From an uncultured Erysipelotrichaceae bacterium (GTDB lineage: Bacteria > Bacillota_I > Bacilli_A > Erysipelotrichales > Erysipelotrichaceae), in assembly GCA_902793635.1 (NCBI GenBank), contig CADBEA010000013.1, positions 1 through 53,679 on the forward strand: a stretch of DNA of 53,679 nt, given 5' to 3'. How positions within the stretch are numbered: position 1 is the first letter of the stretch; each line of letters begins with the position of its first letter. This document shows positions 1-53,679 of the stretch, piece after piece. A model generated the notes under the pieces. The model saw only the letters and a list, made by a program, of their open reading frames with translations, was not told the DNA's origin and made no database searches. The position numbers were made by a program, and so were the translations under genes.

Positions 1-513
1 CGCATATGACATCATTGGCTTTTCCGGCGCAGGTAGCTGCAACTTTTTATCACCTTCCTTTAACTGCTTTCTGCGCTCTCTTTGATAAACAGCACTCTTT
101 GTGTCATTACCGATGCTCAGCGGGCGAACAATGTCTGTATTGCTGTTCTGCTTATGAAGCGTAGGTTCCTTAGGATCTCCGGAGATGGTTAATCCTGTAA
201 TTGCCATAAACCCATCTGAATTAATGTAGATCAGCGAGCCTTGGATCAGCGTGGCAACCCCATCTTTAATTGATACATCCGTGAAGCCACCCTTCATTTC
301 AGCCTCCAGATCATCAGCTGTTACAGGAAGAACTCTATCCCCTATACGCCGGCAAAGAACTCCGCCATAGTTCGCATATTTTAATGCGAGACGGATCCAA
401 AGCCACAAATATTCAGGTCCGTGTTTCAGTCGTTCAATTGCCGCAACTTCTTCACAGGAATCAATTCCCAGTTCAACTTTTAGGAAATAAAACGTTTCAT
501 TTCTATTCGGCAC
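1..513 (-). CDS. Phage-like replisome organizer N-terminal protein (partial, runs off left edge)
   Basis: Only the first 171 codons are in the window; the reading frame is open to the edge. It begins at a GTG preceded by an AAGGA-like site and overlaps the end of the small ORF upstream by 11 bases. The first ~110 residues (FYFLKVELGI near the start, then WLWIRLALKYANYGG, then a run of short strands and helices) look like the winged-helix N-terminal domain of phage replisome organizer/DnaD-like proteins, which load helicase at phage origins. After residue ~130 it becomes basic and polar, as expected for a linker. Family assignment is from pattern memory only. The A+T-rich composition and its position at the interruption of comFA point to a prophage or integrative element rather than chromosome core. 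Confidence 0.55.
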   Translation of the reverse strand, partial: MPNRNETFYFLKVELGIDSCEEVAAIERLKHGPEYLWLWIRLALKYANYGGVLCRRIGDRVLPVTADDLEAEMKGGFTDVSIKDGVATLIQGSLIYINSDGFMAITGLTISGDPKEPTLHKQNSNTDIVRPLSIGNDTKSAVYQRERRKQLKEGDKKLQLPAPEKPMMSYA

Positions 514-889
514 TTTGATCACCGTCCTTTTCTGATTCAGGTGATCCGTCCGAACCTGGGTGCCATTTGGCATATTCCTCTTCATTCATTTCCCGAGCTA
601 ATTTGGCAACACGCATTCTTGTGATTCCTAAATAATCGGCGGTTTCAGCATCACTGTGAGTGCCTTTGAATCGAATGCTGTAATTGAATATTTTATGCTT
701 TAGAACATTGGGATTTTTAGCATGAATTGTGTAGCTATATACGAGGTCTAACGCGGCAAAGACGTGAACACCGTCTGTAACTGTTCTTTCGCGGCTGATC
801 GGATCGATGAGATTATATGTGTAATGCCTGTAAAATAGCGTAAAATCAAGCAAATATAGGTATTCATAGTTTGTTCCCGAAATACTCAT
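503..889 (-). CDS. Small HTH-type protein at the element boundary, function unknown
   Basis: A 128-residue ORF whose ATG overlaps the TGA that ends the truncated comFA frame (ATGA overlap). Residues ~78-100 (HSDAETADYLGITRMRVAKL) read as a helix-turn-helix, followed by an acidic tail. The N-terminal 70 residues are aromatic-rich and not recognised. There is no good ribosome binding site before the ATG, so it may be translated by coupling to the comFA remnant, or start at an internal codon. It sits directly upstream of the replisome-organizer-like gene and is probably co-transcribed with it. The likely role is DNA binding within a mobile element; this is inference. Confidence 0.5.
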   Translation of the reverse strand: MSISGTNYEYLYLLDFTLFYRHYTYNLIDPISRERTVTDGVHVFAALDLVYSYTIHAKNPNVLKHKIFNYSIRFKGTHSDAETADYLGITRMRVAKLAREMNEEEYAKWHPGSDGSPESEKDGDQSAE

Positions 890-900
890 ACACCATGAGT
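883..900. other. Probable attachment junction inside comFA
   Basis: The comFA reading frame runs normally through CTTH and then stops after two more codons, exactly where the A+T-rich element genes begin. The junction carries a 5-bp inverted repeat with a 5-base centre (CTCAT-ACACC-ATGAG on the + strand). Family knowledge predicts a Gln-Leu-like continuation after CTTH, so the chromosomal side ends near position 893. Calling this attL/attR is inference; the other end is outside the window. Confidence 0.45.
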
Positions 901-1356
901 TGTGCAGATGATCAGATCACCGTCTGTCACATCCGTATGACCACCGCATACGGCAATGACCTTCGCCTTCGGGAAATACTGCGCCAGCCGTTCCCGCAGT
1001 TCCAGGACTACCTGTCTTCTGGGAATGGCAAAGCATACCTTCTTTCCCTCTTTCAGCATCTTCGCAATGCTCATAACAACCAGTTCTGTCTTGCCCGCAC
1101 CGCAGACGCAGTGCAGCAGCACATCAGAGGAATCAATCAGTTCCGCGCACCTTACGGCAATTTTTTCCTGCGCCTTGGTCAGCGGATACTGCAGGGTATA
1201 CTCTTCACTGCCTTCGGAAACCGGCGAAAGAGAGACCGGTTCATTCTCTTCCTCCAGCATGACCCTGCCGAAGGATATGCATTTGCGGCAATACCATCCC
1301 CTGCTTCCTTTGTAGAAGTATTCTCTGTCTGTATTCAGACATCTTGGACATTGCAT
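886..1356 (-). pseudogene. comFA: comFA, 5' part only (late competence DNA helicase, truncated)
   Basis: ComFA is the DEAD/DEAH-type ATPase that helps pull single-stranded DNA through the competence channel. What remains is 156 residues against about 400 or more in the family: a four-cysteine zinc finger (Cys3, Cys6, Cys23, Cys26), the Walker A motif GAGKTE near residue 86, the AIPRRQ motif near residue 110 and the DLIICTTH strand, then a premature TGA. Walker B/DEAH and the whole second RecA lobe are missing, so this copy cannot be a working translocase. The ATG at 1356 is chosen because a GAGGAGG site lies 7 bases upstream; an in-frame GTG further out would lie inside that site. The rest of the gene may lie past the far end of the integrated element. 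Confidence 0.75.
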
Positions 1357-1359
1357 AAT

Positions 1360-1377
1360 AAAAGACCTCCTCACTGT
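1360..1377. repeat. 18-bp direct repeat, copy 1 (comFA leader)
   Basis: AAAAGACCTCCTCACTGT, identical to the copy at 2674-2691. Read on the minus strand it contains the comFA ribosome binding site. Weaker similarity extends about 30 bases further upstream (an AAAAAGAG block and an AT-rich spacer), suggesting that a leader of ~50 bp was duplicated. Confidence 0.8.
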
Positions 1378-1415
1378 GTATATATTCGCGAAAAGGTCTG
1401 TTTCTCTCTTTTTAT

Positions 1416-1485
1416 CTATGATTCACCCTTCTTTTTTTGCTGTTCAAGCCTGTTTCTCATGAAAGAAGAGATTATCCGGTTTCAT
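1416..1485 (-). other. Two tiny overlapping leader ORFs between the TIR gene and comFA
   Basis: An AAGGAGA site is followed 6 bases later by an ATG opening a 13-codon ORF (1485 to 1444). Inside its end an ATG opens a second, 14-codon ORF rich in Lys and Gln (1460 to 1416). Between them and the comFA start an AGACCT/AGGTCT pair could fold over part of the comFA ribosome binding site. They could be leader peptides, or the remains of a gene cut away when the TIR gene arrived. The rest of the 220-base gap shows nothing recognisable. Confidence 0.25.
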
Positions 1486-1576
1486 CGTATCTCCTTCTGA
1501 CTGCCTGCAGAATCATGAATTCTTAAAAACAACTGTTTTAACGAGCTGCTGATCAGACAATCTGGAACGATCAGTC

Positions 1577-2596
1577 CTAATCACTTTCCATCTTCCCGAT
1601 TGAACTCGTTGTTTTAAAATCAATACGGATATTGCTGAAAACAACTTCACCAGCAAGACAATTCATATCTGTCGGATGTATTACAAAACAGATTTCCCTG
1701 ATACACTCCAAAGGTTTGTAATTCATGTTTTTTAAAGGAATGCGAATTTCGTTTTTACCAGCTCCCACAATTGTTTCATTAACAAAGACCCTGTTGTTTT
1801 CAGCACTTTTGAATTCAACTGTCAGTTTATTCAGAACCCCATCACGATTATCTGCGGTAAAACAGAATGCAGCATCACTGTCAAAGGACAGGTATTCCCT
1901 GAGATTCAGATTTTCCCAATACACAAGTGCAACTGAGGCAAATGACGGATCATCGTATTCAAGTAATGACAGGTTAAATGTGAATTCGAAAGAATCACCT
2001 GCATTGCGGCATTTTGCGATTCTGTCACGCGGAACCGGCAGCCTGCCTCTCTCATCAAAATAAGCACCTGCCTCGACTCCGTCATACAATGATGCTTTTC
2101 TCAATATTGATTCATGAATCATTGTGCAGAATTTTGCAATTGCGACATTCAGCCTTGCAATCGTCGGATCATTCTTATCTTCGGGAAAGTGCCTGAGCAC
2201 TTCAGTAACTGACTTTGATGACGTAAGATCAGCAAGCTGCATTTCAACTAACGGTGTGTCTGCCAAAGCCTGTCCTTTGTTCAAAGGAGGCAGCAGCATT
2301 GGCTGAATCAGAATAGATGCCACGTCATCATCGCAATATCTCTCATATGCGGCACCAAGTTCAAATGCACAGTATTTGCTCTTCCAGTATTCTCTGGAAA
2401 TGATCGCTATGAATACATCCGCATTTTTCAGATTTTTATAAATAGTATCTTTGAAATTCTGGCCTGGATCAATTGATGATTCATCTGACGAACAGAAAAT
2501 ATATACATCCGGGTTAACAGCGAAAATCAATTTCATTAAGTCATCAACCAGCCAGGCATTCTGAGATGAGTGACTTATAAACACATTTTGCTTCAT
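1577..2596 (-). CDS. TIR-domain protein with C-terminal galactose-binding-like beta-sandwich
   Basis: A 339-residue protein. Residues 1-~135 form a bacterial TIR domain: FISHSS at 6-11, a D-P-G loop near 43-45, IAIISREYW at 63-71 and CAFELGAA at 76-83, where Glu79 fits the catalytic glutamate of TIR NADases. Residues ~200-328 are strand-rich and resemble the CBM11/CIA30 galactose-binding-like fold (SFEFTFNLS, AAFCFTADN, NEIRIPLKN, VVFSNIRIDF). TIR proteins act as NAD+-cleaving effectors or signal producers in phage defence; the beta-sandwich may be the sensor (inference). The ATG at 2596 is preferred over one 20 codons upstream because of the GAGG site before it and the promoter at 2632-2660. 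No partner gene lies beside it. It is A+T rich and bracketed by a direct repeat. Confidence 0.75.
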   Translation of the reverse strand: MKQNVFISHSSQNAWLVDDLMKLIFAVNPDVYIFCSSDESSIDPGQNFKDTIYKNLKNADVFIAIISREYWKSKYCAFELGAAYERYCDDDVASILIQPMLLPPLNKGQALADTPLVEMQLADLTSSKSVTEVLRHFPEDKNDPTIARLNVAIAKFCTMIHESILRKASLYDGVEAGAYFDERGRLPVPRDRIAKCRNAGDSFEFTFNLSLLEYDDPSFASVALVYWENLNLREYLSFDSDAAFCFTADNRDGVLNKLTVEFKSAENNRVFVNETIVGAGKNEIRIPLKNMNYKPLECIREICFVIHPTDMNCLAGEVVFSNIRIDFKTTSSIGKMESD

Positions 2597-2631
2597 ATTC
2601 TTATAATCCTCGTATCTTTTTTCAGCGTAAT

Positions 2632-2660
2632 AGAATATTGAAATATTTACAAGCATTCAA
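2632..2660 (-). promoter_or_regulatory. Promoter of the TIR gene
   Basis: On the minus strand TTGAAT (2655-2660), a 17-base spacer and TATTCT (2632-2637). Transcription would start near 2625, about 30 bases before the chosen ATG, which supports that start over the upstream one. Confidence 0.4.
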
Positions 2661-2673
2661 AACAGCAAATCAA

Positions 2674-2691
2674 AAAAGACCTCCTCACTGT
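2674..2691. repeat. 18-bp direct repeat, copy 2 (downstream of tatD)
   Basis: Identical to 1360-1377. Here the ribosome binding site it contains has no gene correctly spaced after it: the nearest ATG is about 20 bases off and the likely TIR start is about 85 bases off. It therefore looks like the orphaned original leader of comFA, which would once have followed tatD directly. Confidence 0.8.
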
Positions 2692-2722
2692 ATGCATTGT
2701 GAGAAAGCCTTGATACTCTTTT

Positions 2723-3484
2723 TTATTTCTCTTCGCCAAACAGCCGGTTGAAGTTATCGAACACCGCTTCGGCAAGCTGTTCCATCGTGATGTTTCTGAT
2801 CTGACTGATCGCTTCATAAATACGTATCACATCTTCCGGTTCATGCCGGTGTCCCAATACCGGACTCTGATACGGTGAATCGGTTTCGATCAGCAGCCGG
2901 TCAAGAGGAATATCCGCAATGACCTGACGCGGCTTTTTCGATCCCGGAAACAGGACACTGGCACCGAAGGAAATATAGTAACCTTCTTTGATATACAGCC
3001 GGGCCATTTCAAGCGAACCGCTGTAGCTGTGAATGATGCCGCGACAGGGATGTTCCTTCAGGATGGCCAATGTATCGGCACTGGCTTTGCGGCTGTGGAT
3101 ATTCACGGGCAGATGATACCTGCGGGCCATTTCCAGCTGGGAAACAAAGAAATGTCTCTGCTGTTCCTTCGTGTGCGGATGTGAATAATAATCCAGGCCG
3201 GTTTCACCAATCATATCGGGATGATATGTTTCGACGATTCTGTCCAGTTCCCGCAGTCTTTCCTCGCTGCTGTCATCTTCGAGATCCTGGGGATGAATAC
3301 TGCAGGCAAGTTTAAAACCGGGATACTGTTCCCTGAGAACAGCTGACGCCTGCAGGTCATGTCTGCTGCAGCAGATCATGATGACATTACGGACATCTTT
3401 GTCCAGCATTCTGTTTATGACATCTGTCCTGTCACCGTCATACTGCCGGGAACCGAGATGACAATGCGCGTCAACAAAGATCAT
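2723..3484 (-). CDS. tatD: TatD family metal-dependent DNase
   Basis: A 253-residue TIM-barrel hydrolase of the usual family length. The metal ligands are visible: DAHCHL at the N-terminus (HxH), GETGLDYY (catalytic Glu), the HSRKA and IIHSYSG histidines, and IETDSPY near residue 200. TatD enzymes are Mg-dependent 3'-5' exonucleases or related hydrolases. A good ribosome binding site (GGGAGAAGG) precedes the ATG. It follows the MFS gene by 20 bases and probably shares its transcript; comFA probably followed it before the TIR insertion. Confidence 0.9.
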   Translation of the reverse strand: MIFVDAHCHLGSRQYDGDRTDVINRMLDKDVRNVIMICCSRHDLQASAVLREQYPGFKLACSIHPQDLEDDSSEERLRELDRIVETYHPDMIGETGLDYYSHPHTKEQQRHFFVSQLEMARRYHLPVNIHSRKASADTLAILKEHPCRGIIHSYSGSLEMARLYIKEGYYISFGASVLFPGSKKPRQVIADIPLDRLLIETDSPYQSPVLGHRHEPEDVIRIYEAISQIRNITMEQLAEAVFDNFNRLFGEEK

Positions 3485-3504
3485 TTTCCTTCTCCCTTTC
3501 CGGT

Positions 3505-4758
3505 TTACTGTTCAACGTTGTAGATCACAGCGACTTCCTTCCGGCGGGTGCCGATAATGGCAAATGCCGAAAGCAGGCAGAAGCCCATAAAACCGGAAAT
3601 AACAAGCCGCGGTGATATCTGTAAAGCAAGCCAGCCGGCTGTCAGTTCACCGACCAGGCTGCCGCAGGTATTCAGCATATTGAAAGCACCGTTGAATCTG
3701 CCCTTCTTTTCATCCGGCACATAAGCCTGGGTCGCTGAAACACGGATCGTGTAACTGGTCACACCAAGGATACCTGACATAAAGCAGAACAAAGCGCCAA
3801 GCGGCAGCGACAGATAAAGGTAGGTGCCTTCCAGAACAGCGGTGACGATATACACGAAAAAAGCAATCCGGAATTTGTGCTGGGGCGGAATCTTATGCCG
3901 GTAATGCAGACCGCCGCCGATTGCCCGGCCGACCACGCTCATGCCGACTACGATCATGAAGATATACTCTCCGTTGGCGTAATTCGCCCTGAACCATGGC
4001 AGTGTCAGAACATTGGTGGCACCGTAGGTCATCGCAGAAACGGTAAAATACAGGGCAATGGCCAGCAGGCCTTTGTCGTTTTTCAGGAAGAAGAATCCTT
4101 CCCTGATATCTCTCAGCATCATTTTTGTCCGATGCTGCGTGTCCTCCGTCTTCTTCTGCAGATCAATATACTGCTCATAGCCGTCAGCAATTCTTGTTTC
4201 CATAACTGCCGCCAGGAAGAAACAGACCGCGTTGGCAGCCAGCAGCGGTGAAATACCGACCTGCTTGTAGACAAACGTCGCCACCGGCACCATGATCGCC
4301 GACAGGGTTTCCAGAACGGAAGCGACCGAATATGCTTTGGCATAATTGCCTTTGGTGATCAGCAGCGGGTAAAAACTGGAATATGCGACCAGATAAATAC
4401 TGTGGATCGATCCAATCAGAAAGACATATACCGCAAACAGAGGAAAACTGAACCAGCCGCCGGCAAGAATAAACGAAGCGGCAAGATAGAGAATACTGGA
4501 CAGGAAATCCAGCATGTAAATTGTCCGGCGCCGTGAGAAACGATCAAGAATCGCTCCGGAAATGATCGGAACGATGATCTGCGGAATGGTAAATACCGCC
4601 AGATAAACAGCATAAAGGAGCGTGGATTCCGTATAATCCAGAACCATCAGACTCATTGCGAAACCGGACATCGCATTGCCGAGCATGGAAACAACACTGC
4701 CGGCTGTAATGATCGTGAAGTCCCTTGTCCAAAGGGTGTTCTTTTCTTCTGCAGGCAT
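3505..4758 (-). CDS. MFS exporter, macrolide-efflux (MefA)-like
   Basis: 417 residues with about 12 hydrophobic segments. The N-terminal pattern (TRDFTIITAGSVVSMLG, then ILDRFSRRRT between helices 2 and 3) and the C-terminal VSATQAYVPDEKKGRFNG loop are typical of the MFS_3/MefA-type drug exporters. Substrate cannot be told from sequence. No strong ribosome binding site precedes the ATG. A minus-strand ORF of up to 82 codons (4768-5016, with a 46-codon version from an internal ATG) ends 9 bases upstream; it lacks a ribosome binding site and was not called. tatD follows in the same direction. Confidence 0.8.
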   Translation of the reverse strand: MPAEEKNTLWTRDFTIITAGSVVSMLGNAMSGFAMSLMVLDYTESTLLYAVYLAVFTIPQIIVPIISGAILDRFSRRRTIYMLDFLSSILYLAASFILAGGWFSFPLFAVYVFLIGSIHSIYLVAYSSFYPLLITKGNYAKAYSVASVLETLSAIMVPVATFVYKQVGISPLLAANAVCFFLAAVMETRIADGYEQYIDLQKKTEDTQHRTKMMLRDIREGFFFLKNDKGLLAIALYFTVSAMTYGATNVLTLPWFRANYANGEYIFMIVVGMSVVGRAIGGGLHYRHKIPPQHKFRIAFFVYIVTAVLEGTYLYLSLPLGALFCFMSGILGVTSYTIRVSATQAYVPDEKKGRFNGAFNMLNTCGSLVGELTAGWLALQISPRLVISGFMGFCLLSAFAIIGTRRKEVAVIYNVEQ

Positions 4759-4987
4759 GATTCTATTTTACTTGATTGCCCTGGCGCAAAGCACATAAAA
4801 TGACTGCTTTTCGAGGATGATGCAGACCGGCCGCGCTGTCTCTGTTTCCATCAGGAAAAAACAGTGGTTCCAAACAGCACGTACCTTTTCAACTGCCCGT
4901 TCTTCCATTACAATGGATTCAAGTCTCAAAAGGGGGAAAAACGCACAGATGCCTGCCTGGGCATTCACAGGTGCGTCCGGAATCACT

Positions 4988-6694
4988 ATGAAACTGAGAA
5001 AATGGGTAATTGTCACACCAATCGTATTACTGCTGGCGGGCGGCGGCTTCGTTGGTTACAAAGTGTATCAGAACTATCTGGCCGAACAGGCAAGACTCGA
5101 AGAAGAAAAAAAGCGGGAAACGCTGTATGTCTCTTCTGAAGAGAAAACGGTGGAGATTGAACGGCGGGACGGCGAAGGAACCCTGACGCTGGTCCGCGGA
5201 ACACCGGTGGAAACCCGTGTCGTGCCGCTCGTGGTCAAAGAAAACGAGGAAGATGAAGAAGGAAAGGAATACCGGCTTGTCTTCATTGACGAAGTGGAAT
5301 ACCTGATGACTGACGAGCAGCTGAGCAGTGACCTGCAGGGTGCCGTGAAGGAATCTTCCGGATTTGTCTTACGGCCTGCCATCATTTACAAAGATCCAAC
5401 CGGTCCGGCGATCGCTTCAACGGCTGATGCCGGCGCGGAAGTGCAGATCACCGGCTTCGCAAATCTTCTGCCGGACGGCAGCGTCGACCGTTACAAGGTC
5501 AGTGTAAATGACCAGCAGGGATATCTGCGCAGTGAATACCTGGTCAGAAATTCAGCTGACATTCCCGATACTGTCGCTTCCTTCCAGTATGAAAGAGAAG
5601 ACATCTACGGCGGCGGCAATGCCTACACACTGGATTATTCCGTTGTCGACAAGGGCAATTTCCCGAACAATCAGATGCCCCGGGAAGTACGCACCTTATA
5701 TCTGAACAAAACATGTATCGAAACGATCGATGACTACATTGAAGTCGCCAATAACAGCGGCATCAACGCCTTCATCATCGACATCAAGGAAAGCGACGGT
5801 CCGGCTTATGAATCACCGGTCATCAAGGAATACAGCCCGACCTCCTATGACAGTGCCTTCAATTCGTTTGACGCATATAAAGCCGCAGTGAAGAAGTGCA
5901 AGGACAACGGCATCTACGTTATCGGCCGTATCGTCACCTTCAAGGACGACCTGTATGCCGAAGACCACCCGGAAAACTGTCTGGTGGACATCGGCAGCGG
6001 TGCGCCGTATACCCTGGCAAGTGCCTACTGGCCCTCACCCTACCAGCGTTCGGTCTGGGAATATAATATCCGGCTTGCCATTGAAGCAGCGGAAGAAATG
6101 GGCTTCGACGAGATCAACTTCGACTATATCCGTTTCCCGGATCTGATCGATCTGGAAATGGACAATATTGATTTCCGCAACACCTACGGTGAAACCATGG
6201 CGCAGGCGATCAATAAATTCCTGATCTACGCCCGTGACGAACTGCATGACAGAAATGTCTATCTGTCCTGCGACGTATTCGGCGAAACATCCAACGATTA
6301 TGTCACCGCTTATGGTCAGTACTGGCCGATGATGTCCAATATCGCGGATGTCATGTGCGCTATGCCGTACCCGGATCACTTCGCGATTCATGACTACGGT
6401 ATTGCCCAGGCAGTCTGGGAAGTTCCTTATGAACTGCTCTACAACTGGGGTCTGTACATCATCGACCGTCAGGAAGAAACACCTAATCCGGCGAAAGTCC
6501 GTACATGGATCCAGGGCTTCGATACCGACTATAAGGAACCGGAAGTCATTTACGACGTCAACAAGATCAACGAACAGATCGATTCGCTTTACAGCAACGG
6601 TCTTGACGACGGCTACATGGTATGGAACGCGCCGAGTGAATTATGGCGTTACTGGGAATACGTACCGGCGTTCTACGAGCGCATCAGCGAATAA
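4988..6694 (+). CDS. Membrane-anchored DUF4015 glycoside hydrolase-like protein
   Basis: 568 residues from the chosen ATG. A basic start and a hydrophobic segment (residues ~5-25, VIVTPIVLLLAGGGFVGY) anchor it in the membrane, followed by a short charged coil. Residues ~150-195 look like a bacterial SH3-type strand repeat (VSVNDQQGYLRSEYL). From ~235 on is a TIM-barrel of the DUF4015/putative glycoside hydrolase family: INAFIIDIKES, YVIGRIVTFKD, INFDYIRFPD, DVFGETS, AMPYPDHF, GYMVWNAPSELW. The substrate is unknown; a cell-wall or exopolysaccharide glycan is the natural guess. Longer in-frame starts exist upstream but would bury the anchor. The 229-base gap before it has a weak TTCAAC/TACAAT promoter-like pair near 4890-4915. 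Confidence 0.8.
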   Translation: MKLRKWVIVTPIVLLLAGGGFVGYKVYQNYLAEQARLEEEKKRETLYVSSEEKTVEIERRDGEGTLTLVRGTPVETRVVPLVVKENEEDEEGKEYRLVFIDEVEYLMTDEQLSSDLQGAVKESSGFVLRPAIIYKDPTGPAIASTADAGAEVQITGFANLLPDGSVDRYKVSVNDQQGYLRSEYLVRNSADIPDTVASFQYEREDIYGGGNAYTLDYSVVDKGNFPNNQMPREVRTLYLNKTCIETIDDYIEVANNSGINAFIIDIKESDGPAYESPVIKEYSPTSYDSAFNSFDAYKAAVKKCKDNGIYVIGRIVTFKDDLYAEDHPENCLVDIGSGAPYTLASAYWPSPYQRSVWEYNIRLAIEAAEEMGFDEINFDYIRFPDLIDLEMDNIDFRNTYGETMAQAINKFLIYARDELHDRNVYLSCDVFGETSNDYVTAYGQYWPMMSNIADVMCAMPYPDHFAIHDYGIAQAVWEVPYELLYNWGLYIIDRQEETPNPAKVRTWIQGFDTDYKEPEVIYDVNKINEQIDSLYSNGLDDGYMVWNAPSELWRYWEYVPAFYERISE

Positions 6695-6709
6695 TCAGAA
6701 AACAGATAA

Positions 6710-6730
6710 GGGAGCGTGTCAACGCTCCCT
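6710..6730 (+). terminator. Terminator after the DUF4015 gene
   Basis: 8-bp stem GGGAGCGT/ACGCTCCC with a 4-base loop, followed by TTT. It separates this gene from the carbonic anhydrase gene, which has its own TATAAT at 6760-6765. Confidence 0.7.
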
Positions 6731-6791
6731 TTCATATTTCCGCCGGGAAAAGAAACAACTATAATATTTATATAAAGACGGAGCAATTCAT

Positions 6792-7349
6792 ATGAAAACA
6801 CAATACACCGCCGAAGAAACCCTTCAGAAACTGAAGGAAGGCAACCGGCAATACATCGATTCGGAACGGAATCCCGGTGACATTTCCCGGCATATCCGTG
6901 AAGAAACCTATGCTCATGGCCAGCATCCCTACGCAACCGTGATTGCCTGCTCGGATTCACGTGAGATTCCCGAAGCGATTTTCTCGGCCGGTATCGGCGA
7001 GATCTTCACGATCCGCGTGGCCGGTAATGTCATCGATGCATCGCAGCTCGGCAGTATTGAATACGCGGCCGAACACCTGCATGTGCCGCTGACCGTCGTG
7101 CTTGGTCATACGAACTGCGGTGCGGTGGAAGCCGCTTCGCAGGGCCATCTCGAAGGTTATGCCGGAACCCTGACAAAGGACATTTACAAGGCAATCAAAG
7201 GCGAACCTGATCTGACTGCCGCCAGCCGTCGGAATGTCCGTTATCAGCTGGAAAAGATCCGTACGGCATTTGCCGGTAAATGCTGTTTCACAGCGATCGG
7301 TGCCCTCTATCATATCGAAAGCGGCATCGTTGAGTGGTTTGAAGACTGA
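6792..7349 (+). CDS. Beta-class carbonic anhydrase
   Basis: 185 residues. Zinc ligands Cys53 and Asp55 in ACSDSR, then His106 and Cys109 in GHTNCGAV, the hallmark of beta carbonic anhydrases, with VAGN at 76-79. It interconverts CO2 and bicarbonate, supplying bicarbonate to carboxylases in the cytoplasm. It is a little shorter than many family members, with a compact C-terminus. CGGAG 8 bases before the ATG supports the start. Single gene, bounded by terminators on both sides. Confidence 0.9.
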   Translation: MKTQYTAEETLQKLKEGNRQYIDSERNPGDISRHIREETYAHGQHPYATVIACSDSREIPEAIFSAGIGEIFTIRVAGNVIDASQLGSIEYAAEHLHVPLTVVLGHTNCGAVEAASQGHLEGYAGTLTKDIYKAIKGEPDLTAASRRNVRYQLEKIRTAFAGKCCFTAIGALYHIESGIVEWFED

Positions 7350-7353
7350 AAAC

Positions 7354-7385
7354 AGCCGGGTTCTGCTGAACCTGGCTATTTCTTT
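7354..7385 (+). terminator. Terminator after the carbonic anhydrase gene
   Basis: 10-bp stem AGCCGGGTTC/GAACCTGGCT with a short loop and one G-U pair, followed by a T-rich tail. Confidence 0.7.
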
Positions 7386-7427
7386 CTCATAACACAGAAT
7401 TATGCAATATATGCGGCATCTGAACGT

Positions 7428-7946
7428 TCACAAACGATGAACGATTTCCGATGCCTCTTTTGTTTTCTCATGCAGGACAGCAGGCGCCGCGTTTTCCGCC
7501 GGCCAGCCAACTGCGAACATGGCAATCAGATCACTGTCCGCCGTCTCGGGAAACTTTTCCTTCACGGCATTGACGTCAAAATGACCGATCCAGGTAGTGC
7601 CAAGACCAAGGTCCTGAATCTGCAGCATCATATGGGTTGCCGCGATTGCCGCATCGATATCAGCGAAATTGCGGCTGTCGAATTCCCGGACCCAGCCTTC
7701 TTCCGGACAGGCACCGATAACAAACACGAGCGGTGCCGGCTGGACGAACAGCTGTTTTGTGCAGTCTTTGATTTTCGCAAGTGCTTCTTCCGATTCCATG
7801 ACCCAGATACGGAACGGCTGATAGTTACAGGCGGTCGGGGCAGCCATGCCAGCCGCGATGATCCGGTCAACAGCCTCTTTCGGAACCGGTCTGTCACTCA
7901 GACTGCGGCAGGAGTAACGTGCTTTGGCAAGTGTGTAAAAACTCAT
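7428..7946 (-). CDS. Nitroreductase family protein
   Basis: 172 residues, the short single-domain form. The N-terminal RYSCRSLSDRPVP and the AAPTACNYQPFRIWVM segment are the FMN-phosphate-binding motifs of the family; LGLGTTWIGHF near residue 117 and the FAVGWPAE strand complete the fold. It binds FMN as a dimer and reduces nitroaromatics, quinones or other acceptors with NAD(P)H; the physiological substrate is unknown. GGAGGTGGAG precedes the ATG. Transcribed alone. Confidence 0.85.
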   Translation of the reverse strand: MSFYTLAKARYSCRSLSDRPVPKEAVDRIIAAGMAAPTACNYQPFRIWVMESEEALAKIKDCTKQLFVQPAPLVFVIGACPEEGWVREFDSRNFADIDAAIAATHMMLQIQDLGLGTTWIGHFDVNAVKEKFPETADSDLIAMFAVGWPAENAAPAVLHEKTKEASEIVHRL

Positions 7947-8006
7947 CTCTTCTCCACCTCCATATACATATACTATATCCCATGAAGCCGGATCATTCGA
8001 TCAAGA

Positions 8007-8042
8007 CGCAAAAGCGGCCCGGCATTAAGCCCGGCCGCCTTC
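8007..8042 (-). terminator. Terminator after ispD
   Basis: G+C-rich stem GCGGCC...GGCCGC with an inner GGC/GCC pair and a TTTTGCG tail on the minus strand, between ispD and the nitroreductase gene. Confidence 0.65.
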
Positions 8043-8068
8043 ATTTCCTTCTGAAGATCAGTTATTCT

Positions 8069-8716
8069 TTACCGCTCCATATCTTCCGGTGTGGTGATCT
8101 TGATATTGGCATAGCTTCCTTCCACGGTTCTGACTCTGACATCCGAGAAGGCTTCCACCAGTGAACAGTCATCCGTGCCGGTGAATTTCGCCTGTATTGC
8201 CTTTTCCATGCACTCCATCAGCAGGCTTGTTTTAAATGCCTGCGGTGTCTGGGCTGCGGCCAGTGTGCTGCGGTCGTAGGTCAGTTCGACATACTCTTCC
8301 GCGTCGATCTTCTTGATCGTATCCTTGCAGGGCACTGTGAGCAGCACCGCGTCATCTGTCTTGAGCGCTTTCTTGATGCGCTTCAGACTCTTCTGATCAA
8401 GATACGGACGGGCGCCGTCATGGATCATGACATATTCGCCGATGGCCGCAAGCAGACCGTTCCTGACACTTTCCTGACGGGTCTTACCGCCTTTGGCAAG
8501 GGTGATCAGACCCGGCCAGTCGCCTTCCATATTCTGATAATATGTCAGCGCCTCGGTAACGACAACGATCTGAATGCAGTCTTTGTCGGATCGGAAAACA
8601 TCCATGGTATGATTCAGGATCGTTCGGCCGTCCCGCATTTTCGCATAGACTTTGTTATAGCCAAGTTTCATTCTTGTGCCGCTTCCCGCGGCTACGATTA
8701 CAGCTGTGTATTTCAT
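8069..8716 (-). CDS. ispD: 2-C-methyl-D-erythritol 4-phosphate cytidylyltransferase
   Basis: 215 residues. The nucleotide-binding loop AAGSGTRMK near residue 10, HDGARPYL near 105, VPCKDTIKK and TDDCSLVE near 180 are the IspD signatures. It adds CMP to MEP in the non-mevalonate isoprenoid pathway. The ribitol-5-phosphate cytidylyltransferase TarI is the main alternative within the family, but no teichoic acid genes are nearby. The internal ATG at 8716 puts the glycine loop at the usual distance; no clear ribosome binding site was found. A perfect 7-bp inverted repeat (8735-8751) lies just upstream. Confidence 0.8.
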   Translation of the reverse strand: MKYTAVIVAAGSGTRMKLGYNKVYAKMRDGRTILNHTMDVFRSDKDCIQIVVVTEALTYYQNMEGDWPGLITLAKGGKTRQESVRNGLLAAIGEYVMIHDGARPYLDQKSLKRIKKALKTDDAVLLTVPCKDTIKKIDAEEYVELTYDRSTLAAAQTPQAFKTSLLMECMEKAIQAKFTGTDDCSLVEAFSDVRVRTVEGSYANIKITTPEDMER

Positions 8717-8734
8717 CAATACTATTAAATCACA

Positions 8735-8751
8735 ATCCATCTCTGATGGAT
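8735..8751. promoter_or_regulatory. Inverted repeat upstream of ispD
   Basis: ATCCATC-TCT-GATGGAT, a perfect 7-bp dyad with a 3-base centre, 19 bases before the ispD start and just after the terminator of the upstream gene. It could be an operator or an mRNA hairpin near the start codon. Confidence 0.4.
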
Positions 8752-8780
8752 AAAAAAAGTGATCCCGTTCAGGAGATCAC
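8752..8780 (-). terminator. Terminator of the small-multidrug-export-type gene
   Basis: On the minus strand GTGATC...GATCAC followed by seven T. The stem overlaps the end of the gene and separates it from ispD. Confidence 0.8.
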
Positions 8781-9260
8781 AGAACCAAGCAGTCCATATG
8801 ACAGGAACGTCATGATTACGGCTGCCAGGAAAATACCCAGCAGAATGGAAATCGATGCCTTTTTCAGATCCATGTCAAACACGGCTGCGACCAGGCTGCC
8901 TGTCCAGGCACCGGTGCCCGGCAGCGGAATACCGACGAACAGCAGCAGACCCAGAAAACCATAACGGTCGATTTTCGGCTTGTTCTTTTCAGCTTTGGCC
9001 ATCAGCCATTCGGCCACTCTGGACAGATGGTGTTCCGACATCCAGTGAAGCACGCTCTTGATACCCCAGAGGATAAACGGAATCGGCACGATATTTCCGA
9101 TCACACACCAGAAGACAGCTTCCCACATCGGCAGTCCGAGCATCCGGGCCAGAATCAGTCCGCCTCTTTCCTCAATCAGCGGGATCATACTGATGAAAAA
9201 TACCGACAGCTGCGGGGAAAGCGGGATATGCGCTGCCCACCAGGCAATAAAACCTTCCAT
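8769..9260 (-). CDS. Small multi-drug export family membrane protein (COG2426)
   Basis: 163 residues, mostly hydrophobic, with 4-5 membrane segments. The SMIPLIEERGGLILA motif near residue 25 and the GIPLPGTGAWTG motif near residue 105 are the signatures of the COG2426 small multi-drug export family. The family name rests on little experimental work, so the transported substrate is open. The ATG at 9260 is chosen because GGAGG lies 7 bases upstream; a longer frame would add a basic N-terminus without a site. Confidence 0.8.
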   Translation of the reverse strand: MEGFIAWWAAHIPLSPQLSVFFISMIPLIEERGGLILARMLGLPMWEAVFWCVIGNIVPIPFILWGIKSVLHWMSEHHLSRVAEWLMAKAEKNKPKIDRYGFLGLLLFVGIPLPGTGAWTGSLVAAVFDMDLKKASISILLGIFLAAVIMTFLSYGLLGSVIS

Positions 9261-9369
9261 CTGATACCTCCGTAAATACCTGCATACTTTATCACAGGCT
9301 GTTTTCTTTCGCAATCTTTACTTCAAAGCCATCCGGAAAACACACTGTGAATATTTGGAAAAATAATTG

Positions 9370-9398
9370 TTGACTTTCACATATTACAGGGTTATTAT
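9370..9398 (+). promoter_or_regulatory. tRNA promoter
   Basis: TTGACT (9370-9375), 17-base spacer, TATTAT (9393-9398), ending 20 bases before the tRNA-Ile gene. Near-consensus sigma-A promoter for the two-tRNA operon. Confidence 0.8.
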
Positions 9399-9418
9399 GG
9401 ATAAGCATTCGGTGAAAT

Positions 9419-9495
<77 letters not shown>

Positions 9496-9512
9496 TTTTA
9501 CTGAATTGATGT

Positions 9513-9588
9513 GGGGTTTTAGCTCAGCTGGGAGAGCACCTGCTTTGCAAGCAGGGGGTCAGCGGTTCGATCCCGCTAAGCTCCACCA
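9513..9588 (+). tRNA. tRNA-Ala (TGC anticodon)
   Basis: 76 bases with encoded CCA. The acceptor stem GGGGTTT pairs with AAGCTCC through G-U pairs, the anticodon loop is TTTGCAA, and GGTTCGATCC forms the T arm. It follows tRNA-Ile by 17 bases. An Ile-Ala pair is usually found inside rRNA operons; here no rRNA flanks it. Confidence 0.97.
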
Positions 9589-9592
9589 TTGA

Positions 9593-9618
9593 AAAGGGAA
9601 CGCAAGTTCCCTTTTTTA
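9593..9618 (+). terminator. Terminator of the tRNA operon
   Basis: AAGGGAAC/GTTCCCTT stem with a GCAA tetraloop and a run of T. Confidence 0.85.
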
Positions 9619-9642
9619 GTTTTACACGGCGCTGGGAAATAC

Positions 9643-9668
9643 AGAAAAAAACTGCATTTCTGCAGTTC
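9643..9668 (-). terminator. Terminator of the lipoprotein gene
   Basis: On the minus strand ACTGCA-GAAA-TGCAGT followed by seven T, directly after the stop codon region. Confidence 0.8.
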
Positions 9669-9674
9669 TGTCCC

Positions 9675-10082
9675 TTACTTGCTGGAGATAATGATCTGGC
9701 CGGTCGTTTTGTTCATTACTTCCGACGAAACGAAATAGTCGCCTGCCGCAAGATCATACTCTGTTTTTCCTGAACTGTTGACAGTCAGTTCAAAATCCGG
9801 CTTGGCTGATTCATCAGGAATCGGCAGAGTATCCGCGTCATTGGAAACACTGTAGAATTCGATAAGGACTTCCCCTTCGATCTCAGAATCGACAACGATC
9901 TTCTTTCCTTCTTCCAGTTCGAAGGTTCCCGCCATGGCAGTGGCGCCTTTCTTCGCGTTTTCCGCATTTATCTCAACATTCAGATCTTCGTTCATGCGCA
10001 TGCCGAATTCACTCTTTGCACAGCCTGCCAGTGATACAGCAAGTACGGCAGCTGCTGCCGCTTTTAATAATTTCTTCATCAT
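9675..10082 (-). CDS. Small lipoprotein of unknown function
   Basis: 135 residues. A lysine start, an alanine-rich hydrophobic core and the lipobox LAGC (Cys21) mark a lipoprotein anchored on the outer face of the membrane. The mature part is strand-rich, without charged clusters or a recognised motif; the C-terminal half (YDLAAGDYFVSSEVMNK) looks like a small beta-sandwich. GGAGG lies 9 bases before the first of two adjacent ATGs. The leader contains a CAGGCG/CGCCTG hairpin (10106-10124). It has its own terminator. No partner is evident from the neighbours. Confidence 0.75.
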   Translation of the reverse strand: MMKKLLKAAAAAVLAVSLAGCAKSEFGMRMNEDLNVEINAENAKKGATAMAGTFELEEGKKIVVDSEIEGEVLIEFYSVSNDADTLPIPDESAKPDFELTVNSSGKTEYDLAAGDYFVSSEVMNKTTGQIIISSK

Positions 10083-10207
10083 TTCAATACACCTCCGTAT
10101 TGCTTCAGGCGTCCATTCCGCCTGCGCGCCATATCATAGCATGTCTCTTGTTTTTCATCAATTCACGGCGGTTTTATTATATGATGTACATATTCAAGGT
10201 GGTAACT

Positions 10208-11167
10208 ATGGAAGAAATCAGAATCACGGAAATTGAAGGTTTCCGTTTTGGAAATGCGGAATATGCGAAAAGCGCAACAGGCTGCACGGTCATCCTCGCT
10301 GATCCCGGTGCTGTCACCGGCGTCGATATCCGCGGCGGCGCACCTGCCTCCCGGGAAAGCGGTCTGCTCAATCCTCTGGCTGACAACAGCAGCGTCAATG
10401 CGGTCCTGCTCAGCGGCGGCAGTGCTTTCGGTCTGAGCGCGGCGGACGGCGTCATGAAATATCTGGAAGAAAGAAATATCGGCTTCCCCACCGATGCCGG
10501 CGTGGTGCCGATCGTCTGTGCTTCCTGTCTGTTTGACCTCGGTCTTGTCGACGGTAAAGTCCGGCCTGACAGCGCGCTTGGATATCAGGCCTGTCTGAAT
10601 GCGGAAAAAGGCATATTTCAGGATGGTTCCTATGGTGCCGGCTGCGGCGCCACGGTCGGCAAGATCCTCGGTCCTGCTTCGATGATGAAAGCCGGTCTTG
10701 GCACCTATGCCGTTCAGGTCGGTGATCTGAAGGTCGGTGCCGTTGTGGCTGTAAACGCGGTCGGTGACATCTATGATCCGAACGGAAAGAAGATCGCCGG
10801 TATATACGATCCGAAGACCGGTGAATTCGTTGATGCGGTGGAAGCGATGGTTAAAACCATGCAGGCTGTCAATCTGTTCCGTCAGAACACGACGATCGCG
10901 GCTGTTGTCACCAACGCCAAACTGAACAAGACAGCTTTGACAAAGGTCGCCGGCATGGCTCATGACGGTTTTGCCAGAGCGATCCGGCCGGTTCATACCA
11001 TGTTTGACGGAGACACCGTCTATGCCATGTCCAGCGGCTCTGTCCCTTCCGATATCAATACTGTCGGTGTTCTGGCTGCCGAAGTCATGGCCAGAGCCAT
11101 TGCCAGAGCGGCCCGCCCGGAAGGTGAGGCCTATGGCGTACGCAAAGCAGATGCGGAGGTGAAATAA
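10208..11167 (+). CDS. P1 family peptidase (S58, DmpA/NylC-type N-terminal nucleophile hydrolase)
   Basis: 319 residues. LSGGSAFGLSAADGV near residue 68, the GAGCGATVGK strand near 143, the Asn-Thr-Thr of RQNTTIAAV (Asn227-Thr228) and FDGDTVYAMSSGS near 265 match the P1/S58 family. By analogy with NylC the precursor should cut itself before Thr228, which then becomes the nucleophile. Members hydrolyse amide bonds of short peptides or amino-acid amides. The ATG at 10208 follows a GGTGG site and matches the family start. It lies one base before serC, so the two are probably co-transcribed, though no functional link to serine synthesis is known. Confidence 0.85.
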   Translation: MEEIRITEIEGFRFGNAEYAKSATGCTVILADPGAVTGVDIRGGAPASRESGLLNPLADNSSVNAVLLSGGSAFGLSAADGVMKYLEERNIGFPTDAGVVPIVCASCLFDLGLVDGKVRPDSALGYQACLNAEKGIFQDGSYGAGCGATVGKILGPASMMKAGLGTYAVQVGDLKVGAVVAVNAVGDIYDPNGKKIAGIYDPKTGEFVDAVEAMVKTMQAVNLFRQNTTIAAVVTNAKLNKTALTKVAGMAHDGFARAIRPVHTMFDGDTVYAMSSGSVPSDINTVGVLAAEVMARAIARAARPEGEAYGVRKADAEVK

Positions 11168-11168
11168 A

Positions 11169-12272
11169 ATGAACGTGAAAAGAGTATATAACTTTTCCGC
11201 CGGTCCGGCAGTACTGCCCGAAGAAGTGCTGAAGGAAGCCGCGGAAGAAATGCTGAGCTATGAAAGATCCGGCATGTCCGTCATGGAAATCAGTCACCGC
11301 ACACCCCTGTTTCAGGAAATCATCGATGAAGCCGAACAGGATCTGCGTGATCTGATGCATATTCCTGACAACTATAAAGTTCTGTTCGTTCAGGGCGGCG
11401 GTCACATGCAGTTTGCCATGGTGCCAATGAACCTGATGAAAAACGGCAAAGCCGACTATATCATTACCGGTCTCTGGTCGAAGAAAGCCTGTCAGGAAGC
11501 ATCTTTATACGGCGATGCCGCGGCAGTCGCCTCCGGTGAGGCAGATCATTTCACAACTATACCGGATGTCAATCAGATCAGCTTCCACAAAGACGCGGAT
11601 TATGTCTATCTCTGTCTGAACAACACCATCTACGGAACCCTCTTCCATGAACTGCCGGAAACCGGTGACATTCCGCTGGTCGCGGATATTTCCTCCTGTT
11701 TCCTGAGCGAACCGCTCGACGTATCCCGGTTCGGCCTGCTGTGGGGCGGTGTTCAGAAGAATGTCGGACCGGCCGGCATGGCCATCGTCATCATCCGGGA
11801 AGACCTGATCCGCGACGATGTATTTCCCGCCACACCGACCATGTTAAAATACGCGACATATGCCAGGAGCGGATCTCTGTACAACACACCGCCGGTCTAC
11901 AGTATTTATATCTGCGGCAAGGTCTTCAAATGGCTGAAACATAACGGCGGTCTGAGTGAGATGAAGAGGATCAATGAGGCGAAGGCAAAACTCCTTTATG
12001 ATTACCTGGATCAGTCCACCCTCTTCCGACCGACCGCAGCCGTGAAGGACCGTTCCCTGATGAATGTCACCTTCGTGACCGGCGACGCCAATCTTGATAC
12101 TCAGTTCGTCAGAGAAGCCGAAGAGAAAGGCCTGGTCAATCTCAAAGGCCACCGCAGTGTCGGCGGCATGCGGGCAAGTCTCTATAACGCGATGCCGTAT
12201 GAAGGTGTCAAAGCACTTGTCAGTTTCATGAAAGAATTTGAAGAAAACCATCTGGAAGCCGAATCAATCTGA
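11169..12272 (+). CDS. serC: Phosphoserine aminotransferase
   Basis: 367 residues, normal for SerC. NFSAGPAVLPEEVL at the start, EISHRTP near 40, FVQGGGHMQFA near 76 and WGGVQKNVGPAG near 195 with the PLP lysine in QKN. It makes phosphoserine from 3-phosphohydroxypyruvate and glutamate, and can serve pyridoxal phosphate synthesis. The ribosome binding site GGAGG is inside the end of the peptidase gene. The serA partner is not in the window. Its last 9 bases overlap the end of a convergent gene. Confidence 0.93.
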   Translation: MNVKRVYNFSAGPAVLPEEVLKEAAEEMLSYERSGMSVMEISHRTPLFQEIIDEAEQDLRDLMHIPDNYKVLFVQGGGHMQFAMVPMNLMKNGKADYIITGLWSKKACQEASLYGDAAAVASGEADHFTTIPDVNQISFHKDADYVYLCLNNTIYGTLFHELPETGDIPLVADISSCFLSEPLDVSRFGLLWGGVQKNVGPAGMAIVIIREDLIRDDVFPATPTMLKYATYARSGSLYNTPPVYSIYICGKVFKWLKHNGGLSEMKRINEAKAKLLYDYLDQSTLFRPTAAVKDRSLMNVTFVTGDANLDTQFVREAEEKGLVNLKGHRSVGGMRASLYNAMPYEGVKALVSFMKEFEENHLEAESI

Positions 12273-12674
12273 TCCGGCTTTTTCTTCGACCTTTACCAGC
12301 AGGGTCCGCACGATTTCCCGCTTTCCGTACTGCAGACGGTAGACAGCGGCTTTATTGCCGGCGGATGACGTATCGATTTCCTCCGGCAGGATCAATGTAC
12401 CTTTGCCGCTGCTGTCGGTATGCACATACCGCATGGCATCGAACGGATCCCCTTTTCCCAGAATGACCGTGTCCTCAGGCAGGGATAACCGGGGATGTTC
12501 GGTAACGCGGAACCAGGCCTGCACAAAAAACACACAGGCGGCCGCGAATGAGAGCAGCAGAGAGCCGATCCAGAAAAGCATCTCCCTTTTCTTTTCGGCC
12601 ATTTTCTTTTTTCTTGTCTCCTCCTGTTCGGCATCATAGCCGAAGATACCGTACTGTTCCTGTGATTTCAGCAT
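12264..12674 (-). CDS. Single-pass membrane protein of unknown function
   Basis: 136 residues: a charged N-terminal ~30 residues rich in Glu/Lys, one membrane segment (residues ~33-53, MLFWIGSLLLSFAAACVFF), then an extracytoplasmic domain of ~80 residues with strand-forming segments and no motif I recognise. GGGAGG precedes the ATG. The gene converges on serC and shares 9 bases with its 3' end, so both stops lie within the other gene. Confidence 0.65.
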   Translation of the reverse strand: MLKSQEQYGIFGYDAEQEETRKKKMAEKKREMLFWIGSLLLSFAAACVFFVQAWFRVTEHPRLSLPEDTVILGKGDPFDAMRYVHTDSSGKGTLILPEEIDTSSAGNKAAVYRLQYGKREIVRTLLVKVEEKAGSD

Positions 12675-12729
12675 TCTGACTTCCTCCCTTCAACAGAACT
12701 ATTGCTTTACGGGAGGGATTTCCCGCAAA

Positions 12730-12762
12730 AAAAATCCCATTGCTTTCGCAATGAGATTTTTC
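12730..12762. terminator. Bidirectional terminator after rpsI
   Basis: Near-perfect A/T-flanked stem: AAAAATC-C-CATTGC, TTTC loop, GCAATG-A-GATTTTT. It works in both directions and ends the rplM-rpsI transcript. Confidence 0.9.
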
Positions 12763-12792
12763 AAATGCGTTTTCAGTCCAGTACGCAGGCGA

Positions 12793-13200
12793 TTAACGCT
12801 TGGAGTACTGCGGTGCACGACGGGCACCCTTCAAACCGTACTTCTTTCTTTCCTTTGCACGGGAATCACGGGTCAGGAATCCAGCCTTCTTCAGTACCGG
12901 TCTGTAATCTTCAGAAGCTTCCAGAAGGGCACGGGCGATACCATGACGCATAGCACCGGCCTGGCCAGTATAGCCGCCGCCTGCTACGTTGATCTTGATA
13001 TCAAACTGTTCCTTTGTCTCTGTCAGTACGAGCGGAGAGTTAACGACCATGCGCAGTGTTGCCTGCGGCAGGTATTCTTCCAGTGTACGTCCGTTGACAG
13101 TGATTGTACCTGTACCAGGAGTCATGAAGACACGAGCTACAGACTGCTTACGACGTCCAGTTCCGATATAGGTTACTGCTGACTTCTTTTTCGTTGCCAT
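12793..13200 (-). CDS. rpsI: 30S ribosomal protein S9
   Basis: 135 residues. [14 protein letters not shown] at the start, [19 protein letters not shown] in the middle and the [17 protein letters not shown] tail, whose end reaches the P-site tRNA, identify S9. It follows rplM by 17 bases in the usual L13-S9 operon and ends at a strong terminator. Confidence 0.98.
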
Positions 13201-13217
13201 ATCTCCTCGTCTCCTCC

Positions 13218-13652
13218 TTACTTAACCTTCAGCTCAACTGGTTTCTGAGCTGCATGCGGGTGGTCAGGTCCCATGTAGACGAAGACATGCTTACGCTGAA
13301 CATCGCCTAATTTGTTGTGTGGCAGCATACCCTTGATGGCTTTTTCTACCCATTCAACTGTGTACTTTTCGCGCATTGTCTTTGTGCTTCTTGTACGCAG
13401 TCCGCCAGGAAACATAGAATGACTGTAATAGAACTTCTTGAAATCCTGGTCGCCGGAGATCTTGACCTTATCGGCATTTACGACGATAACATAATCTCCG
13501 CAGTCAACATGTGGTGTATAAGTCGGCTTATGCTTGCCTCTTAATACGGTTGCGACTTTTGTTGCAAGACGGCCGAGTGTGCAGTCTGTCGCATCTACGA
13601 CATACCATGTACGTTCGACTTCGCTTGGCTTTAACATCGTTGTCTGACGCAT
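13218..13652 (-). CDS. rplM: 50S ribosomal protein L13
   Basis: 144 residues. [18 protein letters not shown] near the start, [17 protein letters not shown] near 45 and [10 protein letters not shown] near 108 are diagnostic for L13. It is preceded by its own promoter and a leader hairpin that may mediate autoregulation. AGGAGG lies before the ATG. Confidence 0.98.
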
Positions 13653-13668
13653 CTTTTAATATCCTCCT

Positions 13669-13691
13669 AATGTAGTTTCCGGGGCTACATT
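13669..13691 (-). promoter_or_regulatory. rplM leader hairpin (L13 leader-like)
   Basis: In the 5' untranslated region a 7-bp stem AATGTAG/CTACATT with a CCCCGGAAA loop sits directly before the AGGAGG site. Firmicutes are known to carry an L13 leader RNA that binds L13; assignment here is by position and shape. Confidence 0.55.
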
Positions 13692-13712
13692 AACAAAATG
13701 TTGGACTTAATT

Positions 13713-13741
13713 ATTTTATTAGAATCATATGGTTAAGTCAA
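13713..13741 (-). promoter_or_regulatory. rplM-rpsI promoter
   Basis: On the minus strand TTGACT (13736-13741), 17 bases, TAAAAT (13713-13718). Near-consensus and just past the end of truA, so the ribosomal genes have their own strong start. Confidence 0.8.
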
Positions 13742-13761
13742 ACCATTTTTTCATTTCCGCA

Positions 13762-14811
13762 TCAGAAAGAATCTACTGTTACCAAAAAGGATTCATCAAA
13801 ACCGTTTTTCGCCGCCCAGTCAGTCAACTGCGGTACGAGACTCATGGCGATATCCCTGTTTTTAATCAGATCATACAGGCGGATCGTACCGCCTTTTGCC
13901 GTTACTTCAAAGACACCGAGAATCGTCTGGGAATGGCGGGTGCTGAGCGCGTAGATGCGCGGCAGTTTCCTTTCCCGGACCGCCTGTTCCAGAGCGGAAA
14001 GATCCATCCCTTCCGGCAGAATGTCGTCAAAGAGGAACTCGCGTATCATCCCCTGCTCATTGAGAGCCGCGATTTCAAAGTAATCGATTTTCTCCAGCGT
14101 CAGCCCCTGCGGTTCGGCATTGCGGCGGATCCCGGTCCGGGAAGGATTTTCAAGCATCTTCCGGACATCCTCAGGCTCGATTTTGCCGCGGCCCGCCTCG
14201 ATCAGCTGGGCACTCATCATTCTGACCATATAGCGCAGAAAGCCTTTGCCGGTAAACGAGATCTTCAGCATATCGCCGTTCTGTTCAAAACGGATGTCAC
14301 GCACCGTCCTGACCTGGTCGGGATATTCTTTCAGACTGCTGGAATTGAGCGAAGTAAAATCATGGGTTCCGACCAGATATGACGCGGCTTTCTTCATCCG
14401 TTCAATATCCAGCGCATAGGGACACTGCCAGGCATAATCACTGCTGAATACGTCATATTTTCCCATCTGGATACGGTAATCGTACTGTTTCATACGAACA
14501 CAGTAGCGGGCATGGAAACGTTCGTCCGTCTCTTCCACGGACATGATGTGAATATCATCCGGCAGGAAGCCGTTGATCGCACCCTGCCACTTATAAGCAC
14601 TCAGATTCTTATCGCAGTCAAAATGAAAAACCTGCCCGTGTGCATTCACACCGGCATCGGTTCTTCCGGCAGCTGTAATCACGACGCGCTCCTGCGCGAT
14701 GCGGGCAATCACTTCTTCGATCGTTTCCTGTACGGAACGGCCGTTGAGCTGTGACTGCCAGCCGTCATAATTTCTGCCTTTATAACTGACTACGCACTTG
14801 AATCTTGTCAT
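13762..14811 (-). CDS. truA: tRNA pseudouridine(38-40) synthase with C-terminal extension
   Basis: 349 residues against about 245-250 for typical TruA. Residues 1-245 are a complete synthase: YKGRNYDGWQSQ near 10, catalytic Asp52 in GRTDAGV, the RYCVRMKQYDYRI strand near 102, and FTGKGFLRYMVR near 186. Residues 246-349 are extra: an acidic segment, then strands and a helix (GVFEVTAKGG, SLVPQLTDWAAKNGF, FLVTVDS) that look like the first half of a GNAT acetyltransferase core; a helper or substrate-binding role is conjecture. TruA modifies uridines 38-40 of the anticodon arm. Its ATG overlaps the ecfT stop by 4 bases. Confidence 0.92.
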   Translation of the reverse strand: MTRFKCVVSYKGRNYDGWQSQLNGRSVQETIEEVIARIAQERVVITAAGRTDAGVNAHGQVFHFDCDKNLSAYKWQGAINGFLPDDIHIMSVEETDERFHARYCVRMKQYDYRIQMGKYDVFSSDYAWQCPYALDIERMKKAASYLVGTHDFTSLNSSSLKEYPDQVRTVRDIRFEQNGDMLKISFTGKGFLRYMVRMMSAQLIEAGRGKIEPEDVRKMLENPSRTGIRRNAEPQGLTLEKIDYFEIAALNEQGMIREFLFDDILPEGMDLSALEQAVRERKLPRIYALSTRHSQTILGVFEVTAKGGTIRLYDLIKNRDIAMSLVPQLTDWAAKNGFDESFLVTVDSF

Positions 14812-15608
14812 CGGAAATACGCAAGCCAGACCATTCCCGCAAGCAGTGCTGCCGCGCCGAACAGCAGGATATAGTCTCTTCCTTCCATCTTCAAAACTTT
14901 ATAGCGGGTTCTCTGCTCACCCGGTGCATAACCACGCGCTTCCATCGCGTTGGCGAGGTCTTCCGCCCGCTGAAAAGCTGATACGAACAGCGGCACGATC
15001 AGTGACAGGATCGCCATGATCCGTTCCATGATCTTGCCTTCCTTCAGGTCGACACCACGTGATTCCTGGGCCTTGATGATTCTTTCCGTTTCATCGATCA
15101 GGTCAGGAATGAACCGCAGGGCGATACTGATCAGCATCGCAATCTCGTGGGCTGGCACATGAATCTTCTGAAATGGTTTGAGAAGATCTTCAATACCAAG
15201 GGTCATATCCAGCGGTTTTGTCGTCGCTGTCAGACAAGTCGTGATCATGACCATCAGCAAAAGACGCACCGCGATATACAGCGTCTGAAAGACAGCGTCA
15301 CTGTAAAGTGTGAAGGAACCGACCGTAAACAGCGGATCACCTGTCTTCAGCAGGAACGCATTGATCACAAACAGGAAAACCAGCATAAACAGCATCGGCT
15401 TCATGGCTTTCCAGATAAACGTAAAAGACAGTCTGGCGATAATGATCGTCAGTGACGCGGCGGCGAAAATAATGCCATAGCCAATCCATCCGGCCGGCAT
15501 GAAGATTGCCACAAGCACCAGCAGCATGGCCAGGATCTTGGCCCGCGGATCCATTTTATGGATCGGTGAATCCAGGGGAATATATCTTCCCAGTGTAATA
15601 TTACCCAT
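14808..15608 (-). CDS. ecfT: ECF transporter transmembrane subunit EcfT
   Basis: 266 residues with about 5-6 membrane segments. The start (GRYIPLDSPIHKMDPRAKI) and the two coupling motifs AQESRGVDLK and AMEARGYAP, which dock on the ATPases, identify EcfT. It joins two ATPases and a vitamin- or metal-specific S-component to import micronutrients. Overlaps ecfA2 by 8 and truA by 4 bases: a tight operon. Confidence 0.95.
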   Translation of the reverse strand: MGNITLGRYIPLDSPIHKMDPRAKILAMLLVLVAIFMPAGWIGYGIIFAAASLTIIIARLSFTFIWKAMKPMLFMLVFLFVINAFLLKTGDPLFTVGSFTLYSDAVFQTLYIAVRLLLMVMITTCLTATTKPLDMTLGIEDLLKPFQKIHVPAHEIAMLISIALRFIPDLIDETERIIKAQESRGVDLKEGKIMERIMAILSLIVPLFVSAFQRAEDLANAMEARGYAPGEQRTRYKVLKMEGRDYILLFGAAALLAGMVWLAYFR

Positions 15609-16461
15609 GTTTCTTCACCTGCCTTGCAATACAGTCGGCCAGTGCGTCTTCGGTAATGATATCATCCGCCACCTCAAAGCCGTTCGCCTTCAGCAGTTCC
15701 TTCATGCGGATCAGCACCGGCGGCAGGATATTCATTTTCCGGCAGGCTTCCGGATCGCTGAAGAATGTGTCTTTGTCAGTGTGAATACGGACACCGCCGT
15801 CTTCCATGACGATCACTCTGTCGCAGTAACGGAAAACCTGTTCCATGTCATGAGTCACGATCAGAACGGTCTTGCCGTAGGTATGGTTTAGTTCATAGAA
15901 CAGCTTCATCATCGCTTCCGTGCCCTGCGGATCAAGACCGGCTGTCGGCTCGTCCAGTACGAGGATGCTGGGATCCATGGCCAGAATACCGGCAATGGCG
16001 ACTCTTCTTTTCTGGCCGCCGCTCAGTTCCAGCGGACTGCGTTCATAGTATTCTTCGCTAAGACCGACAAGTTTCAGAGCCTGTTTGGCTCTTTTTTTCG
16101 CTTCTTCCTCGGATGCGCCGAAGTTTTTCGGTCCGAAAGCAACATCCTTGAGAACTGTTTCCTCAAACAGCTGATATTCCGGAAACTGGAAGACCAGACC
16201 AACTTCCTTGCGCAGAGCTTTCAGATGCTTCGGTTTGTCACCGGCTTTGATCACCCGGTCAAGAATATGGATCTCGCCTGATTCCGGCAGTAACAAAGCG
16301 TTCAGATGCTGAACAAGCGTGCTCTTGCCGGAACCGGTCTGGCCGATCACCGCCGTGATCTTTCCTTCTTCGATATCCAGACAAACGTCCTTCAGGGCCT
16401 GATATTCATACGGTGTTCCCTTGGAATAGACATAGCCTACATGTTCGAATGAGATTGGCAT
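15601..16461 (-). CDS. ecfA2: ECF transporter ATPase EcfA2
   Basis: 286-residue ABC ATPase: Walker A GQTGSGKST near 40, Q-loop FQFPEYQLFE near 92, signature LSGGQKRR near 147, Walker B ILVLDEPTAGLD near 166, H-loop THD near 203. The FPEYQLFE Q-loop region and gene order favour EcfA2 over EcfA1. Overlaps ecfA1 by 25 bases. Confidence 0.93.
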   Translation of the reverse strand: MPISFEHVGYVYSKGTPYEYQALKDVCLDIEEGKITAVIGQTGSGKSTLVQHLNALLLPESGEIHILDRVIKAGDKPKHLKALRKEVGLVFQFPEYQLFEETVLKDVAFGPKNFGASEEEAKKRAKQALKLVGLSEEYYERSPLELSGGQKRRVAIAGILAMDPSILVLDEPTAGLDPQGTEAMMKLFYELNHTYGKTVLIVTHDMEQVFRYCDRVIVMEDGGVRIHTDKDTFFSDPEACRKMNILPPVLIRMKELLKANGFEVADDIITEDALADCIARQVKKHG

Positions 16462-17264
16462 AATTCTCTGACCAGTCCTTCCATGGTGATATGTTTTCCG
16501 ACCTGAACACCCCGTTTGGCCAGTTTCTGCTGCATCTTGAGACTGAACGGCACATCCAGTTTGATCTTCCTGAGCGCTTCAACTTCCGAGAATACTTCGT
16601 GCGGTGTTCCCTGCATGGCGATTCGGCCTTTTTCCAGGGCGATCACATGATCACTGTCAGCCACTTCATCAATGTCGTGGGTAATCGACAGGATCGTCAA
16701 CGAACTCTCTTTATGAATATTCCTGATGACCCGCTTGATCTCATCCTTGCCGGAGGGATCCAGCATGGAAGTCGCCTCGTCAAAAATCAGGATCTTCGGT
16801 TTCATGGCAAGCACACCGGCAATCGCGACCCGCTGCTTCTGGCCGCCGGAAAGCCGGGACGGTTCATGGTCAAGATATTTCGTCATATGCACGCGTTCGG
16901 CATTGACTTCAATGATGCCGTCCATTTCCGGCTGGGGAACACAGTGATTCTCCAGACCGAAGGCGATATCATCCCTGACCGTCGAACCGATAAACTGGTT
17001 GTCGGGATTCTGGAAAACGATGCCGATCCGGTTGCGGATCTTCGAAAGGTTTTCCAGATTCAGTTCCAGGCCGTCGATCATGATCGAACCGCTCTTCTTT
17101 TCCAGAAGTCCGGCCAGAAGTTTGGCAACCGTGGATTTCCCGGAGCCGTTATGACCGACGATCGTCGTATATGTTCCTTCCTCAATGGCGAACGAAATAT
17201 GATCGATCGTTGTTTTCGTGTCATCATATGAGAAAGTCAGATCTTTCACTTCAATAATTGACAT
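16437..17264 (-). CDS. ecfA1: ECF transporter ATPase EcfA1
   Basis: 275-residue ABC ATPase: Walker A GHNGSGKST near 38, Q-loop FQNPDNQF near 86, signature LSGGQKQR near 140, Walker B ILIFDEATSMLD near 160. First gene of ecfA1-ecfA2-ecfT-truA. Its C-terminal ~60 residues form the EcfA dimerisation tail. In many Firmicutes rplQ precedes this cluster; here an unrelated gene does. Confidence 0.93.
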   Translation of the reverse strand: MSIIEVKDLTFSYDDTKTTIDHISFAIEEGTYTTIVGHNGSGKSTVAKLLAGLLEKKSGSIMIDGLELNLENLSKIRNRIGIVFQNPDNQFIGSTVRDDIAFGLENHCVPQPEMDGIIEVNAERVHMTKYLDHEPSRLSGGQKQRVAIAGVLAMKPKILIFDEATSMLDPSGKDEIKRVIRNIHKESSLTILSITHDIDEVADSDHVIALEKGRIAMQGTPHEVFSEVEALRKIKLDVPFSLKMQQKLAKRGVQVGKHITMEGLVRELCQSHSNM

Positions 17265-17327
17265 CTTTTCTCCTTAAAAACGAAACTATTATAACAGATT
17301 ACCGCCAACGTACCATGGATAAGAAAA

Positions 17328-17345
17328 AAAAGGCTTTCGCCTTTT
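17328..17345 (-). terminator. Terminator of the 17.3-17.9 kb gene
   Basis: AAAAGGC-GAAA-GCCTTTT with a long T run on the minus strand, overlapping the stop codon region; isolates the ECF operon from the upstream gene. Confidence 0.85.
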
Positions 17346-17934
17346 ATTTCAGCTGCTGAACCAGAGCTTCCATGACATCCTTGTCAAGCGGATGCTCAAG
17401 CGCCAGAATACCGTAGCTGTAGTCACCGACATACCAGGTGGCCATGGAGATCTTTTCACCGTCACCGCGTTCCGTGACATCCACGTCACCGACTGTTTCG
17501 ACGACCGTGCTGCGGAATGTCATGTTGTCTGTGTCATATACTTCAGCACCGTTGCACGTATAGCCTTTGGTAAAGCGGACTCCTTCTGAACCGGTGTCAT
17601 CCGTGTAATAGACTTCCATGAACATCCGTTTGAATGCCCGGTAATGGTCATTCGGATATTCCGCGAATGGCTTCTCGGGGTATTCCATGTCAAAGTATGA
17701 TACCGCATATGCTTCGGCATAGGAATTCAGTTCGACCCACACGCCCTGCTGGGCCTGGCCGAAAGGCGAATACTCATTCACCCGGCAACCGTCCGCCGTG
17801 TTGCTGTTTCTGTTGCCGGAAAGCAGTGTGAAGGCAATGACGCCGCCTGCCACCAGAACCAGTCCGATAATCTTGTACAGGTTGGAAATCACGTCGTTCT
17901 TGATTTTCGCATCGTTTTTGTTTTCTTCACTCAT
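17344..17934 (-). CDS. Membrane-anchored extracytoplasmic protein, function unknown
   Basis: 196 residues: a ~20-residue charged start, one membrane segment (residues ~20-40, LYKIIGLVLVAGGVIAFTLL), then a ~150-residue outer domain with many aromatic residues and two cysteines (Cys50 and Cys124) that could pair. No family recognised. Flanked by terminators, so monocistronic. The domain has alternating strands (VWVELNSYAEAYAVSYF, RMFMEVYYTDD) suggestive of a beta-fold. Confidence 0.65.
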   Translation of the reverse strand: MSEENKNDAKIKNDVISNLYKIIGLVLVAGGVIAFTLLSGNRNSNTADGCRVNEYSPFGQAQQGVWVELNSYAEAYAVSYFDMEYPEKPFAEYPNDHYRAFKRMFMEVYYTDDTGSEGVRFTKGYTCNGAEVYDTDNMTFRSTVVETVGDVDVTERGDGEKISMATWYVGDYSYGILALEHPLDKDVMEALVQQLK

Positions 17935-17997
17935 ATACCTGCCTCCGATATGAAAGTACTATATCGCAAATTCACTTTCTTGACCACAAAAAGAAAA

Positions 17998-18013
17998 GCC
18001 GGATCGCTCCGGC
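17998..18013 (-). terminator. Terminator of the 18.0-18.6 kb gene
   Basis: GCCGGA-GCGA-TCCGGC followed by TTTTCTTTTT on the minus strand. Confidence 0.85.
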
Positions 18014-18022
18014 ATGTGGATG

Positions 18023-18559
18023 TTATTGAACCTGATAGTCTTTGTATGTTCCCTTTAAGGCAGCTGTCTGGTTGGCGACATTCAGAATATCGCTGATGAT
18101 GGCGCCTTCTTCGGTAAACAGCTTCTTGGCAGCGGTAACCGCGCCATTTTCCTCAACAGCACACTGATAGCCGGCCGGTTCCATGATTTCCACAAAACCT
18201 TCCGCCTCACTCTTTTCAGCGAATTCCGCATTGTGAACCAGAGTGACCAGCGTGTCTTCCGGATAAGCCTTGTTCAGTTCGTCGTTCTTGTCCAGAAGAT
18301 GGCTGATGAATTCCGGCTTCAGATATGGATACAGACCGCAGATTTCCTTTACTTCCGGGCTGATTTCCGGCTGTTCTTCAGCAGCGGGTTCTTCTGTTTC
18401 GTCGTCGTCATCGTTGATGCGGATGAAATGGATCTCCTCATCATCGTCGTATTCTTCATCTTCTGTTTCATTCTGTCTGTCCCGCAGCACTTTCAGCAGA
18501 ATACCGGCACCGACACCGGCTGCGATCGCCAGGGCACTAAAGATTGTTCTTTTAAACAT
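18023..18559 (-). CDS. Membrane-anchored protein with acidic linker, function unknown
   Basis: 178 residues. An N-terminal hydrophobic segment (residues ~5-23) is followed by ~45 residues very rich in Asp/Glu, then a ~100-residue compact domain (EICGLYPYLKPEFISHLLDKND onward) of alpha/beta character. No family recognised. It lies 36 bases after asd in the same direction with GGAGGAACG before the ATG; it may be read through from the hom-lysC-asd transcript, but no functional link is evident. Confidence 0.65.
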   Translation of the reverse strand: MFKRTIFSALAIAAGVGAGILLKVLRDRQNETEDEEYDDDEEIHFIRINDDDDETEEPAAEEQPEISPEVKEICGLYPYLKPEFISHLLDKNDELNKAYPEDTLVTLVHNAEFAEKSEAEGFVEIMEPAGYQCAVEENGAVTAAKKLFTEEGAIISDILNVANQTAALKGTYKDYQVQ

Positions 18560-18594
18560 AAGGACGTTCCTCCTGCAAAAGTTATTCTAACACA

Positions 18595-19578
18595 TTAGTG
18601 CGAAAGTAAGTACTCCATTATTTGCACGGCATTCGCAGCTGCACCTTTGCGGATCTGATCACCGCAGCACCACATGGCAAGACCGTTTTCCTCGCACAGA
18701 TCTTCCCGGATACGGCCGACATAAACGATGTCCTGATTGGATGTTTCCAAAGGTGAAGGAACATGGTCTTCCACCAGTTTTGTGCCTTCGGCATTCATGA
18801 TCGCATCTCTCGCCTGTCCGACAGTGACCTTGTCTTCCGTCACAGCCGTGAAGGAAATGGAATGCGAACGGTAAACCGGGACGCGCACACATGTGCAGGT
18901 GACCTTCAGATCCGGCAGATGGAGGATCCGGCGTCCTTCATTCTGCATTTTCATTTCTTCAGCTGTATAGCCGTTTTCGTTGTAGGAACCGATCTCGGCG
19001 ATGCAGTTGAAAGCGATCTGCTGCGGGAACACCTTGATTTCCGGTTCTTTTCCGTCATGGATCGCCTGCACCTGGGCATTCAGTTCCTGCAGGCCGCCGA
19101 TACCGGCGCCGCTGACTGCCTGGAAGGTGGTTGCCGTGATCTTCCTGATCGGTGAAATACGGGCGATCGGCGCGGCTGCCATCATCGTGATGATGGTGGA
19201 ACAGTTCGGATTGGCAATGATGCCGTTATGATGCAGCGCATCTTCGCCGTTGATTTCCGGCACGACCAGCGGAACATCGTCTTCCAGACGGAAGGCGCTG
19301 GAATTGTCGATATAGACAGCACCGGCCGCTTTGATAAGCGGTGCGTACTGCTTTGAGAAAGCATTGGAAACAGCACCGAGAACATAATCCAGACCCTGCA
19401 GAGCTTCGGCACTCGCTTCCTGGATCACAAGATCCTGTCCTTTGTATTTCATGGTTTTGCCGGCTGAACGGGCACTGGCGAACAGACGGATCTCGTCCGC
19501 TTCGATGTTTCTTTCTTCAATGCACTCCAGCATCTGTCTGCCGACAGCGCCGGTAGCGCCAAGGATTCCGATTTTCAT
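18595..19578 (-). CDS. asd: Aspartate-semialdehyde dehydrogenase
   Basis: 327 residues. GATGAVGRQM (NADP-binding) at 7-16, SSAFR near 94, catalytic Cys126 in ANPNCSTI, SGAGIGGLQEL near 155 and the RVPVYRSHS motif near 233. It reduces aspartyl phosphate to the semialdehyde, the branch point to lysine and to threonine/methionine. Overlaps lysC by 4 bases (ATGA). Confidence 0.95.
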   Translation of the reverse strand: MKIGILGATGAVGRQMLECIEERNIEADEIRLFASARSAGKTMKYKGQDLVIQEASAEALQGLDYVLGAVSNAFSKQYAPLIKAAGAVYIDNSSAFRLEDDVPLVVPEINGEDALHHNGIIANPNCSTIITMMAAAPIARISPIRKITATTFQAVSGAGIGGLQELNAQVQAIHDGKEPEIKVFPQQIAFNCIAEIGSYNENGYTAEEMKMQNEGRRILHLPDLKVTCTCVRVPVYRSHSISFTAVTEDKVTVGQARDAIMNAEGTKLVEDHVPSPLETSNQDIVYVGRIREDLCEENGLAMWCCGDQIRKGAAANAVQIMEYLLSH

Positions 19579-20915
19579 ACAGCTTTTCTCTCCTCTGCTA
19601 TAAATCTGTCATATATACACTGAATTGCTTTTTCAAAATCACGGTTGTCCACACCGACGACGATCGACAGTTCGTCGGAGCTCTGATTGATGACCTTCAG
19701 GTTGATAGCGTTGCGGCCGAACTCGGAAAGCAGTCTTCCCGACATGCCCGGCACCGAACGCATGCCGCGGCCGACGATGGCAACCAGGGCCATATGTTCC
19801 TCGATCCGCAGATCGTCAGGATCAAATTCCTTCTTCAGTCTGCCCATGATCTCATAGACACAGTGTTCCACAAAGGCTGACTGGACAATGACGGAGAACG
19901 TATCCACCGTGCAGGGAACGCTCTCAATCGAAACATGATATTCCTCAAAGATGGAAAGGATCCGTCTCAGGAAGCCGACTTCAGCGGAGCTGTGGCTCTT
20001 GACCAGGGTGATGACCGTATAGTTCTTGCGGCCGGTGATGCCGGTTACATAATGCGGCGGTTCCAGCCGGTCCATTTCACTGCAGTCATTCATGATCATC
20101 GTACCGGGATTGTCCGGTTCGTTGGTGTTGCGGATATTGATCGGGATATTCTTGGAACGGACCGGGAATACCGCGTCATCATGCAGGACGTTGGCACCCA
20201 TGTAGCTCATTTCCCGCAGTTCGTTGTAGGTGATGCGGGGAATACGCAGCGGGTTTTTGATGATCCGCGGATCCGCCACCATGAAGCCGCTGACATCGGT
20301 CCAGTTCTCATAGACGTCGGCATCGATGATGTTGGCGATTACACTGCCGGTAATATCACTGCCGCCGCGGCTCATGACTCTGATCACGCCGTTGGGCAGA
20401 ACGCCGTAGAAACCGGGAATCACGACTCTTGCATGATCCGTGCATTTTTCCAGAAGTTTCTGGCGGCTGCGCTCCATGTCGATCTTACCGTCATAGCGGA
20501 AGAATATCACTTCACTCGCATCCACAAAATAAGCACCGAGATACTCAGCCAGACAGCGGGCGGTCAGATATTCACCGCGCGAGACAAGATAATCAGTGGA
20601 GATGCCATGTTTGATATGGTCACGGATCATGGCGAACTCTTTGTCCAGATCGATCGTCAGATGCAGATCCTTCTTGATCCGCTGATATTTGTCTTCGATC
20701 AGGTTAAAGATATCATCATATGAGACACCATACCTCACATGTGCTTCACAGAGATACAGCAGGTCAGTGATCTTATGGTCTTCGTGTGATTCCTTGCCGC
20801 AGGCACTGGTAACGACAAACTTACGGGAAGGATCGCTTTCCACGATTCCCTTTACTTTCGCAAACTGGGTGCTGTTGGCGACACTCGAGCCGCCGAATTT
20901 GACTACTTTGATCAT
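19575..20915 (-). CDS. lysC: Aspartate kinase
   Basis: 446 residues. KFGGSSVANS at the N-terminus, FYGVLPNGVIRVMSRGGSD near 170-190 (substrate and ATP site), then two ACT domains from ~300 on (VGFLRRILSIFEEYHVSIE and VAIVGRGMRSVPGMSGRLLSEFG), the usual site of feedback by lysine or threonine. First step of the aspartate family. Overlaps hom and asd by 4 bases each, so the three are one transcript. Confidence 0.95.
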   Translation of the reverse strand: MIKVVKFGGSSVANSTQFAKVKGIVESDPSRKFVVTSACGKESHEDHKITDLLYLCEAHVRYGVSYDDIFNLIEDKYQRIKKDLHLTIDLDKEFAMIRDHIKHGISTDYLVSRGEYLTARCLAEYLGAYFVDASEVIFFRYDGKIDMERSRQKLLEKCTDHARVVIPGFYGVLPNGVIRVMSRGGSDITGSVIANIIDADVYENWTDVSGFMVADPRIIKNPLRIPRITYNELREMSYMGANVLHDDAVFPVRSKNIPINIRNTNEPDNPGTMIMNDCSEMDRLEPPHYVTGITGRKNYTVITLVKSHSSAEVGFLRRILSIFEEYHVSIESVPCTVDTFSVIVQSAFVEHCVYEIMGRLKKEFDPDDLRIEEHMALVAIVGRGMRSVPGMSGRLLSEFGRNAINLKVINQSSDELSIVVGVDNRDFEKAIQCIYDRFIAEERKAV

Positions 20916-22060
20916 TCTGTCACCTCGGCAATAAACAGTTTTTCATCCGCCGCTTTTTCAGCCAGGCGGGCAATTTCCAGCAATGAAACTCTGCCGGTGA
21001 TCAGTGTATCGTCAATGAGTGAACGGGCGGTACAGGCGGCGAACACTTCCGGCCTGGCCGTACGGATATAATAGATGCCTTCATAAAGCCCGTTGTCAAT
21101 GGCAACCGGGAACTTGTCGTTGATCTCCGGATCCTGGCTCTTATAGATATCCACGATATTCTGGACCATCGCGTGGGCCGTCGGCATTGAACCGGCGCCC
21201 TGGCCGAAGAACATCGCTCTTCCCAGTGTCAGGGAATTGCTTTCAATGGCGTTGAAATTCAAAGGGATATTGGCGAAGACATCTTCTTTCTTCAGGAATG
21301 TCGGGATGACAAACGCGCAGATCCTGTCGGTATGGAATTCACCGTTGCCAAGCAGTTTGCACGCATAGCCGTTTTCGGCACACCACTGCAGGTCTTTTTC
21401 GGTGATATTGCGGATACCGAAGGTGATGATGTCATCGATATTCTGCAGGGTGTCAAAGGCTTTGACACAGGACAGATTGACTTTGAAACGGACGTCATGG
21501 CCGTCGATATCATCAGACGGATCACGTTCGGCATAACCAAGTTCCTGCGCTTCCTTCAGTTTGTCGGTGAAAGAGGAACCTTCGCTGCTCATTCTTTCCA
21601 GAATGTAATTCGTCGTGCCGTTGAAAATACCGCGGAAGGAAATAATATCATCCACCCTTCTGGTTCGGTCCAGTGACGCCATCCAGGGGATGCCGCCGCC
21701 GCAGGATGCTTCATAATGAATCGTCACATTGTTCTTTCGGGCGATGTCAAACAGTTCATTGCAGTAGTTCGCCAGCATTTTCTTATTGGAAGTAACGACA
21801 TATTTGCCGTTTTCCAATGCTTTTTTTACATAGGAATGCGCCGGTTCCAGGCCGCCCATGCATTCAGCGATCACGTCGATGGCAGGATCGTTCAGGACTT
21901 CTTCCGCATTCAGTGTCATGCGCGGATCGGTCATTTCCGATGCGTCTTTCACCAGGATCCTCGTTACTTCCAGTTCTCTCACTTCCCATGTCAGACCGTC
22001 GTCAATGATCTTTCTGACGCCGCTGCCGACAACTCCGTGTCCTAAAAGTCCAACTTTCAT
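20912..22060 (-). CDS. hom: Homoserine dehydrogenase
   Basis: 382 residues. Rossmann motif GLLGHGVVGSGV at the start, ASCGGGIPWM near 120, the GIFNGTTNYIL motif near 143 and ELGYAERDPSDDIDGHDVRFK near 189 with the catalytic Asp/Lys region. It lacks a C-terminal ACT domain, so it may not be directly threonine-inhibited. First gene of hom-lysC-asd, divergent from thrC. Confidence 0.95.
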   Translation of the reverse strand: MKVGLLGHGVVGSGVRKIIDDGLTWEVRELEVTRILVKDASEMTDPRMTLNAEEVLNDPAIDVIAECMGGLEPAHSYVKKALENGKYVVTSNKKMLANYCNELFDIARKNNVTIHYEASCGGGIPWMASLDRTRRVDDIISFRGIFNGTTNYILERMSSEGSSFTDKLKEAQELGYAERDPSDDIDGHDVRFKVNLSCVKAFDTLQNIDDIITFGIRNITEKDLQWCAENGYACKLLGNGEFHTDRICAFVIPTFLKKEDVFANIPLNFNAIESNSLTLGRAMFFGQGAGSMPTAHAMVQNIVDIYKSQDPEINDKFPVAIDNGLYEGIYYIRTARPEVFAACTARSLIDDTLITGRVSLLEIARLAEKAADEKLFIAEVTE

Positions 22061-22093
22061 AATCCCCTCCGTTTGTTTGCGTTAGAAATACAC

Positions 22094-22122
22094 TTGTGTT
22101 TAAAACACGAACATAGTATCAT
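22094..22122 (+). promoter_or_regulatory. thrC promoter with overlapping perfect dyad (candidate operator)
   Basis: TTGTGT (22094-22099), 17 bases, TATCAT (22117-22122). The dyad GTGTTT-A-AAACAC (22096-22108) overlaps the -35 box and lies in the 92-base gap shared with hom, so one repressor could control both arms. No T-box or riboswitch-like leader is present; the thrC leader is only ~25 bases. Confidence 0.55.
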
Positions 22123-22152
22123 TTTTGGGAACACATTACAAGGAGATGTTTT

Positions 22153-23640
22153 ATGACGATGTATGTCAGTACGAGAAATAAAAAATCAGCCCTGTACGCC
22201 CATGAGGCGATCATCCGCGGTCTTTCCGTCGACGGCGGCCTGTATACACCACTTACGATGGACATTCATATCGATCCGGCTGAACTGCTGGATCTGACAT
22301 ATCAGCAGCAGGCTTCCCGCATCATCGGCGCGTTCTTTGACGATTATACCGCTGCCGAAATCGAACAGTGCACGAAAGGTGCCTATGATGAAAAGTTCGA
22401 TACGGAAGAAATCGTTCCGCTCCGCAAGTTTCACGGCGGCTGGCTGATGGACCTCTGGCACGGGCCGACTTCCGCCTTCAAGGATATCGCCCTGACCATT
22501 CTTCCAAGACTGCTGACCGCCGCCTATCAGAAGGAAAACCGCAATGATACCATCGCCATCCTGACGGCAACCAGCGGTGATACCGGCAAGGCAGCTTTGT
22601 CCGGATTCGCGGATGTGCCGAATACGGCGATTACCGTGTTCTATCCCGAGATCGGTGTATCCGAGATCCAGAAGCTGCAGATGCAGACAAGCGTCGGTGA
22701 CAATGTGGACGTCATCGCTGTCAAAGGCAACTTTGATGACTGCCAGCGGATGGTCAAGGAAGCTGTCTCATCTCCCCTGGTGCTCTCAGCCAGCCATGGT
22801 GTGACGATTTCCAGCGCCAACTCCATCAATATCGGCCGCCTGATTCCCCAGACCGTTTACTATTATCACGCATACTGCGAACTGGTAAAGCAGGGTGTAA
22901 TCAAATGCGGTGAAGAAGTCAACTTCTCTGTGCCGACCGGCAACTTCGGTGACATCCTGGCCGGTTATCTGGCTGCTTCGGCCGGTCTGCCTGTCGGCCG
23001 TCTGATCACCGCTTCCAACAGTAACAACGTTCTGACCGATTTTATCCGAACCGGCACCTATGACGCCCGCCGGCCGTTCCATACCACGATGTCGCCTTCC
23101 ATGGACATTCTGATCTCCAGCAATCTGGAGCGTCTGCTGTTCATTCTGAGCGGCGGCGATGACGCATATACCGCCTCTTTGATGAAACAGCTTAAGGAAG
23201 AAGGCTCCTACACGGTAAGTGAAGAACTGCGCCAGAAGATCAGCCAGCGCTTCGCAGCATACTGGACTGACGAGGATGCCTGCGCATCGGAAATCAGAAA
23301 GATTTATAATGAAGACGGGATCCTGATCGATCCGCATACTGCAGTTGCCGTGCATGCCATGTATGAATATCAGAACGAAAACAATGATGAAAGACCGTGT
23401 GTTGTTCTGTCCACCGCTTCACCGTATAAATTCAGCCGTGACGTATACCGGAGTCTCAGCGGCGAAACAGAAAACGACGATCTTGAGGCAATGCACAAAC
23501 TGCACAGAATGACCGGCGTGAAAATACCGGACAACCTTGCCCGGCTTCATGAACTGCCGATACGATTCCGAAGATCAATTGAAGTTCAGGATGGCATGCA
23601 AACCATCGCCGCAAGAATGGAGGAACTGAGCCATGATTAA
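22153..23640 (+). CDS. thrC: Threonine synthase
   Basis: 495 residues, the long (Type II) form. STRNK...GGLYTP at the start, PLP Lys110 in HGPTSAFKD, TATSGDTGKAAL near 138, and the serine-rich SVPTGNFGDILAGY motif near 258. Converts O-phosphohomoserine to threonine. AAGGAGA is 7 bases before the ATG. Overlaps thrB by 8 bases. Confidence 0.95.
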   Translation: MTMYVSTRNKKSALYAHEAIIRGLSVDGGLYTPLTMDIHIDPAELLDLTYQQQASRIIGAFFDDYTAAEIEQCTKGAYDEKFDTEEIVPLRKFHGGWLMDLWHGPTSAFKDIALTILPRLLTAAYQKENRNDTIAILTATSGDTGKAALSGFADVPNTAITVFYPEIGVSEIQKLQMQTSVGDNVDVIAVKGNFDDCQRMVKEAVSSPLVLSASHGVTISSANSINIGRLIPQTVYYYHAYCELVKQGVIKCGEEVNFSVPTGNFGDILAGYLAASAGLPVGRLITASNSNNVLTDFIRTGTYDARRPFHTTMSPSMDILISSNLERLLFILSGGDDAYTASLMKQLKEEGSYTVSEELRQKISQRFAAYWTDEDACASEIRKIYNEDGILIDPHTAVAVHAMYEYQNENNDERPCVVLSTASPYKFSRDVYRSLSGETENDDLEAMHKLHRMTGVKIPDNLARLHELPIRFRRSIEVQDGMQTIAARMEELSHD

Positions 23641-24520
23641 AATCACAACACCTGCCAGCAGTGCCAATATCGGACCCGGCTTTGACTGCCTGGCGATTGC
23701 CTTCGATATCTTCAATACCTTTACCGTTGAAAGGGCTTCGGAAACTGTCCTGTACGGTATTGAGGACCGGTTCAACAACGAGAACAACCTGTTTCTGCAG
23801 GCTTACCGCAAAGGCTGTGAGTATATCGGAAACTCGCCGCATATCCATGTCGGTTTCAACTGTGACATTCCGGTTTCTCGCGGTCTTGGCTCCAGTGCTG
23901 CGCTGATCATCGGCGGTCTGAGCGCCGCTTCCATGATGCAGAAGGAAACATTGGATATGGACTTCATCCTTTCCCTTGCCTCGGAAATGGAAGGCCATCC
24001 GGACAATGCGGCAGCCGCTCTCTACGGCGGTCTGTGCGCATCTGTGAAAATGCTTGGCGGCGCAGTGCTGAACCGCCGTATCGATCTTGACGAAGACTGG
24101 AAATATACCCTGCTGATTCCTGATTTCGAAATATCCACTGCCCGGGCTAGATCCGTTCTGCCGGACAGTTATACGCGCCGGACCGCATGGACAAATTCCG
24201 CCAATGCGATCATGACCGTCGAAGCACTACGCAACGGTGACGATGAACTGCTGCGGACATGTGCCCGTGACGCTTTCCATGAGCCATACCGCCGGAAACT
24301 GATCACCGGATACAGCCAGCTGAAGGAAATCGTTGAAAAGGACAGCGGCGGCGTCATGGTGATCAGCGGCTCGGGATCGACCTGTCTGCTGATATCCCGC
24401 CGTCAGCTTTCCGCGGATGCCGCGAAGGCTGTTTCCCTTCTGCCGGAAGGTAACTGGCAGATCCGGGAAGTATCTCCCGCTCTGAACGGCACGGTTGTCA
24501 CCGTGGAGGAGAATTCATGA
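23633..24520 (+). CDS. thrB: Homoserine kinase
   Basis: 295 residues, GHMP kinase. PASSANIGPGFDCLAIA at the start, the phosphate loop PVSRGLGSSAA near 82, and the C-terminal VISGSGSTCLLI motif. Phosphorylates homoserine for ThrC. Overlaps both neighbours, typical of translational coupling. Confidence 0.95.
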   Translation: MIKITTPASSANIGPGFDCLAIAFDIFNTFTVERASETVLYGIEDRFNNENNLFLQAYRKGCEYIGNSPHIHVGFNCDIPVSRGLGSSAALIIGGLSAASMMQKETLDMDFILSLASEMEGHPDNAAAALYGGLCASVKMLGGAVLNRRIDLDEDWKYTLLIPDFEISTARARSVLPDSYTRRTAWTNSANAIMTVEALRNGDDELLRTCARDAFHEPYRRKLITGYSQLKEIVEKDSGGVMVISGSGSTCLLISRRQLSADAAKAVSLLPEGNWQIREVSPALNGTVVTVEENS

Positions 24521-24954
24521 AGTCTGATTATCTGATCGTCCACCGCAAAATACTGCCGGAATATCTGGACAAGGTCATCTACGCGCGGAATCTTCTCGAA
24601 AGCCATGAAGCGGCAACGATCACGGAAGCCGTGCAGATGGCCGGTATTTCCCGCAATACTTACTACAAATACAAGGATTATGTTTATGAAGGCGATGCGA
24701 CGATGTCGAAAAGGCACGCTGTCATCAGTATGATCCTGAAAGACGAAAGCGGCTCGCTTTCTTCTGTGATCAACGCCCTTTCCGATCTTCATACCAGTAT
24801 CCTGACAATTTCCCAGGCAATTCCGATCGCCCGCAAGGCAAACGTTCTGATTTCCCTGGATATTACCAACATGACATGCACTGTCGACGAACTGACCGCC
24901 GCCCTGAAGAAACTGCCGGCCAGCCGCAGTGTCCATCTTGATGCTATTGAATAG
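24517..24954 (+). CDS. HTH-ACT protein (UPF0735/PheB-like), probable amino-acid-responsive regulator
   Basis: 145 residues. Residues ~32-57 (ATITEAVQMAGISRNTYYKY) read as a helix-turn-helix; residues ~72-145 form an ACT domain (MILKDESGSLSSVINALSDL). This is the UPF0735 ACT family. Being the third, overlapping gene of thrC-thrB suggests that it senses threonine or a related amino acid and controls the locus, perhaps through the dyad at 22096-22108; this is inference. The historical PheB/chorismate mutase label fits poorly here. Confidence 0.8.
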   Translation: MKSDYLIVHRKILPEYLDKVIYARNLLESHEAATITEAVQMAGISRNTYYKYKDYVYEGDATMSKRHAVISMILKDESGSLSSVINALSDLHTSILTISQAIPIARKANVLISLDITNMTCTVDELTAALKKLPASRSVHLDAIE

Positions 24955-24965
24955 GAGGTCGTCAA

Positions 24966-25376
24966 ATGGATCCGAAACTGAAAAAGTTCTTTGCCTTCTT
25001 CATGGCCGCGGCCGATCTTCTGCTTCTGCCATTCTTCCTGATCGACGGCATTTCCACAGGTGACACCATCAGCTGGTTTCTGACCGCGTTCTTCGCGATC
25101 GACACCTATCTGACGATCGACTATATCAATGAGCTTACCAAGAAGATCAACGAGGAACAGGAACAGACGGAAAAGGATAGCCGTGAATATGCCCGCAACC
25201 TGGCCAAGGCCCAGTACTCCTATATGAAGCAGCAGGAGGAAGATCAGCAGATGGCTGCCGAGATCCGCAAAGCCAAGGAAGTCGAAGAGATGGATCCCGA
25301 CGAGCTCCGCGATTTGCTTTCCGGCCAGACCGTCCAGACATTTGAACACGAAGAAAAGCACATGAGTCAGCAATGA
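24966..25376 (+). CDS. Small two-helix membrane protein with coiled-coil tail
   Basis: 136 residues: two membrane segments (about 8-26 and 36-55), then ~60 residues of Glu/Gln/Lys-rich coiled coil, then a PDELRDLLS motif near the end. Follows the thr operon by 11 bases with GGAGG before the ATG, so probably its last gene. A protein with the same plan and a matching PEELQELLQ motif is at 27081-27500. Function unknown. Confidence 0.7.
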   Translation: MDPKLKKFFAFFMAAADLLLLPFFLIDGISTGDTISWFLTAFFAIDTYLTIDYINELTKKINEEQEQTEKDSREYARNLAKAQYSYMKQQEEDQQMAAEIRKAKEVEEMDPDELRDLLSGQTVQTFEHEEKHMSQQ

Positions 25377-25394
25377 TTCATGTGCTTATTTTTT
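25356..25394. terminator. Terminator ending the thr operon
   Basis: Perfect 10-bp stem AAGCACATGA/TCATGTGCTT whose first arm lies in the last codons of the preceding gene, followed by TATTTTTT. Confidence 0.85.
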
Positions 25395-25742
25395 CATTTC
25401 GTTTTCGATCCAGGCCATCAGCAGAGCGACGATTTTTTCCTGCTGCTGATCACTCAGGGCGGTATGTTCCTTTACCCTGTACCATTTGTAAAGACAGCCC
25501 CGGCAGCAGCACGCAGTCGCATGCTGGGCTTTGAAAACCGGATGCCCCTTCATCGGTGTCTGACGGCCGTCGTTGGCTATTTCCGCCGGTGCCAGCCTTT
25601 CCCGGACAAAATCTTCCGCATGACGGCGGATCACGTCCATTCCCTTTTCCCTGATATATGCCCGGTCCTTTTCACTCAGATGAAAGGAAGAGCGGAAACG
25701 GGAACGGGCCAGTTTCGCAAGTGCTTCTTCACGGCTCTGCAT
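25386..25742 (-). CDS. DUF4186 family protein
   Basis: 118 residues from the chosen ATG. RFRSSFHLSEKDR at the start, then GRQTPMKGHPVFKAQHATACCCRGCLYKWY, whose CCCRGC cluster suggests metal binding, and a helical end. This matches the DUF4186 family, whose function is not known. No ribosome binding site precedes the ATG; instead TACAAT lies 6 bases upstream, so the transcript may start at the ATG (leaderless). A start 15 codons earlier would run through the neighbouring terminator. Confidence 0.75.
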   Translation of the reverse strand: MQSREEALAKLARSRFRSSFHLSEKDRAYIREKGMDVIRRHAEDFVRERLAPAEIANDGRQTPMKGHPVFKAQHATACCCRGCLYKWYRVKEHTALSDQQQEKIVALLMAWIENEMKK

Positions 25743-25761
25743 AACTGTATTGTAGCGCATC

Positions 25762-25785
25762 AGAAAAGCCGGCGGACCGGCTTTC
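25762..25785 (-). terminator. Terminator of the 25.8-27.0 kb MFS gene
   Basis: AAAGCCGG-TCCG-CCGGCTTTT on the minus strand, a few bases after the stop codon. Confidence 0.75.
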
Positions 25786-25789
25786 ATGT

Positions 25790-26998
25790 TTATGACTGTT
25801 TTTCTGAATTGCGGATACCGATGATCATCAGTACCGTACCGATACAGGAAGCGATGACACCAATCGTCAGAACGGCACCGGTGCTCATATACTGGAACAG
25901 CTGGCCGCCGATCAGACTGGCAAGCAGACCGCCGACAGTGGCCGTGACACCCATCACAGCCTGACCTTTGTTTCTGTCTTCCGCCGCCACATTCTCATTG
26001 GAGAAATACACAGCAGCCGGAACGATAATCGCATAACTGAACATCTGCAGAACCATGGACGCATACAGCATCGGCACATTCGGGCAGAACAGAATCATGA
26101 TGTGCTTCAGGCTGTACACAGCCGCGGCGATCATCAGGAGCTTGTTGACGGATACTTTCTTCAGGATCAGAGCGAAGGTGAACATGGTCGGCAGTTCCAC
26201 CATGGCCTGGATGAACAGGGCCGTACCCTGAATGCCTTCCACGGTACCGCTGACGGCAGCCGCTTCGTCACCGATAATATTGGTAATGACTTTGGCGAAA
26301 TAAGTATTTATCAGCATGTGGCAGAAATACAGCAGGATCAGTGACACCACGACAAGGACGATCTTGTTGTATTTCTGAAAGAACGCACCGTAGGAGATCT
26401 GTGATACCGGTTCGCCTGCTTCGCCTTCCGCCGCCTGTTTTTTGGCAGTCGGCATCATCCTGACGCTCAGCAGCACCAGACAGGCCAGCACGAGAACATA
26501 GATCGGCAGAATATCCTTGCCGCCCCAGCTCCACAGTCTGCCAAGCAGAGCCGAGCCTACCGCATAGGCAGCTGAGCCGACACCGCGGCCCAGGCCGTAG
26601 TTGATCGTCTGGCCTTCCTGTTCATAAATGAAAGCCATACTGTTAAGAAACGGCATGCCGATGGCAGCGCTGGTAAAGCAGACAACGACAAGCAGAATGG
26701 TCAGAATTGACTGGCCTTTATACAGAATCAGCAGGAAAGACAGAACGATCGTCACAATCATGGACAGAGAAATAAATGTCTTTTCGTCCAGTTTTTCCGA
26801 CTTGTCAATAATGGAGCCTGACAGGGTCTGGCCAATTACACCGCAGACACTGATCATGGCAATGATAATTCCGACAGTTCCGTCCTGGAAACCGATCTGG
26901 GAAAGAAAATTGTACGAATACCCGGCTGTCGCGCATAACATCATCAGATATGCGGCGTTTACTAAAGCGTATTTCAGATTCAGATTCTTGTATTTCAT
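25790..26998 (-). CDS. MFS transporter, LacY/MFS_1-like
   Basis: 402 residues with about 12 membrane segments. DKSEKLDEKTF between helices 2 and 3, INYGLGRGVGSAAYAVGSALLG near 130 and FSNENVAAEDRNKGQAVMG near 330 match the oligosaccharide:H+ symporter-like branch. Likely a sugar or glycoside importer; the substrate is not readable. ATG at 26998 follows GGGAG; a longer frame would precede the family start. Ends at its own terminator. Confidence 0.8.
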   Translation of the reverse strand: MKYKNLNLKYALVNAAYLMMLCATAGYSYNFLSQIGFQDGTVGIIIAMISVCGVIGQTLSGSIIDKSEKLDEKTFISLSMIVTIVLSFLLILYKGQSILTILLVVVCFTSAAIGMPFLNSMAFIYEQEGQTINYGLGRGVGSAAYAVGSALLGRLWSWGGKDILPIYVLVLACLVLLSVRMMPTAKKQAAEGEAGEPVSQISYGAFFQKYNKIVLVVVSLILLYFCHMLINTYFAKVITNIIGDEAAAVSGTVEGIQGTALFIQAMVELPTMFTFALILKKVSVNKLLMIAAAVYSLKHIMILFCPNVPMLYASMVLQMFSYAIIVPAAVYFSNENVAAEDRNKGQAVMGVTATVGGLLASLIGGQLFQYMSTGAVLTIGVIASCIGTVLMIIGIRNSEKQS

Positions 26999-27080
26999 GA
27001 TTCCGCTCCCTCTGTCATAAATAGTAACATGTTTTGTGGTGTGATGCGGCATTCGCAGTCATGCCATGTATAATGGAGAC

Positions 27081-27500
27081 ATGAAAAACAATGTGTTTAT
27101 GCTTCAGTGCAAACGTATTCTTGCCTTTCTCTGTATGCTTGGTGAAGGCCTGGTGCTCTATAACGTCATTGATGATCTGATTTTTGAGCTGGAGAATCTC
27201 GGCAGCTGGGGATACGATTATCTGCTTACTGATCTGTTCCTGCTTTTCACCGGTATTGCCATCCTGGTATTTATGGTCAGCACCATCATTGATGCCGGCA
27301 GCCAGATTCGCAATGAATCGGAACTGCAGTATGAGGAAGAACAGGCGCATCTTCGCGCTTTGTACCAGGAGGAAAAAACAGGCACCCGCAGGAAAGTCAG
27401 AAAGAAAGACAAAGCAGCAGAAGAAGAAATCACTCCGGAAGAACTGCAGGAGCTGCTGCAGAACGATTTCGGTGAACAGAAAAAGAATGCCCGCATGTGA
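27081..27500 (+). CDS. Small two-helix membrane protein with charged tail
   Basis: 139 residues: membrane segments at about 8-24 and 48-68, then an acidic coil, a basic stretch (GTRRKVRKKDK) and a PEELQELLQNDF motif. Same layout as the protein at 24966-25376. TATAAT (27069-27074) ends 6 bases before the ATG, so it is either leaderless or uses the tight GGAGAC as ribosome binding site. Function unknown. Confidence 0.65.
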   Translation: MKNNVFMLQCKRILAFLCMLGEGLVLYNVIDDLIFELENLGSWGYDYLLTDLFLLFTGIAILVFMVSTIIDAGSQIRNESELQYEEEQAHLRALYQEEKTGTRRKVRKKDKAAEEEITPEELQELLQNDFGEQKKNARM

Positions 27501-27535
27501 TCATATCAATGTAGGGTATTCTTCAATTTCAGGCT

Positions 27536-28654
27536 TTACAGGAAGCAGAGATTGGCCGGCCGGTTGACATGAATGTCTCTGCCTTTTTTCAGTTTTCCGT
27601 CCGCCTGCACCTTAAATACCGTGATCACGTCACTTTCCGTATTGCATACATACAGGAAACGGCCATCTTTACTGAAGGCCATGCCGCGGGCATTCGCACC
27701 GCCGCAGGGAATTGTCTGCACAAGCGATGGAATTCCTTTTTCGTCCAGCGAACAGATAGAGATCATATCGGCAAACCGCAGCACAGTATAGACAAATCTG
27801 CCGTCATTGCTGATAAGAACGTCGGATGCCATGCCGATCAGCGGCTGATCAAGCAGTTCCGTTTCGGCCAGAAGCTTCATCCGGCCGGTTTTTTTCTGAA
27901 TGACAACAGTATACAGTTTGCTGGTCTGCTCATTATTCACATAGAACATCGCTTTGTCAGGATGAAAAGCGGCATATCGCGGATCACTTCCGTCCGGCAC
28001 TTCCAGAATGTCTTTCAGGATTAGCCGGCCGCGTCTGATCGCATAACTGTAAACCTGGTCCAGACCCTTGTCACAGACGATCAGCAGATCGCTGCCCGGC
28101 AGTCTGTATACGGAATGTAGAAGCGATACTTTTCCGTCTTTGGGAGCGTGGCAGTGAAAATCCACCGCTTTGCCGATCGTTCCGTCAGAATTGATTTCAA
28201 AAAGCACGACAGCCGCATCGTCATTGACAATTTCCTGAATGACTCTGCCTTTGCTGTTTTTCATCAGCTTTGTAGCGCTGTCCCTTGTTGAAGTATGGTG
28301 CACGGCAATCAGGTACCTGCCGCTTTGATCCAGACAGCAGAACGACGGTGTGACAGCCATCGACTGCTCTTCAGAAATCACTTCCAGTCTGCCCTTTTCA
28401 TCGACCTTTGCGGCAAACACATACCCTCCGCCGCCGGTTTTGCGTCCTTTCAGTTCCTTGCGTTCATCGACAAAATAGATGAAGCCATCCTGTCCTTTTA
28501 CCACCGGACTGCCGACCTTGACATCCGGCACATAATTGCGGAAAGAAGAAAGAGTTCCAGTCTTTTCATTGACCCGGCAGATATTGACACCTTTCTGCGT
28601 ATCAGAACCATCCCAGTCCCAGCTGCCGACTGCCGCATAACTTCCTTTTGTCAT
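27536..28654 (-). CDS. Lactonase family protein (6-phosphogluconolactonase-like propeller)
   Basis: 372 residues made of seven repeating blades; the GTLSSFRNYVP start, LLHSVYRLPGSDLLIVCDKG and ARGMAFSKDGRFLYVCN segments are typical of the seven-bladed lactonase family (PF10282). Members hydrolyse 6-phosphogluconolactone or are carboxy-muconate lactonizing relatives. GGAGG lies before the ATG, just after the GH1 terminator. A role in hexose-phosphate metabolism fits the GH1 neighbour. Confidence 0.85.
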   Translation of the reverse strand: MTKGSYAAVGSWDWDGSDTQKGVNICRVNEKTGTLSSFRNYVPDVKVGSPVVKGQDGFIYFVDERKELKGRKTGGGGYVFAAKVDEKGRLEVISEEQSMAVTPSFCCLDQSGRYLIAVHHTSTRDSATKLMKNSKGRVIQEIVNDDAAVVLFEINSDGTIGKAVDFHCHAPKDGKVSLLHSVYRLPGSDLLIVCDKGLDQVYSYAIRRGRLILKDILEVPDGSDPRYAAFHPDKAMFYVNNEQTSKLYTVVIQKKTGRMKLLAETELLDQPLIGMASDVLISNDGRFVYTVLRFADMISICSLDEKGIPSLVQTIPCGGANARGMAFSKDGRFLYVCNTESDVITVFKVQADGKLKKGRDIHVNRPANLCFL

Positions 28655-28668
28655 ATTTCCTCCGAAAA

Positions 28669-28689
28669 AGGCTGCCTTTACAGCAGCCT
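28669..28689 (-). terminator. Terminator of the GH1 gene
   Basis: AGGCTGC/GCAGCCT stem with a 7-base loop and TTTTT on the minus strand. Confidence 0.8.
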
Positions 28690-28700
28690 CATTGCTTCAT

Positions 28701-30131
<1,431 letters not shown>

Positions 30132-30189
30132 TTATGATATTTCTGATGCGTTATTTCTGTTTTTATTATCCGATACTTTTTTTCTTTCA

Positions 30190-31362
30190 TCAATCGTCTG
30201 ACACCAACATTTCCCGCAGGACTTCCCGTACTGTTTCTTCTGCTGCGGAAAAAGTGCCCTGGATCATTTCGTCGCTGCCGCCGCCGCGGCCATTCAGCCG
30301 GCCGTTGATATCTCTGGCCAGCTTGCGAAGCCCGATATCTTTCTGCGTGATGATGACATACTCAAAGACACCGTTCTCCCGTCTGTTCAGTACAGCTGCC
30401 GTGCCGCAGCCTTTCACCTTCACTAGATCGTCGGCGTAGCGGCGCATGGCATTCCGCTCGACACCGTCCAATACGTCCATCACGAATTCCCCGGCTGCCA
30501 TTTTCTGCATTCTTTCCTGCAGATACAGGGACGTCATTTCCGTCAGCTGACGGTTTTTCTCCTGCAGTGCTTCATCCAGCCGCACAACACCTTCTGCTGT
30601 TTTGTCCATCGGTGTACAAAGACGTGTGGAAATATCATGCGCATTATCCTGCAGCATACATACATAATCGAAGGCCCGTTTGCCGCACAGCAGTTCCATG
30701 CGGACTCCGCTCTTGTGCTTCTCGGAAGAAATGATCTTGATCAGGCCCACTTCTCCGGCGCTTCTGACATGGGTTCCGCAGCAAGCGCAGATATCGGCAT
30801 TCTGAACGGTCACGATACGTACCGTTCCCGTCAGTTCCTTCTTGGAGCGGTACGGAATCTGTTCGCGTTCTTCCTCTGACGGGTAATCAATGATAACCGG
30901 CTGGTTGGTCCAGATGATCTCATTGGCCTTTCGTTCAACTTCTTTGATCTGATCTGTATCGAGCCAGCCGCTGTAGTCGACCTGGATCGTATCACCCATG
31001 TGGAAGCCGACGTTTTCATATCCGTACAGCTGATGGATAATACCGGACACGATATGCTCACCGGTGTGATTCTGCATGAAATCAAAACGTCTGTTCCAGT
31101 CGATCACGCCATGGACATTCGTACCGGCAGGTATTTCCTTTTCCGTATAATGAATGATCACGTCATTCTTTTCTCTGACATCTGTTACCTTTACATCATT
31201 CAGAAAACCATGGTCGGCCGGCTGACCGCCGCCTTCCGGATAAAAGACCGTCTGATCAAGAACGACCGCCCATCCCTTTTTGTCTTCCGAGCAGCTCAGG
31301 ACGACCGCGTCAAATTCTCTCCGGTACTGATCCTGATAAAAAAGTGTATTCATGTTCGCCAT
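30190..31362 (-). CDS. AlaX-type alanyl-tRNA editing protein with DHHA1 domain
   Basis: 390 residues. Residues ~1-230 are the AlaRS-like editing domain: FYPEGGGQPADHG near 40, zinc ligands HTGEH near 97 and CACCGTHV near 195. After a helical linker the C-terminal ~100 residues are a DHHA1 domain ending in GRLNGRGGGSDEMIQG. It hydrolyses Ser-tRNA(Ala) or Gly-tRNA(Ala) in trans. ATG at 31362 follows GGAGA; TATAAT just upstream on the minus strand supports a separate transcript. Confidence 0.88.
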   Translation of the reverse strand: MANMNTLFYQDQYRREFDAVVLSCSEDKKGWAVVLDQTVFYPEGGGQPADHGFLNDVKVTDVREKNDVIIHYTEKEIPAGTNVHGVIDWNRRFDFMQNHTGEHIVSGIIHQLYGYENVGFHMGDTIQVDYSGWLDTDQIKEVERKANEIIWTNQPVIIDYPSEEEREQIPYRSKKELTGTVRIVTVQNADICACCGTHVRSAGEVGLIKIISSEKHKSGVRMELLCGKRAFDYVCMLQDNAHDISTRLCTPMDKTAEGVVRLDEALQEKNRQLTEMTSLYLQERMQKMAAGEFVMDVLDGVERNAMRRYADDLVKVKGCGTAAVLNRRENGVFEYVIITQKDIGLRKLARDINGRLNGRGGGSDEMIQGTFSAAEETVREVLREMLVSDD

Positions 31363-31399
31363 ATAAAAAATTCTCCGTCTGACAGAATTATACCAAAAG

Positions 31400-31432
31400 A
31401 AAAGACCGGCAGCCGTATATGAACTGCCGGTC
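31400..31432 (-). terminator. Terminator of the purine permease gene
   Basis: 9-bp perfect stem GACCGGCAG/CTGCCGGTC followed by TTTTCTTTT on the minus strand. Confidence 0.85.
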
Positions 31433-31452
31433 ATAATATTCAGTTTTTCGTT

Positions 31453-32829
31453 TTAGATCAGGAAGTACTTCAGGGCAAACAGAACTGCCAGAACGTACAT
31501 CAGCGGAGACATATCCTTTGTCTTGCCTGTCAGAATGTGCAGAACGACATAGGAGATGATACCGAAAGCGATACCTTCGGAAATGCTGTAAGCAAGACCC
31601 ATCATCGTGATCGTGACGAAGCACGGAATTGCTTCAACCATGTCATCCCAGTCAATGTTCTTGACCTGCTGCATCATCAGGAAGCCGACGACGATCAGAG
31701 CCGGTGCTGTTGCGAATGACGGAATTGTCAGGAACAGCGGAGCAAGGAACAGGGAGACCAGGAACAGAACGCCGGTAACAACAGCTGTCATACCGGTACG
31801 GCCGCCTTCGGAAATACCGGAGGAGGACTCGACGAATGTTGTGATCGTGGAAGTACCCAGGCAGGCACCGAGTGTTGTACCGACAGCGTCAGCCAGCAGA
31901 GCGCCCTTGATGCCCGGCAGTTTGCCTTCTTCATCCAGCATGTCAGCCTTGGCTGCGCAGCCGATCAGAGTTCCCAGTGTGTCGAAGACGTCAACGAACA
32001 GGAATGCGAAGACAACGACGACAAAGTCAAGGAAATGTGAAGCAATGAAGCCGAAGTCAAACTGGCAGATCATGTTCACGGACATATCCGGGAAAGCAAT
32101 GAAGGATGTCGGAAGTACGGAATAGAAGCCCAGTTCCGGATTCGGAACATACAGGTGAGTCAGCTCACAGATGATGCCGAGACCCCAAGTAATCAGGATA
32201 CCGTACAGCATGTAGCCCTTGACGCCTTTGATCAGCATCATGGCAGTAACGATAACACCGATCAGAGCGAGAATGACTGTGATGCCTTCTGTGAAGAATG
32301 TGCCGTTGTTCAGCGCTGCTTTGAAGGAATACAGACCAACCAGTGTGGAGCTGTCAACGATAACGTGCGCATTCTGCAGACCGATGAAGGTAATGAACAG
32401 ACCGATACCTACGGAAACGGCTGTCTTCAGCTGTTTCGGAATGGCATTGAAGATCGCTTCACGGACATTTGTCAGAGACATGGCGATGAAGATCAGACCT
32501 TCCACCAGGACGGCCGTCAGAGCAACCTGCCAGCTGTAACCGAACTGACCGCAGACTGTATAGGCGAAGTAAGCGTTCAGACCAAGACCGGCAGAAAGCG
32601 CGAATGGTTTGTTGGCGAATGCTGCCATACAGAAGCAGGCAATTGCGGAAGCCACGGCAGTTGCGAACAGAATGGAGCCGCCGGCATTTTCAAGACCGGG
32701 TGCCGCACTCAGGATCGCCGGGTTCAGGGCAAGGATATAAACCATTGTCATGAATGTCGTGATACCGGCAATCAGTTCTGTACGAAGATTTGTACCGTTC
32801 TCTTCGAACTTGAAGAACTTTTCTAACAT
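31453..32829 (-). CDS. pbuG: NCS2 family purine permease (hypoxanthine/guanine type)
   Basis: 458 residues, about 13 membrane segments. ELIAGITTFMTMVYILALNP near 18, FALSAGLGLNAYFAYTVC near 75, and VDVFDTLGTLIGCAAKADM near 275 are hallmarks of the AzgA/PbuG branch. Imports purine bases with protons. The guanine-class riboswitch upstream fits a guanine/hypoxanthine substrate. The gene symbol is by analogy. Confidence 0.85.
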   Translation of the reverse strand: MLEKFFKFEENGTNLRTELIAGITTFMTMVYILALNPAILSAAPGLENAGGSILFATAVASAIACFCMAAFANKPFALSAGLGLNAYFAYTVCGQFGYSWQVALTAVLVEGLIFIAMSLTNVREAIFNAIPKQLKTAVSVGIGLFITFIGLQNAHVIVDSSTLVGLYSFKAALNNGTFFTEGITVILALIGVIVTAMMLIKGVKGYMLYGILITWGLGIICELTHLYVPNPELGFYSVLPTSFIAFPDMSVNMICQFDFGFIASHFLDFVVVVFAFLFVDVFDTLGTLIGCAAKADMLDEEGKLPGIKGALLADAVGTTLGACLGTSTITTFVESSSGISEGGRTGMTAVVTGVLFLVSLFLAPLFLTIPSFATAPALIVVGFLMMQQVKNIDWDDMVEAIPCFVTITMMGLAYSISEGIAFGIISYVVLHILTGKTKDMSPLMYVLAVLFALKYFLI

Positions 32830-32861
32830 ATTTCCCCTCTTTCCATTTCACATCCCCTTAT

Positions 32862-32906
32862 AACAAAACGCCTCCTCATGCCATAACAGCAATCAGAAGG
32901 CGCTTC
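32862..32906 (-). terminator. Riboswitch-controlled intrinsic terminator
   Basis: On the minus strand CGCCTTCT ... AGGAGGCG (one G-U pair) followed by TTTT, between the purine aptamer and the permease start. It is the expression platform: ligand binding should favour this hairpin and stop transcription. Confidence 0.75.
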
Positions 32907-32913
32907 CGGAACG

Positions 32914-32984
32914 ACAATCGCAGTCCCGCTGTTACGGCAGCAGGGTAGAAACACTCTCGCCTATCCGAAAGCATATACGATGTG
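32914..32984 (-). ncRNA. Purine riboswitch aptamer (guanine/hypoxanthine class)
   Basis: Minus strand: P1 around ATCG/CGAT, J1/2 with TATATG, P2 CTTTCG/CGAGAG closing a GATAGG loop, J2/3 GTTTCTACC, P3 with a GCCGTAAC loop, and J3/1 GACTG. The GATAGG and CCGTAA loops are the kissing-loop pair. The pyrimidine at the ligand-reading position (C in GACT) predicts guanine or hypoxanthine, not adenine. TATAAT at 32999-33004 gives the start. This accounts for most of the 330-base gap 32830-33159. Confidence 0.9.
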
Positions 32985-33116
32985 AAATAACGTTCTTAAT
33001 TATAATAAAAATCGATATCAAAGGAAAGCACGAATCTGTCTGTAACAGTTTTCATTTAACTTCTTTCTGAAACAAACATGAAAATTCTTTCTTTTCGCGA
33101 TATCTCCGCCTACGTA

Positions 33117-33151
33117 AAAAGTACCTTTCCGTTCACCGGTCAGGTACTTTT
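33117..33151. terminator. Terminator after the GH36 gene
   Basis: AAAAGTACCT ... AGGTACTTTT, a long stem with A/T flanks that can act in both directions, 9 bases past the stop codon. The stretch 33005-33110 between it and the riboswitch promoter shows nothing else recognised. Confidence 0.75.
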
Positions 33152-33159
33152 CGTGTTGA

Positions 33160-34755
33160 TTAACGGCGGCTGCCCCGGTTCTTAAACAGACTGCGGGACT
33201 GTCTGCGGCCGGCCAGACTGTAGCTGATACGCAGCGGCAGGCCACCGCTGACTGTCACGTTATTCGCCGCCATCAGGCCACGGTATTCACGATAACGGCT
33301 GATCATATCGTCGGTATACTGACTTGGATCGTCGCTTGTCAGGAAGACACCGCCCAGCAGGGCATCCAGTTTGGCGAGATCTTCCTTCTGCTGTTCGCTC
33401 AGACGGATATTCTCGCGGCGCAGGAAGAAGACATCCGGATCAGACAGATAGGCACGGCCGTTCAGCATTCTTCTGGTGACGATATTGTTGACGGCATTCT
33501 TGGTGGAAACTCTTTCCCGGTGAATGATGCGCATATACATACGGTCATCCCAGTCAAGCGATACGTCACAGCTGATACGGCAGTAGTCAAAGAGTCCGAA
33601 GGCAGGCATGACCGGCACACCGCAGCCCAGAATCAGTTTGTCGCCGCACAGTTCACGCAGCCATTTGCAGGCTCTGATCATACGGCCGGCCCGGCTTTCG
33701 TTTTCGTTGCCGAACGGTGCCGCCGCATACAGGAAATCCAGTTTCACGAGATCAAAGCCCCATTCGTCAAAGACCCGTTTAAAGACTTTTTCAAGATAAG
33801 CACGGACTTCCGGATGATCGATATCCAGCGAATAGAAGCCGCTCCAGTTACTGCCGGCTTTCCAGTTGTCACCGTTGACTTTCAGGAACCAGTCCTGATG
33901 ATTCCGGTACACCTCTGATTTTTCTTCCGCCACGAACGGTGCCAGCCAGAGACCGGCCCGGAAACCACTGTCATGAATTTCGTCAACCATCTTTTTCATG
34001 CCGCCCGGGAATTTCGCGCTGTCCGCTTCCAGCCAGTCACCGATAAAAGGCTCCCAGCCGTCATCGATCTGGAACAGGTCATTCTTCTCAAGGATCCTGC
34101 GGCAGCCGGACAGATCCTGACGGATCGCCGCCTCATCAATATCCTGATAACGGTTGTACCAGCTGGAATAGCCGCAGATCTTTTCCAAGGTGCGCGGTTT
34201 GATCTGCATGGCCGCAAACCAGCCGTCAAATACCTTGTCTTCCGTTCCCTCATCATAATAGAGGTCCAGCAGATGGAAGCTGCCCTCCGTTTTCAGACCG
34301 CGGCAGTCACGGTTGATGACCATTCTGCCTTCATTGGCATTGTAACGGAATATTGTATAGCCGTTTGTCTCATCCAGTGAGGCAAGCAGACGGAAATAAC
34401 CGGCCTTGCGGAAATAACAGTAGGAGAAACCATGCAGGAATCCCGGTCTGTTCCGGTAGTTGATGAAATGATAATCACCGTAACGGTCCAGAGCGAACTG
34501 GTCGATGACTCTCTGCGGCAGACCGCGCAGACCGCGGATGCGGCTGTTCTTGTCATACTCATGGGAAACCGTCCAGGTCTGATAGCCGTTCATGAATACC
34601 TTTTCGGCATTCGTCATCGGCATCATCACCATAGCGGTCGCTTCTTCGATACGGCAGGCCGGCAGATCAACGACGATATTGTTGACACCGTTCTGCAGTT
34701 TTGTGCTTCCTTCAAAGGTTCCCTTATCCGTTGTCAGTTTCCAGTCCAGCTTCAT
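33160..34755 (-). CDS. Alpha-galactosidase, GH36-like
   Basis: 531 residues, shorter than the ~700-residue GH36 norm. Residues ~1-185 form a beta-sandwich (NGYQTWTVSHEYD); the barrel follows with FQIDDGWE near 228, GLWLAPF near 268, nucleophile Asp340 in LVKLDFLYAA and acid/base Asp397 in RISCDVSLDWDD. The C-terminal strand domain is minimal. It releases alpha-galactose in the cytoplasm (no signal peptide). Starts inside the 3' end of the symporter gene (32-base overlap), with GAGGAGA 8 bases before the ATG. Confidence 0.85.
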   Translation of the reverse strand: MKLDWKLTTDKGTFEGSTKLQNGVNNIVVDLPACRIEEATAMVMMPMTNAEKVFMNGYQTWTVSHEYDKNSRIRGLRGLPQRVIDQFALDRYGDYHFINYRNRPGFLHGFSYCYFRKAGYFRLLASLDETNGYTIFRYNANEGRMVINRDCRGLKTEGSFHLLDLYYDEGTEDKVFDGWFAAMQIKPRTLEKICGYSSWYNRYQDIDEAAIRQDLSGCRRILEKNDLFQIDDGWEPFIGDWLEADSAKFPGGMKKMVDEIHDSGFRAGLWLAPFVAEEKSEVYRNHQDWFLKVNGDNWKAGSNWSGFYSLDIDHPEVRAYLEKVFKRVFDEWGFDLVKLDFLYAAAPFGNENESRAGRMIRACKWLRELCGDKLILGCGVPVMPAFGLFDYCRISCDVSLDWDDRMYMRIIHRERVSTKNAVNNIVTRRMLNGRAYLSDPDVFFLRRENIRLSEQQKEDLAKLDALLGGVFLTSDDPSQYTDDMISRYREYRGLMAANNVTVSGGLPLRISYSLAGRRQSRSLFKNRGSRR

Positions 34756-36157
34756 TTGTCACTTCTCCTCTTCTTGCCTTGAGTTCCAGTGCGATTTCAT
34801 TGGCCTTTTCATCAGTCAGGATGAAATGCTTGCGGAAAACGAAGAAGGCGCAGATCAGTCCGCAGATCGGAATGATCGTCATCATCAGACGCAGACCGGT
34901 CAGGGTCGCGGCACTCTGCATAACGATATCACCAGCCGCATCGCTGTTGCCCTTCAGGCCGATCAGATCGATACCGATACCTGTCAGGAAGACAGCCAGA
35001 CCGGAGGCAGCCTTGACTACCAGTGTCTGCATAGAGAAGATTACAGACTCTTCACGGTGGCCGCTCTTCAGTTCGCCATAGTCAACGGAACTGGTCAGGA
35101 AGACAGTTGTCAGAACTGTCAGGATACCATTGGAAAGGAATACCAGCACGCCCGGAATCAGCAGGATCGGCAGACTGTTGGCGAGACCTGTCAGGCAGCC
35201 GATCAGCAGCAGAGCGTAGCCGATGATGGCACTGCTCAGGCAGACTTTGAAGATCTGTGAGTTGCCCAGGAACTTACGCAGCAGCGGATATACCAGCATC
35301 ATACCGAGGATCTGGGAAGCACCGCCGACGGAAGAGAACAGCGTATAGGTTTCCTGCCATTTATGCGGATCCATCAGAGACTGCGAGAAATCATATTTGA
35401 AGAAGTAAATGATCAGGTTGGACGTGATATACAGCGCGCAGTTGATCAGAACGATCGTCAGAACGGTAACCATTGCCTGGTCGTTGGCGAACAGGGAACG
35501 GAACATTTCGCCGACCGACGTCGTCTGCATTTCCTCTTCCGTGCCTTTTTCGTCAATTGCCCGGCAGAGAACCACTTCGGTAATGACAAAGATAACTGCG
35601 ACGATCAGGGCAAACCATCTGAACCCGACTCTTTCATTGCCGTTGCCAAGAATCTTGACAATGATCATCGTGCCGATCGTGATGATGGCGTTGCCGACAC
35701 CGGCACAGGTACGGCCGACGACAGACAGATTCTCACGGTCTTTCGGATTGTCGGTAACCGCCGGAATCATGGACCAGTAAGGAATATCCATCATCGTATA
35801 CGTCACACCCCAGAGGATATAAACAACCGAGAAGAAGATCATCAGGCCGGTTCCTTCCAGATTCGGAGCCGCGAACAGAGCGAATAAGACAAAGGCGTTC
35901 AGGATCGTGCCGGAGAACAGCCAGGGACGGAATCTGCCCCACTTGGACTTTGTCTTGGCCACCAGCACACCCATGAACGGGTCGTTGGCAGCGTCAAAGA
36001 TTCTGGCAATCATCAGAATGGCGCCGACAAATGTGGCGGACAGACCGAGAATGTCCTGGTAGTAATACATGACATAGGATGCGGACAGCGCATAGACCAT
36101 ATCTTTGCCGATTGCGCCAAGGCCATAAGCGGCCGTCTGCTTTTTTGTGAACTTCAT
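34724..36157 (-). CDS. GPH family sugar:cation symporter
   Basis: 477 residues, 12 membrane segments. GAIGKDMVYALSASYVMYYY at the start, ARIFDAANDPFMGVLVAKTKSKWGRFRPW near 50 and SVDYGELKSGHREESVIFSM near 365 are GPH (melibiose/glucuronide symporter) signatures. Located between GH2 and GH36 glycosidases, so it probably imports galactosides with Na+ or H+. Overlaps GH2 by 4 bases. Confidence 0.92.
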   Translation of the reverse strand: MKFTKKQTAAYGLGAIGKDMVYALSASYVMYYYQDILGLSATFVGAILMIARIFDAANDPFMGVLVAKTKSKWGRFRPWLFSGTILNAFVLFALFAAPNLEGTGLMIFFSVVYILWGVTYTMMDIPYWSMIPAVTDNPKDRENLSVVGRTCAGVGNAIITIGTMIIVKILGNGNERVGFRWFALIVAVIFVITEVVLCRAIDEKGTEEEMQTTSVGEMFRSLFANDQAMVTVLTIVLINCALYITSNLIIYFFKYDFSQSLMDPHKWQETYTLFSSVGGASQILGMMLVYPLLRKFLGNSQIFKVCLSSAIIGYALLLIGCLTGLANSLPILLIPGVLVFLSNGILTVLTTVFLTSSVDYGELKSGHREESVIFSMQTLVVKAASGLAVFLTGIGIDLIGLKGNSDAAGDIVMQSAATLTGLRLMMTIIPICGLICAFFVFRKHFILTDEKANEIALELKARRGEVTNEAGLETDNG

Positions 36158-38508
36158 GATCTTTCCCCTTTCTTAATAACAAGATCAACAGTTGTTTCTG
36201 CCAGACCATCTGCCGAGATGATCAGCCGGGCATTTCCTGCTTCGCCCGTTGTGCGAAGATAGGTGCCGCACATGCCGCCTTCCGCGGTGACGACGTCCGG
36301 ACCGACGATTTCAATCGGACCTTCCGTCTTCAGCCTGATCGGCAGCTGCGCGTAGGCAGCGAGATTGCTGAGTTCATCGAGAACTCTGATACGGACAGCA
36401 GCCATATCGTAGGTATCGGTATCTTCCAGCCGGGTGGTGGAAGTTCTGACTTCCAGATGCAGTCTGGTGCGCGGTGACTTCACGACGTAAGCGACCGGCT
36501 TTCCGTCCTTGACAGCTTCGAATTTCCATTCGGTGCTGTCACCGCCCCAGGAGCCGACATATTTGCCGTACAGTTCCACACCCTCGGAATATTTCATCTG
36601 ATAGTGCAGCATACACCAGGCAAGCATCGCCTTGTACTTGATTGGCATGTTGGCCATACCGTAACGGCCGGCCGCCTGCAGGGCATCGTGGACATACTGT
36701 TCTTTCTGACCGGTAAAACCTTCTTTTGTCTCGAGCAGACAGCCGATCATGTCGTCGATCTCGATCGGCGGATGCGGCAGACCTTTCCATGTTTCACGGT
36801 CCGGCCGGAAGGTTTTTACAAAGTCATCATTCTTATACAGATTGACTTCATCGGCATTGGTGAAGACATACAGTGAACTGACCGTGCCGCCGGCATAGTC
36901 ACCGATATCCATCGGTGATCCGACTTCCAGAACAGGCGTCTGATCACTCTGGGAAGCATAGACGGAAGCCGCCATCTTGGGATTGCGGAAGCTGTCCATG
37001 ACACCGTGATAGCAGATCCGATCACCCGATCCGAAGTCCTTATGGGTCGGATAGTCGAACATGCACCACTGGAAGCAGCCGGCGTGTCCGCCGTCCGCCA
37101 TGGCCGTATTCAGCGTGCGGGCATGACGCAGGGCATGTTCCTGGCGCTTCTCCCAGGTGTCGAACGGCTTGGTCGGAAACATGTGGCCGTTGGCTTCCGA
37201 GATCAGCAGCGGCTTTTTCATGTCCGGTGTGACGTCCTTCTTGGCCTTGGCACCCGGTGTGATGCCGTTGTGGGAGAAGTCGTTATAGGAATAGATGTCT
37301 TCCAGCAGGGAACTCTTTTCCAGATACCGGACACCGCTGGTCGGTCTTGTCGGATCCAGACGGTGGGCAACTTCGTTGGTCATCCGGTACAGTTCATCGT
37401 CATCGAGCGATTCGTTGATACGCACGCCCCAGATGATAATGGACGGATGCTGACGGTACTCGAGAACCATTTCCCGGGTATTCTCGACGGCCTGCTGTTT
37501 CCATGCCCGATCACCGAGATGCTGCCAGCCGGGAATTTCCGTGAAGACGAGAATGCCTCTTCTGTCGCATTCGTCAATAAAGTCGTGGCTTTGCGGATAA
37601 TGCGAGGTTCTTACCGCGTTGACACACAGTTCTTCCGCCAGGATCCTGGCATCTTCCCGCTGCAGGGACGCGGATGCCGCATAGCCCATATACGGGTAGC
37701 ACTGATGTCTGTTCAGACCGCGGATAAAGACCGGGCTGCCGTTGATCAGAATTTCATTCTCACTGACCTTTACCGTGCGGAAGCCGAAGGTCTTCACGAT
37801 TGTATCCTCACCTAATGTGAGCTCACAGGTATACAGATTTCCTTCGCCGACGGACCAGGGTTTCGCATCCGGAACTGAGATGTGCAGATATTTCCGCTCC
37901 GCCGCATCCTCAGCGGAAGCGACAGTTGTTCCATCTTCGTCTTTGACGACCGCTTTGATCCGCATGCCATCCGCATTGCCGTCATACTGCAGGTCGATAT
38001 CCATTGTCTGCAGATCCGGCGTTGTGATATAGGCATCACTGATCAGAGTCTGCGGTCTGTCTTCAACCCAGACATCACGGTAAATACCGCCGTAAGTCAG
38101 ATAGTCGATAACAAAGCCGAACGGCGGTACGGAACCATTCTCCGTGGTATCCAGCCGCACCGTGATAACGTTGTCTTCCCCATAGCGTATCTCTTTGGTG
38201 ATTTCCGTGCGGAAGGCTGTATAGCCGTTTTTATGCGTGCACATTTCCTTACCGTTGAAATATACCGTGGCGATATGGGCGGCCGCGTCGAACTGCAGGA
38301 AATGCCGGCGTCCCTTTTCTTCCGCGGGGATATGCAGGATGCGCCGGTATCCGGCGATCATCTGATAGGAATCCGGATCCGCATAGTGCAGCGGGATCAC
38401 TTTCACCGTATGGGGAATCCGGACTTCGCATTCCGCCTTCCCGCCGTGCAGGAATTCTTCGCTCCATTGCGACGTGAATTCCCAGCAGTCATCAATTCGT
38501 TTCTTCAT
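36154..38508 (-). CDS. GH2 beta-galactosidase/beta-glucuronidase family
   Basis: 784 residues, no signal peptide. N-terminal jelly roll (~20-150), Ig-like domain (~155-245), TIM barrel from ~250 with RGLNRHQCYPYMG near 263, RTSHYP near 300, acid/base Glu366 in WGVRINES and nucleophile Glu438 in LLISEANG, then C-terminal beta domains. Whether galactose, glucuronate or another sugar is removed cannot be settled; the operon suggests galactosides. Its start overlaps the regulator gene by 17 bases. Confidence 0.88.
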   Translation of the reverse strand: MKKRIDDCWEFTSQWSEEFLHGGKAECEVRIPHTVKVIPLHYADPDSYQMIAGYRRILHIPAEEKGRRHFLQFDAAAHIATVYFNGKEMCTHKNGYTAFRTEITKEIRYGEDNVITVRLDTTENGSVPPFGFVIDYLTYGGIYRDVWVEDRPQTLISDAYITTPDLQTMDIDLQYDGNADGMRIKAVVKDEDGTTVASAEDAAERKYLHISVPDAKPWSVGEGNLYTCELTLGEDTIVKTFGFRTVKVSENEILINGSPVFIRGLNRHQCYPYMGYAASASLQREDARILAEELCVNAVRTSHYPQSHDFIDECDRRGILVFTEIPGWQHLGDRAWKQQAVENTREMVLEYRQHPSIIIWGVRINESLDDDELYRMTNEVAHRLDPTRPTSGVRYLEKSSLLEDIYSYNDFSHNGITPGAKAKKDVTPDMKKPLLISEANGHMFPTKPFDTWEKRQEHALRHARTLNTAMADGGHAGCFQWCMFDYPTHKDFGSGDRICYHGVMDSFRNPKMAASVYASQSDQTPVLEVGSPMDIGDYAGGTVSSLYVFTNADEVNLYKNDDFVKTFRPDRETWKGLPHPPIEIDDMIGCLLETKEGFTGQKEQYVHDALQAAGRYGMANMPIKYKAMLAWCMLHYQMKYSEGVELYGKYVGSWGGDSTEWKFEAVKDGKPVAYVVKSPRTRLHLEVRTSTTRLEDTDTYDMAAVRIRVLDELSNLAAYAQLPIRLKTEGPIEIVGPDVVTAEGGMCGTYLRTTGEAGNARLIISADGLAETTVDLVIKKGERS

Positions 38509-39064
38509 AGCTGTGCTCCTTTATACCGTTCATGATGATATCCATCATTTCTTCCAGCGCGTCGTTATAGGATATATGTTCTTCCGTCAGCATTTCGGAA
38601 GACAGAAATGATTCCAGGGATGACGTGAACATCGTCCTGAGAATCGGAATGGATACCGGCCGGATGCGATGCTGCGCAACGCCTTCCTCGAGAAGCCGGA
38701 TCACCGGTTCCCAGTCATTTTCCAGATACCTGACCAGTTCCCTGCTCACCTTCGGATATTTTTCGTGAAGATCGGACAGTTTGCGGAAATCCAGCACCTG
38801 ATACTGATTCGGCATGGCAACCATGACCATGCGGATCTTATCGATCAGATCCAGGTCAGAGGAAAGAATTTCCTGCTTTTTACGGTGGATCTCACGAAAA
38901 CCGTACGCCAGCATGGCGGAAAGCAGTTCTTCCTTGGAGGCATAAAACTGATAGATTGTTTTTTTGGCAATATGCAGGCTCGCGGCAATGTCATTCATGG
39001 TGAATTTCAAACCGTTTTTCTGAAACTGACGAATTGCTTCCTGAACGATTTCTTCCCTCTCCAT
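38492..39064 (-). CDS. TetR/AcrR family regulator of the galactoside operon
   Basis: 190 residues. The N-terminal 50 residues form the TetR HTH (FTMNDIAASLHIAKKTIYQFYASKEEL); the rest is a helical ligand domain. First gene of the operon with GH2, the GPH symporter and GH36, so it most likely controls them and itself. TetR proteins are less usual than LacI or AraC types for sugar operons. ATG after a GGAGAG-like site. Confidence 0.85.
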   Translation of the reverse strand: MEREEIVQEAIRQFQKNGLKFTMNDIAASLHIAKKTIYQFYASKEELLSAMLAYGFREIHRKKQEILSSDLDLIDKIRMVMVAMPNQYQVLDFRKLSDLHEKYPKVSRELVRYLENDWEPVIRLLEEGVAQHRIRPVSIPILRTMFTSSLESFLSSEMLTEEHISYNDALEEMMDIIMNGIKEHSYEETN

Positions 39065-39102
39065 CTTTCACCCCGGAAACCCGTTTTCCATTTCCAGTTT
39101 CC

Positions 39103-39131
39103 ATGATATCAGAGTGTAAGCGCTTACGCAA
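39103..39131 (-). promoter_or_regulatory. Promoter of the galactoside operon with embedded cre site
   Basis: Minus strand TTGCGT (39126-39131), 17 bases, TATCAT (39103-39108). Inside it TGTAAGCGCTTACG (39115-39128) matches the CcpA cre consensus at 13 of 14 positions and contains a perfect 12-bp palindrome. CcpA binding here would block transcription in the presence of preferred sugars. Confidence 0.75.
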
Positions 39132-39137
39132 GAGGAT

Positions 39138-39174
39138 TAAAAAAACTGTCTGACCAGTTTTGATCAGACAGTTT
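39138..39174 (-). terminator. Terminator of rpsF-ssb-rpsR
   Basis: 11-bp perfect stem AAACTGTCTGA/TCAGACAGTTT and a TTTTTTT tail on the minus strand. Confidence 0.9.
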
Positions 39175-39187
39175 CGAGTGACTGTAC

Positions 39188-39418
39188 TTAGTCTTCTACG
39201 TATGGCAGCAATGCCATCTGACGAGCGCGCTTGATAGCGACTGCCAGCTGACGCTGATACTTCGCTTTAGTTCCTGTCACGCGGCGCGGTGTGATTTTAC
39301 CGTTGGCGCTGATGAACTTCTTTAAGAGCTCAACATCTTTGTAGTCAATATACTTGATGTTATTCTTCGTGAAGTAGCAGACCTTTCTGCGGCCGGTTCT
39401 CTGCTTTCTGAATGCCAT
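39188..39418 (-). CDS. rpsR: 30S ribosomal protein S18
   Basis: 76 residues, the usual length. [20 protein letters not shown] and [28 protein letters not shown] identify S18, which pairs with S6 on the small subunit platform. Last gene of rpsF-ssb-rpsR. Confidence 0.98.
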
Positions 39419-39436
39419 CTTTATTCTCCTTTTCCT

Positions 39437-39937
39437 TTAGAACGGAAGATCATCACTGGAGATATCCAGCGGCGATCCGCCAAAGTCATCACTCATGCCC
39501 GCATTGTCATTGTATGAGGGCTGTGAGTATGAAGGCTGCGCATATGACGGCTGGCCATATGGAGCCTGATAGCTGTCCTGATACTGATTGCCCTGCTGTG
39601 CTCTGGATTCGGACTGAGATCTGGATTCCAGAAGTCTGACGTTGTCCGCCACTACTTCGGTCACATACACTCTCTGTCCGTCACGGTCATAGGAACGTGA
39701 CTGCAGTCTGCCGTCCACACCGATCAGTGCTCCCTTGCGGGCATACTGACCGAGGAAATCGGCCGGCTGACGCCAGGCTACGCAGCTGATGAAGTCAGCT
39801 GTCTGCTGGGCATTGTCCTGACTGCGGCCGCGGCGGTCACAGGCGACTGTGAACTGTGCTACAGACAGTCCGCTCTGTGTTTTACGCACTTCGACATCGC
39901 GGGTCAGACGACCAACCAGAACGACCCGGTTGATCAT
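39437..39937 (-). CDS. ssb: Single-stranded DNA-binding protein
   Basis: 166 residues. MINRVVLVGRLTRDVEVR and FISCVAWRQPADFLGQYARKGALIGVDGRLQ form the OB fold (1-~105); a flexible Gln/Ser/Tyr-rich linker with PSYAQPSYSQPSY repeats follows; the acidic tip ends in DDLPF, which recruits repair and replication partners. ATG directly follows the rpsF stop. Confidence 0.97.
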   Translation of the reverse strand: MINRVVLVGRLTRDVEVRKTQSGLSVAQFTVACDRRGRSQDNAQQTADFISCVAWRQPADFLGQYARKGALIGVDGRLQSRSYDRDGQRVYVTEVVADNVRLLESRSQSESRAQQGNQYQDSYQAPYGQPSYAQPSYSQPSYNDNAGMSDDFGGSPLDISSDDLPF

Positions 39938-40243
39938 TTACTTTGCCTCCTGAGCAGAAGCTTCATCACGGGTAATCATGAAACGGACAACATTCGGATT
40001 GATGCGCATCAGACGATCAAATTCCTTGACGCAAGCGTTGTCAGCTTCAAAGGTAACTACTACGTAATAACCTTTGTGCATATCATCAATTTCATATGCG
40101 AAATCACGCATACCCCATTCATCTGTCTTGTTAACAGAACCGCCATTATCTGTGATGATCTTGGCGAGAGTTTCGATCAGTTCGGCTCTCTTTTCTGTCT
40201 CAACAGACTCATTGATGATGTACATTACTTCATACTTTTTCAT
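39938..40243 (-). CDS. rpsF: 30S ribosomal protein S6
   Basis: 101 residues from the ATG at 40243, which sits 7 bases after AAAGGAGG. KKYEVMYIINESV, DEWGMRDFAYEIDDMHKGYYVV and NVVRFMITRDE are S6 motifs. A longer in-frame start upstream would run through the leader. First gene of the S6-SSB-S18 operon. Confidence 0.97.
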   Translation of the reverse strand: MKKYEVMYIINESVETEKRAELIETLAKIITDNGGSVNKTDEWGMRDFAYEIDDMHKGYYVVVTFEADNACVKEFDRLMRINPNVVRFMITRDEASAQEAK

Positions 40244-40255
40244 TCGTACACCTCC

Positions 40256-40338
40256 TTTTGGTCTAACGGCCATCTCTGGCAAGGAGCGGGTTTAACCACT
40301 CGCCCGATTATTGTACTAGTTTTAAACACTGATGTAAA
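40256..40338 (-). promoter_or_regulatory. rpsF promoter and S6:S18-type leader
   Basis: Minus strand TTTACA (40333-40338), 17 bases, TACAAT (40310-40315). The transcribed leader contains a GAGTGG/CCGCTC stem with a TTAAAC loop and further G+C-rich pairing before AAAGGAGG. Bacterial S6:S18 leader RNAs bind the protein complex through a CCG-containing hairpin; the match here is by position and shape only. Confidence 0.5.
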
Positions 40339-40365
40339 TGAAAATTTCACGGTTTTCAGGCCTTT

Positions 40366-41154
40366 TCAGTCCTGTTTTTCCGGCAGCTGCACTTTTTTGA
40401 ATGCTTCGATGAATTCATCGATATAATCCGCCGAGGCCTGAATCATTTCCTGACCCCATTCGGCCGTGGCGTCATTCGGATGATCGTCACCGAACCAGCC
40501 GTTATCGGAAACAGACTGGCTCATACGGTTGACGGGAATATCCACACCCTTGAAGCGGACAGTCCGCATACCACTGGCCGGCAGTTCTTCACTGAGACCC
40601 TGCATCGGCGCGTCACAGATGGCAGATCTGTCTACCAGAGCCGGATCGATGGCCATGATGGCAGCTGTTTCTTCAGCACCGCCGTGGCCGCCGTGCCATG
40701 GTTTCCTGCCGGTCCAGTCACCGGTGATATTCCAGACCATCTGCCACCAGTTCATCTGAGCCAGCAGACAGCCCTGTTTGTAAAGATCCAGGGAAACCCG
40801 GTCAAGCGGCGGAATATTGCCGCCATGACCGTTGATGACCACAAAGCGGCGGGCACCATGGGCTTTCAGCGACTGGGTAACTGCTGTCAGCACCTGGTAA
40901 AGAACGTCATGCCCAAGATTTACCGTGCCCGGATAGGAAGCGAGATAGTCCGTGCAGCCATAAGGGATCATCGGTGCCACCACTGTTTCATTTTTCTCTT
41001 CCAGCAGTTCAATGATCCGGTTGGGAATCAAGGTGTCCGTTCCCAGGGGCATATGCCGGCCATGGCACTCCAAAGAGCCCAGGGGAATGATCACCGTGTC
41101 GTTTTTCGCAAAATAGGCTTCCGCCTGCGGCCATGTCAGATGTTCCAGTCTCAT
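40366..41154 (-). CDS. Creatininase family amidohydrolase
   Basis: 262 residues. Metal-site motifs GSLECHGRHMPLGTD near 26, NGHGGN near 108 and GGHGGAEETA near 155 mark the creatininase fold, which includes creatinine amidohydrolase, formamidopyrimidine deformylases and mycofactocin maturases. Substrate unknown. Last gene of a four-gene run. Its 3' end lies close to the rpsF promoter and in the same direction. Confidence 0.88.
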   Translation of the reverse strand: MRLEHLTWPQAEAYFAKNDTVIIPLGSLECHGRHMPLGTDTLIPNRIIELLEEKNETVVAPMIPYGCTDYLASYPGTVNLGHDVLYQVLTAVTQSLKAHGARRFVVINGHGGNIPPLDRVSLDLYKQGCLLAQMNWWQMVWNITGDWTGRKPWHGGHGGAEETAAIMAIDPALVDRSAICDAPMQGLSEELPASGMRTVRFKGVDIPVNRMSQSVSDNGWFGDDHPNDATAEWGQEMIQASADYIDEFIEAFKKVQLPEKQD

Positions 41155-41176
41155 AGATTATTCCTCATCTTTCTTA

Positions 41177-41908
41177 TCATTCAGATCGTTCTGTCAGCTG
41201 TTGAAATACATAGGCGGCGATGGCAAGACCGGCCGCCGGCGGTACGAAAGGACTTGAACCGGGCACACCCCGCCGGTTCGAAGCGGCTTTCTGTTCCTCA
41301 GCGATTTCCTTCTGCACCGGTTTCCGGGGTGCTTCGGAAGACGTGCATACCGTCAGTTTTTCCACCCCGCGTTTTTTCAGTTCATGGCGCATGATACGGG
41401 CCAGCGGATCACCTGAGGTCTGATACAGATCAGTAACATAAACTTTGGAAGGGTCCAGGCGGTTTCCCGTTCCCATGGAAGATATAATCGATATACCGGC
41501 TTTCTGTGCTTCCACGATCAGGTCGACCTTGGCTGTTACCGTATCAATGGCGTCAATGATATAGTCATAGACCGTGAAATCAAAACGGTCTTTTTCTTCC
41601 GGCAGATAGAAGCACTGCTGGGTATGAACAATGATTTCCGGATTGATATCCTTCAGTCTTGCGGCAAACACTTCCACCTTGGGTTTGCCCACGGTGGAAT
41701 CAAGTGCGATGATCTGGCGGTTGATATTAGTGGGATCCACCGTATCGTGATCGATCAGGTCAATTTCACCCAGGCCGCTGCGCGCCAGTGCTTCGACCGC
41801 ATAGCCGCCTACCCCGCCGACACCGAAAACAGCTACCCGGCTGCGCTTCATTATCTCCACTTTTTCTGTTCCGGCTATCATTTCAAGACGGGCAAAACGG
41901 TTTTTCAT
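41177..41908 (-). CDS. tcdA: tRNA threonylcarbamoyladenosine dehydratase
   Basis: 243 residues, E1-like (ThiF/HesA) fold. VFGVGGVGGYAVEALARSG near 26 binds ATP, DPTNINRQI near 58, DAIDTVTAKVDLI near 115, and TSSEAPRKP near 188. TcdA cyclises t6A37 to ct6A in ANN-reading tRNAs. The ATG at 41908 is 7-8 bases after AGGAG; the frame also has a TTG two codons earlier. Starts 2 bases after the aldo-keto reductase gene ends. Confidence 0.9.
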   Translation of the reverse strand: MKNRFARLEMIAGTEKVEIMKRSRVAVFGVGGVGGYAVEALARSGLGEIDLIDHDTVDPTNINRQIIALDSTVGKPKVEVFAARLKDINPEIIVHTQQCFYLPEEKDRFDFTVYDYIIDAIDTVTAKVDLIVEAQKAGISIISSMGTGNRLDPSKVYVTDLYQTSGDPLARIMRHELKKRGVEKLTVCTSSEAPRKPVQKEIAEEQKAASNRRGVPGSSPFVPPAAGLAIAAYVFQQLTERSE

Positions 41909-41910
41909 TG

Positions 41911-43107
41911 TCAACTCTCCTGGCTGCTTTTCTTTACCAAAAACTTACGTGCGATTTCAATGCCGATCTTGTAGGGCAGCGGTCTGAGCGCCTTATCGGC
42001 ATTTTTCAGTTCTTCAATAATATGTATGTGCTGAGGACAGCTGCGCTCGCATTTGCCGCAGGCCACGCACTGGGAAGGGAACGCCTTCTTCTCGCGGAGA
42101 CCGACGACCTGCGCATATTCGAAACGGCCGGTGCTCTTTGACTCGGTATACATTTCGTTATAACAGCGGAAAGCGAGCGGAATATCCACTCCCTGCGGAC
42201 ACGGCATGCAGTAACGGCAGCCTGTGCAGGGAACCTTGATCTTTTCGCTGATCAGCTTTTTGACTTCTTCGATCAGGGCATAGTCTTCTGTCTGCAGATC
42301 GTTTACCTCACTGGCTGCGGCGATACGGCAGTTCTCCTGCACCATTTCCAGACTGTTCATACCGGAAAGAACACAGGTCACTTCCGGCTGCGACCAGAGC
42401 CAGCGGAAAGCCAGTTCGGCCGGTGTGGCGAATCTTTCGTTCGCTCTGATCAGCTGCTTTGCCTTTTCCGGCAAAAGATCGACCAGTTTGCCGCCGCGCA
42501 GCGGTTCCATGATCATGACCGGTATGCCTCTTTCAGCCGCCGCCTGCAGTCCGGCTTTGCCGGCCTGTGATGATTCATCCATATAGTTGTACTGAATCTG
42601 ACAGAAATCCCAGTCGTATGCGTCCAGGATCTTCAGGAACATTTCCGTATTGCCGTGGAAGGAAAAGCCGATATTGCGGATCTGACCATTGGCTTTCTTT
42701 TCTCTGATCCAGTCTTCGATGCCGAAACGGACCAGATTCTGCCAGGCGGAAAGATCCGTCAGCATATGCATCAGATAGTAATCGACATGATCTGTCTTCA
42801 GACGCCTGAGTTCTTCCTGGAACAGTTTTTCGACCGCCCCTTCTTTGTTGATCAGATACTGCGGCAGTTTGGTGGCGATATTGACCTTGTCACGGCGGCC
42901 GTTGCGGGAAAGGATCTCTCCTAAAGCCGCTTCACTGCCGGTATATACATAGGCTGTATCAAAATAGTTGATTCCCTGGGAGATGGCATAGTCAATCTGC
43001 TGTTCGGTTTTTTCCATGTCGATGGCATTGCCTTTTTTCGCGAAACGCATACAGCCAAAACCAAGCACGGATAGTTCATTCCCGTATCTGTCCTTTCTGT
43101 ACTTCAT
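41911..43107 (-). CDS. Aldo/keto reductase with C-terminal 2x[4Fe-4S] ferredoxin domain
   Basis: 398 residues. AKR barrel: VLGFGCMRF at the start, GINYFDTAYVY near 48 (catalytic Asp/Tyr), HVDYYLMHML near 115, EPLRGGKLVD near 202. After ~300 comes a ferredoxin-type region with CTGCRYCMPCPQG and CVACGKCERSCPQ. This AKR-ferredoxin architecture is common in anaerobes; the reaction is unknown. The ATG at 43107 matches the family start; a longer frame overlaps the upstream gene. Confidence 0.9.
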   Translation of the reverse strand: MKYRKDRYGNELSVLGFGCMRFAKKGNAIDMEKTEQQIDYAISQGINYFDTAYVYTGSEAALGEILSRNGRRDKVNIATKLPQYLINKEGAVEKLFQEELRRLKTDHVDYYLMHMLTDLSAWQNLVRFGIEDWIREKKANGQIRNIGFSFHGNTEMFLKILDAYDWDFCQIQYNYMDESSQAGKAGLQAAAERGIPVMIMEPLRGGKLVDLLPEKAKQLIRANERFATPAELAFRWLWSQPEVTCVLSGMNSLEMVQENCRIAAASEVNDLQTEDYALIEEVKKLISEKIKVPCTGCRYCMPCPQGVDIPLAFRCYNEMYTESKSTGRFEYAQVVGLREKKAFPSQCVACGKCERSCPQHIHIIEELKNADKALRPLPYKIGIEIARKFLVKKSSQES

Positions 43108-43123
43108 AACTCCTCTGTTTTCA

Positions 43124-43843
43124 TCAATGTGATGCAAGTGCGACTAGTTTGACGAAAAACGGCAGCATAACATCTTCTTTGTTCATGATGAAGTTTTCCG
43201 GATGCCACTGTACAGCCAGCAGATTCGGATAGATATCTGATTCGATTGCCTCGATCAGACCGTCATCGGCATAAGCGACTGCCTTCAGACCGTAACCAAG
43301 ATCATGAATGACCTGATGATGGAAACTGTTGACCTGGATGTCTTCTCCCAGCAGCATCTGCAGCATACTGTCATCCAGAATATGCACATGATGTGTCGCG
43401 ATATTCCGGTATTCATCCTGACGGTGCTTCAGAGGATTTTCACAGGCCAGCGAAAGGTCCTGATACAGGGTGCCGCCGAAGGCGACATTGATCACCTGCA
43501 GACCGCGGCAGATGCCGAACAGCGGTTTGCCGGCTGCCAGTGTCTTCTGAATGACACTGATCTGAAACAGGTCATAGGCCATATCGCTTTCCCCGCAGAG
43601 CGGATGTCTCTCCTCATGGAACAGAACCGGATCCACATCGATGCCGCCCGGCACCAGAATGCCGTCACACTGATCCACATAGGCGGTGATCAGATCTTCA
43701 TCGGTGCCATGGGGAATGATCATGGCAAGGCCGCCGGCTTCCTCGATGGAACGGACATAATGGTCACCCAGACCATGCTGTAAAAGGTGCCATGGTCCTG
43801 TTTCATATTTGCTGGCAAGAATGCCGATAACCGGTTTTTTCAT
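43124..43843 (-). CDS. Gamma-glutamyl-gamma-aminobutyrate hydrolase family (peptidase C26)
   Basis: 239 residues, class I glutamine-amidotransferase fold. ILVPGGIDVDP near 61, nucleophile Cys in FGICRGLQ near 112, and the His-Glu pair in VQWHPE near 216 complete the triad. Cleaves gamma-glutamyl amides, as PuuD does in putrescine breakdown. First gene of the run with AKR, TcdA and a creatininase. TACAAT upstream on the minus strand near 43888 may be its -10 box. Confidence 0.88.
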   Translation of the reverse strand: MKKPVIGILASKYETGPWHLLQHGLGDHYVRSIEEAGGLAMIIPHGTDEDLITAYVDQCDGILVPGGIDVDPVLFHEERHPLCGESDMAYDLFQISVIQKTLAAGKPLFGICRGLQVINVAFGGTLYQDLSLACENPLKHRQDEYRNIATHHVHILDDSMLQMLLGEDIQVNSFHHQVIHDLGYGLKAVAYADDGLIEAIESDIYPNLLAVQWHPENFIMNKEDVMLPFFVKLVALASH

Positions 43844-43923
43844 AACCCACCTCCGCGGTTGTCTCTGTTCAAATTGTACTCTGTTCTTATTTTACATGGA
43901 AACGTGACGCACAGAAGCAAAAG

Positions 43924-43950
43924 AAAACCGCCCTTTTCATTCAGACGGTT
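43924..43950 (-). terminator. Terminator of the OYE-type reductase gene
   Basis: AACCGTC ... GGGCGGTT stem followed by TTCTTTT on the minus strand. Confidence 0.65.
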
Positions 43951-43982
43951 CTCTTCCCCATGTATTCATTAAGGTTTACAGG

Positions 43983-46040
43983 TCAGATTTTCATCGCTGT
44001 CTCATAAGCCTGCCAGATGACCGTGCGCAGATTGCCGACTTTGTCACAGTCGCCGATCAGCCAGACGTTCTTCTTCTTTTCGGCAGGCAGCGGAGCCGGC
44101 AGATAGCCGGTCGCGGATATCACGCTGTCACAGGGTATTTCCATGATATTGCCGTCCTTGTCTGTGCAGACAATATGATCGTCATATACTTCCCGCAGAC
44201 TGGTTTCCAGATATACCGGGACATTCTTCCAGGCGAAGAACTCCCGCAAATAGGAACTGTTGGCCAGACATACGCCTTTCTGGGCAATCAGATCATTCAT
44301 CATTTCGACAATGACTGGTTTTTTGCCCTGCAGATACAGTTCATAGGCAATTTCACAGCCGGTCAGACCGCCGCCGATCACGGCGACTGTTTCCCCGACC
44401 TCTTTTCCGCTGAGATATTCACAGGCTTCGATCATCTTCTCATGGCCTTTGATGTTCCGCATGATGCGCGGTACAGCCCCGGTGGCGATGATGACGGGAT
44501 CTTCGCCGAATTCGCTGATCGAATGCACTTCATAATTGCGGCGGACATCGATTTCCAGATCCTTCATCTGCTTTTCGTACCACTTCAGAAGATCACGCAG
44601 TTTTCCTTTATAGGATGCCGCGGAAGCCGGAATGAACGTACCGCCGAGCCGGTCGCTTTTCTCATAGATGACCGGTCTGTGGCCGCGCAGTTTCAGAATG
44701 CGGGCCGCTTCCATGCCGCCGATACCGCCGCCGATAATCGCGATCGTTTGCGGTCTGTCCGTCGGTTTGATATAGTGTCTGTCCCACTGCATCGTTTCCG
44801 CATTGACGGCACAGCGGCTCATATGCAGGGAATCATAAAGATCCTGATCGTTCGGCACACCCTTGTAATGGGCCATGTTGAAGCAGCCGTTGTGACAGAG
44901 AATGCAGGGCCGGATATCATCTTCCCTGTTTTCCAGCAATTTGGTTACCCATTCCTGATCGGCCAGGAAAGCACGGGCGAAACCGGCCGCGTCGATTCTT
45001 CCTTCGGCCACTGCTTTGGCAGCTGTCTTTGGATCCATACGGCCGGCACAGACAACCGGGATATCGGTAAACTGACGGATGTGAGCCACATATTCCAGAT
45101 TGCAGTTTTCCGGCATGTAGATCGGCGGATGAGCCCAGTACCAGGCATCATAGGTGCCGTTGTCACAGTTCAGCATGTCATAGCCGGCTTCCTGCAGCAG
45201 CTTCACAGCCGCTTCGGATTCCGCCATATCACGGCCGACTTCCGTGAATTCTTCACCGGGCAGAGCACCCTGACGGAATCCCTTGGTCTTGGAAACAACG
45301 GAATAACGCAATGATACCGGAAAGTCTTCACCGCAGGCTTCCTTGATGGCCCGGACGATTTCAATCGCAAAACGGTATCTGTTTTCCAGCGAACCGCCGT
45401 ATTCATCCGTCCGATGATTCACATACGGCAAGGTAAACTGATCGAGCAGATATCCTTCATGCACGGCATGGATCTCCACACCGTCAACGCCTGCCTCCTG
45501 CAGCAGCTTCGCGCTCTTCGCAAACGCGTCAACATACTCATGAATCTCTTCCACCCTCAAAGCCCGGGATGGCACCTTGTCAGACCATCGGTTCGGAGAC
45601 GGCGAAGCACTCGCGGTAATACGGTCAATATCCATGACCGGTTTGGCAACCGCCCGCAGCAGTTTGTTGGTGTAAAGCTTCTCCATCATTTCCGAAACTG
45701 TGAAACTGCGTCCGAATCCGGCTGTCAGCTGCACAAACAGCTTCGCACCGGTCTGATGGAACGCCGGCATCCATTTTTTCAGATCGGCGAACATCTTCTT
45801 ATTCTTATAGAGCCACTGACCGTACATCGGATTCCATACCGGCTGACAGCCCGGTAGAACCAGACCGGCCTGATTTTTCGCAACTTCCATAATGAACTTC
45901 GCACCGACTTCGTCAAAATGATTGATTTCCATCCAGCCGAACAGATCGGTTCCGCCCATGGAAGTCAGAACGATCCTGTTTTTGATTTCCAGATCACGGA
46001 TCTTCCATGGTGTAAACAGCGGGGCATATATTTCCTTCAT
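43983..46040 (-). CDS. Old Yellow Enzyme-type NADH:flavin oxidoreductase with Fe-S and FAD/NAD domains
   Basis: 685 residues, three parts. Residues ~1-370: FMN barrel (NRIVLTSMGGTD, EIHAVHEGYLLDQF, TDEYGGSLENRYRF). Residues 379-410: Fe-S ligands C379, C382, C386 and probably C410. Residues ~430-685: FAD/NAD module with IIGGGIGGMEAA and VIGGGLTGCEIAYEL. The layout is that of 2,4-dienoyl-CoA reductase and the bile-acid/steroid enoate reductases (BaiCD, BaiH, OsrB-like) of gut anaerobes, which reduce activated C=C bonds. The substrate is not readable. The last Cys is 24 residues from C386, against about 12 in 2,4-dienoyl-CoA reductase. Faces its likely TetR regulator gene upstream on the same strand. 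Confidence 0.88.
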   Translation of the reverse strand: MKEIYAPLFTPWKIRDLEIKNRIVLTSMGGTDLFGWMEINHFDEVGAKFIMEVAKNQAGLVLPGCQPVWNPMYGQWLYKNKKMFADLKKWMPAFHQTGAKLFVQLTAGFGRSFTVSEMMEKLYTNKLLRAVAKPVMDIDRITASASPSPNRWSDKVPSRALRVEEIHEYVDAFAKSAKLLQEAGVDGVEIHAVHEGYLLDQFTLPYVNHRTDEYGGSLENRYRFAIEIVRAIKEACGEDFPVSLRYSVVSKTKGFRQGALPGEEFTEVGRDMAESEAAVKLLQEAGYDMLNCDNGTYDAWYWAHPPIYMPENCNLEYVAHIRQFTDIPVVCAGRMDPKTAAKAVAEGRIDAAGFARAFLADQEWVTKLLENREDDIRPCILCHNGCFNMAHYKGVPNDQDLYDSLHMSRCAVNAETMQWDRHYIKPTDRPQTIAIIGGGIGGMEAARILKLRGHRPVIYEKSDRLGGTFIPASAASYKGKLRDLLKWYEKQMKDLEIDVRRNYEVHSISEFGEDPVIIATGAVPRIMRNIKGHEKMIEACEYLSGKEVGETVAVIGGGLTGCEIAYELYLQGKKPVIVEMMNDLIAQKGVCLANSSYLREFFAWKNVPVYLETSLREVYDDHIVCTDKDGNIMEIPCDSVISATGYLPAPLPAEKKKNVWLIGDCDKVGNLRTVIWQAYETAMKI

Positions 46041-46102
46041 CCTGCATCCTCCTCACTGATCCGGCATGATCACAGTCCGGATCATCTTTTTTTCTTCTTC
46101 CA

Positions 46103-46117
46103 AGTCACAAAATGACT
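46103..46117. promoter_or_regulatory. Inverted repeat in the leader of the OYE gene
   Basis: AGTCA-CAAAA-TGACT, a perfect dyad between the likely -10 box (ATTATA on +, 46163-46168) and the gene start. Near the -10 box a TGTTAC half-site (46153-46158) matches the operator at 46799-46814, suggesting control by the neighbouring TetR protein. Confidence 0.35.
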
Positions 46118-46189
46118 CTTTTTATATGAATTATTATTGCGGCAATTACTGCTGTTACTTTTATTATAAATACTTCACTTTCGAAATAA

Positions 46190-46209
46190 AAACAGTCGGC
46201 TGACTGTTT
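46190..46209 (-). terminator. Terminator of the TetR gene
   Basis: AAACAGTC-AGCC-GACTGTTT followed by TTATTTC on the minus strand, overlapping the stop codon. Confidence 0.7.
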
Positions 46210-46775
46210 CAGATACTTTCATTTTCTTCCGTTTCCTCCATCTGGGCATGGTTGAAAAGCCGGTAGATCATCAGTGCCACACTGTGCGCACTCTCCCTTT
46301 TGCCGTTTTCCTCCCACTTCAGAAACGAATTCAGAAGACCGCCCGCATAGGCATACAGTTCATACATGTGCAGTTTCTTCTGGGGCAGAATGTTCTTCAT
46401 CATATACTCGTTGACCGCGTCGATCAGCACCGTATACAGACCGTGCCGGTTGAGAATCAGGAAATAGCGGGAATGCCGGTCAAAATAATTCAGAGAAAAC
46501 TCAATGTGTTCCAGTCGCATGAAGACACCAGGATCCTCGATTTCGCCGCCTTCGATCATATATCCTGTCACGATGATATCCAGATAGTCACACAGCGCAT
46601 CATAGAGATTTTCATAATACCGGTAAAACGTCATGCGTGAGACACCGGCCCGGCGGATGACATCCATTACCTTGATCTGGGAAAACTCGGTATTTTCCAG
46701 TTCGTCCAGAATGGCATTGCCGATCGCGGTACGGGTGGAAACGGTACGGCTGTTAAACTCTTTCCTGATTTTCAT
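46209..46775 (-). CDS. TetR/AcrR family regulator, probably of the OYE-type reductase
   Basis: 188 residues. HTH at ~20-58 (FSQIKVMDVIRRAGVSRMTFYRYYENL), then a helical ligand domain with many aromatic residues and an acidic tail. Immediately upstream of the reductase gene with a terminator between them. The perfect dyad TGTAACA-AA-TGTTACA just before its own start suggests autoregulation. The inducer may be the substrate of the reductase (inference). Confidence 0.85.
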   Translation of the reverse strand: MKIRKEFNSRTVSTRTAIGNAILDELENTEFSQIKVMDVIRRAGVSRMTFYRYYENLYDALCDYLDIIVTGYMIEGGEIEDPGVFMRLEHIEFSLNYFDRHSRYFLILNRHGLYTVLIDAVNEYMMKNILPQKKLHMYELYAYAGGLLNSFLKWEENGKRESAHSVALMIYRLFNHAQMEETEENESI

Positions 46776-46778
46776 GGC

Positions 46779-46814
46779 TGTTACACTTTCCCGGCCACTG
46801 TAACAAATGTTACA
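46779..46814. promoter_or_regulatory. TetR-type operator in the tetR-degV intergenic region
   Basis: TGTAACA-AA-TGTTACA (46799-46814), a perfect 7-bp dyad, with an extra TGTTACA half-site at 46779-46785 right next to the tetR start codon. It lies between the divergent tetR and degV genes and could affect both. Confidence 0.6.
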
Positions 46815-46890
46815 TTTTCCGCCTTTTTGTACATTTTATCATCTGCCCTTCGTTCATACAATTCTGAATTGTTGAACGGAGGTGCTCAAC

Positions 46891-47724
46891 ATGAGAATTA
46901 TCGCTGATTCATCCTGTGATCTGTATACACTGGACTATCCGGATTTCCGGACCGTTCCGCTGACTGTTTATACTGACGAGAAAAGCTTCCTTGATGACGA
47001 AGCTCTGAATATTACTGAAATGCTCGATTATCTGGCCGGTTTCAAAGGCCGCTCCTATACATCCTGTCCGAACACGGAAGCCTGGCTGGCAGCCTATGAA
47101 GGAGCCGATGAAATCTTCGTCTCCACTGTGACAAGCGCTCTTTCCGGATCGTACAACAGTGCCGTTCTGGCGGCAGAAATGTATCAGGAAGAACACCCGG
47201 ACGTGAAGATTTCCATAATTGATTCTCTTTCGACCGGTGCCGAAGAGATCCTTCTGCTTCTGAAACTGAAGGAAATCATCGAAAGCGGTGCTTCCTTTGA
47301 AGAAACCGACACCAGGATCCGTGCCTACCTGAAGAGCACCCGTCTGTTCTTTTCCTTTTTCTCCCTGCATAACCTGAGCCAGAACGGCCGTGTCAGCAAA
47401 GCAGCGGCAGCGGCTCTCAATCTGCTGAATATCGCTGTCATCGGCACTGCTTCCGAAGTCGGCAAAATCAGCGTGACCGGTAAAGCAAGAGGCAGCCGCA
47501 AAGCGATCCGCACACTGATCACAGACATGAAAAAGGCCGGATATACAGGCGGCCGTGCTGTCATCACTCATGTCGAGAACGAAAGCGCGGCAGAGGCATT
47601 GAAACAGGAAATTCTGAAAGAATACCCTGCTGCCGACCTGCGTATCTATCCGGCCCGCGGTTTATGCAGTTATTACATGGAACGAAAAGGTGTCGTTATC
47701 AGCTGTGAAACACAGACTGTCTGA
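46891..47724 (+). CDS. DegV family fatty acid-binding protein
   Basis: 277 residues. IIADSSCDL at the start, TSCPNTEAWLAAYEG near 51, VSTVTSALSGSYNSA near 70 (Ser ligand for the carboxyl group), and FFSFFSLHNLSQNGRVSKA near 152. DegV/FakB proteins hold a fatty acid for the FakA kinase; fakA is not in the window. GGAGG is 8 bases before the ATG at 46891. Converges on the beta-helix lipoprotein gene with 3 bases between stops. Confidence 0.88.
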   Translation: MRIIADSSCDLYTLDYPDFRTVPLTVYTDEKSFLDDEALNITEMLDYLAGFKGRSYTSCPNTEAWLAAYEGADEIFVSTVTSALSGSYNSAVLAAEMYQEEHPDVKISIIDSLSTGAEEILLLLKLKEIIESGASFEETDTRIRAYLKSTRLFFSFFSLHNLSQNGRVSKAAAAALNLLNIAVIGTASEVGKISVTGKARGSRKAIRTLITDMKKAGYTGGRAVITHVENESAAEALKQEILKEYPAADLRIYPARGLCSYYMERKGVVISCETQTV

Positions 47725-47727
47725 TCA

Positions 47728-49179
47728 TCATTCCTGATCTTCCGGCCTGGCCGGCGGTTCCCCACCGCCAAAACCGTCTCCCGGAGGCTTTTCCGGAGGC
47801 TGACCATGGGAAGAGCCATCTCCCGGCGGCTTCTCCGGCGGCTGACCGTCCGGCATGACGCCCTGGCTGCCATCTGACGAGACAACTGTCTCAACAGCTT
47901 CACCCTGGGAAGCCGTGCCTTCTTTATAAGCTTCACCGCTGACATATAACGTATGACCGTTGAGGTCAATACTGTCAGCCTCGCAGGTCAGTGACGTAAT
48001 ATAGGAATCCGCGCTCAGTTTCCATACTGAGCCGTTTTTGATTTCCACATACACTTCGCCTTCCTGGCCGTCCGGATTGATGGCACCCTGGAAAGAAGAC
48101 GCATCGTCAAGATACAGATTCAATGTCGATACACCATCAACCAGCATGTTGCCGCTGATCGGCTGCTTCTTCGCATACATATTCACATGACCGCCGTTCG
48201 AGCCTTCCCTGCCCCAGCCGGCTGCTGCCGCCCGCAGGAAATTGCCGGACGCGTCATTGTTGATGATCTCGGCATTGGAGAGACTGATGTCGGCTGTCGT
48301 GTTGTTCACGAAGAAGATATCGCCGTTGGCATTGGTGAGACTTCCGCCGTTCATGGCAAACGAGGCTTTGCCCTGGGCGGCGTCGCCGGACATTGACTGA
48401 TAGATCATTACCGCCTGAAACCAGTCAGACTTGTCACTGTTTTTGGAATTGTTGTCGGCATACAATTCGACGTTGTTCAAAGTGACGGAGTTCTTGCCTT
48501 CAACGACAATACCCTGGGCGGAAGTCGATTTCATCAGGGCATCCGTGACGGTAATATCCGCCGTCGAGTAAACAACCGGTGATCCTTTGCCCTCAGCTGT
48601 GTAGCTGCCGCCGGTAACCGTTACCGTTCCGCCGCCGCGGTCCGAACGGATCGCCGCTGATGAATTGCCCGTTGTATGAACGGTCAGATTTTCAGCTTTC
48701 GTTGTACCGCCGCCGGTCGTCATCAAGCCGCCCGAACAGTTTCCTGTCGTTTCAATTACTGAGTCGGCAATGTGAACAATCGTGCCGCTGCCATAGCTGA
48801 AGACAGCGTTGGCATGCGTGCCGTTTGTTTTGATGACCATCTCTTTCAGATCCAGCGCTGCGCCGTTTGTCGCAAAGACAGCCGCGTTGGCACCGTAGAA
48901 GTCCGCTTCATCACCGGATGCTTCACCGCTTTTGTTGACCGCCGTATTCGCATAGGAGACTTCTTCCCCGTCAGCTGTAATGGCGTGTTCACCGTCGGCT
49001 GTGTTTTCCAGCGTGTCCTTGATTTCGATATCCGCTTCACTCAGATACGTTTTCGTCTGTGCGGCAGTTTCTGTCTGTTCCTGCGGTGTGTCCGTTTCCG
49101 TTTTGGAAACCGCACCGGCACAGCCGGTCATTGCCGCAGCCAGCAGTCCGATTATCAATCGTTTGAATTGTTTCCGCAT
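47728..49179 (-). CDS. Beta-helix lipoprotein with proline-rich C-terminal repeats
   Basis: 483 residues from the ATG at 49179 (GGAGG 8 bases upstream). Signal peptide with lipobox MTGC (Cys near residue 19), a ~30-residue Thr/Gln/Glu linker, then ~330 residues of short repeating strands rich in Gly, Asn, Thr and Val (TVTVTGGSYTAEGKG, SVTLNNVELYADNN) that read as a right-handed parallel beta-helix. The C-terminus has two copies of GQPPEKPPGDG separated by a short spacer, then a third weaker copy. Similar plans occur in surface carbohydrate-binding (DUF4353-like) proteins of gut Firmicutes. An adhesin or glycan-binding role is inference; no catalytic motif seen. Confidence 0.75.
   Translation of the reverse strand: MRKQFKRLIIGLLAAAMTGCAGAVSKTETDTPQEQTETAAQTKTYLSEADIEIKDTLENTADGEHAITADGEEVSYANTAVNKSGEASGDEADFYGANAAVFATNGAALDLKEMVIKTNGTHANAVFSYGSGTIVHIADSVIETTGNCSGGLMTTGGGTTKAENLTVHTTGNSSAAIRSDRGGGTVTVTGGSYTAEGKGSPVVYSTADITVTDALMKSTSAQGIVVEGKNSVTLNNVELYADNNSKNSDKSDWFQAVMIYQSMSGDAAQGKASFAMNGGSLTNANGDIFFVNNTTADISLSNAEIINNDASGNFLRAAAAGWGREGSNGGHVNMYAKKQPISGNMLVDGVSTLNLYLDDASSFQGAINPDGQEGEVYVEIKNGSVWKLSADSYITSLTCEADSIDLNGHTLYVSGEAYKEGTASQGEAVETVVSSDGSQGVMPDGQPPEKPPGDGSSHGQPPEKPPGDGFGGGEPPARPEDQE
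47758..47857 (-). repeat. Tandem repeat encoding GQPPEKPPGDG
   Basis: Two near-identical in-frame copies of a 33-base unit for GQPPEKPPGDG, then a degenerate third. The unit could vary in copy number between strains by slippage or recombination. Confidence 0.7.
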
Positions 49180-49203
49180 ATTCTGCCTCCTGTTGTTTGT
49201 GTC

Positions 49204-49222
49204 ATTATCATAAATTGATAAT
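49204..49222. promoter_or_regulatory. 19-bp inverted repeat upstream of the lipoprotein gene
   Basis: ATTATCA-TAAAT-TGATAAT, perfect 7-bp arms, in the 121-base gap between the divergent lipoprotein and ridA genes. The arms resemble Fur-family half-sites but in the opposite order and with a 5-base centre, so the regulator is not assigned. ridA has TATAAT at 49272-49277. Confidence 0.5.
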
Positions 49223-49300
49223 CTGAATTCTATGTGAACAAACCCGAAAGAAATTCTGATATTCAGACGTTTATAATAAATAACAGGAGGATCATTGATC

Positions 49301-49672
49301 ATGAAACAGATTTTTGCGGAAAATGCCCCGAAGGCGATCGGCCCGTATTCCCATGGCTATATTGCCGGCAGTCTCTTTTTCTCATCCGGCCAGATCGGTG
49401 CTTATCCGGACGGAAGCCCGATGGCTGATACCATCGAAGCCCAGGCGGAACAGAGCTGCCGCAACGTCGGTGCTGTACTGAAAGCAGCCGGTACGGACTA
49501 TGACCATGTTGTCAAAACGACATGTTTCCTGGCCGATATGAACGACTTCGCGGCTTTCAATAAAGTATATGAAAAATACTTTGTCTCCAAGCCCGCCCGC
49601 AGCTGCGTGGCTGTCAAAACACTGCCGGCCGGCGCGCTTTGCGAAATCGAAGCAATCGCGGAAATCGCATAA
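49301..49672 (+). CDS. ridA: RidA family imine/enamine deaminase
   Basis: 123 residues. KAIGPYSHGYIAGSLFFSSGQI near 11, the catalytic Arg100 in KPARSCVAV and LPAGALCEIEAIA at the end. RidA trimers hydrolyse 2-aminoacrylate and other reactive enamines made by PLP enzymes. ATG at 49301, ten bases after GGAGG; a TTG two codons earlier is closer to the site and cannot be excluded. Confidence 0.93.
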   Translation: MKQIFAENAPKAIGPYSHGYIAGSLFFSSGQIGAYPDGSPMADTIEAQAEQSCRNVGAVLKAAGTDYDHVVKTTCFLADMNDFAAFNKVYEKYFVSKPARSCVAVKTLPAGALCEIEAIAEIA

Positions 49673-49676
49673 TCTG

Positions 49677-49712
49677 AAACAGTGGCCCTCATATTGAGAA
49701 CCACTGTTTTTT
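49677..49712 (+). terminator. Terminator of ridA
   Basis: 9-bp stem AAACAGTGG/CCACTGTTT with TTTTCTT tail. Confidence 0.85.
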
Positions 49713-49713
49713 C

Positions 49714-50271
49714 TTATTTCAGTTTCATGCCTTCCCTGAAGGCATCCGCGACAACTTCACCGACGACACGATATTTGTTCATGGCGGAATCGAACATGAT
49801 CGGCTGCATCTTGCCAAGATCCACCTTGCCGTCTGTCAGGATGGATTCGTCAGCGCTCATATTGACCGTTTCACCGATCAGCAGATAGCCGTCCGTATCC
49901 GGTTTCAGTTCGACAACCTTGCATTCGAGGGTCAGCGGGTATTCGGTAAATACAGGTGCGTCCACATACTCGCTCTTTACTGCGTGGAAGCCTGCTCTGG
50001 CGATCTTATCAACGTTTTTGCCTGATTCAATGCCGAAGTAATCAGATGCGGTCACTGTGTCCTTAGTCGCAAACGATACGGTAAAGGCATTCTTCAACAG
50101 CAGGTTGTCCGTTGTCTTGTGTTTTGCCAGACTGACAATGATCTGATGAGCGTCCACCTGTCCCGCCCAGGCCGCGTTCATGGCATTGGGAACACCGTTT
50201 TCATCATAGGTGCCGAGAATGACGACCGGCAGCGGTGTGATAATTGTTTTCTTTCCAAAATCTTTTCTCAT
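49714..50271 (-). CDS. Flavin reductase family protein (FMN-binding split barrel)
   Basis: 185 residues from the ATG at 50271. MRKDFGKKTIITPLPVVILGTYDENGVPNAMNAAWAG at the start is the family signature (FMN-phosphate contacts), followed by LAKHKTTDNLLLKNAFTVSF near 57. It transfers electrons from NAD(P)H via FMN; the partner is unknown. A start nine codons upstream (50298) is possible: TATACT lies only 8 bases before it, so a transcript starting there would have almost no leader. Confidence 0.85.
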   Translation of the reverse strand: MRKDFGKKTIITPLPVVILGTYDENGVPNAMNAAWAGQVDAHQIIVSLAKHKTTDNLLLKNAFTVSFATKDTVTASDYFGIESGKNVDKIARAGFHAVKSEYVDAPVFTEYPLTLECKVVELKPDTDGYLLIGETVNMSADESILTDGKVDLGKMQPIMFDSAMNKYRVVGEVVADAFREGMKLK

Positions 50272-50325
50272 TTCAACTGTCTCACTTTCCGGTTTCATTA
50301 TTTCATAGTATATGCTGATTTTGCA

Positions 50326-50339
50326 TGAAAACGATACAT
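50326..50339 (+). promoter_or_regulatory. Possible cre site upstream of the PfkB kinase gene
   Basis: TGAAAACGATACAT matches the CcpA cre consensus at 12 of 14 positions, about 60 bases before the kinase start. Weak on its own but fits a catabolite-controlled sugar locus. Confidence 0.3.
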
Positions 50340-50399
50340 AATCATTGTGATTTACTGACCGGACATGTTTGTAAAATAATAAAAAAAGGAAGGTTTTCT

Positions 50400-51203
50400 A
50401 TGAAGCGTCTTGCCTGTTTTGGAAGCTGCTGTATCGATTACTATACCGATTTGAACGGAGGCAGTCCGTTTGCCGGCGGCGGTCCGGTGAATGCCGCTGT
50501 CAAGGCTGCCGAAAAAGGAATGCCGGTATCCCTGCTCAGCTGTGCCGGCGACGATGAATACGGCGATCTGCTCAGAAACGCACTGCGAAACAGAGAAATC
50601 GATCTCTCTCATTTTCACACGGCGCCCGGAAAAACCGCATTCTGTCAGGTTGAGATGAAAGATCATGAGAGGATCCTGGGTGATTATGATGAAGGTGTCA
50701 TGGCTGACTGGAAGCTGACCGCTGATGACATTTCTTTCATCATGGAACATGACATCATTCTGAGTGATCTCTGGGGTCATCAGGAAGAATTCCTGCCGGT
50801 GCTGCGGGAAAAAGAGGATCTGATCATTGCCTATGACGCGGCTGATCGGCCTGACGATCCGGCCGCCATGCTGGCGATGCCATACTGTGATCTGTTCTTC
50901 TTCTCGTCGGAAAGTGACTTTGAAACAATTATCGGTGACATGCTGGAAATCATGCGCCGCGGTCCGAAGCTCGTCATTGCCATGTGCAGCCATAAAGGCT
51001 CTGTCTGTATGAACAGTGACGGCATACTGAAGTACAGAATCATTCCCGAAGAAGAGATCAAGGACACCATTGGTGCCGGAGACAGTTATATCGCCGGATT
51101 CCTGTATGAATACGCGAAGGGATCCGACCTGAAGGACTGCATCAGTGAAGCCTCGGAAGCCGCCCTTCCCGTCCTGAAGCACCACGGTGCCTTTGAGCAG
51201 TAA
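50400..51203 (+). CDS. PfkB family sugar kinase, fructoselysine 6-kinase (FrlD)-like
   Basis: 267 residues from the ATG at 50400, with AAGGAAGG 6 bases upstream. GGGPVNAAVKAAEKGMPVSLLSCAG near 24 (substrate site) and DTIGAGDSYIAGF near 222 with the catalytic Asp are PfkB signatures; the length and the SIS-domain deglycase remnant after it point to the fructosamine kinase branch (FrlD), which phosphorylates Amadori products such as fructoselysine. The partner is broken, which makes the present role uncertain. Confidence 0.8.
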   Translation: MKRLACFGSCCIDYYTDLNGGSPFAGGGPVNAAVKAAEKGMPVSLLSCAGDDEYGDLLRNALRNREIDLSHFHTAPGKTAFCQVEMKDHERILGDYDEGVMADWKLTADDISFIMEHDIILSDLWGHQEEFLPVLREKEDLIIAYDAADRPDDPAAMLAMPYCDLFFFSSESDFETIIGDMLEIMRRGPKLVIAMCSHKGSVCMNSDGILKYRIIPEEEIKDTIGAGDSYIAGFLYEYAKGSDLKDCISEASEAALPVLKHHGAFEQ

Positions 51204-51214
51204 AGGGAAAAAAT

Positions 51215-52266
51215 ATGTATAAAGCTGAATTATGAAAAGAGACCGTTTCCGTTCTGCCTGATTATGATGAGACAGAACTGATACGCAGTGTCAATTCCGT
51301 TCTTTCCCTGCGCAGCCGTATTGAAAAGATCATTGACGAAATCTGGGCAAATGATTTTGACAGTGTCTTTTTCATCGGTATCGGCGGCACGTATGCCTCC
51401 TGCCGGCAGGCGGAGGTATTCATGCGGGCAGATCTTCTCTGCCTGTCTACGCGGAAAACGCGGCGGAATTCAACACGACCGGCAATCAGCGTCTGAGCAG
51501 CCAGTCGGTCGTCATCTTCTCTTCTGTTTCCGGTACGACACCGGAAATGATCACCATGATCCGCAGGATCCATGATATCGGAGCCAAAGCATTCGGTTTT
51601 GTCGATACGGAGGATTCCGAACTGGCCGGAATGACTGACTGGGTGATCAGTGTGCCGAAGCAGGAACAACTCAAGTTCTTCCTGGTCTGCACATATCTGA
51701 TGTACCGCAACCATGAGTTTGACGAATATGACCGTTTCAGCCGGCAGCTGAGTGCCTGTTTGGCCAAAGACCTCGCCGAAATCGAAAAAGAAAGCGATGC
51801 CTGGGCGAAACAGTTCGCTCAGAAAACATCCGCTTTCCTGAAAGAACATCCGGATATGCCGCATTACTTCATCGCTTCCGGCAATCTGTCGGGAGCCGCC
51901 TATTCTGCCGCCATGTGCTACTGGGCCGAGCAGTTTTGGATCAGAACCGTATATGTATCCGCCCAGGATTTCTTCCACGGCATGCAGGAAGTGATTACCA
52001 GAGACGTGCCGGTGATCCTGTTTGTCGGTAAAGACGAGCAGCGGCCGCTGGCCGAACGGGCAGCCCGCTTCCTGCCGAAGGTATGCGCGAATTACACGGT
52101 CATCGACAGCAGTGAACTGCCGCTGAACGGCATTGACGAACAATTCCGCGGCATTCTCAGCCCGCTCGTCATCCGTTCCGTCATGAACCGGATCGATGCC
52201 TGGCTGGAAATCGAGCTGCGGCATCCGCGTTCGATCCGCCGTTATTACCGGCAGTTCGATTACTGA
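51215..52266 (+). pseudogene. SIS-domain fructosamine-6-phosphate deglycase (frlB-like), broken
   Basis: Full-length homology is split by two lesions. The ATG at 51215 (after GGGAAA) opens MYKAEL, then an in-frame TGA at 51233-51235; the frame continues as ETVSVLPDYDE ... FFIGIGGTYASCRQAEVFMR, then shifts near 51424-51432 (one base apparently lost), after which SLPVYAENAAEF, VVIFSSVSGTTPEM and the second SIS domain (IASGNLSGAAYSA, SAQDFFHGMQEVI) run on to the normal RRYYRQFDY end at 52266. SIS deglycases release glucose-6-phosphate and the amine from the FrlD product. An ATG inside the second half could give a 239-residue fragment, but it lacks the first sugar-phosphate loop. Sequencing error could explain one lesion, less easily both. 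Confidence 0.82.
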
Positions 52267-52931
52267 AACGCGCTTCTTTCCCACAGGAATGGAATAATGT
52301 CCGTGAAATCCTTCATCGTATGGATCACACACGGATAGTCTTTGTATATATGCATCAGGCTTTGTGTTTCAAGAGCGATGACGTCAGCGCCGATTTCCTG
52401 CGCACATTTAATACCGGAAAGAGAATCCTCAAAGATCAGGATCTGATCGGCATGGATTCTTTTTTTCGCTTCCAGGAACATACTGATCTTATCCTGATAG
52501 GAACCGTCGTCATAAACGATCATTGCCGGATCCAACCAGTGATCAAGATGGAAATAACGGATAAAGAATTCAATGTTTTCGATAATGGAAGCACTGGCGA
52601 TCGTAAAAGGAATATTGTTCTCACGCAGCCAGTCAAACAGTTCGGCGGCACCTTTGACGAGATGTTCCCCGCCCGGGGCGCTCTGCACAAAGCCGCGGTA
52701 CAGTTCTTCCTTCTTACGGGAGTATTCTTCCGCTTCCGCCCGGCTGAGAGAAGGCTTCATACGCAGCACCACCTCCGCATTGGGAACACCGGAAATCTCC
52801 TTATCCATGATCTCTTCCGTTACTTCCCGGCCGCACAGTTCCATGGAAATCTCATTCCAGGCCAGAACATGATATTTCGTATCGAAAAAAAGCGTTCCGT
52901 TGAAGTCAAAAATCACACCGTTGTATGTCAT
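52260..52931 (-). CDS. HAD family phosphatase, beta-phosphoglucomutase-like
   Basis: 223 residues. IFDFNGTLFFDT at the start (nucleophile Asp9; the second acidic residue of DxD is Asn11), cap domain ~18-85, ASASIIENIEFF near 124 (motif II Ser), KKRIHADQILIFEDSLSGI near 164 (motif III Lys and motif IV Asp). The fold is that of sugar-phosphate phosphatases/mutases. The Asn in place of the acid/base Asp would change or slow catalysis. ATG at 52931 follows GAGGTG. Converges on the frlB-like pseudogene with a 7-base overlap. Confidence 0.85.
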   Translation of the reverse strand: MTYNGVIFDFNGTLFFDTKYHVLAWNEISMELCGREVTEEIMDKEISGVPNAEVVLRMKPSLSRAEAEEYSRKKEELYRGFVQSAPGGEHLVKGAAELFDWLRENNIPFTIASASIIENIEFFIRYFHLDHWLDPAMIVYDDGSYQDKISMFLEAKKRIHADQILIFEDSLSGIKCAQEIGADVIALETQSLMHIYKDYPCVIHTMKDFTDIIPFLWERSAFQ

Positions 52932-52992
52932 ACGCACCTCGCAATGATAAATATCTGTAGTACTATGTATCTTAACATAAGGAGGAACGGCC

Positions 52993-53565
52993 ATGAATAT
53001 CCCTATCGACATCTCAGATGTCACAATTGAAAGTCCGCGGCTGCTGTTAAGACCATGGCACCCGGATGATCTGCAGGATCTGTATGATTATGCAAGTGTT
53101 GACGTAGTCGGTCAGATGGCCGGCTGGAAACCCCACCAGTCCCGGGAAGAATCCGGACAGATCCTCGACATGTTCATCAATGGAAAGAAAACTTTCGCGG
53201 TGGAATACGAAGGAAAGGTGATCGGCTCACTGGGCATTGAATACTATGACGAAAAGCAGATCCCCGAGCTGAATGAATTCAGAGGAAGAGAAATCGGCTA
53301 TGTCCTTGCGAAAGATTTTTGGGGCAGAGGTCTGATGTCGGAAGCTGTCAAAGCCGTCATTGACTGGTTCTTCATACATACCGACGGTGAATTCCTGACC
53401 TGCGGATATTTTGTCTGGAACCGGCAGTCGGAACGTGTCCAGGAAAAATGCGGCTTTCACTTTCTGAAAGAAATCAGTTTTGAAACCATGCTGGGCAAAA
53501 CCGAAAAATCAAATGTCAACATTCTCTGGAAGCGGGAATGGGAAGCCACAAAAAAAGAGGACTGA
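52993..53565 (+). CDS. GNAT family N-acetyltransferase (RimJ/RimL-like)
   Basis: 190 residues. SPRLLLRPWHPDDLQDLYDYA at the start, REIGYVLAKDFWGRGLMSEAVKAVIDWFF near 95 (acetyl-CoA loop WGRG), and NRQSERVQEKCGFHFLKE near 140 are RimJ/RimL-type signatures. Acceptor unknown. AAGGAGG is 9 bases before the ATG; the region upstream is shared with the divergent HAD gene. Confidence 0.9.
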   Translation: MNIPIDISDVTIESPRLLLRPWHPDDLQDLYDYASVDVVGQMAGWKPHQSREESGQILDMFINGKKTFAVEYEGKVIGSLGIEYYDEKQIPELNEFRGREIGYVLAKDFWGRGLMSEAVKAVIDWFFIHTDGEFLTCGYFVWNRQSERVQEKCGFHFLKEISFETMLGKTEKSNVNILWKREWEATKKED

Positions 53566-53580
53566 TCACAGTGATCAGTC
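53560..53580 (+). terminator. Hairpin ending the GNAT gene
   Basis: GACTGATC-ACAGT-GATCAGTC, overlapping the stop codon, followed by TTCAGTTTG. The weak tail is backed up by a second hairpin at 53596-53633. Confidence 0.6.
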
Positions 53581-53595
53581 TTCAGTTTGTTGACA

Positions 53596-53633
53596 AAGTG
53601 GTGTTTTTCAAAAAGAAAGCACCGCTTTTTTCA
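53596..53633 (+). terminator. Second terminator-like hairpin
   Basis: AAGTGGTG ... CACCGCTT (one G-U pair) followed by TTTT on the + strand. Confidence 0.5.
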
Positions 53634-53679
53634 TTTCGAAGCGATGCGGATATGAATCGATGATCATTTTTGTCGAAAA
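53608..53679 (-). CDS. Possible C-terminal end of a gene entering from the right edge
   Basis: On the minus strand the frame from the edge reads 23 codons (STKMIIDSYPHRFEMKKAVL within it) to a TGA at 53608-53610. Too little is present to identify it or to exclude chance. It would make the gene convergent with the GNAT gene. Confidence 0.25.
   Translation of the reverse strand, partial: FSTKMIIDSYPHRFEMKKAVLSF

Follow-up and report, generated by a model that had tools for sequence, protein, structure and literature searches.

What interrupts comFA at the start of this contig, and does the interruption serve to switch competence off and on? The window analysed here is contig C13 of the draft genome G000 (79 contigs), 53,679 bases read from the first base of the contig. 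As the preliminary description had it, comFA is normal through its zinc finger, its Walker A motif and the segment DLIICTTH, after which the frame reads GGT GTA TGA (Gly-Val-stop), while in relatives with an intact gene CTTH continues as QLYRYYxxFDLLILDEPD. The part of the gene retained in the window covers the N-terminal helicase region only; the truncated ComFA would lack the DEAD box and the helicase C domain and is predicted to be null. The foreign bases beyond the junction (1–894) have a G+C content of 42.9%, compared with 50.5% for the window.

The missing part of the gene was found by a Helicase_C search on contig C24 of the same genome (L047 1480–2181, minus strand). There, comFA continues at HQLYRYYRTFDLLILDEPD, the next codon after the junction, with comFC and then secA behind it. 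Joined at a single CAT, the two halves form a 381-codon frame that is 89.2% identical to the intact comFA of the relative G060, free of gaps over 381 residues. Taken separately, the halves are 90% and 88% identical to the G060 gene, similar values that fit a single lineage. Upstream of comFA, G060 has the same neighbours as the window (MFS transporter, tatD and a TIR gene); given these shared neighbours and the approximately 89% identity of the rejoined gene, the foreign DNA must have been inserted. The empty, intact site is present in G060 and in 36 other genomes with a full-length comFA. The halves flanking the foreign DNA are complementary, share a short core and have lost zero bases; absence of base loss together with a three-base shared core is the pattern expected for integration by a serine recombinase. 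The proposal that an integrated element split comFA is thus upheld: the 3' part is there and takes up at the junction codon, intact alleles occur in relatives, and no collinear relatives with the same truncated gene and without mobile genes were found. The TIR gene at 1577–2656 was considered as cargo of the element and rejected, since G060 also has a TIR gene beside its intact comFA.

Features at the left end of the window.
Feature	Position	Strand	Remarks
Replisome-organizer-like gene	1..585	minus	PHROG 5968, E 1.9e-4; 195 aa, cut by contig end
Element left end	1..894		last base abuts CAT core; contig ends within element
128-aa ORF beside att site (the HTH ORF of the preliminary description)	503..889	minus	99% identical protein at the same place in G008
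CTCAT/ATGAG dyad	885–889 / 895–899		straddles junction; not conserved in relatives
TGA stop from element, two codons past comFA codon 154	886..888	minus	read from the sequence
comFA ORF	886–1374	minus	ends with element-supplied stop
Shared core CAT (codon 154, His)	895–897	minus	once in empty site, at both G000 junctions
comFA 5' part (zinc finger, Walker A, to CTTH)	895..1374	minus	remainder on contig C24
Host flank: TIR-domain gene, tatD, MFS transporter	1577..4758	minus	outside element; order as in G060

At the C13 junction, the comFA side ends in ACTCAT and the element starts with GGTGTATGAG; at the C24 junction, the element ends with AAAGAAGAGG and comFA starts with CATCAG. The CTCAT/ATGAG dyad to which attention had been drawn at this point is literally present, but the arm on the comFA side belongs to the host and is different in G008, G062 and G013. 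Across relatives with the same element end, the constant part is only CAT-N5-ATG, so that the dyad appears largely accidental; as a conserved feature it is ruled out by the junctions of these relatives.

Inward from its junction, C24 encodes a 208-aa C-terminal frame of a large serine recombinase (LSR), a VirD4-like coupling protein (T4SS-DNA_transf, E 1e-42; CD1115-like), a MobP3/MobL relaxase (MobL/MobP3, E 3e-18 and 5e-37) and PcfJ, with the MobP3 and CD1115 matches scoring below the NCBIfam cut-offs; a weak CHAP-domain match lies at the contig end. Relaxase and coupling protein, the combination known from integrative conjugative and mobilisable elements, are thus both present on C24. On the C13 side, the replisome-organizer-like protein (280 aa in G013) has no Pfam or NCBIfam match and its PHROG match is weak, while the neighbouring 128-aa ORF has no family match. 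Among the scanned proteins of the C24 and C13 ends (about 12 kb; the interior is unassembled), none is a phage structural protein (capsid, portal, terminase, tail), and none is a tyrosine integrase; the genome has five Phage_integrase matches, none of them on C13 or C24. In IMG/VR, at the sensitivity used, no relatives came up for either of the left-end proteins or for the recombinase stump, and plasmid and phage records yielded only distant relaxases and serine recombinases, with nothing for the replisome-organizer-like protein.

C24 contains five copies of the exact 15-bp palindrome GGGGCAAWTTGCCCC (L047 2795, 7850, 9587, 11027 and 11535), which is found nowhere else in G000; within this genome it is confined to the element part of C24 and is possibly an operator or a repeat of the element. 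It was tried as a tag for the missing element contigs and abandoned: a single copy was found in G020, in DNA without homologues of the C24 proteins.

The LSR stump aligns to positions 457–577 of the 651 of a PHROG integrase profile and is 37% identical to a recombinase on contig C20, described below. An intact recombinase with a resolvase domain is absent beside the att site in G000, where only this 208-aa C-terminal part remains, and an intact copy of the same LSR was not found in the genus, the gene being truncated in G008 as well. It is cut at different points in the two genomes, adjoining the coupling-protein gene in G000 and a BREX fragment (brxA', brxB) in G008; MobP3 sequence lies further inward in both, so the ends are conserved and the interiors differ. 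The G008 fragment (C38, L082 2793–3643) consists of brxB and the 3' part of brxA, the remnant of a BREX defence locus. As its LSR is now a C-terminal stump, the G000 copy is probably no longer self-mobile. A catalytic domain is visible in neither copy, so that the elements of G000 and G008 alike would probably need help in trans to move.

We consider it very probable that an LSR-type element, either mobilisable or conjugative, integrated site-specifically in comFA, directly behind codon 154. The gene would have been split, with no loss of bases, when attP (..AAAGAAGAGG-CAT-GGTGTATGAG..) recombined with attB (..ACN-CAT-CAG..). The LSR gene would have ended near the right-hand att site, with the genes of the MobP3 relaxase, the VirD4-like coupling protein and PcfJ inside the element; given these three, transfer would presumably proceed by conjugation. 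From the complementary halves we infer that the ends on C24 and C13 bound one element, which no contig spans; LSR catalysis and conjugal transfer are likewise predictions from sequence.

The insertion is not confined to G000. In a survey of 70 genomes of the genus, comFA matches were obtained in 62, in 37 of which the gene is full length on one contig; the relatives named here are metagenome-assembled genomes that bear the labels Solobacterium sp. or Erysipelotrichaceae, several of them originating from the ruminant gut, and most genomes are drafts. By sequenced junctions, comFA is split in 14 of the 62 genomes, at two sites. Site A (CTTH|Q) is occupied in G000, G008, G062, G063 and G078, and site B (LILD|EPD), 15 codons downstream, in G005, G014, G018, G067, G075, G076, G084, G085 and G087; in four more genomes the contigs stop exactly at the core (G090 and G020 for A, G003 and G081 for B). 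At site A, the element ends of G008, G062 and G063 are the same as in G000, while G078 carries a different recombinase, whose 332-aa frame runs off the contig and contains a Recombinase and a zinc-ribbon domain. The elements at site B have the inverted ends GCGTATG-N7-AGGACTAA; the comFA 3' part of G084 is directly preceded by a pair of serine recombinases, of which the second is disrupted into two frames.

The element ends are far more similar between species than the gene that surrounds them. Indeed, the site-A left end of G000 is 98.5% identical to that in comFA of G008 and 98% identical to an ectopic copy in G013, whereas the comFA 5' parts of these three genomes are only 63–71% identical, against 98–99% for the element ends. 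In nearly all comparisons, ends are 92–100% identical between species, compared with mostly 55–82% for the comFA that flanks them in those pairs; the exceptions are three G075 left ends (86–87%), the right end of A in G062 (86.5%) and the right end of G014, which was not recognised. On a tree of comFA 5' halves, which counts three contig-end cases and has rough bootstrap values, the A label requires 4 changes in 4 rows and the B label 8–9 in 10 rows, a scatter that indicates largely independent insertions. G018 has both a comFA that is uninterrupted at site B and an occupied allele (97.5% identical over a 239-base overlap), a strain polymorphism. The ectopic copy in G013, in which the left end of the window recurs (98% over 898 bp) joined as ..TACCATCAT|GGTGTATGAG at a different locus, indicates that the site-A left end has become attached to at least two targets. 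Taken as a whole, comFA is a conserved and apparently tolerated landing site, used by a second LSR element 15 codons downstream.

The competence apparatus of these hosts is incomplete. ComEC (PF03772) is above the cut-off in 0 of the 70 genomes, with 10 of 14 control genomes positive, and a search for the ComEC motif in the 1.5 Mb of the single-contig genome G059 found none. A published survey reports the loss of ComEC-family proteins from the Erysipelotrichaceae (PMC6299819). Genes of the comG type persist in most of the 70 genomes; comGB was not found in G000, a T2SSF match being present in 61 of the 70. The comGC gene of G000 is itself interrupted, on C20, by another serine-recombinase element. 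This region (L050, G000:C20:1-20000, 6697–9994) holds a 718-aa frame that fuses a Ccr-like recombinase to the C terminus of ComGC, preceded by a 403-aa recombinase without a resolvase domain. The only Recombinase-domain (PF07508) matches of G000 are on C20; this contig was considered as part of the comFA element and ruled out, as the C20 element ends in comGC.

Full-length comFA is nevertheless strongly constrained: in eight pairs, dN/dS is 0.04–0.08 for the four closest and 0.15–0.18 for four more distant ones, the latter partly saturated. For 5' halves, split genes included, it is 0.03–0.08 (four comparisons), so the splits look recent. Such constraint with ComEC undetectable suggests that ComFA does something without ComEC, and it may have such a role in this genus.

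Mobile DNA in competence genes is usually explained as sabotage of transformation, a process that could delete the element. That idea, applied here, would have elements evolved to target comFA, and comGC, and gaining by disabling a DNA import that works without ComEC: comFA function would be constrained, possibly through another import route, and at least two unrelated LSR elements would profit from its knockout. The strong constraint on comFA over the eight full-length pairs speaks for this account, as do LSR elements at two sites of comFA and in comGC of the same genome (G000). No alternative channel is known, however, conserved dispensable genes may just make good att sites, and the constraint may reflect a role of ComFA apart from DNA import; we regard the account as unlikely, if the most plausible of the alternatives. 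Improbable to a greater degree is a temperate prophage, as in Listeria comK or streptococcal comGC, the identity originally proposed for the insert. A replisome-organizer-like gene, weakly matched, does lie at one end, and the comFA insertions of the literature are prophages. The roughly 11 kb of C24 nevertheless carries a relaxase, a coupling protein and PcfJ with no phage structural gene among the scanned proteins, and the end proteins lack IMG/VR relatives, so that the visible genes are those of conjugation or mobilisation next to a serine-recombinase stump, and the prophage identity is not supported.

Far less credible still is a regulated switch by which precise excision would restore comFA when DNA uptake is wanted. 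The insertion is precise, its excision would restore the frame, and uninterrupted and occupied alleles occur together in G018. A switch of the Listeria comK type would require an otherwise complete competence machinery, whereas here ComEC is undetectable throughout the genus (in 70 genomes by profile and in G059 by motif), comGB is not found and comGC is split in G000, and the LSR has lost its catalytic half. The suggestion that excision could restore competence is accordingly not supported. Just as remote is an assembly artefact or contamination linking the comFA halves to foreign DNA. All genomes are drafts, the contamination estimate is 3.55% and contigs often end inside elements; against this, the same junction, down to the base, is found in independent genomes whose comFA genes have diverged, and the two halves in G000 resemble G060 equally well. 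The LSR-type mobilisable or conjugative element remains the preferred reading. As the hosts appear to lack the channel for ordinary DNA uptake, comFA gives the impression of a preferred landing site and not of an on/off switch for competence.

Insertion in comFA is less novel than the preliminary description supposed: prophages in this gene are established for S. equi, S. suis and B. cereus/thuringiensis, with different integrases and at different sites (Croucher et al. 2016, PMC4774983). There, as here, site-specific mobile DNA splits the gene; the present elements differ in their mobilisation or conjugation genes, in the use of two sites 15 codons apart and in hosts that apparently lack ComEC. 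LSR targets are enriched in DNA competence genes according to Durrant et al. (2022, PMC10083194), whose elements are of the same kind and whose main text names neither comFA nor comG; the present case differs in the recurrence of insertions across one ComEC-less genus. A literature search found no paper combining comFA with "large serine recombinase". The prophages of Listeria comK and streptococcal comYC (comGC) likewise interrupt a competence gene, and G000 also has an LSR element in comGC, but here neither phage genes nor a working competence pathway to switch are seen. Like the staphylococcal cassette chromosome (ccr), these elements combine conserved ends with interiors that vary, a coupling protein lying there in G000 and a BREX fragment in G008; CcrB/CcrC are the best NCBIfam matches of the C20 recombinase, yet with 140 of 900 bits, far under the cut-offs, and the targets here are comFA and comGC.

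Compared with the known comFA insertions, those described here are unusual in a gene content other than that of a phage, in their frequency and in hosts where ComEC is undetectable. That comFA is hit so often with ComEC undetectable and comFA itself under strong purifying selection makes two questions testable: whether com genes are chosen to block DNA uptake or simply happen to be conserved sites where insertion does no harm, and which function ComFA has in the absence of ComEC. The locus also offers two natural serine-recombinase attachment sites, 15 codons apart.

Pieces of these elements and of comFA were also encountered in other arrangements. In G064, which has no detectable comFA, an isolated recombinase-stump fragment (94% at the nucleotide level; C136, L173 9231–9506) adjoins an hsp20-like gene. 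In G067, a comFA 5' part is joined after CTTH to an apparent IS1380-type transposase fragment (C72, L086 844–1857), the 3' part lying on another contig behind the site-B element. On C60 of G013 (L169 1501–11206), a comFA 5' part is cut at CTT|CAG with other DNA, followed by molybdenum-cofactor and molybdate-transport genes, past which lies the site-A left end at its other locus; this genome has a second, intact comFA on C64. Finally, C65 of G075 (about 103.4 kb) carries, downstream of an EF-G-like gene, a cluster (L174 8397–8666) made up of a piece of the site-A recombinase end, 16 comFA codons (HQLYRYYQSFDLLILD) and the site-B left end.

Follow-up and report, generated by a model that had tools for sequence, protein, structure and literature searches.

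The window analysed here, the whole stretch of 53,679 nucleotides from a gut bacterium, carries an intact kinase gene of the FrlD type followed on the same strand by a broken gene for a SIS-family deglycase (Table 1). The kinase gene is a single open frame without any lesion, as an earlier note on this DNA had described it. The ATG of the deglycase lies eleven bases past the kinase stop, and its frame reads MYKAEL before meeting a TGA; this first frame runs to about 51430, and the rest of the gene, up to 52266, is in another frame. Both lesions that had been claimed for the deglycase, a stop at codon 7 and a frameshift near 51424-51432, were recovered, the latter as a missing base inside that range.

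Table 1. Features of the kinase and deglycase genes in the window.
Feature	Position	Strand	Evidence
FrlD-like fructosamine 6-kinase, PfkB family, intact, 267 aa	50400..51203	+	Open frame, NCBIfam, PF00294, identity to FrlD, invariant columns
Fructosamine-6-phosphate deglycase gene, SIS family, broken	51215..52266	+	Stop, frameshift, intact sister copy, fold of sister protein
Premature TGA, deglycase codon 7; 10 of 17 rows of relatives carry Trp in this column	51233..51235	+	Sequence and alignment
Site of one-base deletion in G run, shifts the frame	51425..51428	+	Alignment to sister, one base fewer in the window
Rest of deglycase in second frame, 93% identical to sister; first start codon ATG at 51547	51433..52266	+	Alignment to sister
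Lys codon at sister Glu273, column invariant in 16 relatives	52030..52032	+	Alignment

Between the TGA and the shift the first frame has a single possible start (ATG, GTG or TTG), at 51422, past the conserved GGTYAS segment. The first start of the second frame corresponds to residue 112 of the intact protein in the sister species described below, so that a product begun there would be missing roughly half of its first SIS domain. With a stop at codon 7, a frameshift and no useful internal start, the deglycase of the window has no expressible open reading frame.

A promoter scan gave two promoter-like sites where shuffled sequence would be expected to give 2.3, no more than chance, and no terminator-like site was found in the same scan. 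A search of a plasmid collection gave three short and weak matches. Opposite the deglycase, an antisense ORF of 356 amino acids (51262-52332, minus strand) was recorded as spanning both lesions; it has no Pfam match, similar antisense ORFs lie opposite the deglycase in the sister species, in G013 and in Acutalibacter, and it was interpreted as a side effect of codon usage.

Identity of the kinase and the deglycase

The assignment of the kinase to the FrlD type in the earlier note agrees with its top NCBIfam match, fructoselysine 6-kinase, at 243 bits, a score under the NF007321 equivalog cut-off of 247 bits. The kinase of the sister species, 89% identical to it, is above this cut-off with 250.1 bits, and the miss is thus a narrow one. 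Membership of the PfkB fold family is indicated by a PF00294 score of 108.1 bits, and identity to E. coli FrlD is 38% over 266 columns. The GAGD motif (G225, A226, G227 and D228) is kept, each residue in an invariant column, and all 46 columns that are invariant in 15 relatives are unchanged. The gene also adjoins a deglycase gene, as looked for in an FrlD-type kinase, though here the neighbour is broken. The kinase is predicted to phosphorylate fructosamines at C6. A lesion suspected in the kinase of another relative (G003) was rejected, since the TAA sits at the gene end.

The deglycase family was judged from the intact sister protein, modelled with 17 sequences at a pLDDT of 88.5. The model matches 2a3n (TM score by query length 0.88), 8glr (0.84) and FraB entries (0.70-0.74), and also 3eua and 3fkj; this agreement with FrlB and FraB structures bears out the earlier call of a SIS-domain deglycase. 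The two-SIS fold of the solved deglycases is thus predicted for the intact sister protein and not for that of the window. Sister residues E239 and H255, invariant in 17 rows, align with the catalytic Glu of FraB (E214) and with the His 16 residues further on, and the equivalents of both are present in the second deglycase fragment of the window. The numbering of the FraB chain is offset by 20, which was assumed to reflect a tag. The excerpt of PMC12755824 names E214 of FraB as catalytic.

Against the NF008481 FrlB equivalog the sister deglycase scores 82.4 bits, far under the cut-off of 430 bits (E. coli FrlB scores 812), which places it in the wider FrlB/GfrF/FraB group rather than with the FrlB equivalogs. 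Nearest to it in both sequence (E about 1e-55) and fold are 2a3n (STM4540.s) and 8glr, the latter entitled FrlB, deglycase for 6-phosphofructose lysine, yet both are only about one third identical to it. None of the papers in the collection searched names 8GLR. The E. coli frl operon (FrlA, FrlB, FrlC, FrlD) likewise has a SIS-family deglycase, FrlB, to which the sister protein is 26% identical. Related systems are treated in excerpts on Gfr (PMC12675984), on B. subtilis Frl (PMC12632257) and on glycation (PMC5270733).

Comparison with the sister species

A contig search returned eight loci, the closest being L080 from the metagenome-assembled genome (MAG) Solobacterium sp. isolate RGIG2362 of goat ileum, here called the sister. 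The alignment to L080 spans positions 46427-53580 of the window at 87.5% identity, and the sister deglycase (L080:4788-5840) lies intact in the same place as that of the window, open over 350 codons. Set against 68 kb of the sister contig, most of the window keeps the same order and falls into five blocks of 85-93% identity, and 53 of 55 surveyed window ORFs have a match in this stretch. The ORFs flagged in the survey were antisense frames, probable start extensions and a GNAT gene; those on the opposite strand were counted as spurious, and the sister ORF opposite window positions 24687-25361 has no Pfam match. The GNAT acetyltransferase gene (52993-53565), intact in the window and with two in-frame stops in the sister, is a mirror of the deglycase case. 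A 685-residue NADH:flavin oxidoreductase (43983-46040; Oxidored_FMN) is without a counterpart in these 68 kb of the sister contig and has an 87% match in G011.

That the lesions reflect an assembly or consensus artefact, or a minority strain in a mixed sample, with the gene intact in the population, has to be weighed since the genome is a draft of 79 contigs (95.4% complete, 3.55% contamination), the deletion sits in a short G run and the deglycase carries few other changes. Picked by eye from the sister survey, 43 conserved window genes, a set of 41,550 coding bases that excludes the deglycase, contain no uncompensated frame-breaking indel inside the aligned part when compared with the sister, and the deglycase stands alone in this respect. 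For the genes called at 4817, 10016, 22060 (minus strand) and 49302 (minus strand), indels or stops near the start were set aside as probable mis-called starts, and the other window-sister indels whose length is not divisible by three are either intergenic or at such probable mis-called starts. The absence of any other break in these genes speaks against careless assembly. Two independent lesions in one gene, which in addition carries a substitution at an invariant column, also argue against an artefact or a minority allele, and we regard either as unlikely.

Divergence and selection

Between window and sister, dS and dN are 0.643 and 0.058 for the kinase, 0.667 and 0.085 for the N-terminal part of the deglycase, and 0.253 and 0.035 for its C-terminal part (51433-52266). 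The low dS of the C-terminal part may stem from local recombination.

Amino acid changes were polarised under three counting rules. With all relatives, the window and sister lineages differ little, both in the deglycase (6 versus 5, 20 ambiguous) and in the kinase (7 versus 6, 16 ambiguous). When the two close outgroups, G017 and G011, had to agree, the deglycase leaned to the window lineage (9 versus 1, and 10 versus 1 in an earlier run; Fisher p 0.02), the kinase did not differ significantly (7 versus 4, p 0.54) and the background of 21 genes was even (78 versus 76). With G017 alone neither the deglycase (13 versus 7, p 0.25) nor the kinase (11 versus 6) was significant. The excess in the deglycase of the window lineage hence appears under one rule and vanishes under two others. 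One background gene, at 27536-28654, is equally lopsided (17 versus 6), and the GNAT gene that is broken in the sister leans towards the sister (6 versus 14, p 0.10). The background set omits a surface gene and 10207-11167, which have stops in the trimmed coordinates, and RidA, which has no match in G017. In the protein trees the window branch is longer than the sister branch for the deglycase (0.070 versus 0.028) and for the kinase (0.083 versus 0.039), and since the latter gene is intact, branch length does not set the broken one apart.

At 1 of the 83 deglycase columns that are invariant in 16 relatives (G016, whose copy is cut off, was excluded) the window differs, with Lys in place of Glu273. 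Glu273 is not universal, its place being taken by Leu in B. subtilis 3eua and by Asn in E. coli FrlB, so E273K alone would not prove inactivity. The decay is thus slight and recent, and these sequence comparisons are no more than suggestive of relaxed selection on the window deglycase. On a rough bound the loss is no older than 1-19% of the window branch, a figure that varies with the rates and counts assumed, and the low C-terminal dS weakens this bound still further.

Distribution of the gene pair and uptake

Sixty genomes were searched for the two genes: that of the window, 35 from its genus and 24 from its order. A close deglycase (at least 55%) was found in 11 of the 35 same-genus relatives and a strong kinase match in the identical 11, a co-occurrence for which the Fisher test ignores kinship among the genomes; the remaining 24 have neither gene at that level. 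Distant deglycases occur in G007, G010, G022, G034 and G035, and distant kinases in G007, G012, G022 and G030. In G016 both genes lie at contig ends. With starts chosen by script, the spacing of the two genes is -17 to +33 bases in 13 of 14 measured pairs and 794 bases in G018. The order of kinase and then deglycase is genus-wide, the two genes overlapping or standing apart by a few bases (for instance L069, L073 and L075). The same pair is seen in L085, L086 and L087, from MAGs labelled Acutalibacter and Galloscillospira that do not belong to this genus, with deglycases 58-59% identical to that of the window, a hint that the pair has moved among distant gut Firmicutes.

Among the ORF beginnings listed near the pairs, which cover G008 and G013 only in part, no adjoining sugar importer in the same direction was seen by eye. 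In G026 an ABC-transporter-like pair precedes the two genes and looks like an exporter, and in G018 an FrlA-like permease (52%) lies beside them. A search for FrlA in 12 pair-bearing genomes gave no match in 8 and, besides the permease of G018, distant matches only (26-27%) in G011, G026 and G008; no FrlA-like permease was found in the sister or G017, and the genome of the window likewise gave no match. The deglycase has stayed intact in the sister and in G017 though they too are without such a permease, so its absence alone does not explain the loss.

Discussion

The most plausible explanation, which we hold to be fairly probable, is that a two-gene fructosamine unit has recently, and in fact, lost its deglycase and nothing else, through a nonsense mutation followed along the gene by a one-base deletion. 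The kinase is the first gene of the unit and breakage of the deglycase should therefore leave it unsilenced. The kinase would then still be made and fructosamines would be phosphorylated at C6, while cleavage of the phosphorylated product into a sugar phosphate and an amino compound would be lost, and a build-up of dead-end product is predicted for the lineage of the window. The state is probably tolerated either because little substrate enters, as the search for FrlA-type uptake would allow, or because so little time has passed since the loss that the kinase has yet to follow. The earlier note had spoken of a decaying pathway, which fits the broken deglycase and not the kinase, where none of the 46 invariant columns has changed and clear decay is missing.

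Three ways out of the apparent dead end had been proposed, of which a recent loss is the best supported. A second deglycase was searched for and none was found in the 95.4% complete genome, whose other SIS proteins above the Pfam cut-off are three RpiR-type regulators and an apparently GlmS-like protein (C1). The third proposal, a new substrate for the kinase, gained nothing in its support. In a broader form, in which the kinase acts on something else, or some unrecognised enzyme takes care of its product, and the deglycase is dispensable, it could account for the kept frame and the 46 kept residues, and the substrate of the family is not known here, with the window kinase just below its equivalog cut-off. 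The lack of a close second deglycase, the position of the highly similar and above-threshold sister kinase beside an intact deglycase, and the presence of a deglycase in 11 of 11 kinase-bearing relatives of the genus nevertheless make this quite improbable. The finding that most of the searched pair-bearing genomes of the genus are without an FrlA-like permease allows one to speculate that the pair serves to repair sugar-damaged amino acids inside the cell and not to forage, the window being a natural kinase-only state with a harmless product or with a kinase in a new role of its own, to which we give only a small chance. Whole expression by recoding, with the TGA decoded as Trp and the frameshift programmed, is scarcely credible in spite of the Trp found in that column of relatives, and was rejected because TGA is an ordinary stop in 19 of the 43 conserved genes (22 end in TAA and 2 in TAG; none has an in-frame TGA and 133 TGG are used), with neither lesion in the sister or other aligned relatives and no slippery heptamer seen by eye at the shift.

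A recent loss of the deglycase alone may be set beside the known systems. Unlike E. coli frl, the window pair has no adjoining epimerase, regulator or FrlA-like permease, its kinase comes first and its deglycase is broken. Salmonella fra (FraB, FraD) follows the same two-step logic, and FraB structures match the fold of the sister model, but there the deglycase gene comes first and a dedicated uptake gene, fraA, is present, whereas the kinase is first in the window; the deglycase lesions of Salmonella were engineered, and those of the window would be natural. According to the excerpt of PMC4941530, F-Asn is bacteriostatic to a Salmonella fraB mutant, in which 6-P-F-Asp accumulates, and the deglycase-first order is suggested to help avoid build-up of the intermediate. 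The excerpt of PMC12755824 reports that the harm in fraB mutants requires fraD expression, and that 96 resistant insertion mutants fell in fraA (86), fraD (9) and narU (1). As far as these two excerpts go, harm from a kinase without its deglycase in Salmonella needs both the kinase and the uptake gene. No paper in the collection searched joins fraB, pseudogene, fructose-asparagine and typhoidal, and the one that joins fructoselysine, pseudogene and deglycase is a review of ageing.

Within a pathway that is already known, the window locus is an ordinary pseudogene of mild physiological interest. Because the engineered equivalent harms Salmonella when substrate enters, a natural kinase-only lineage offers a small test of the conditions under which this state is tolerated, and the lack of an FrlA-like permease in most pair-bearing members of the genus that were searched puts the source of the substrate in question. 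Neither point alone alters the picture of Amadori-product metabolism. What gives this gene decay its mild interest is that in other bacteria a kinase left without its deglycase can produce a dead-end compound that does harm.
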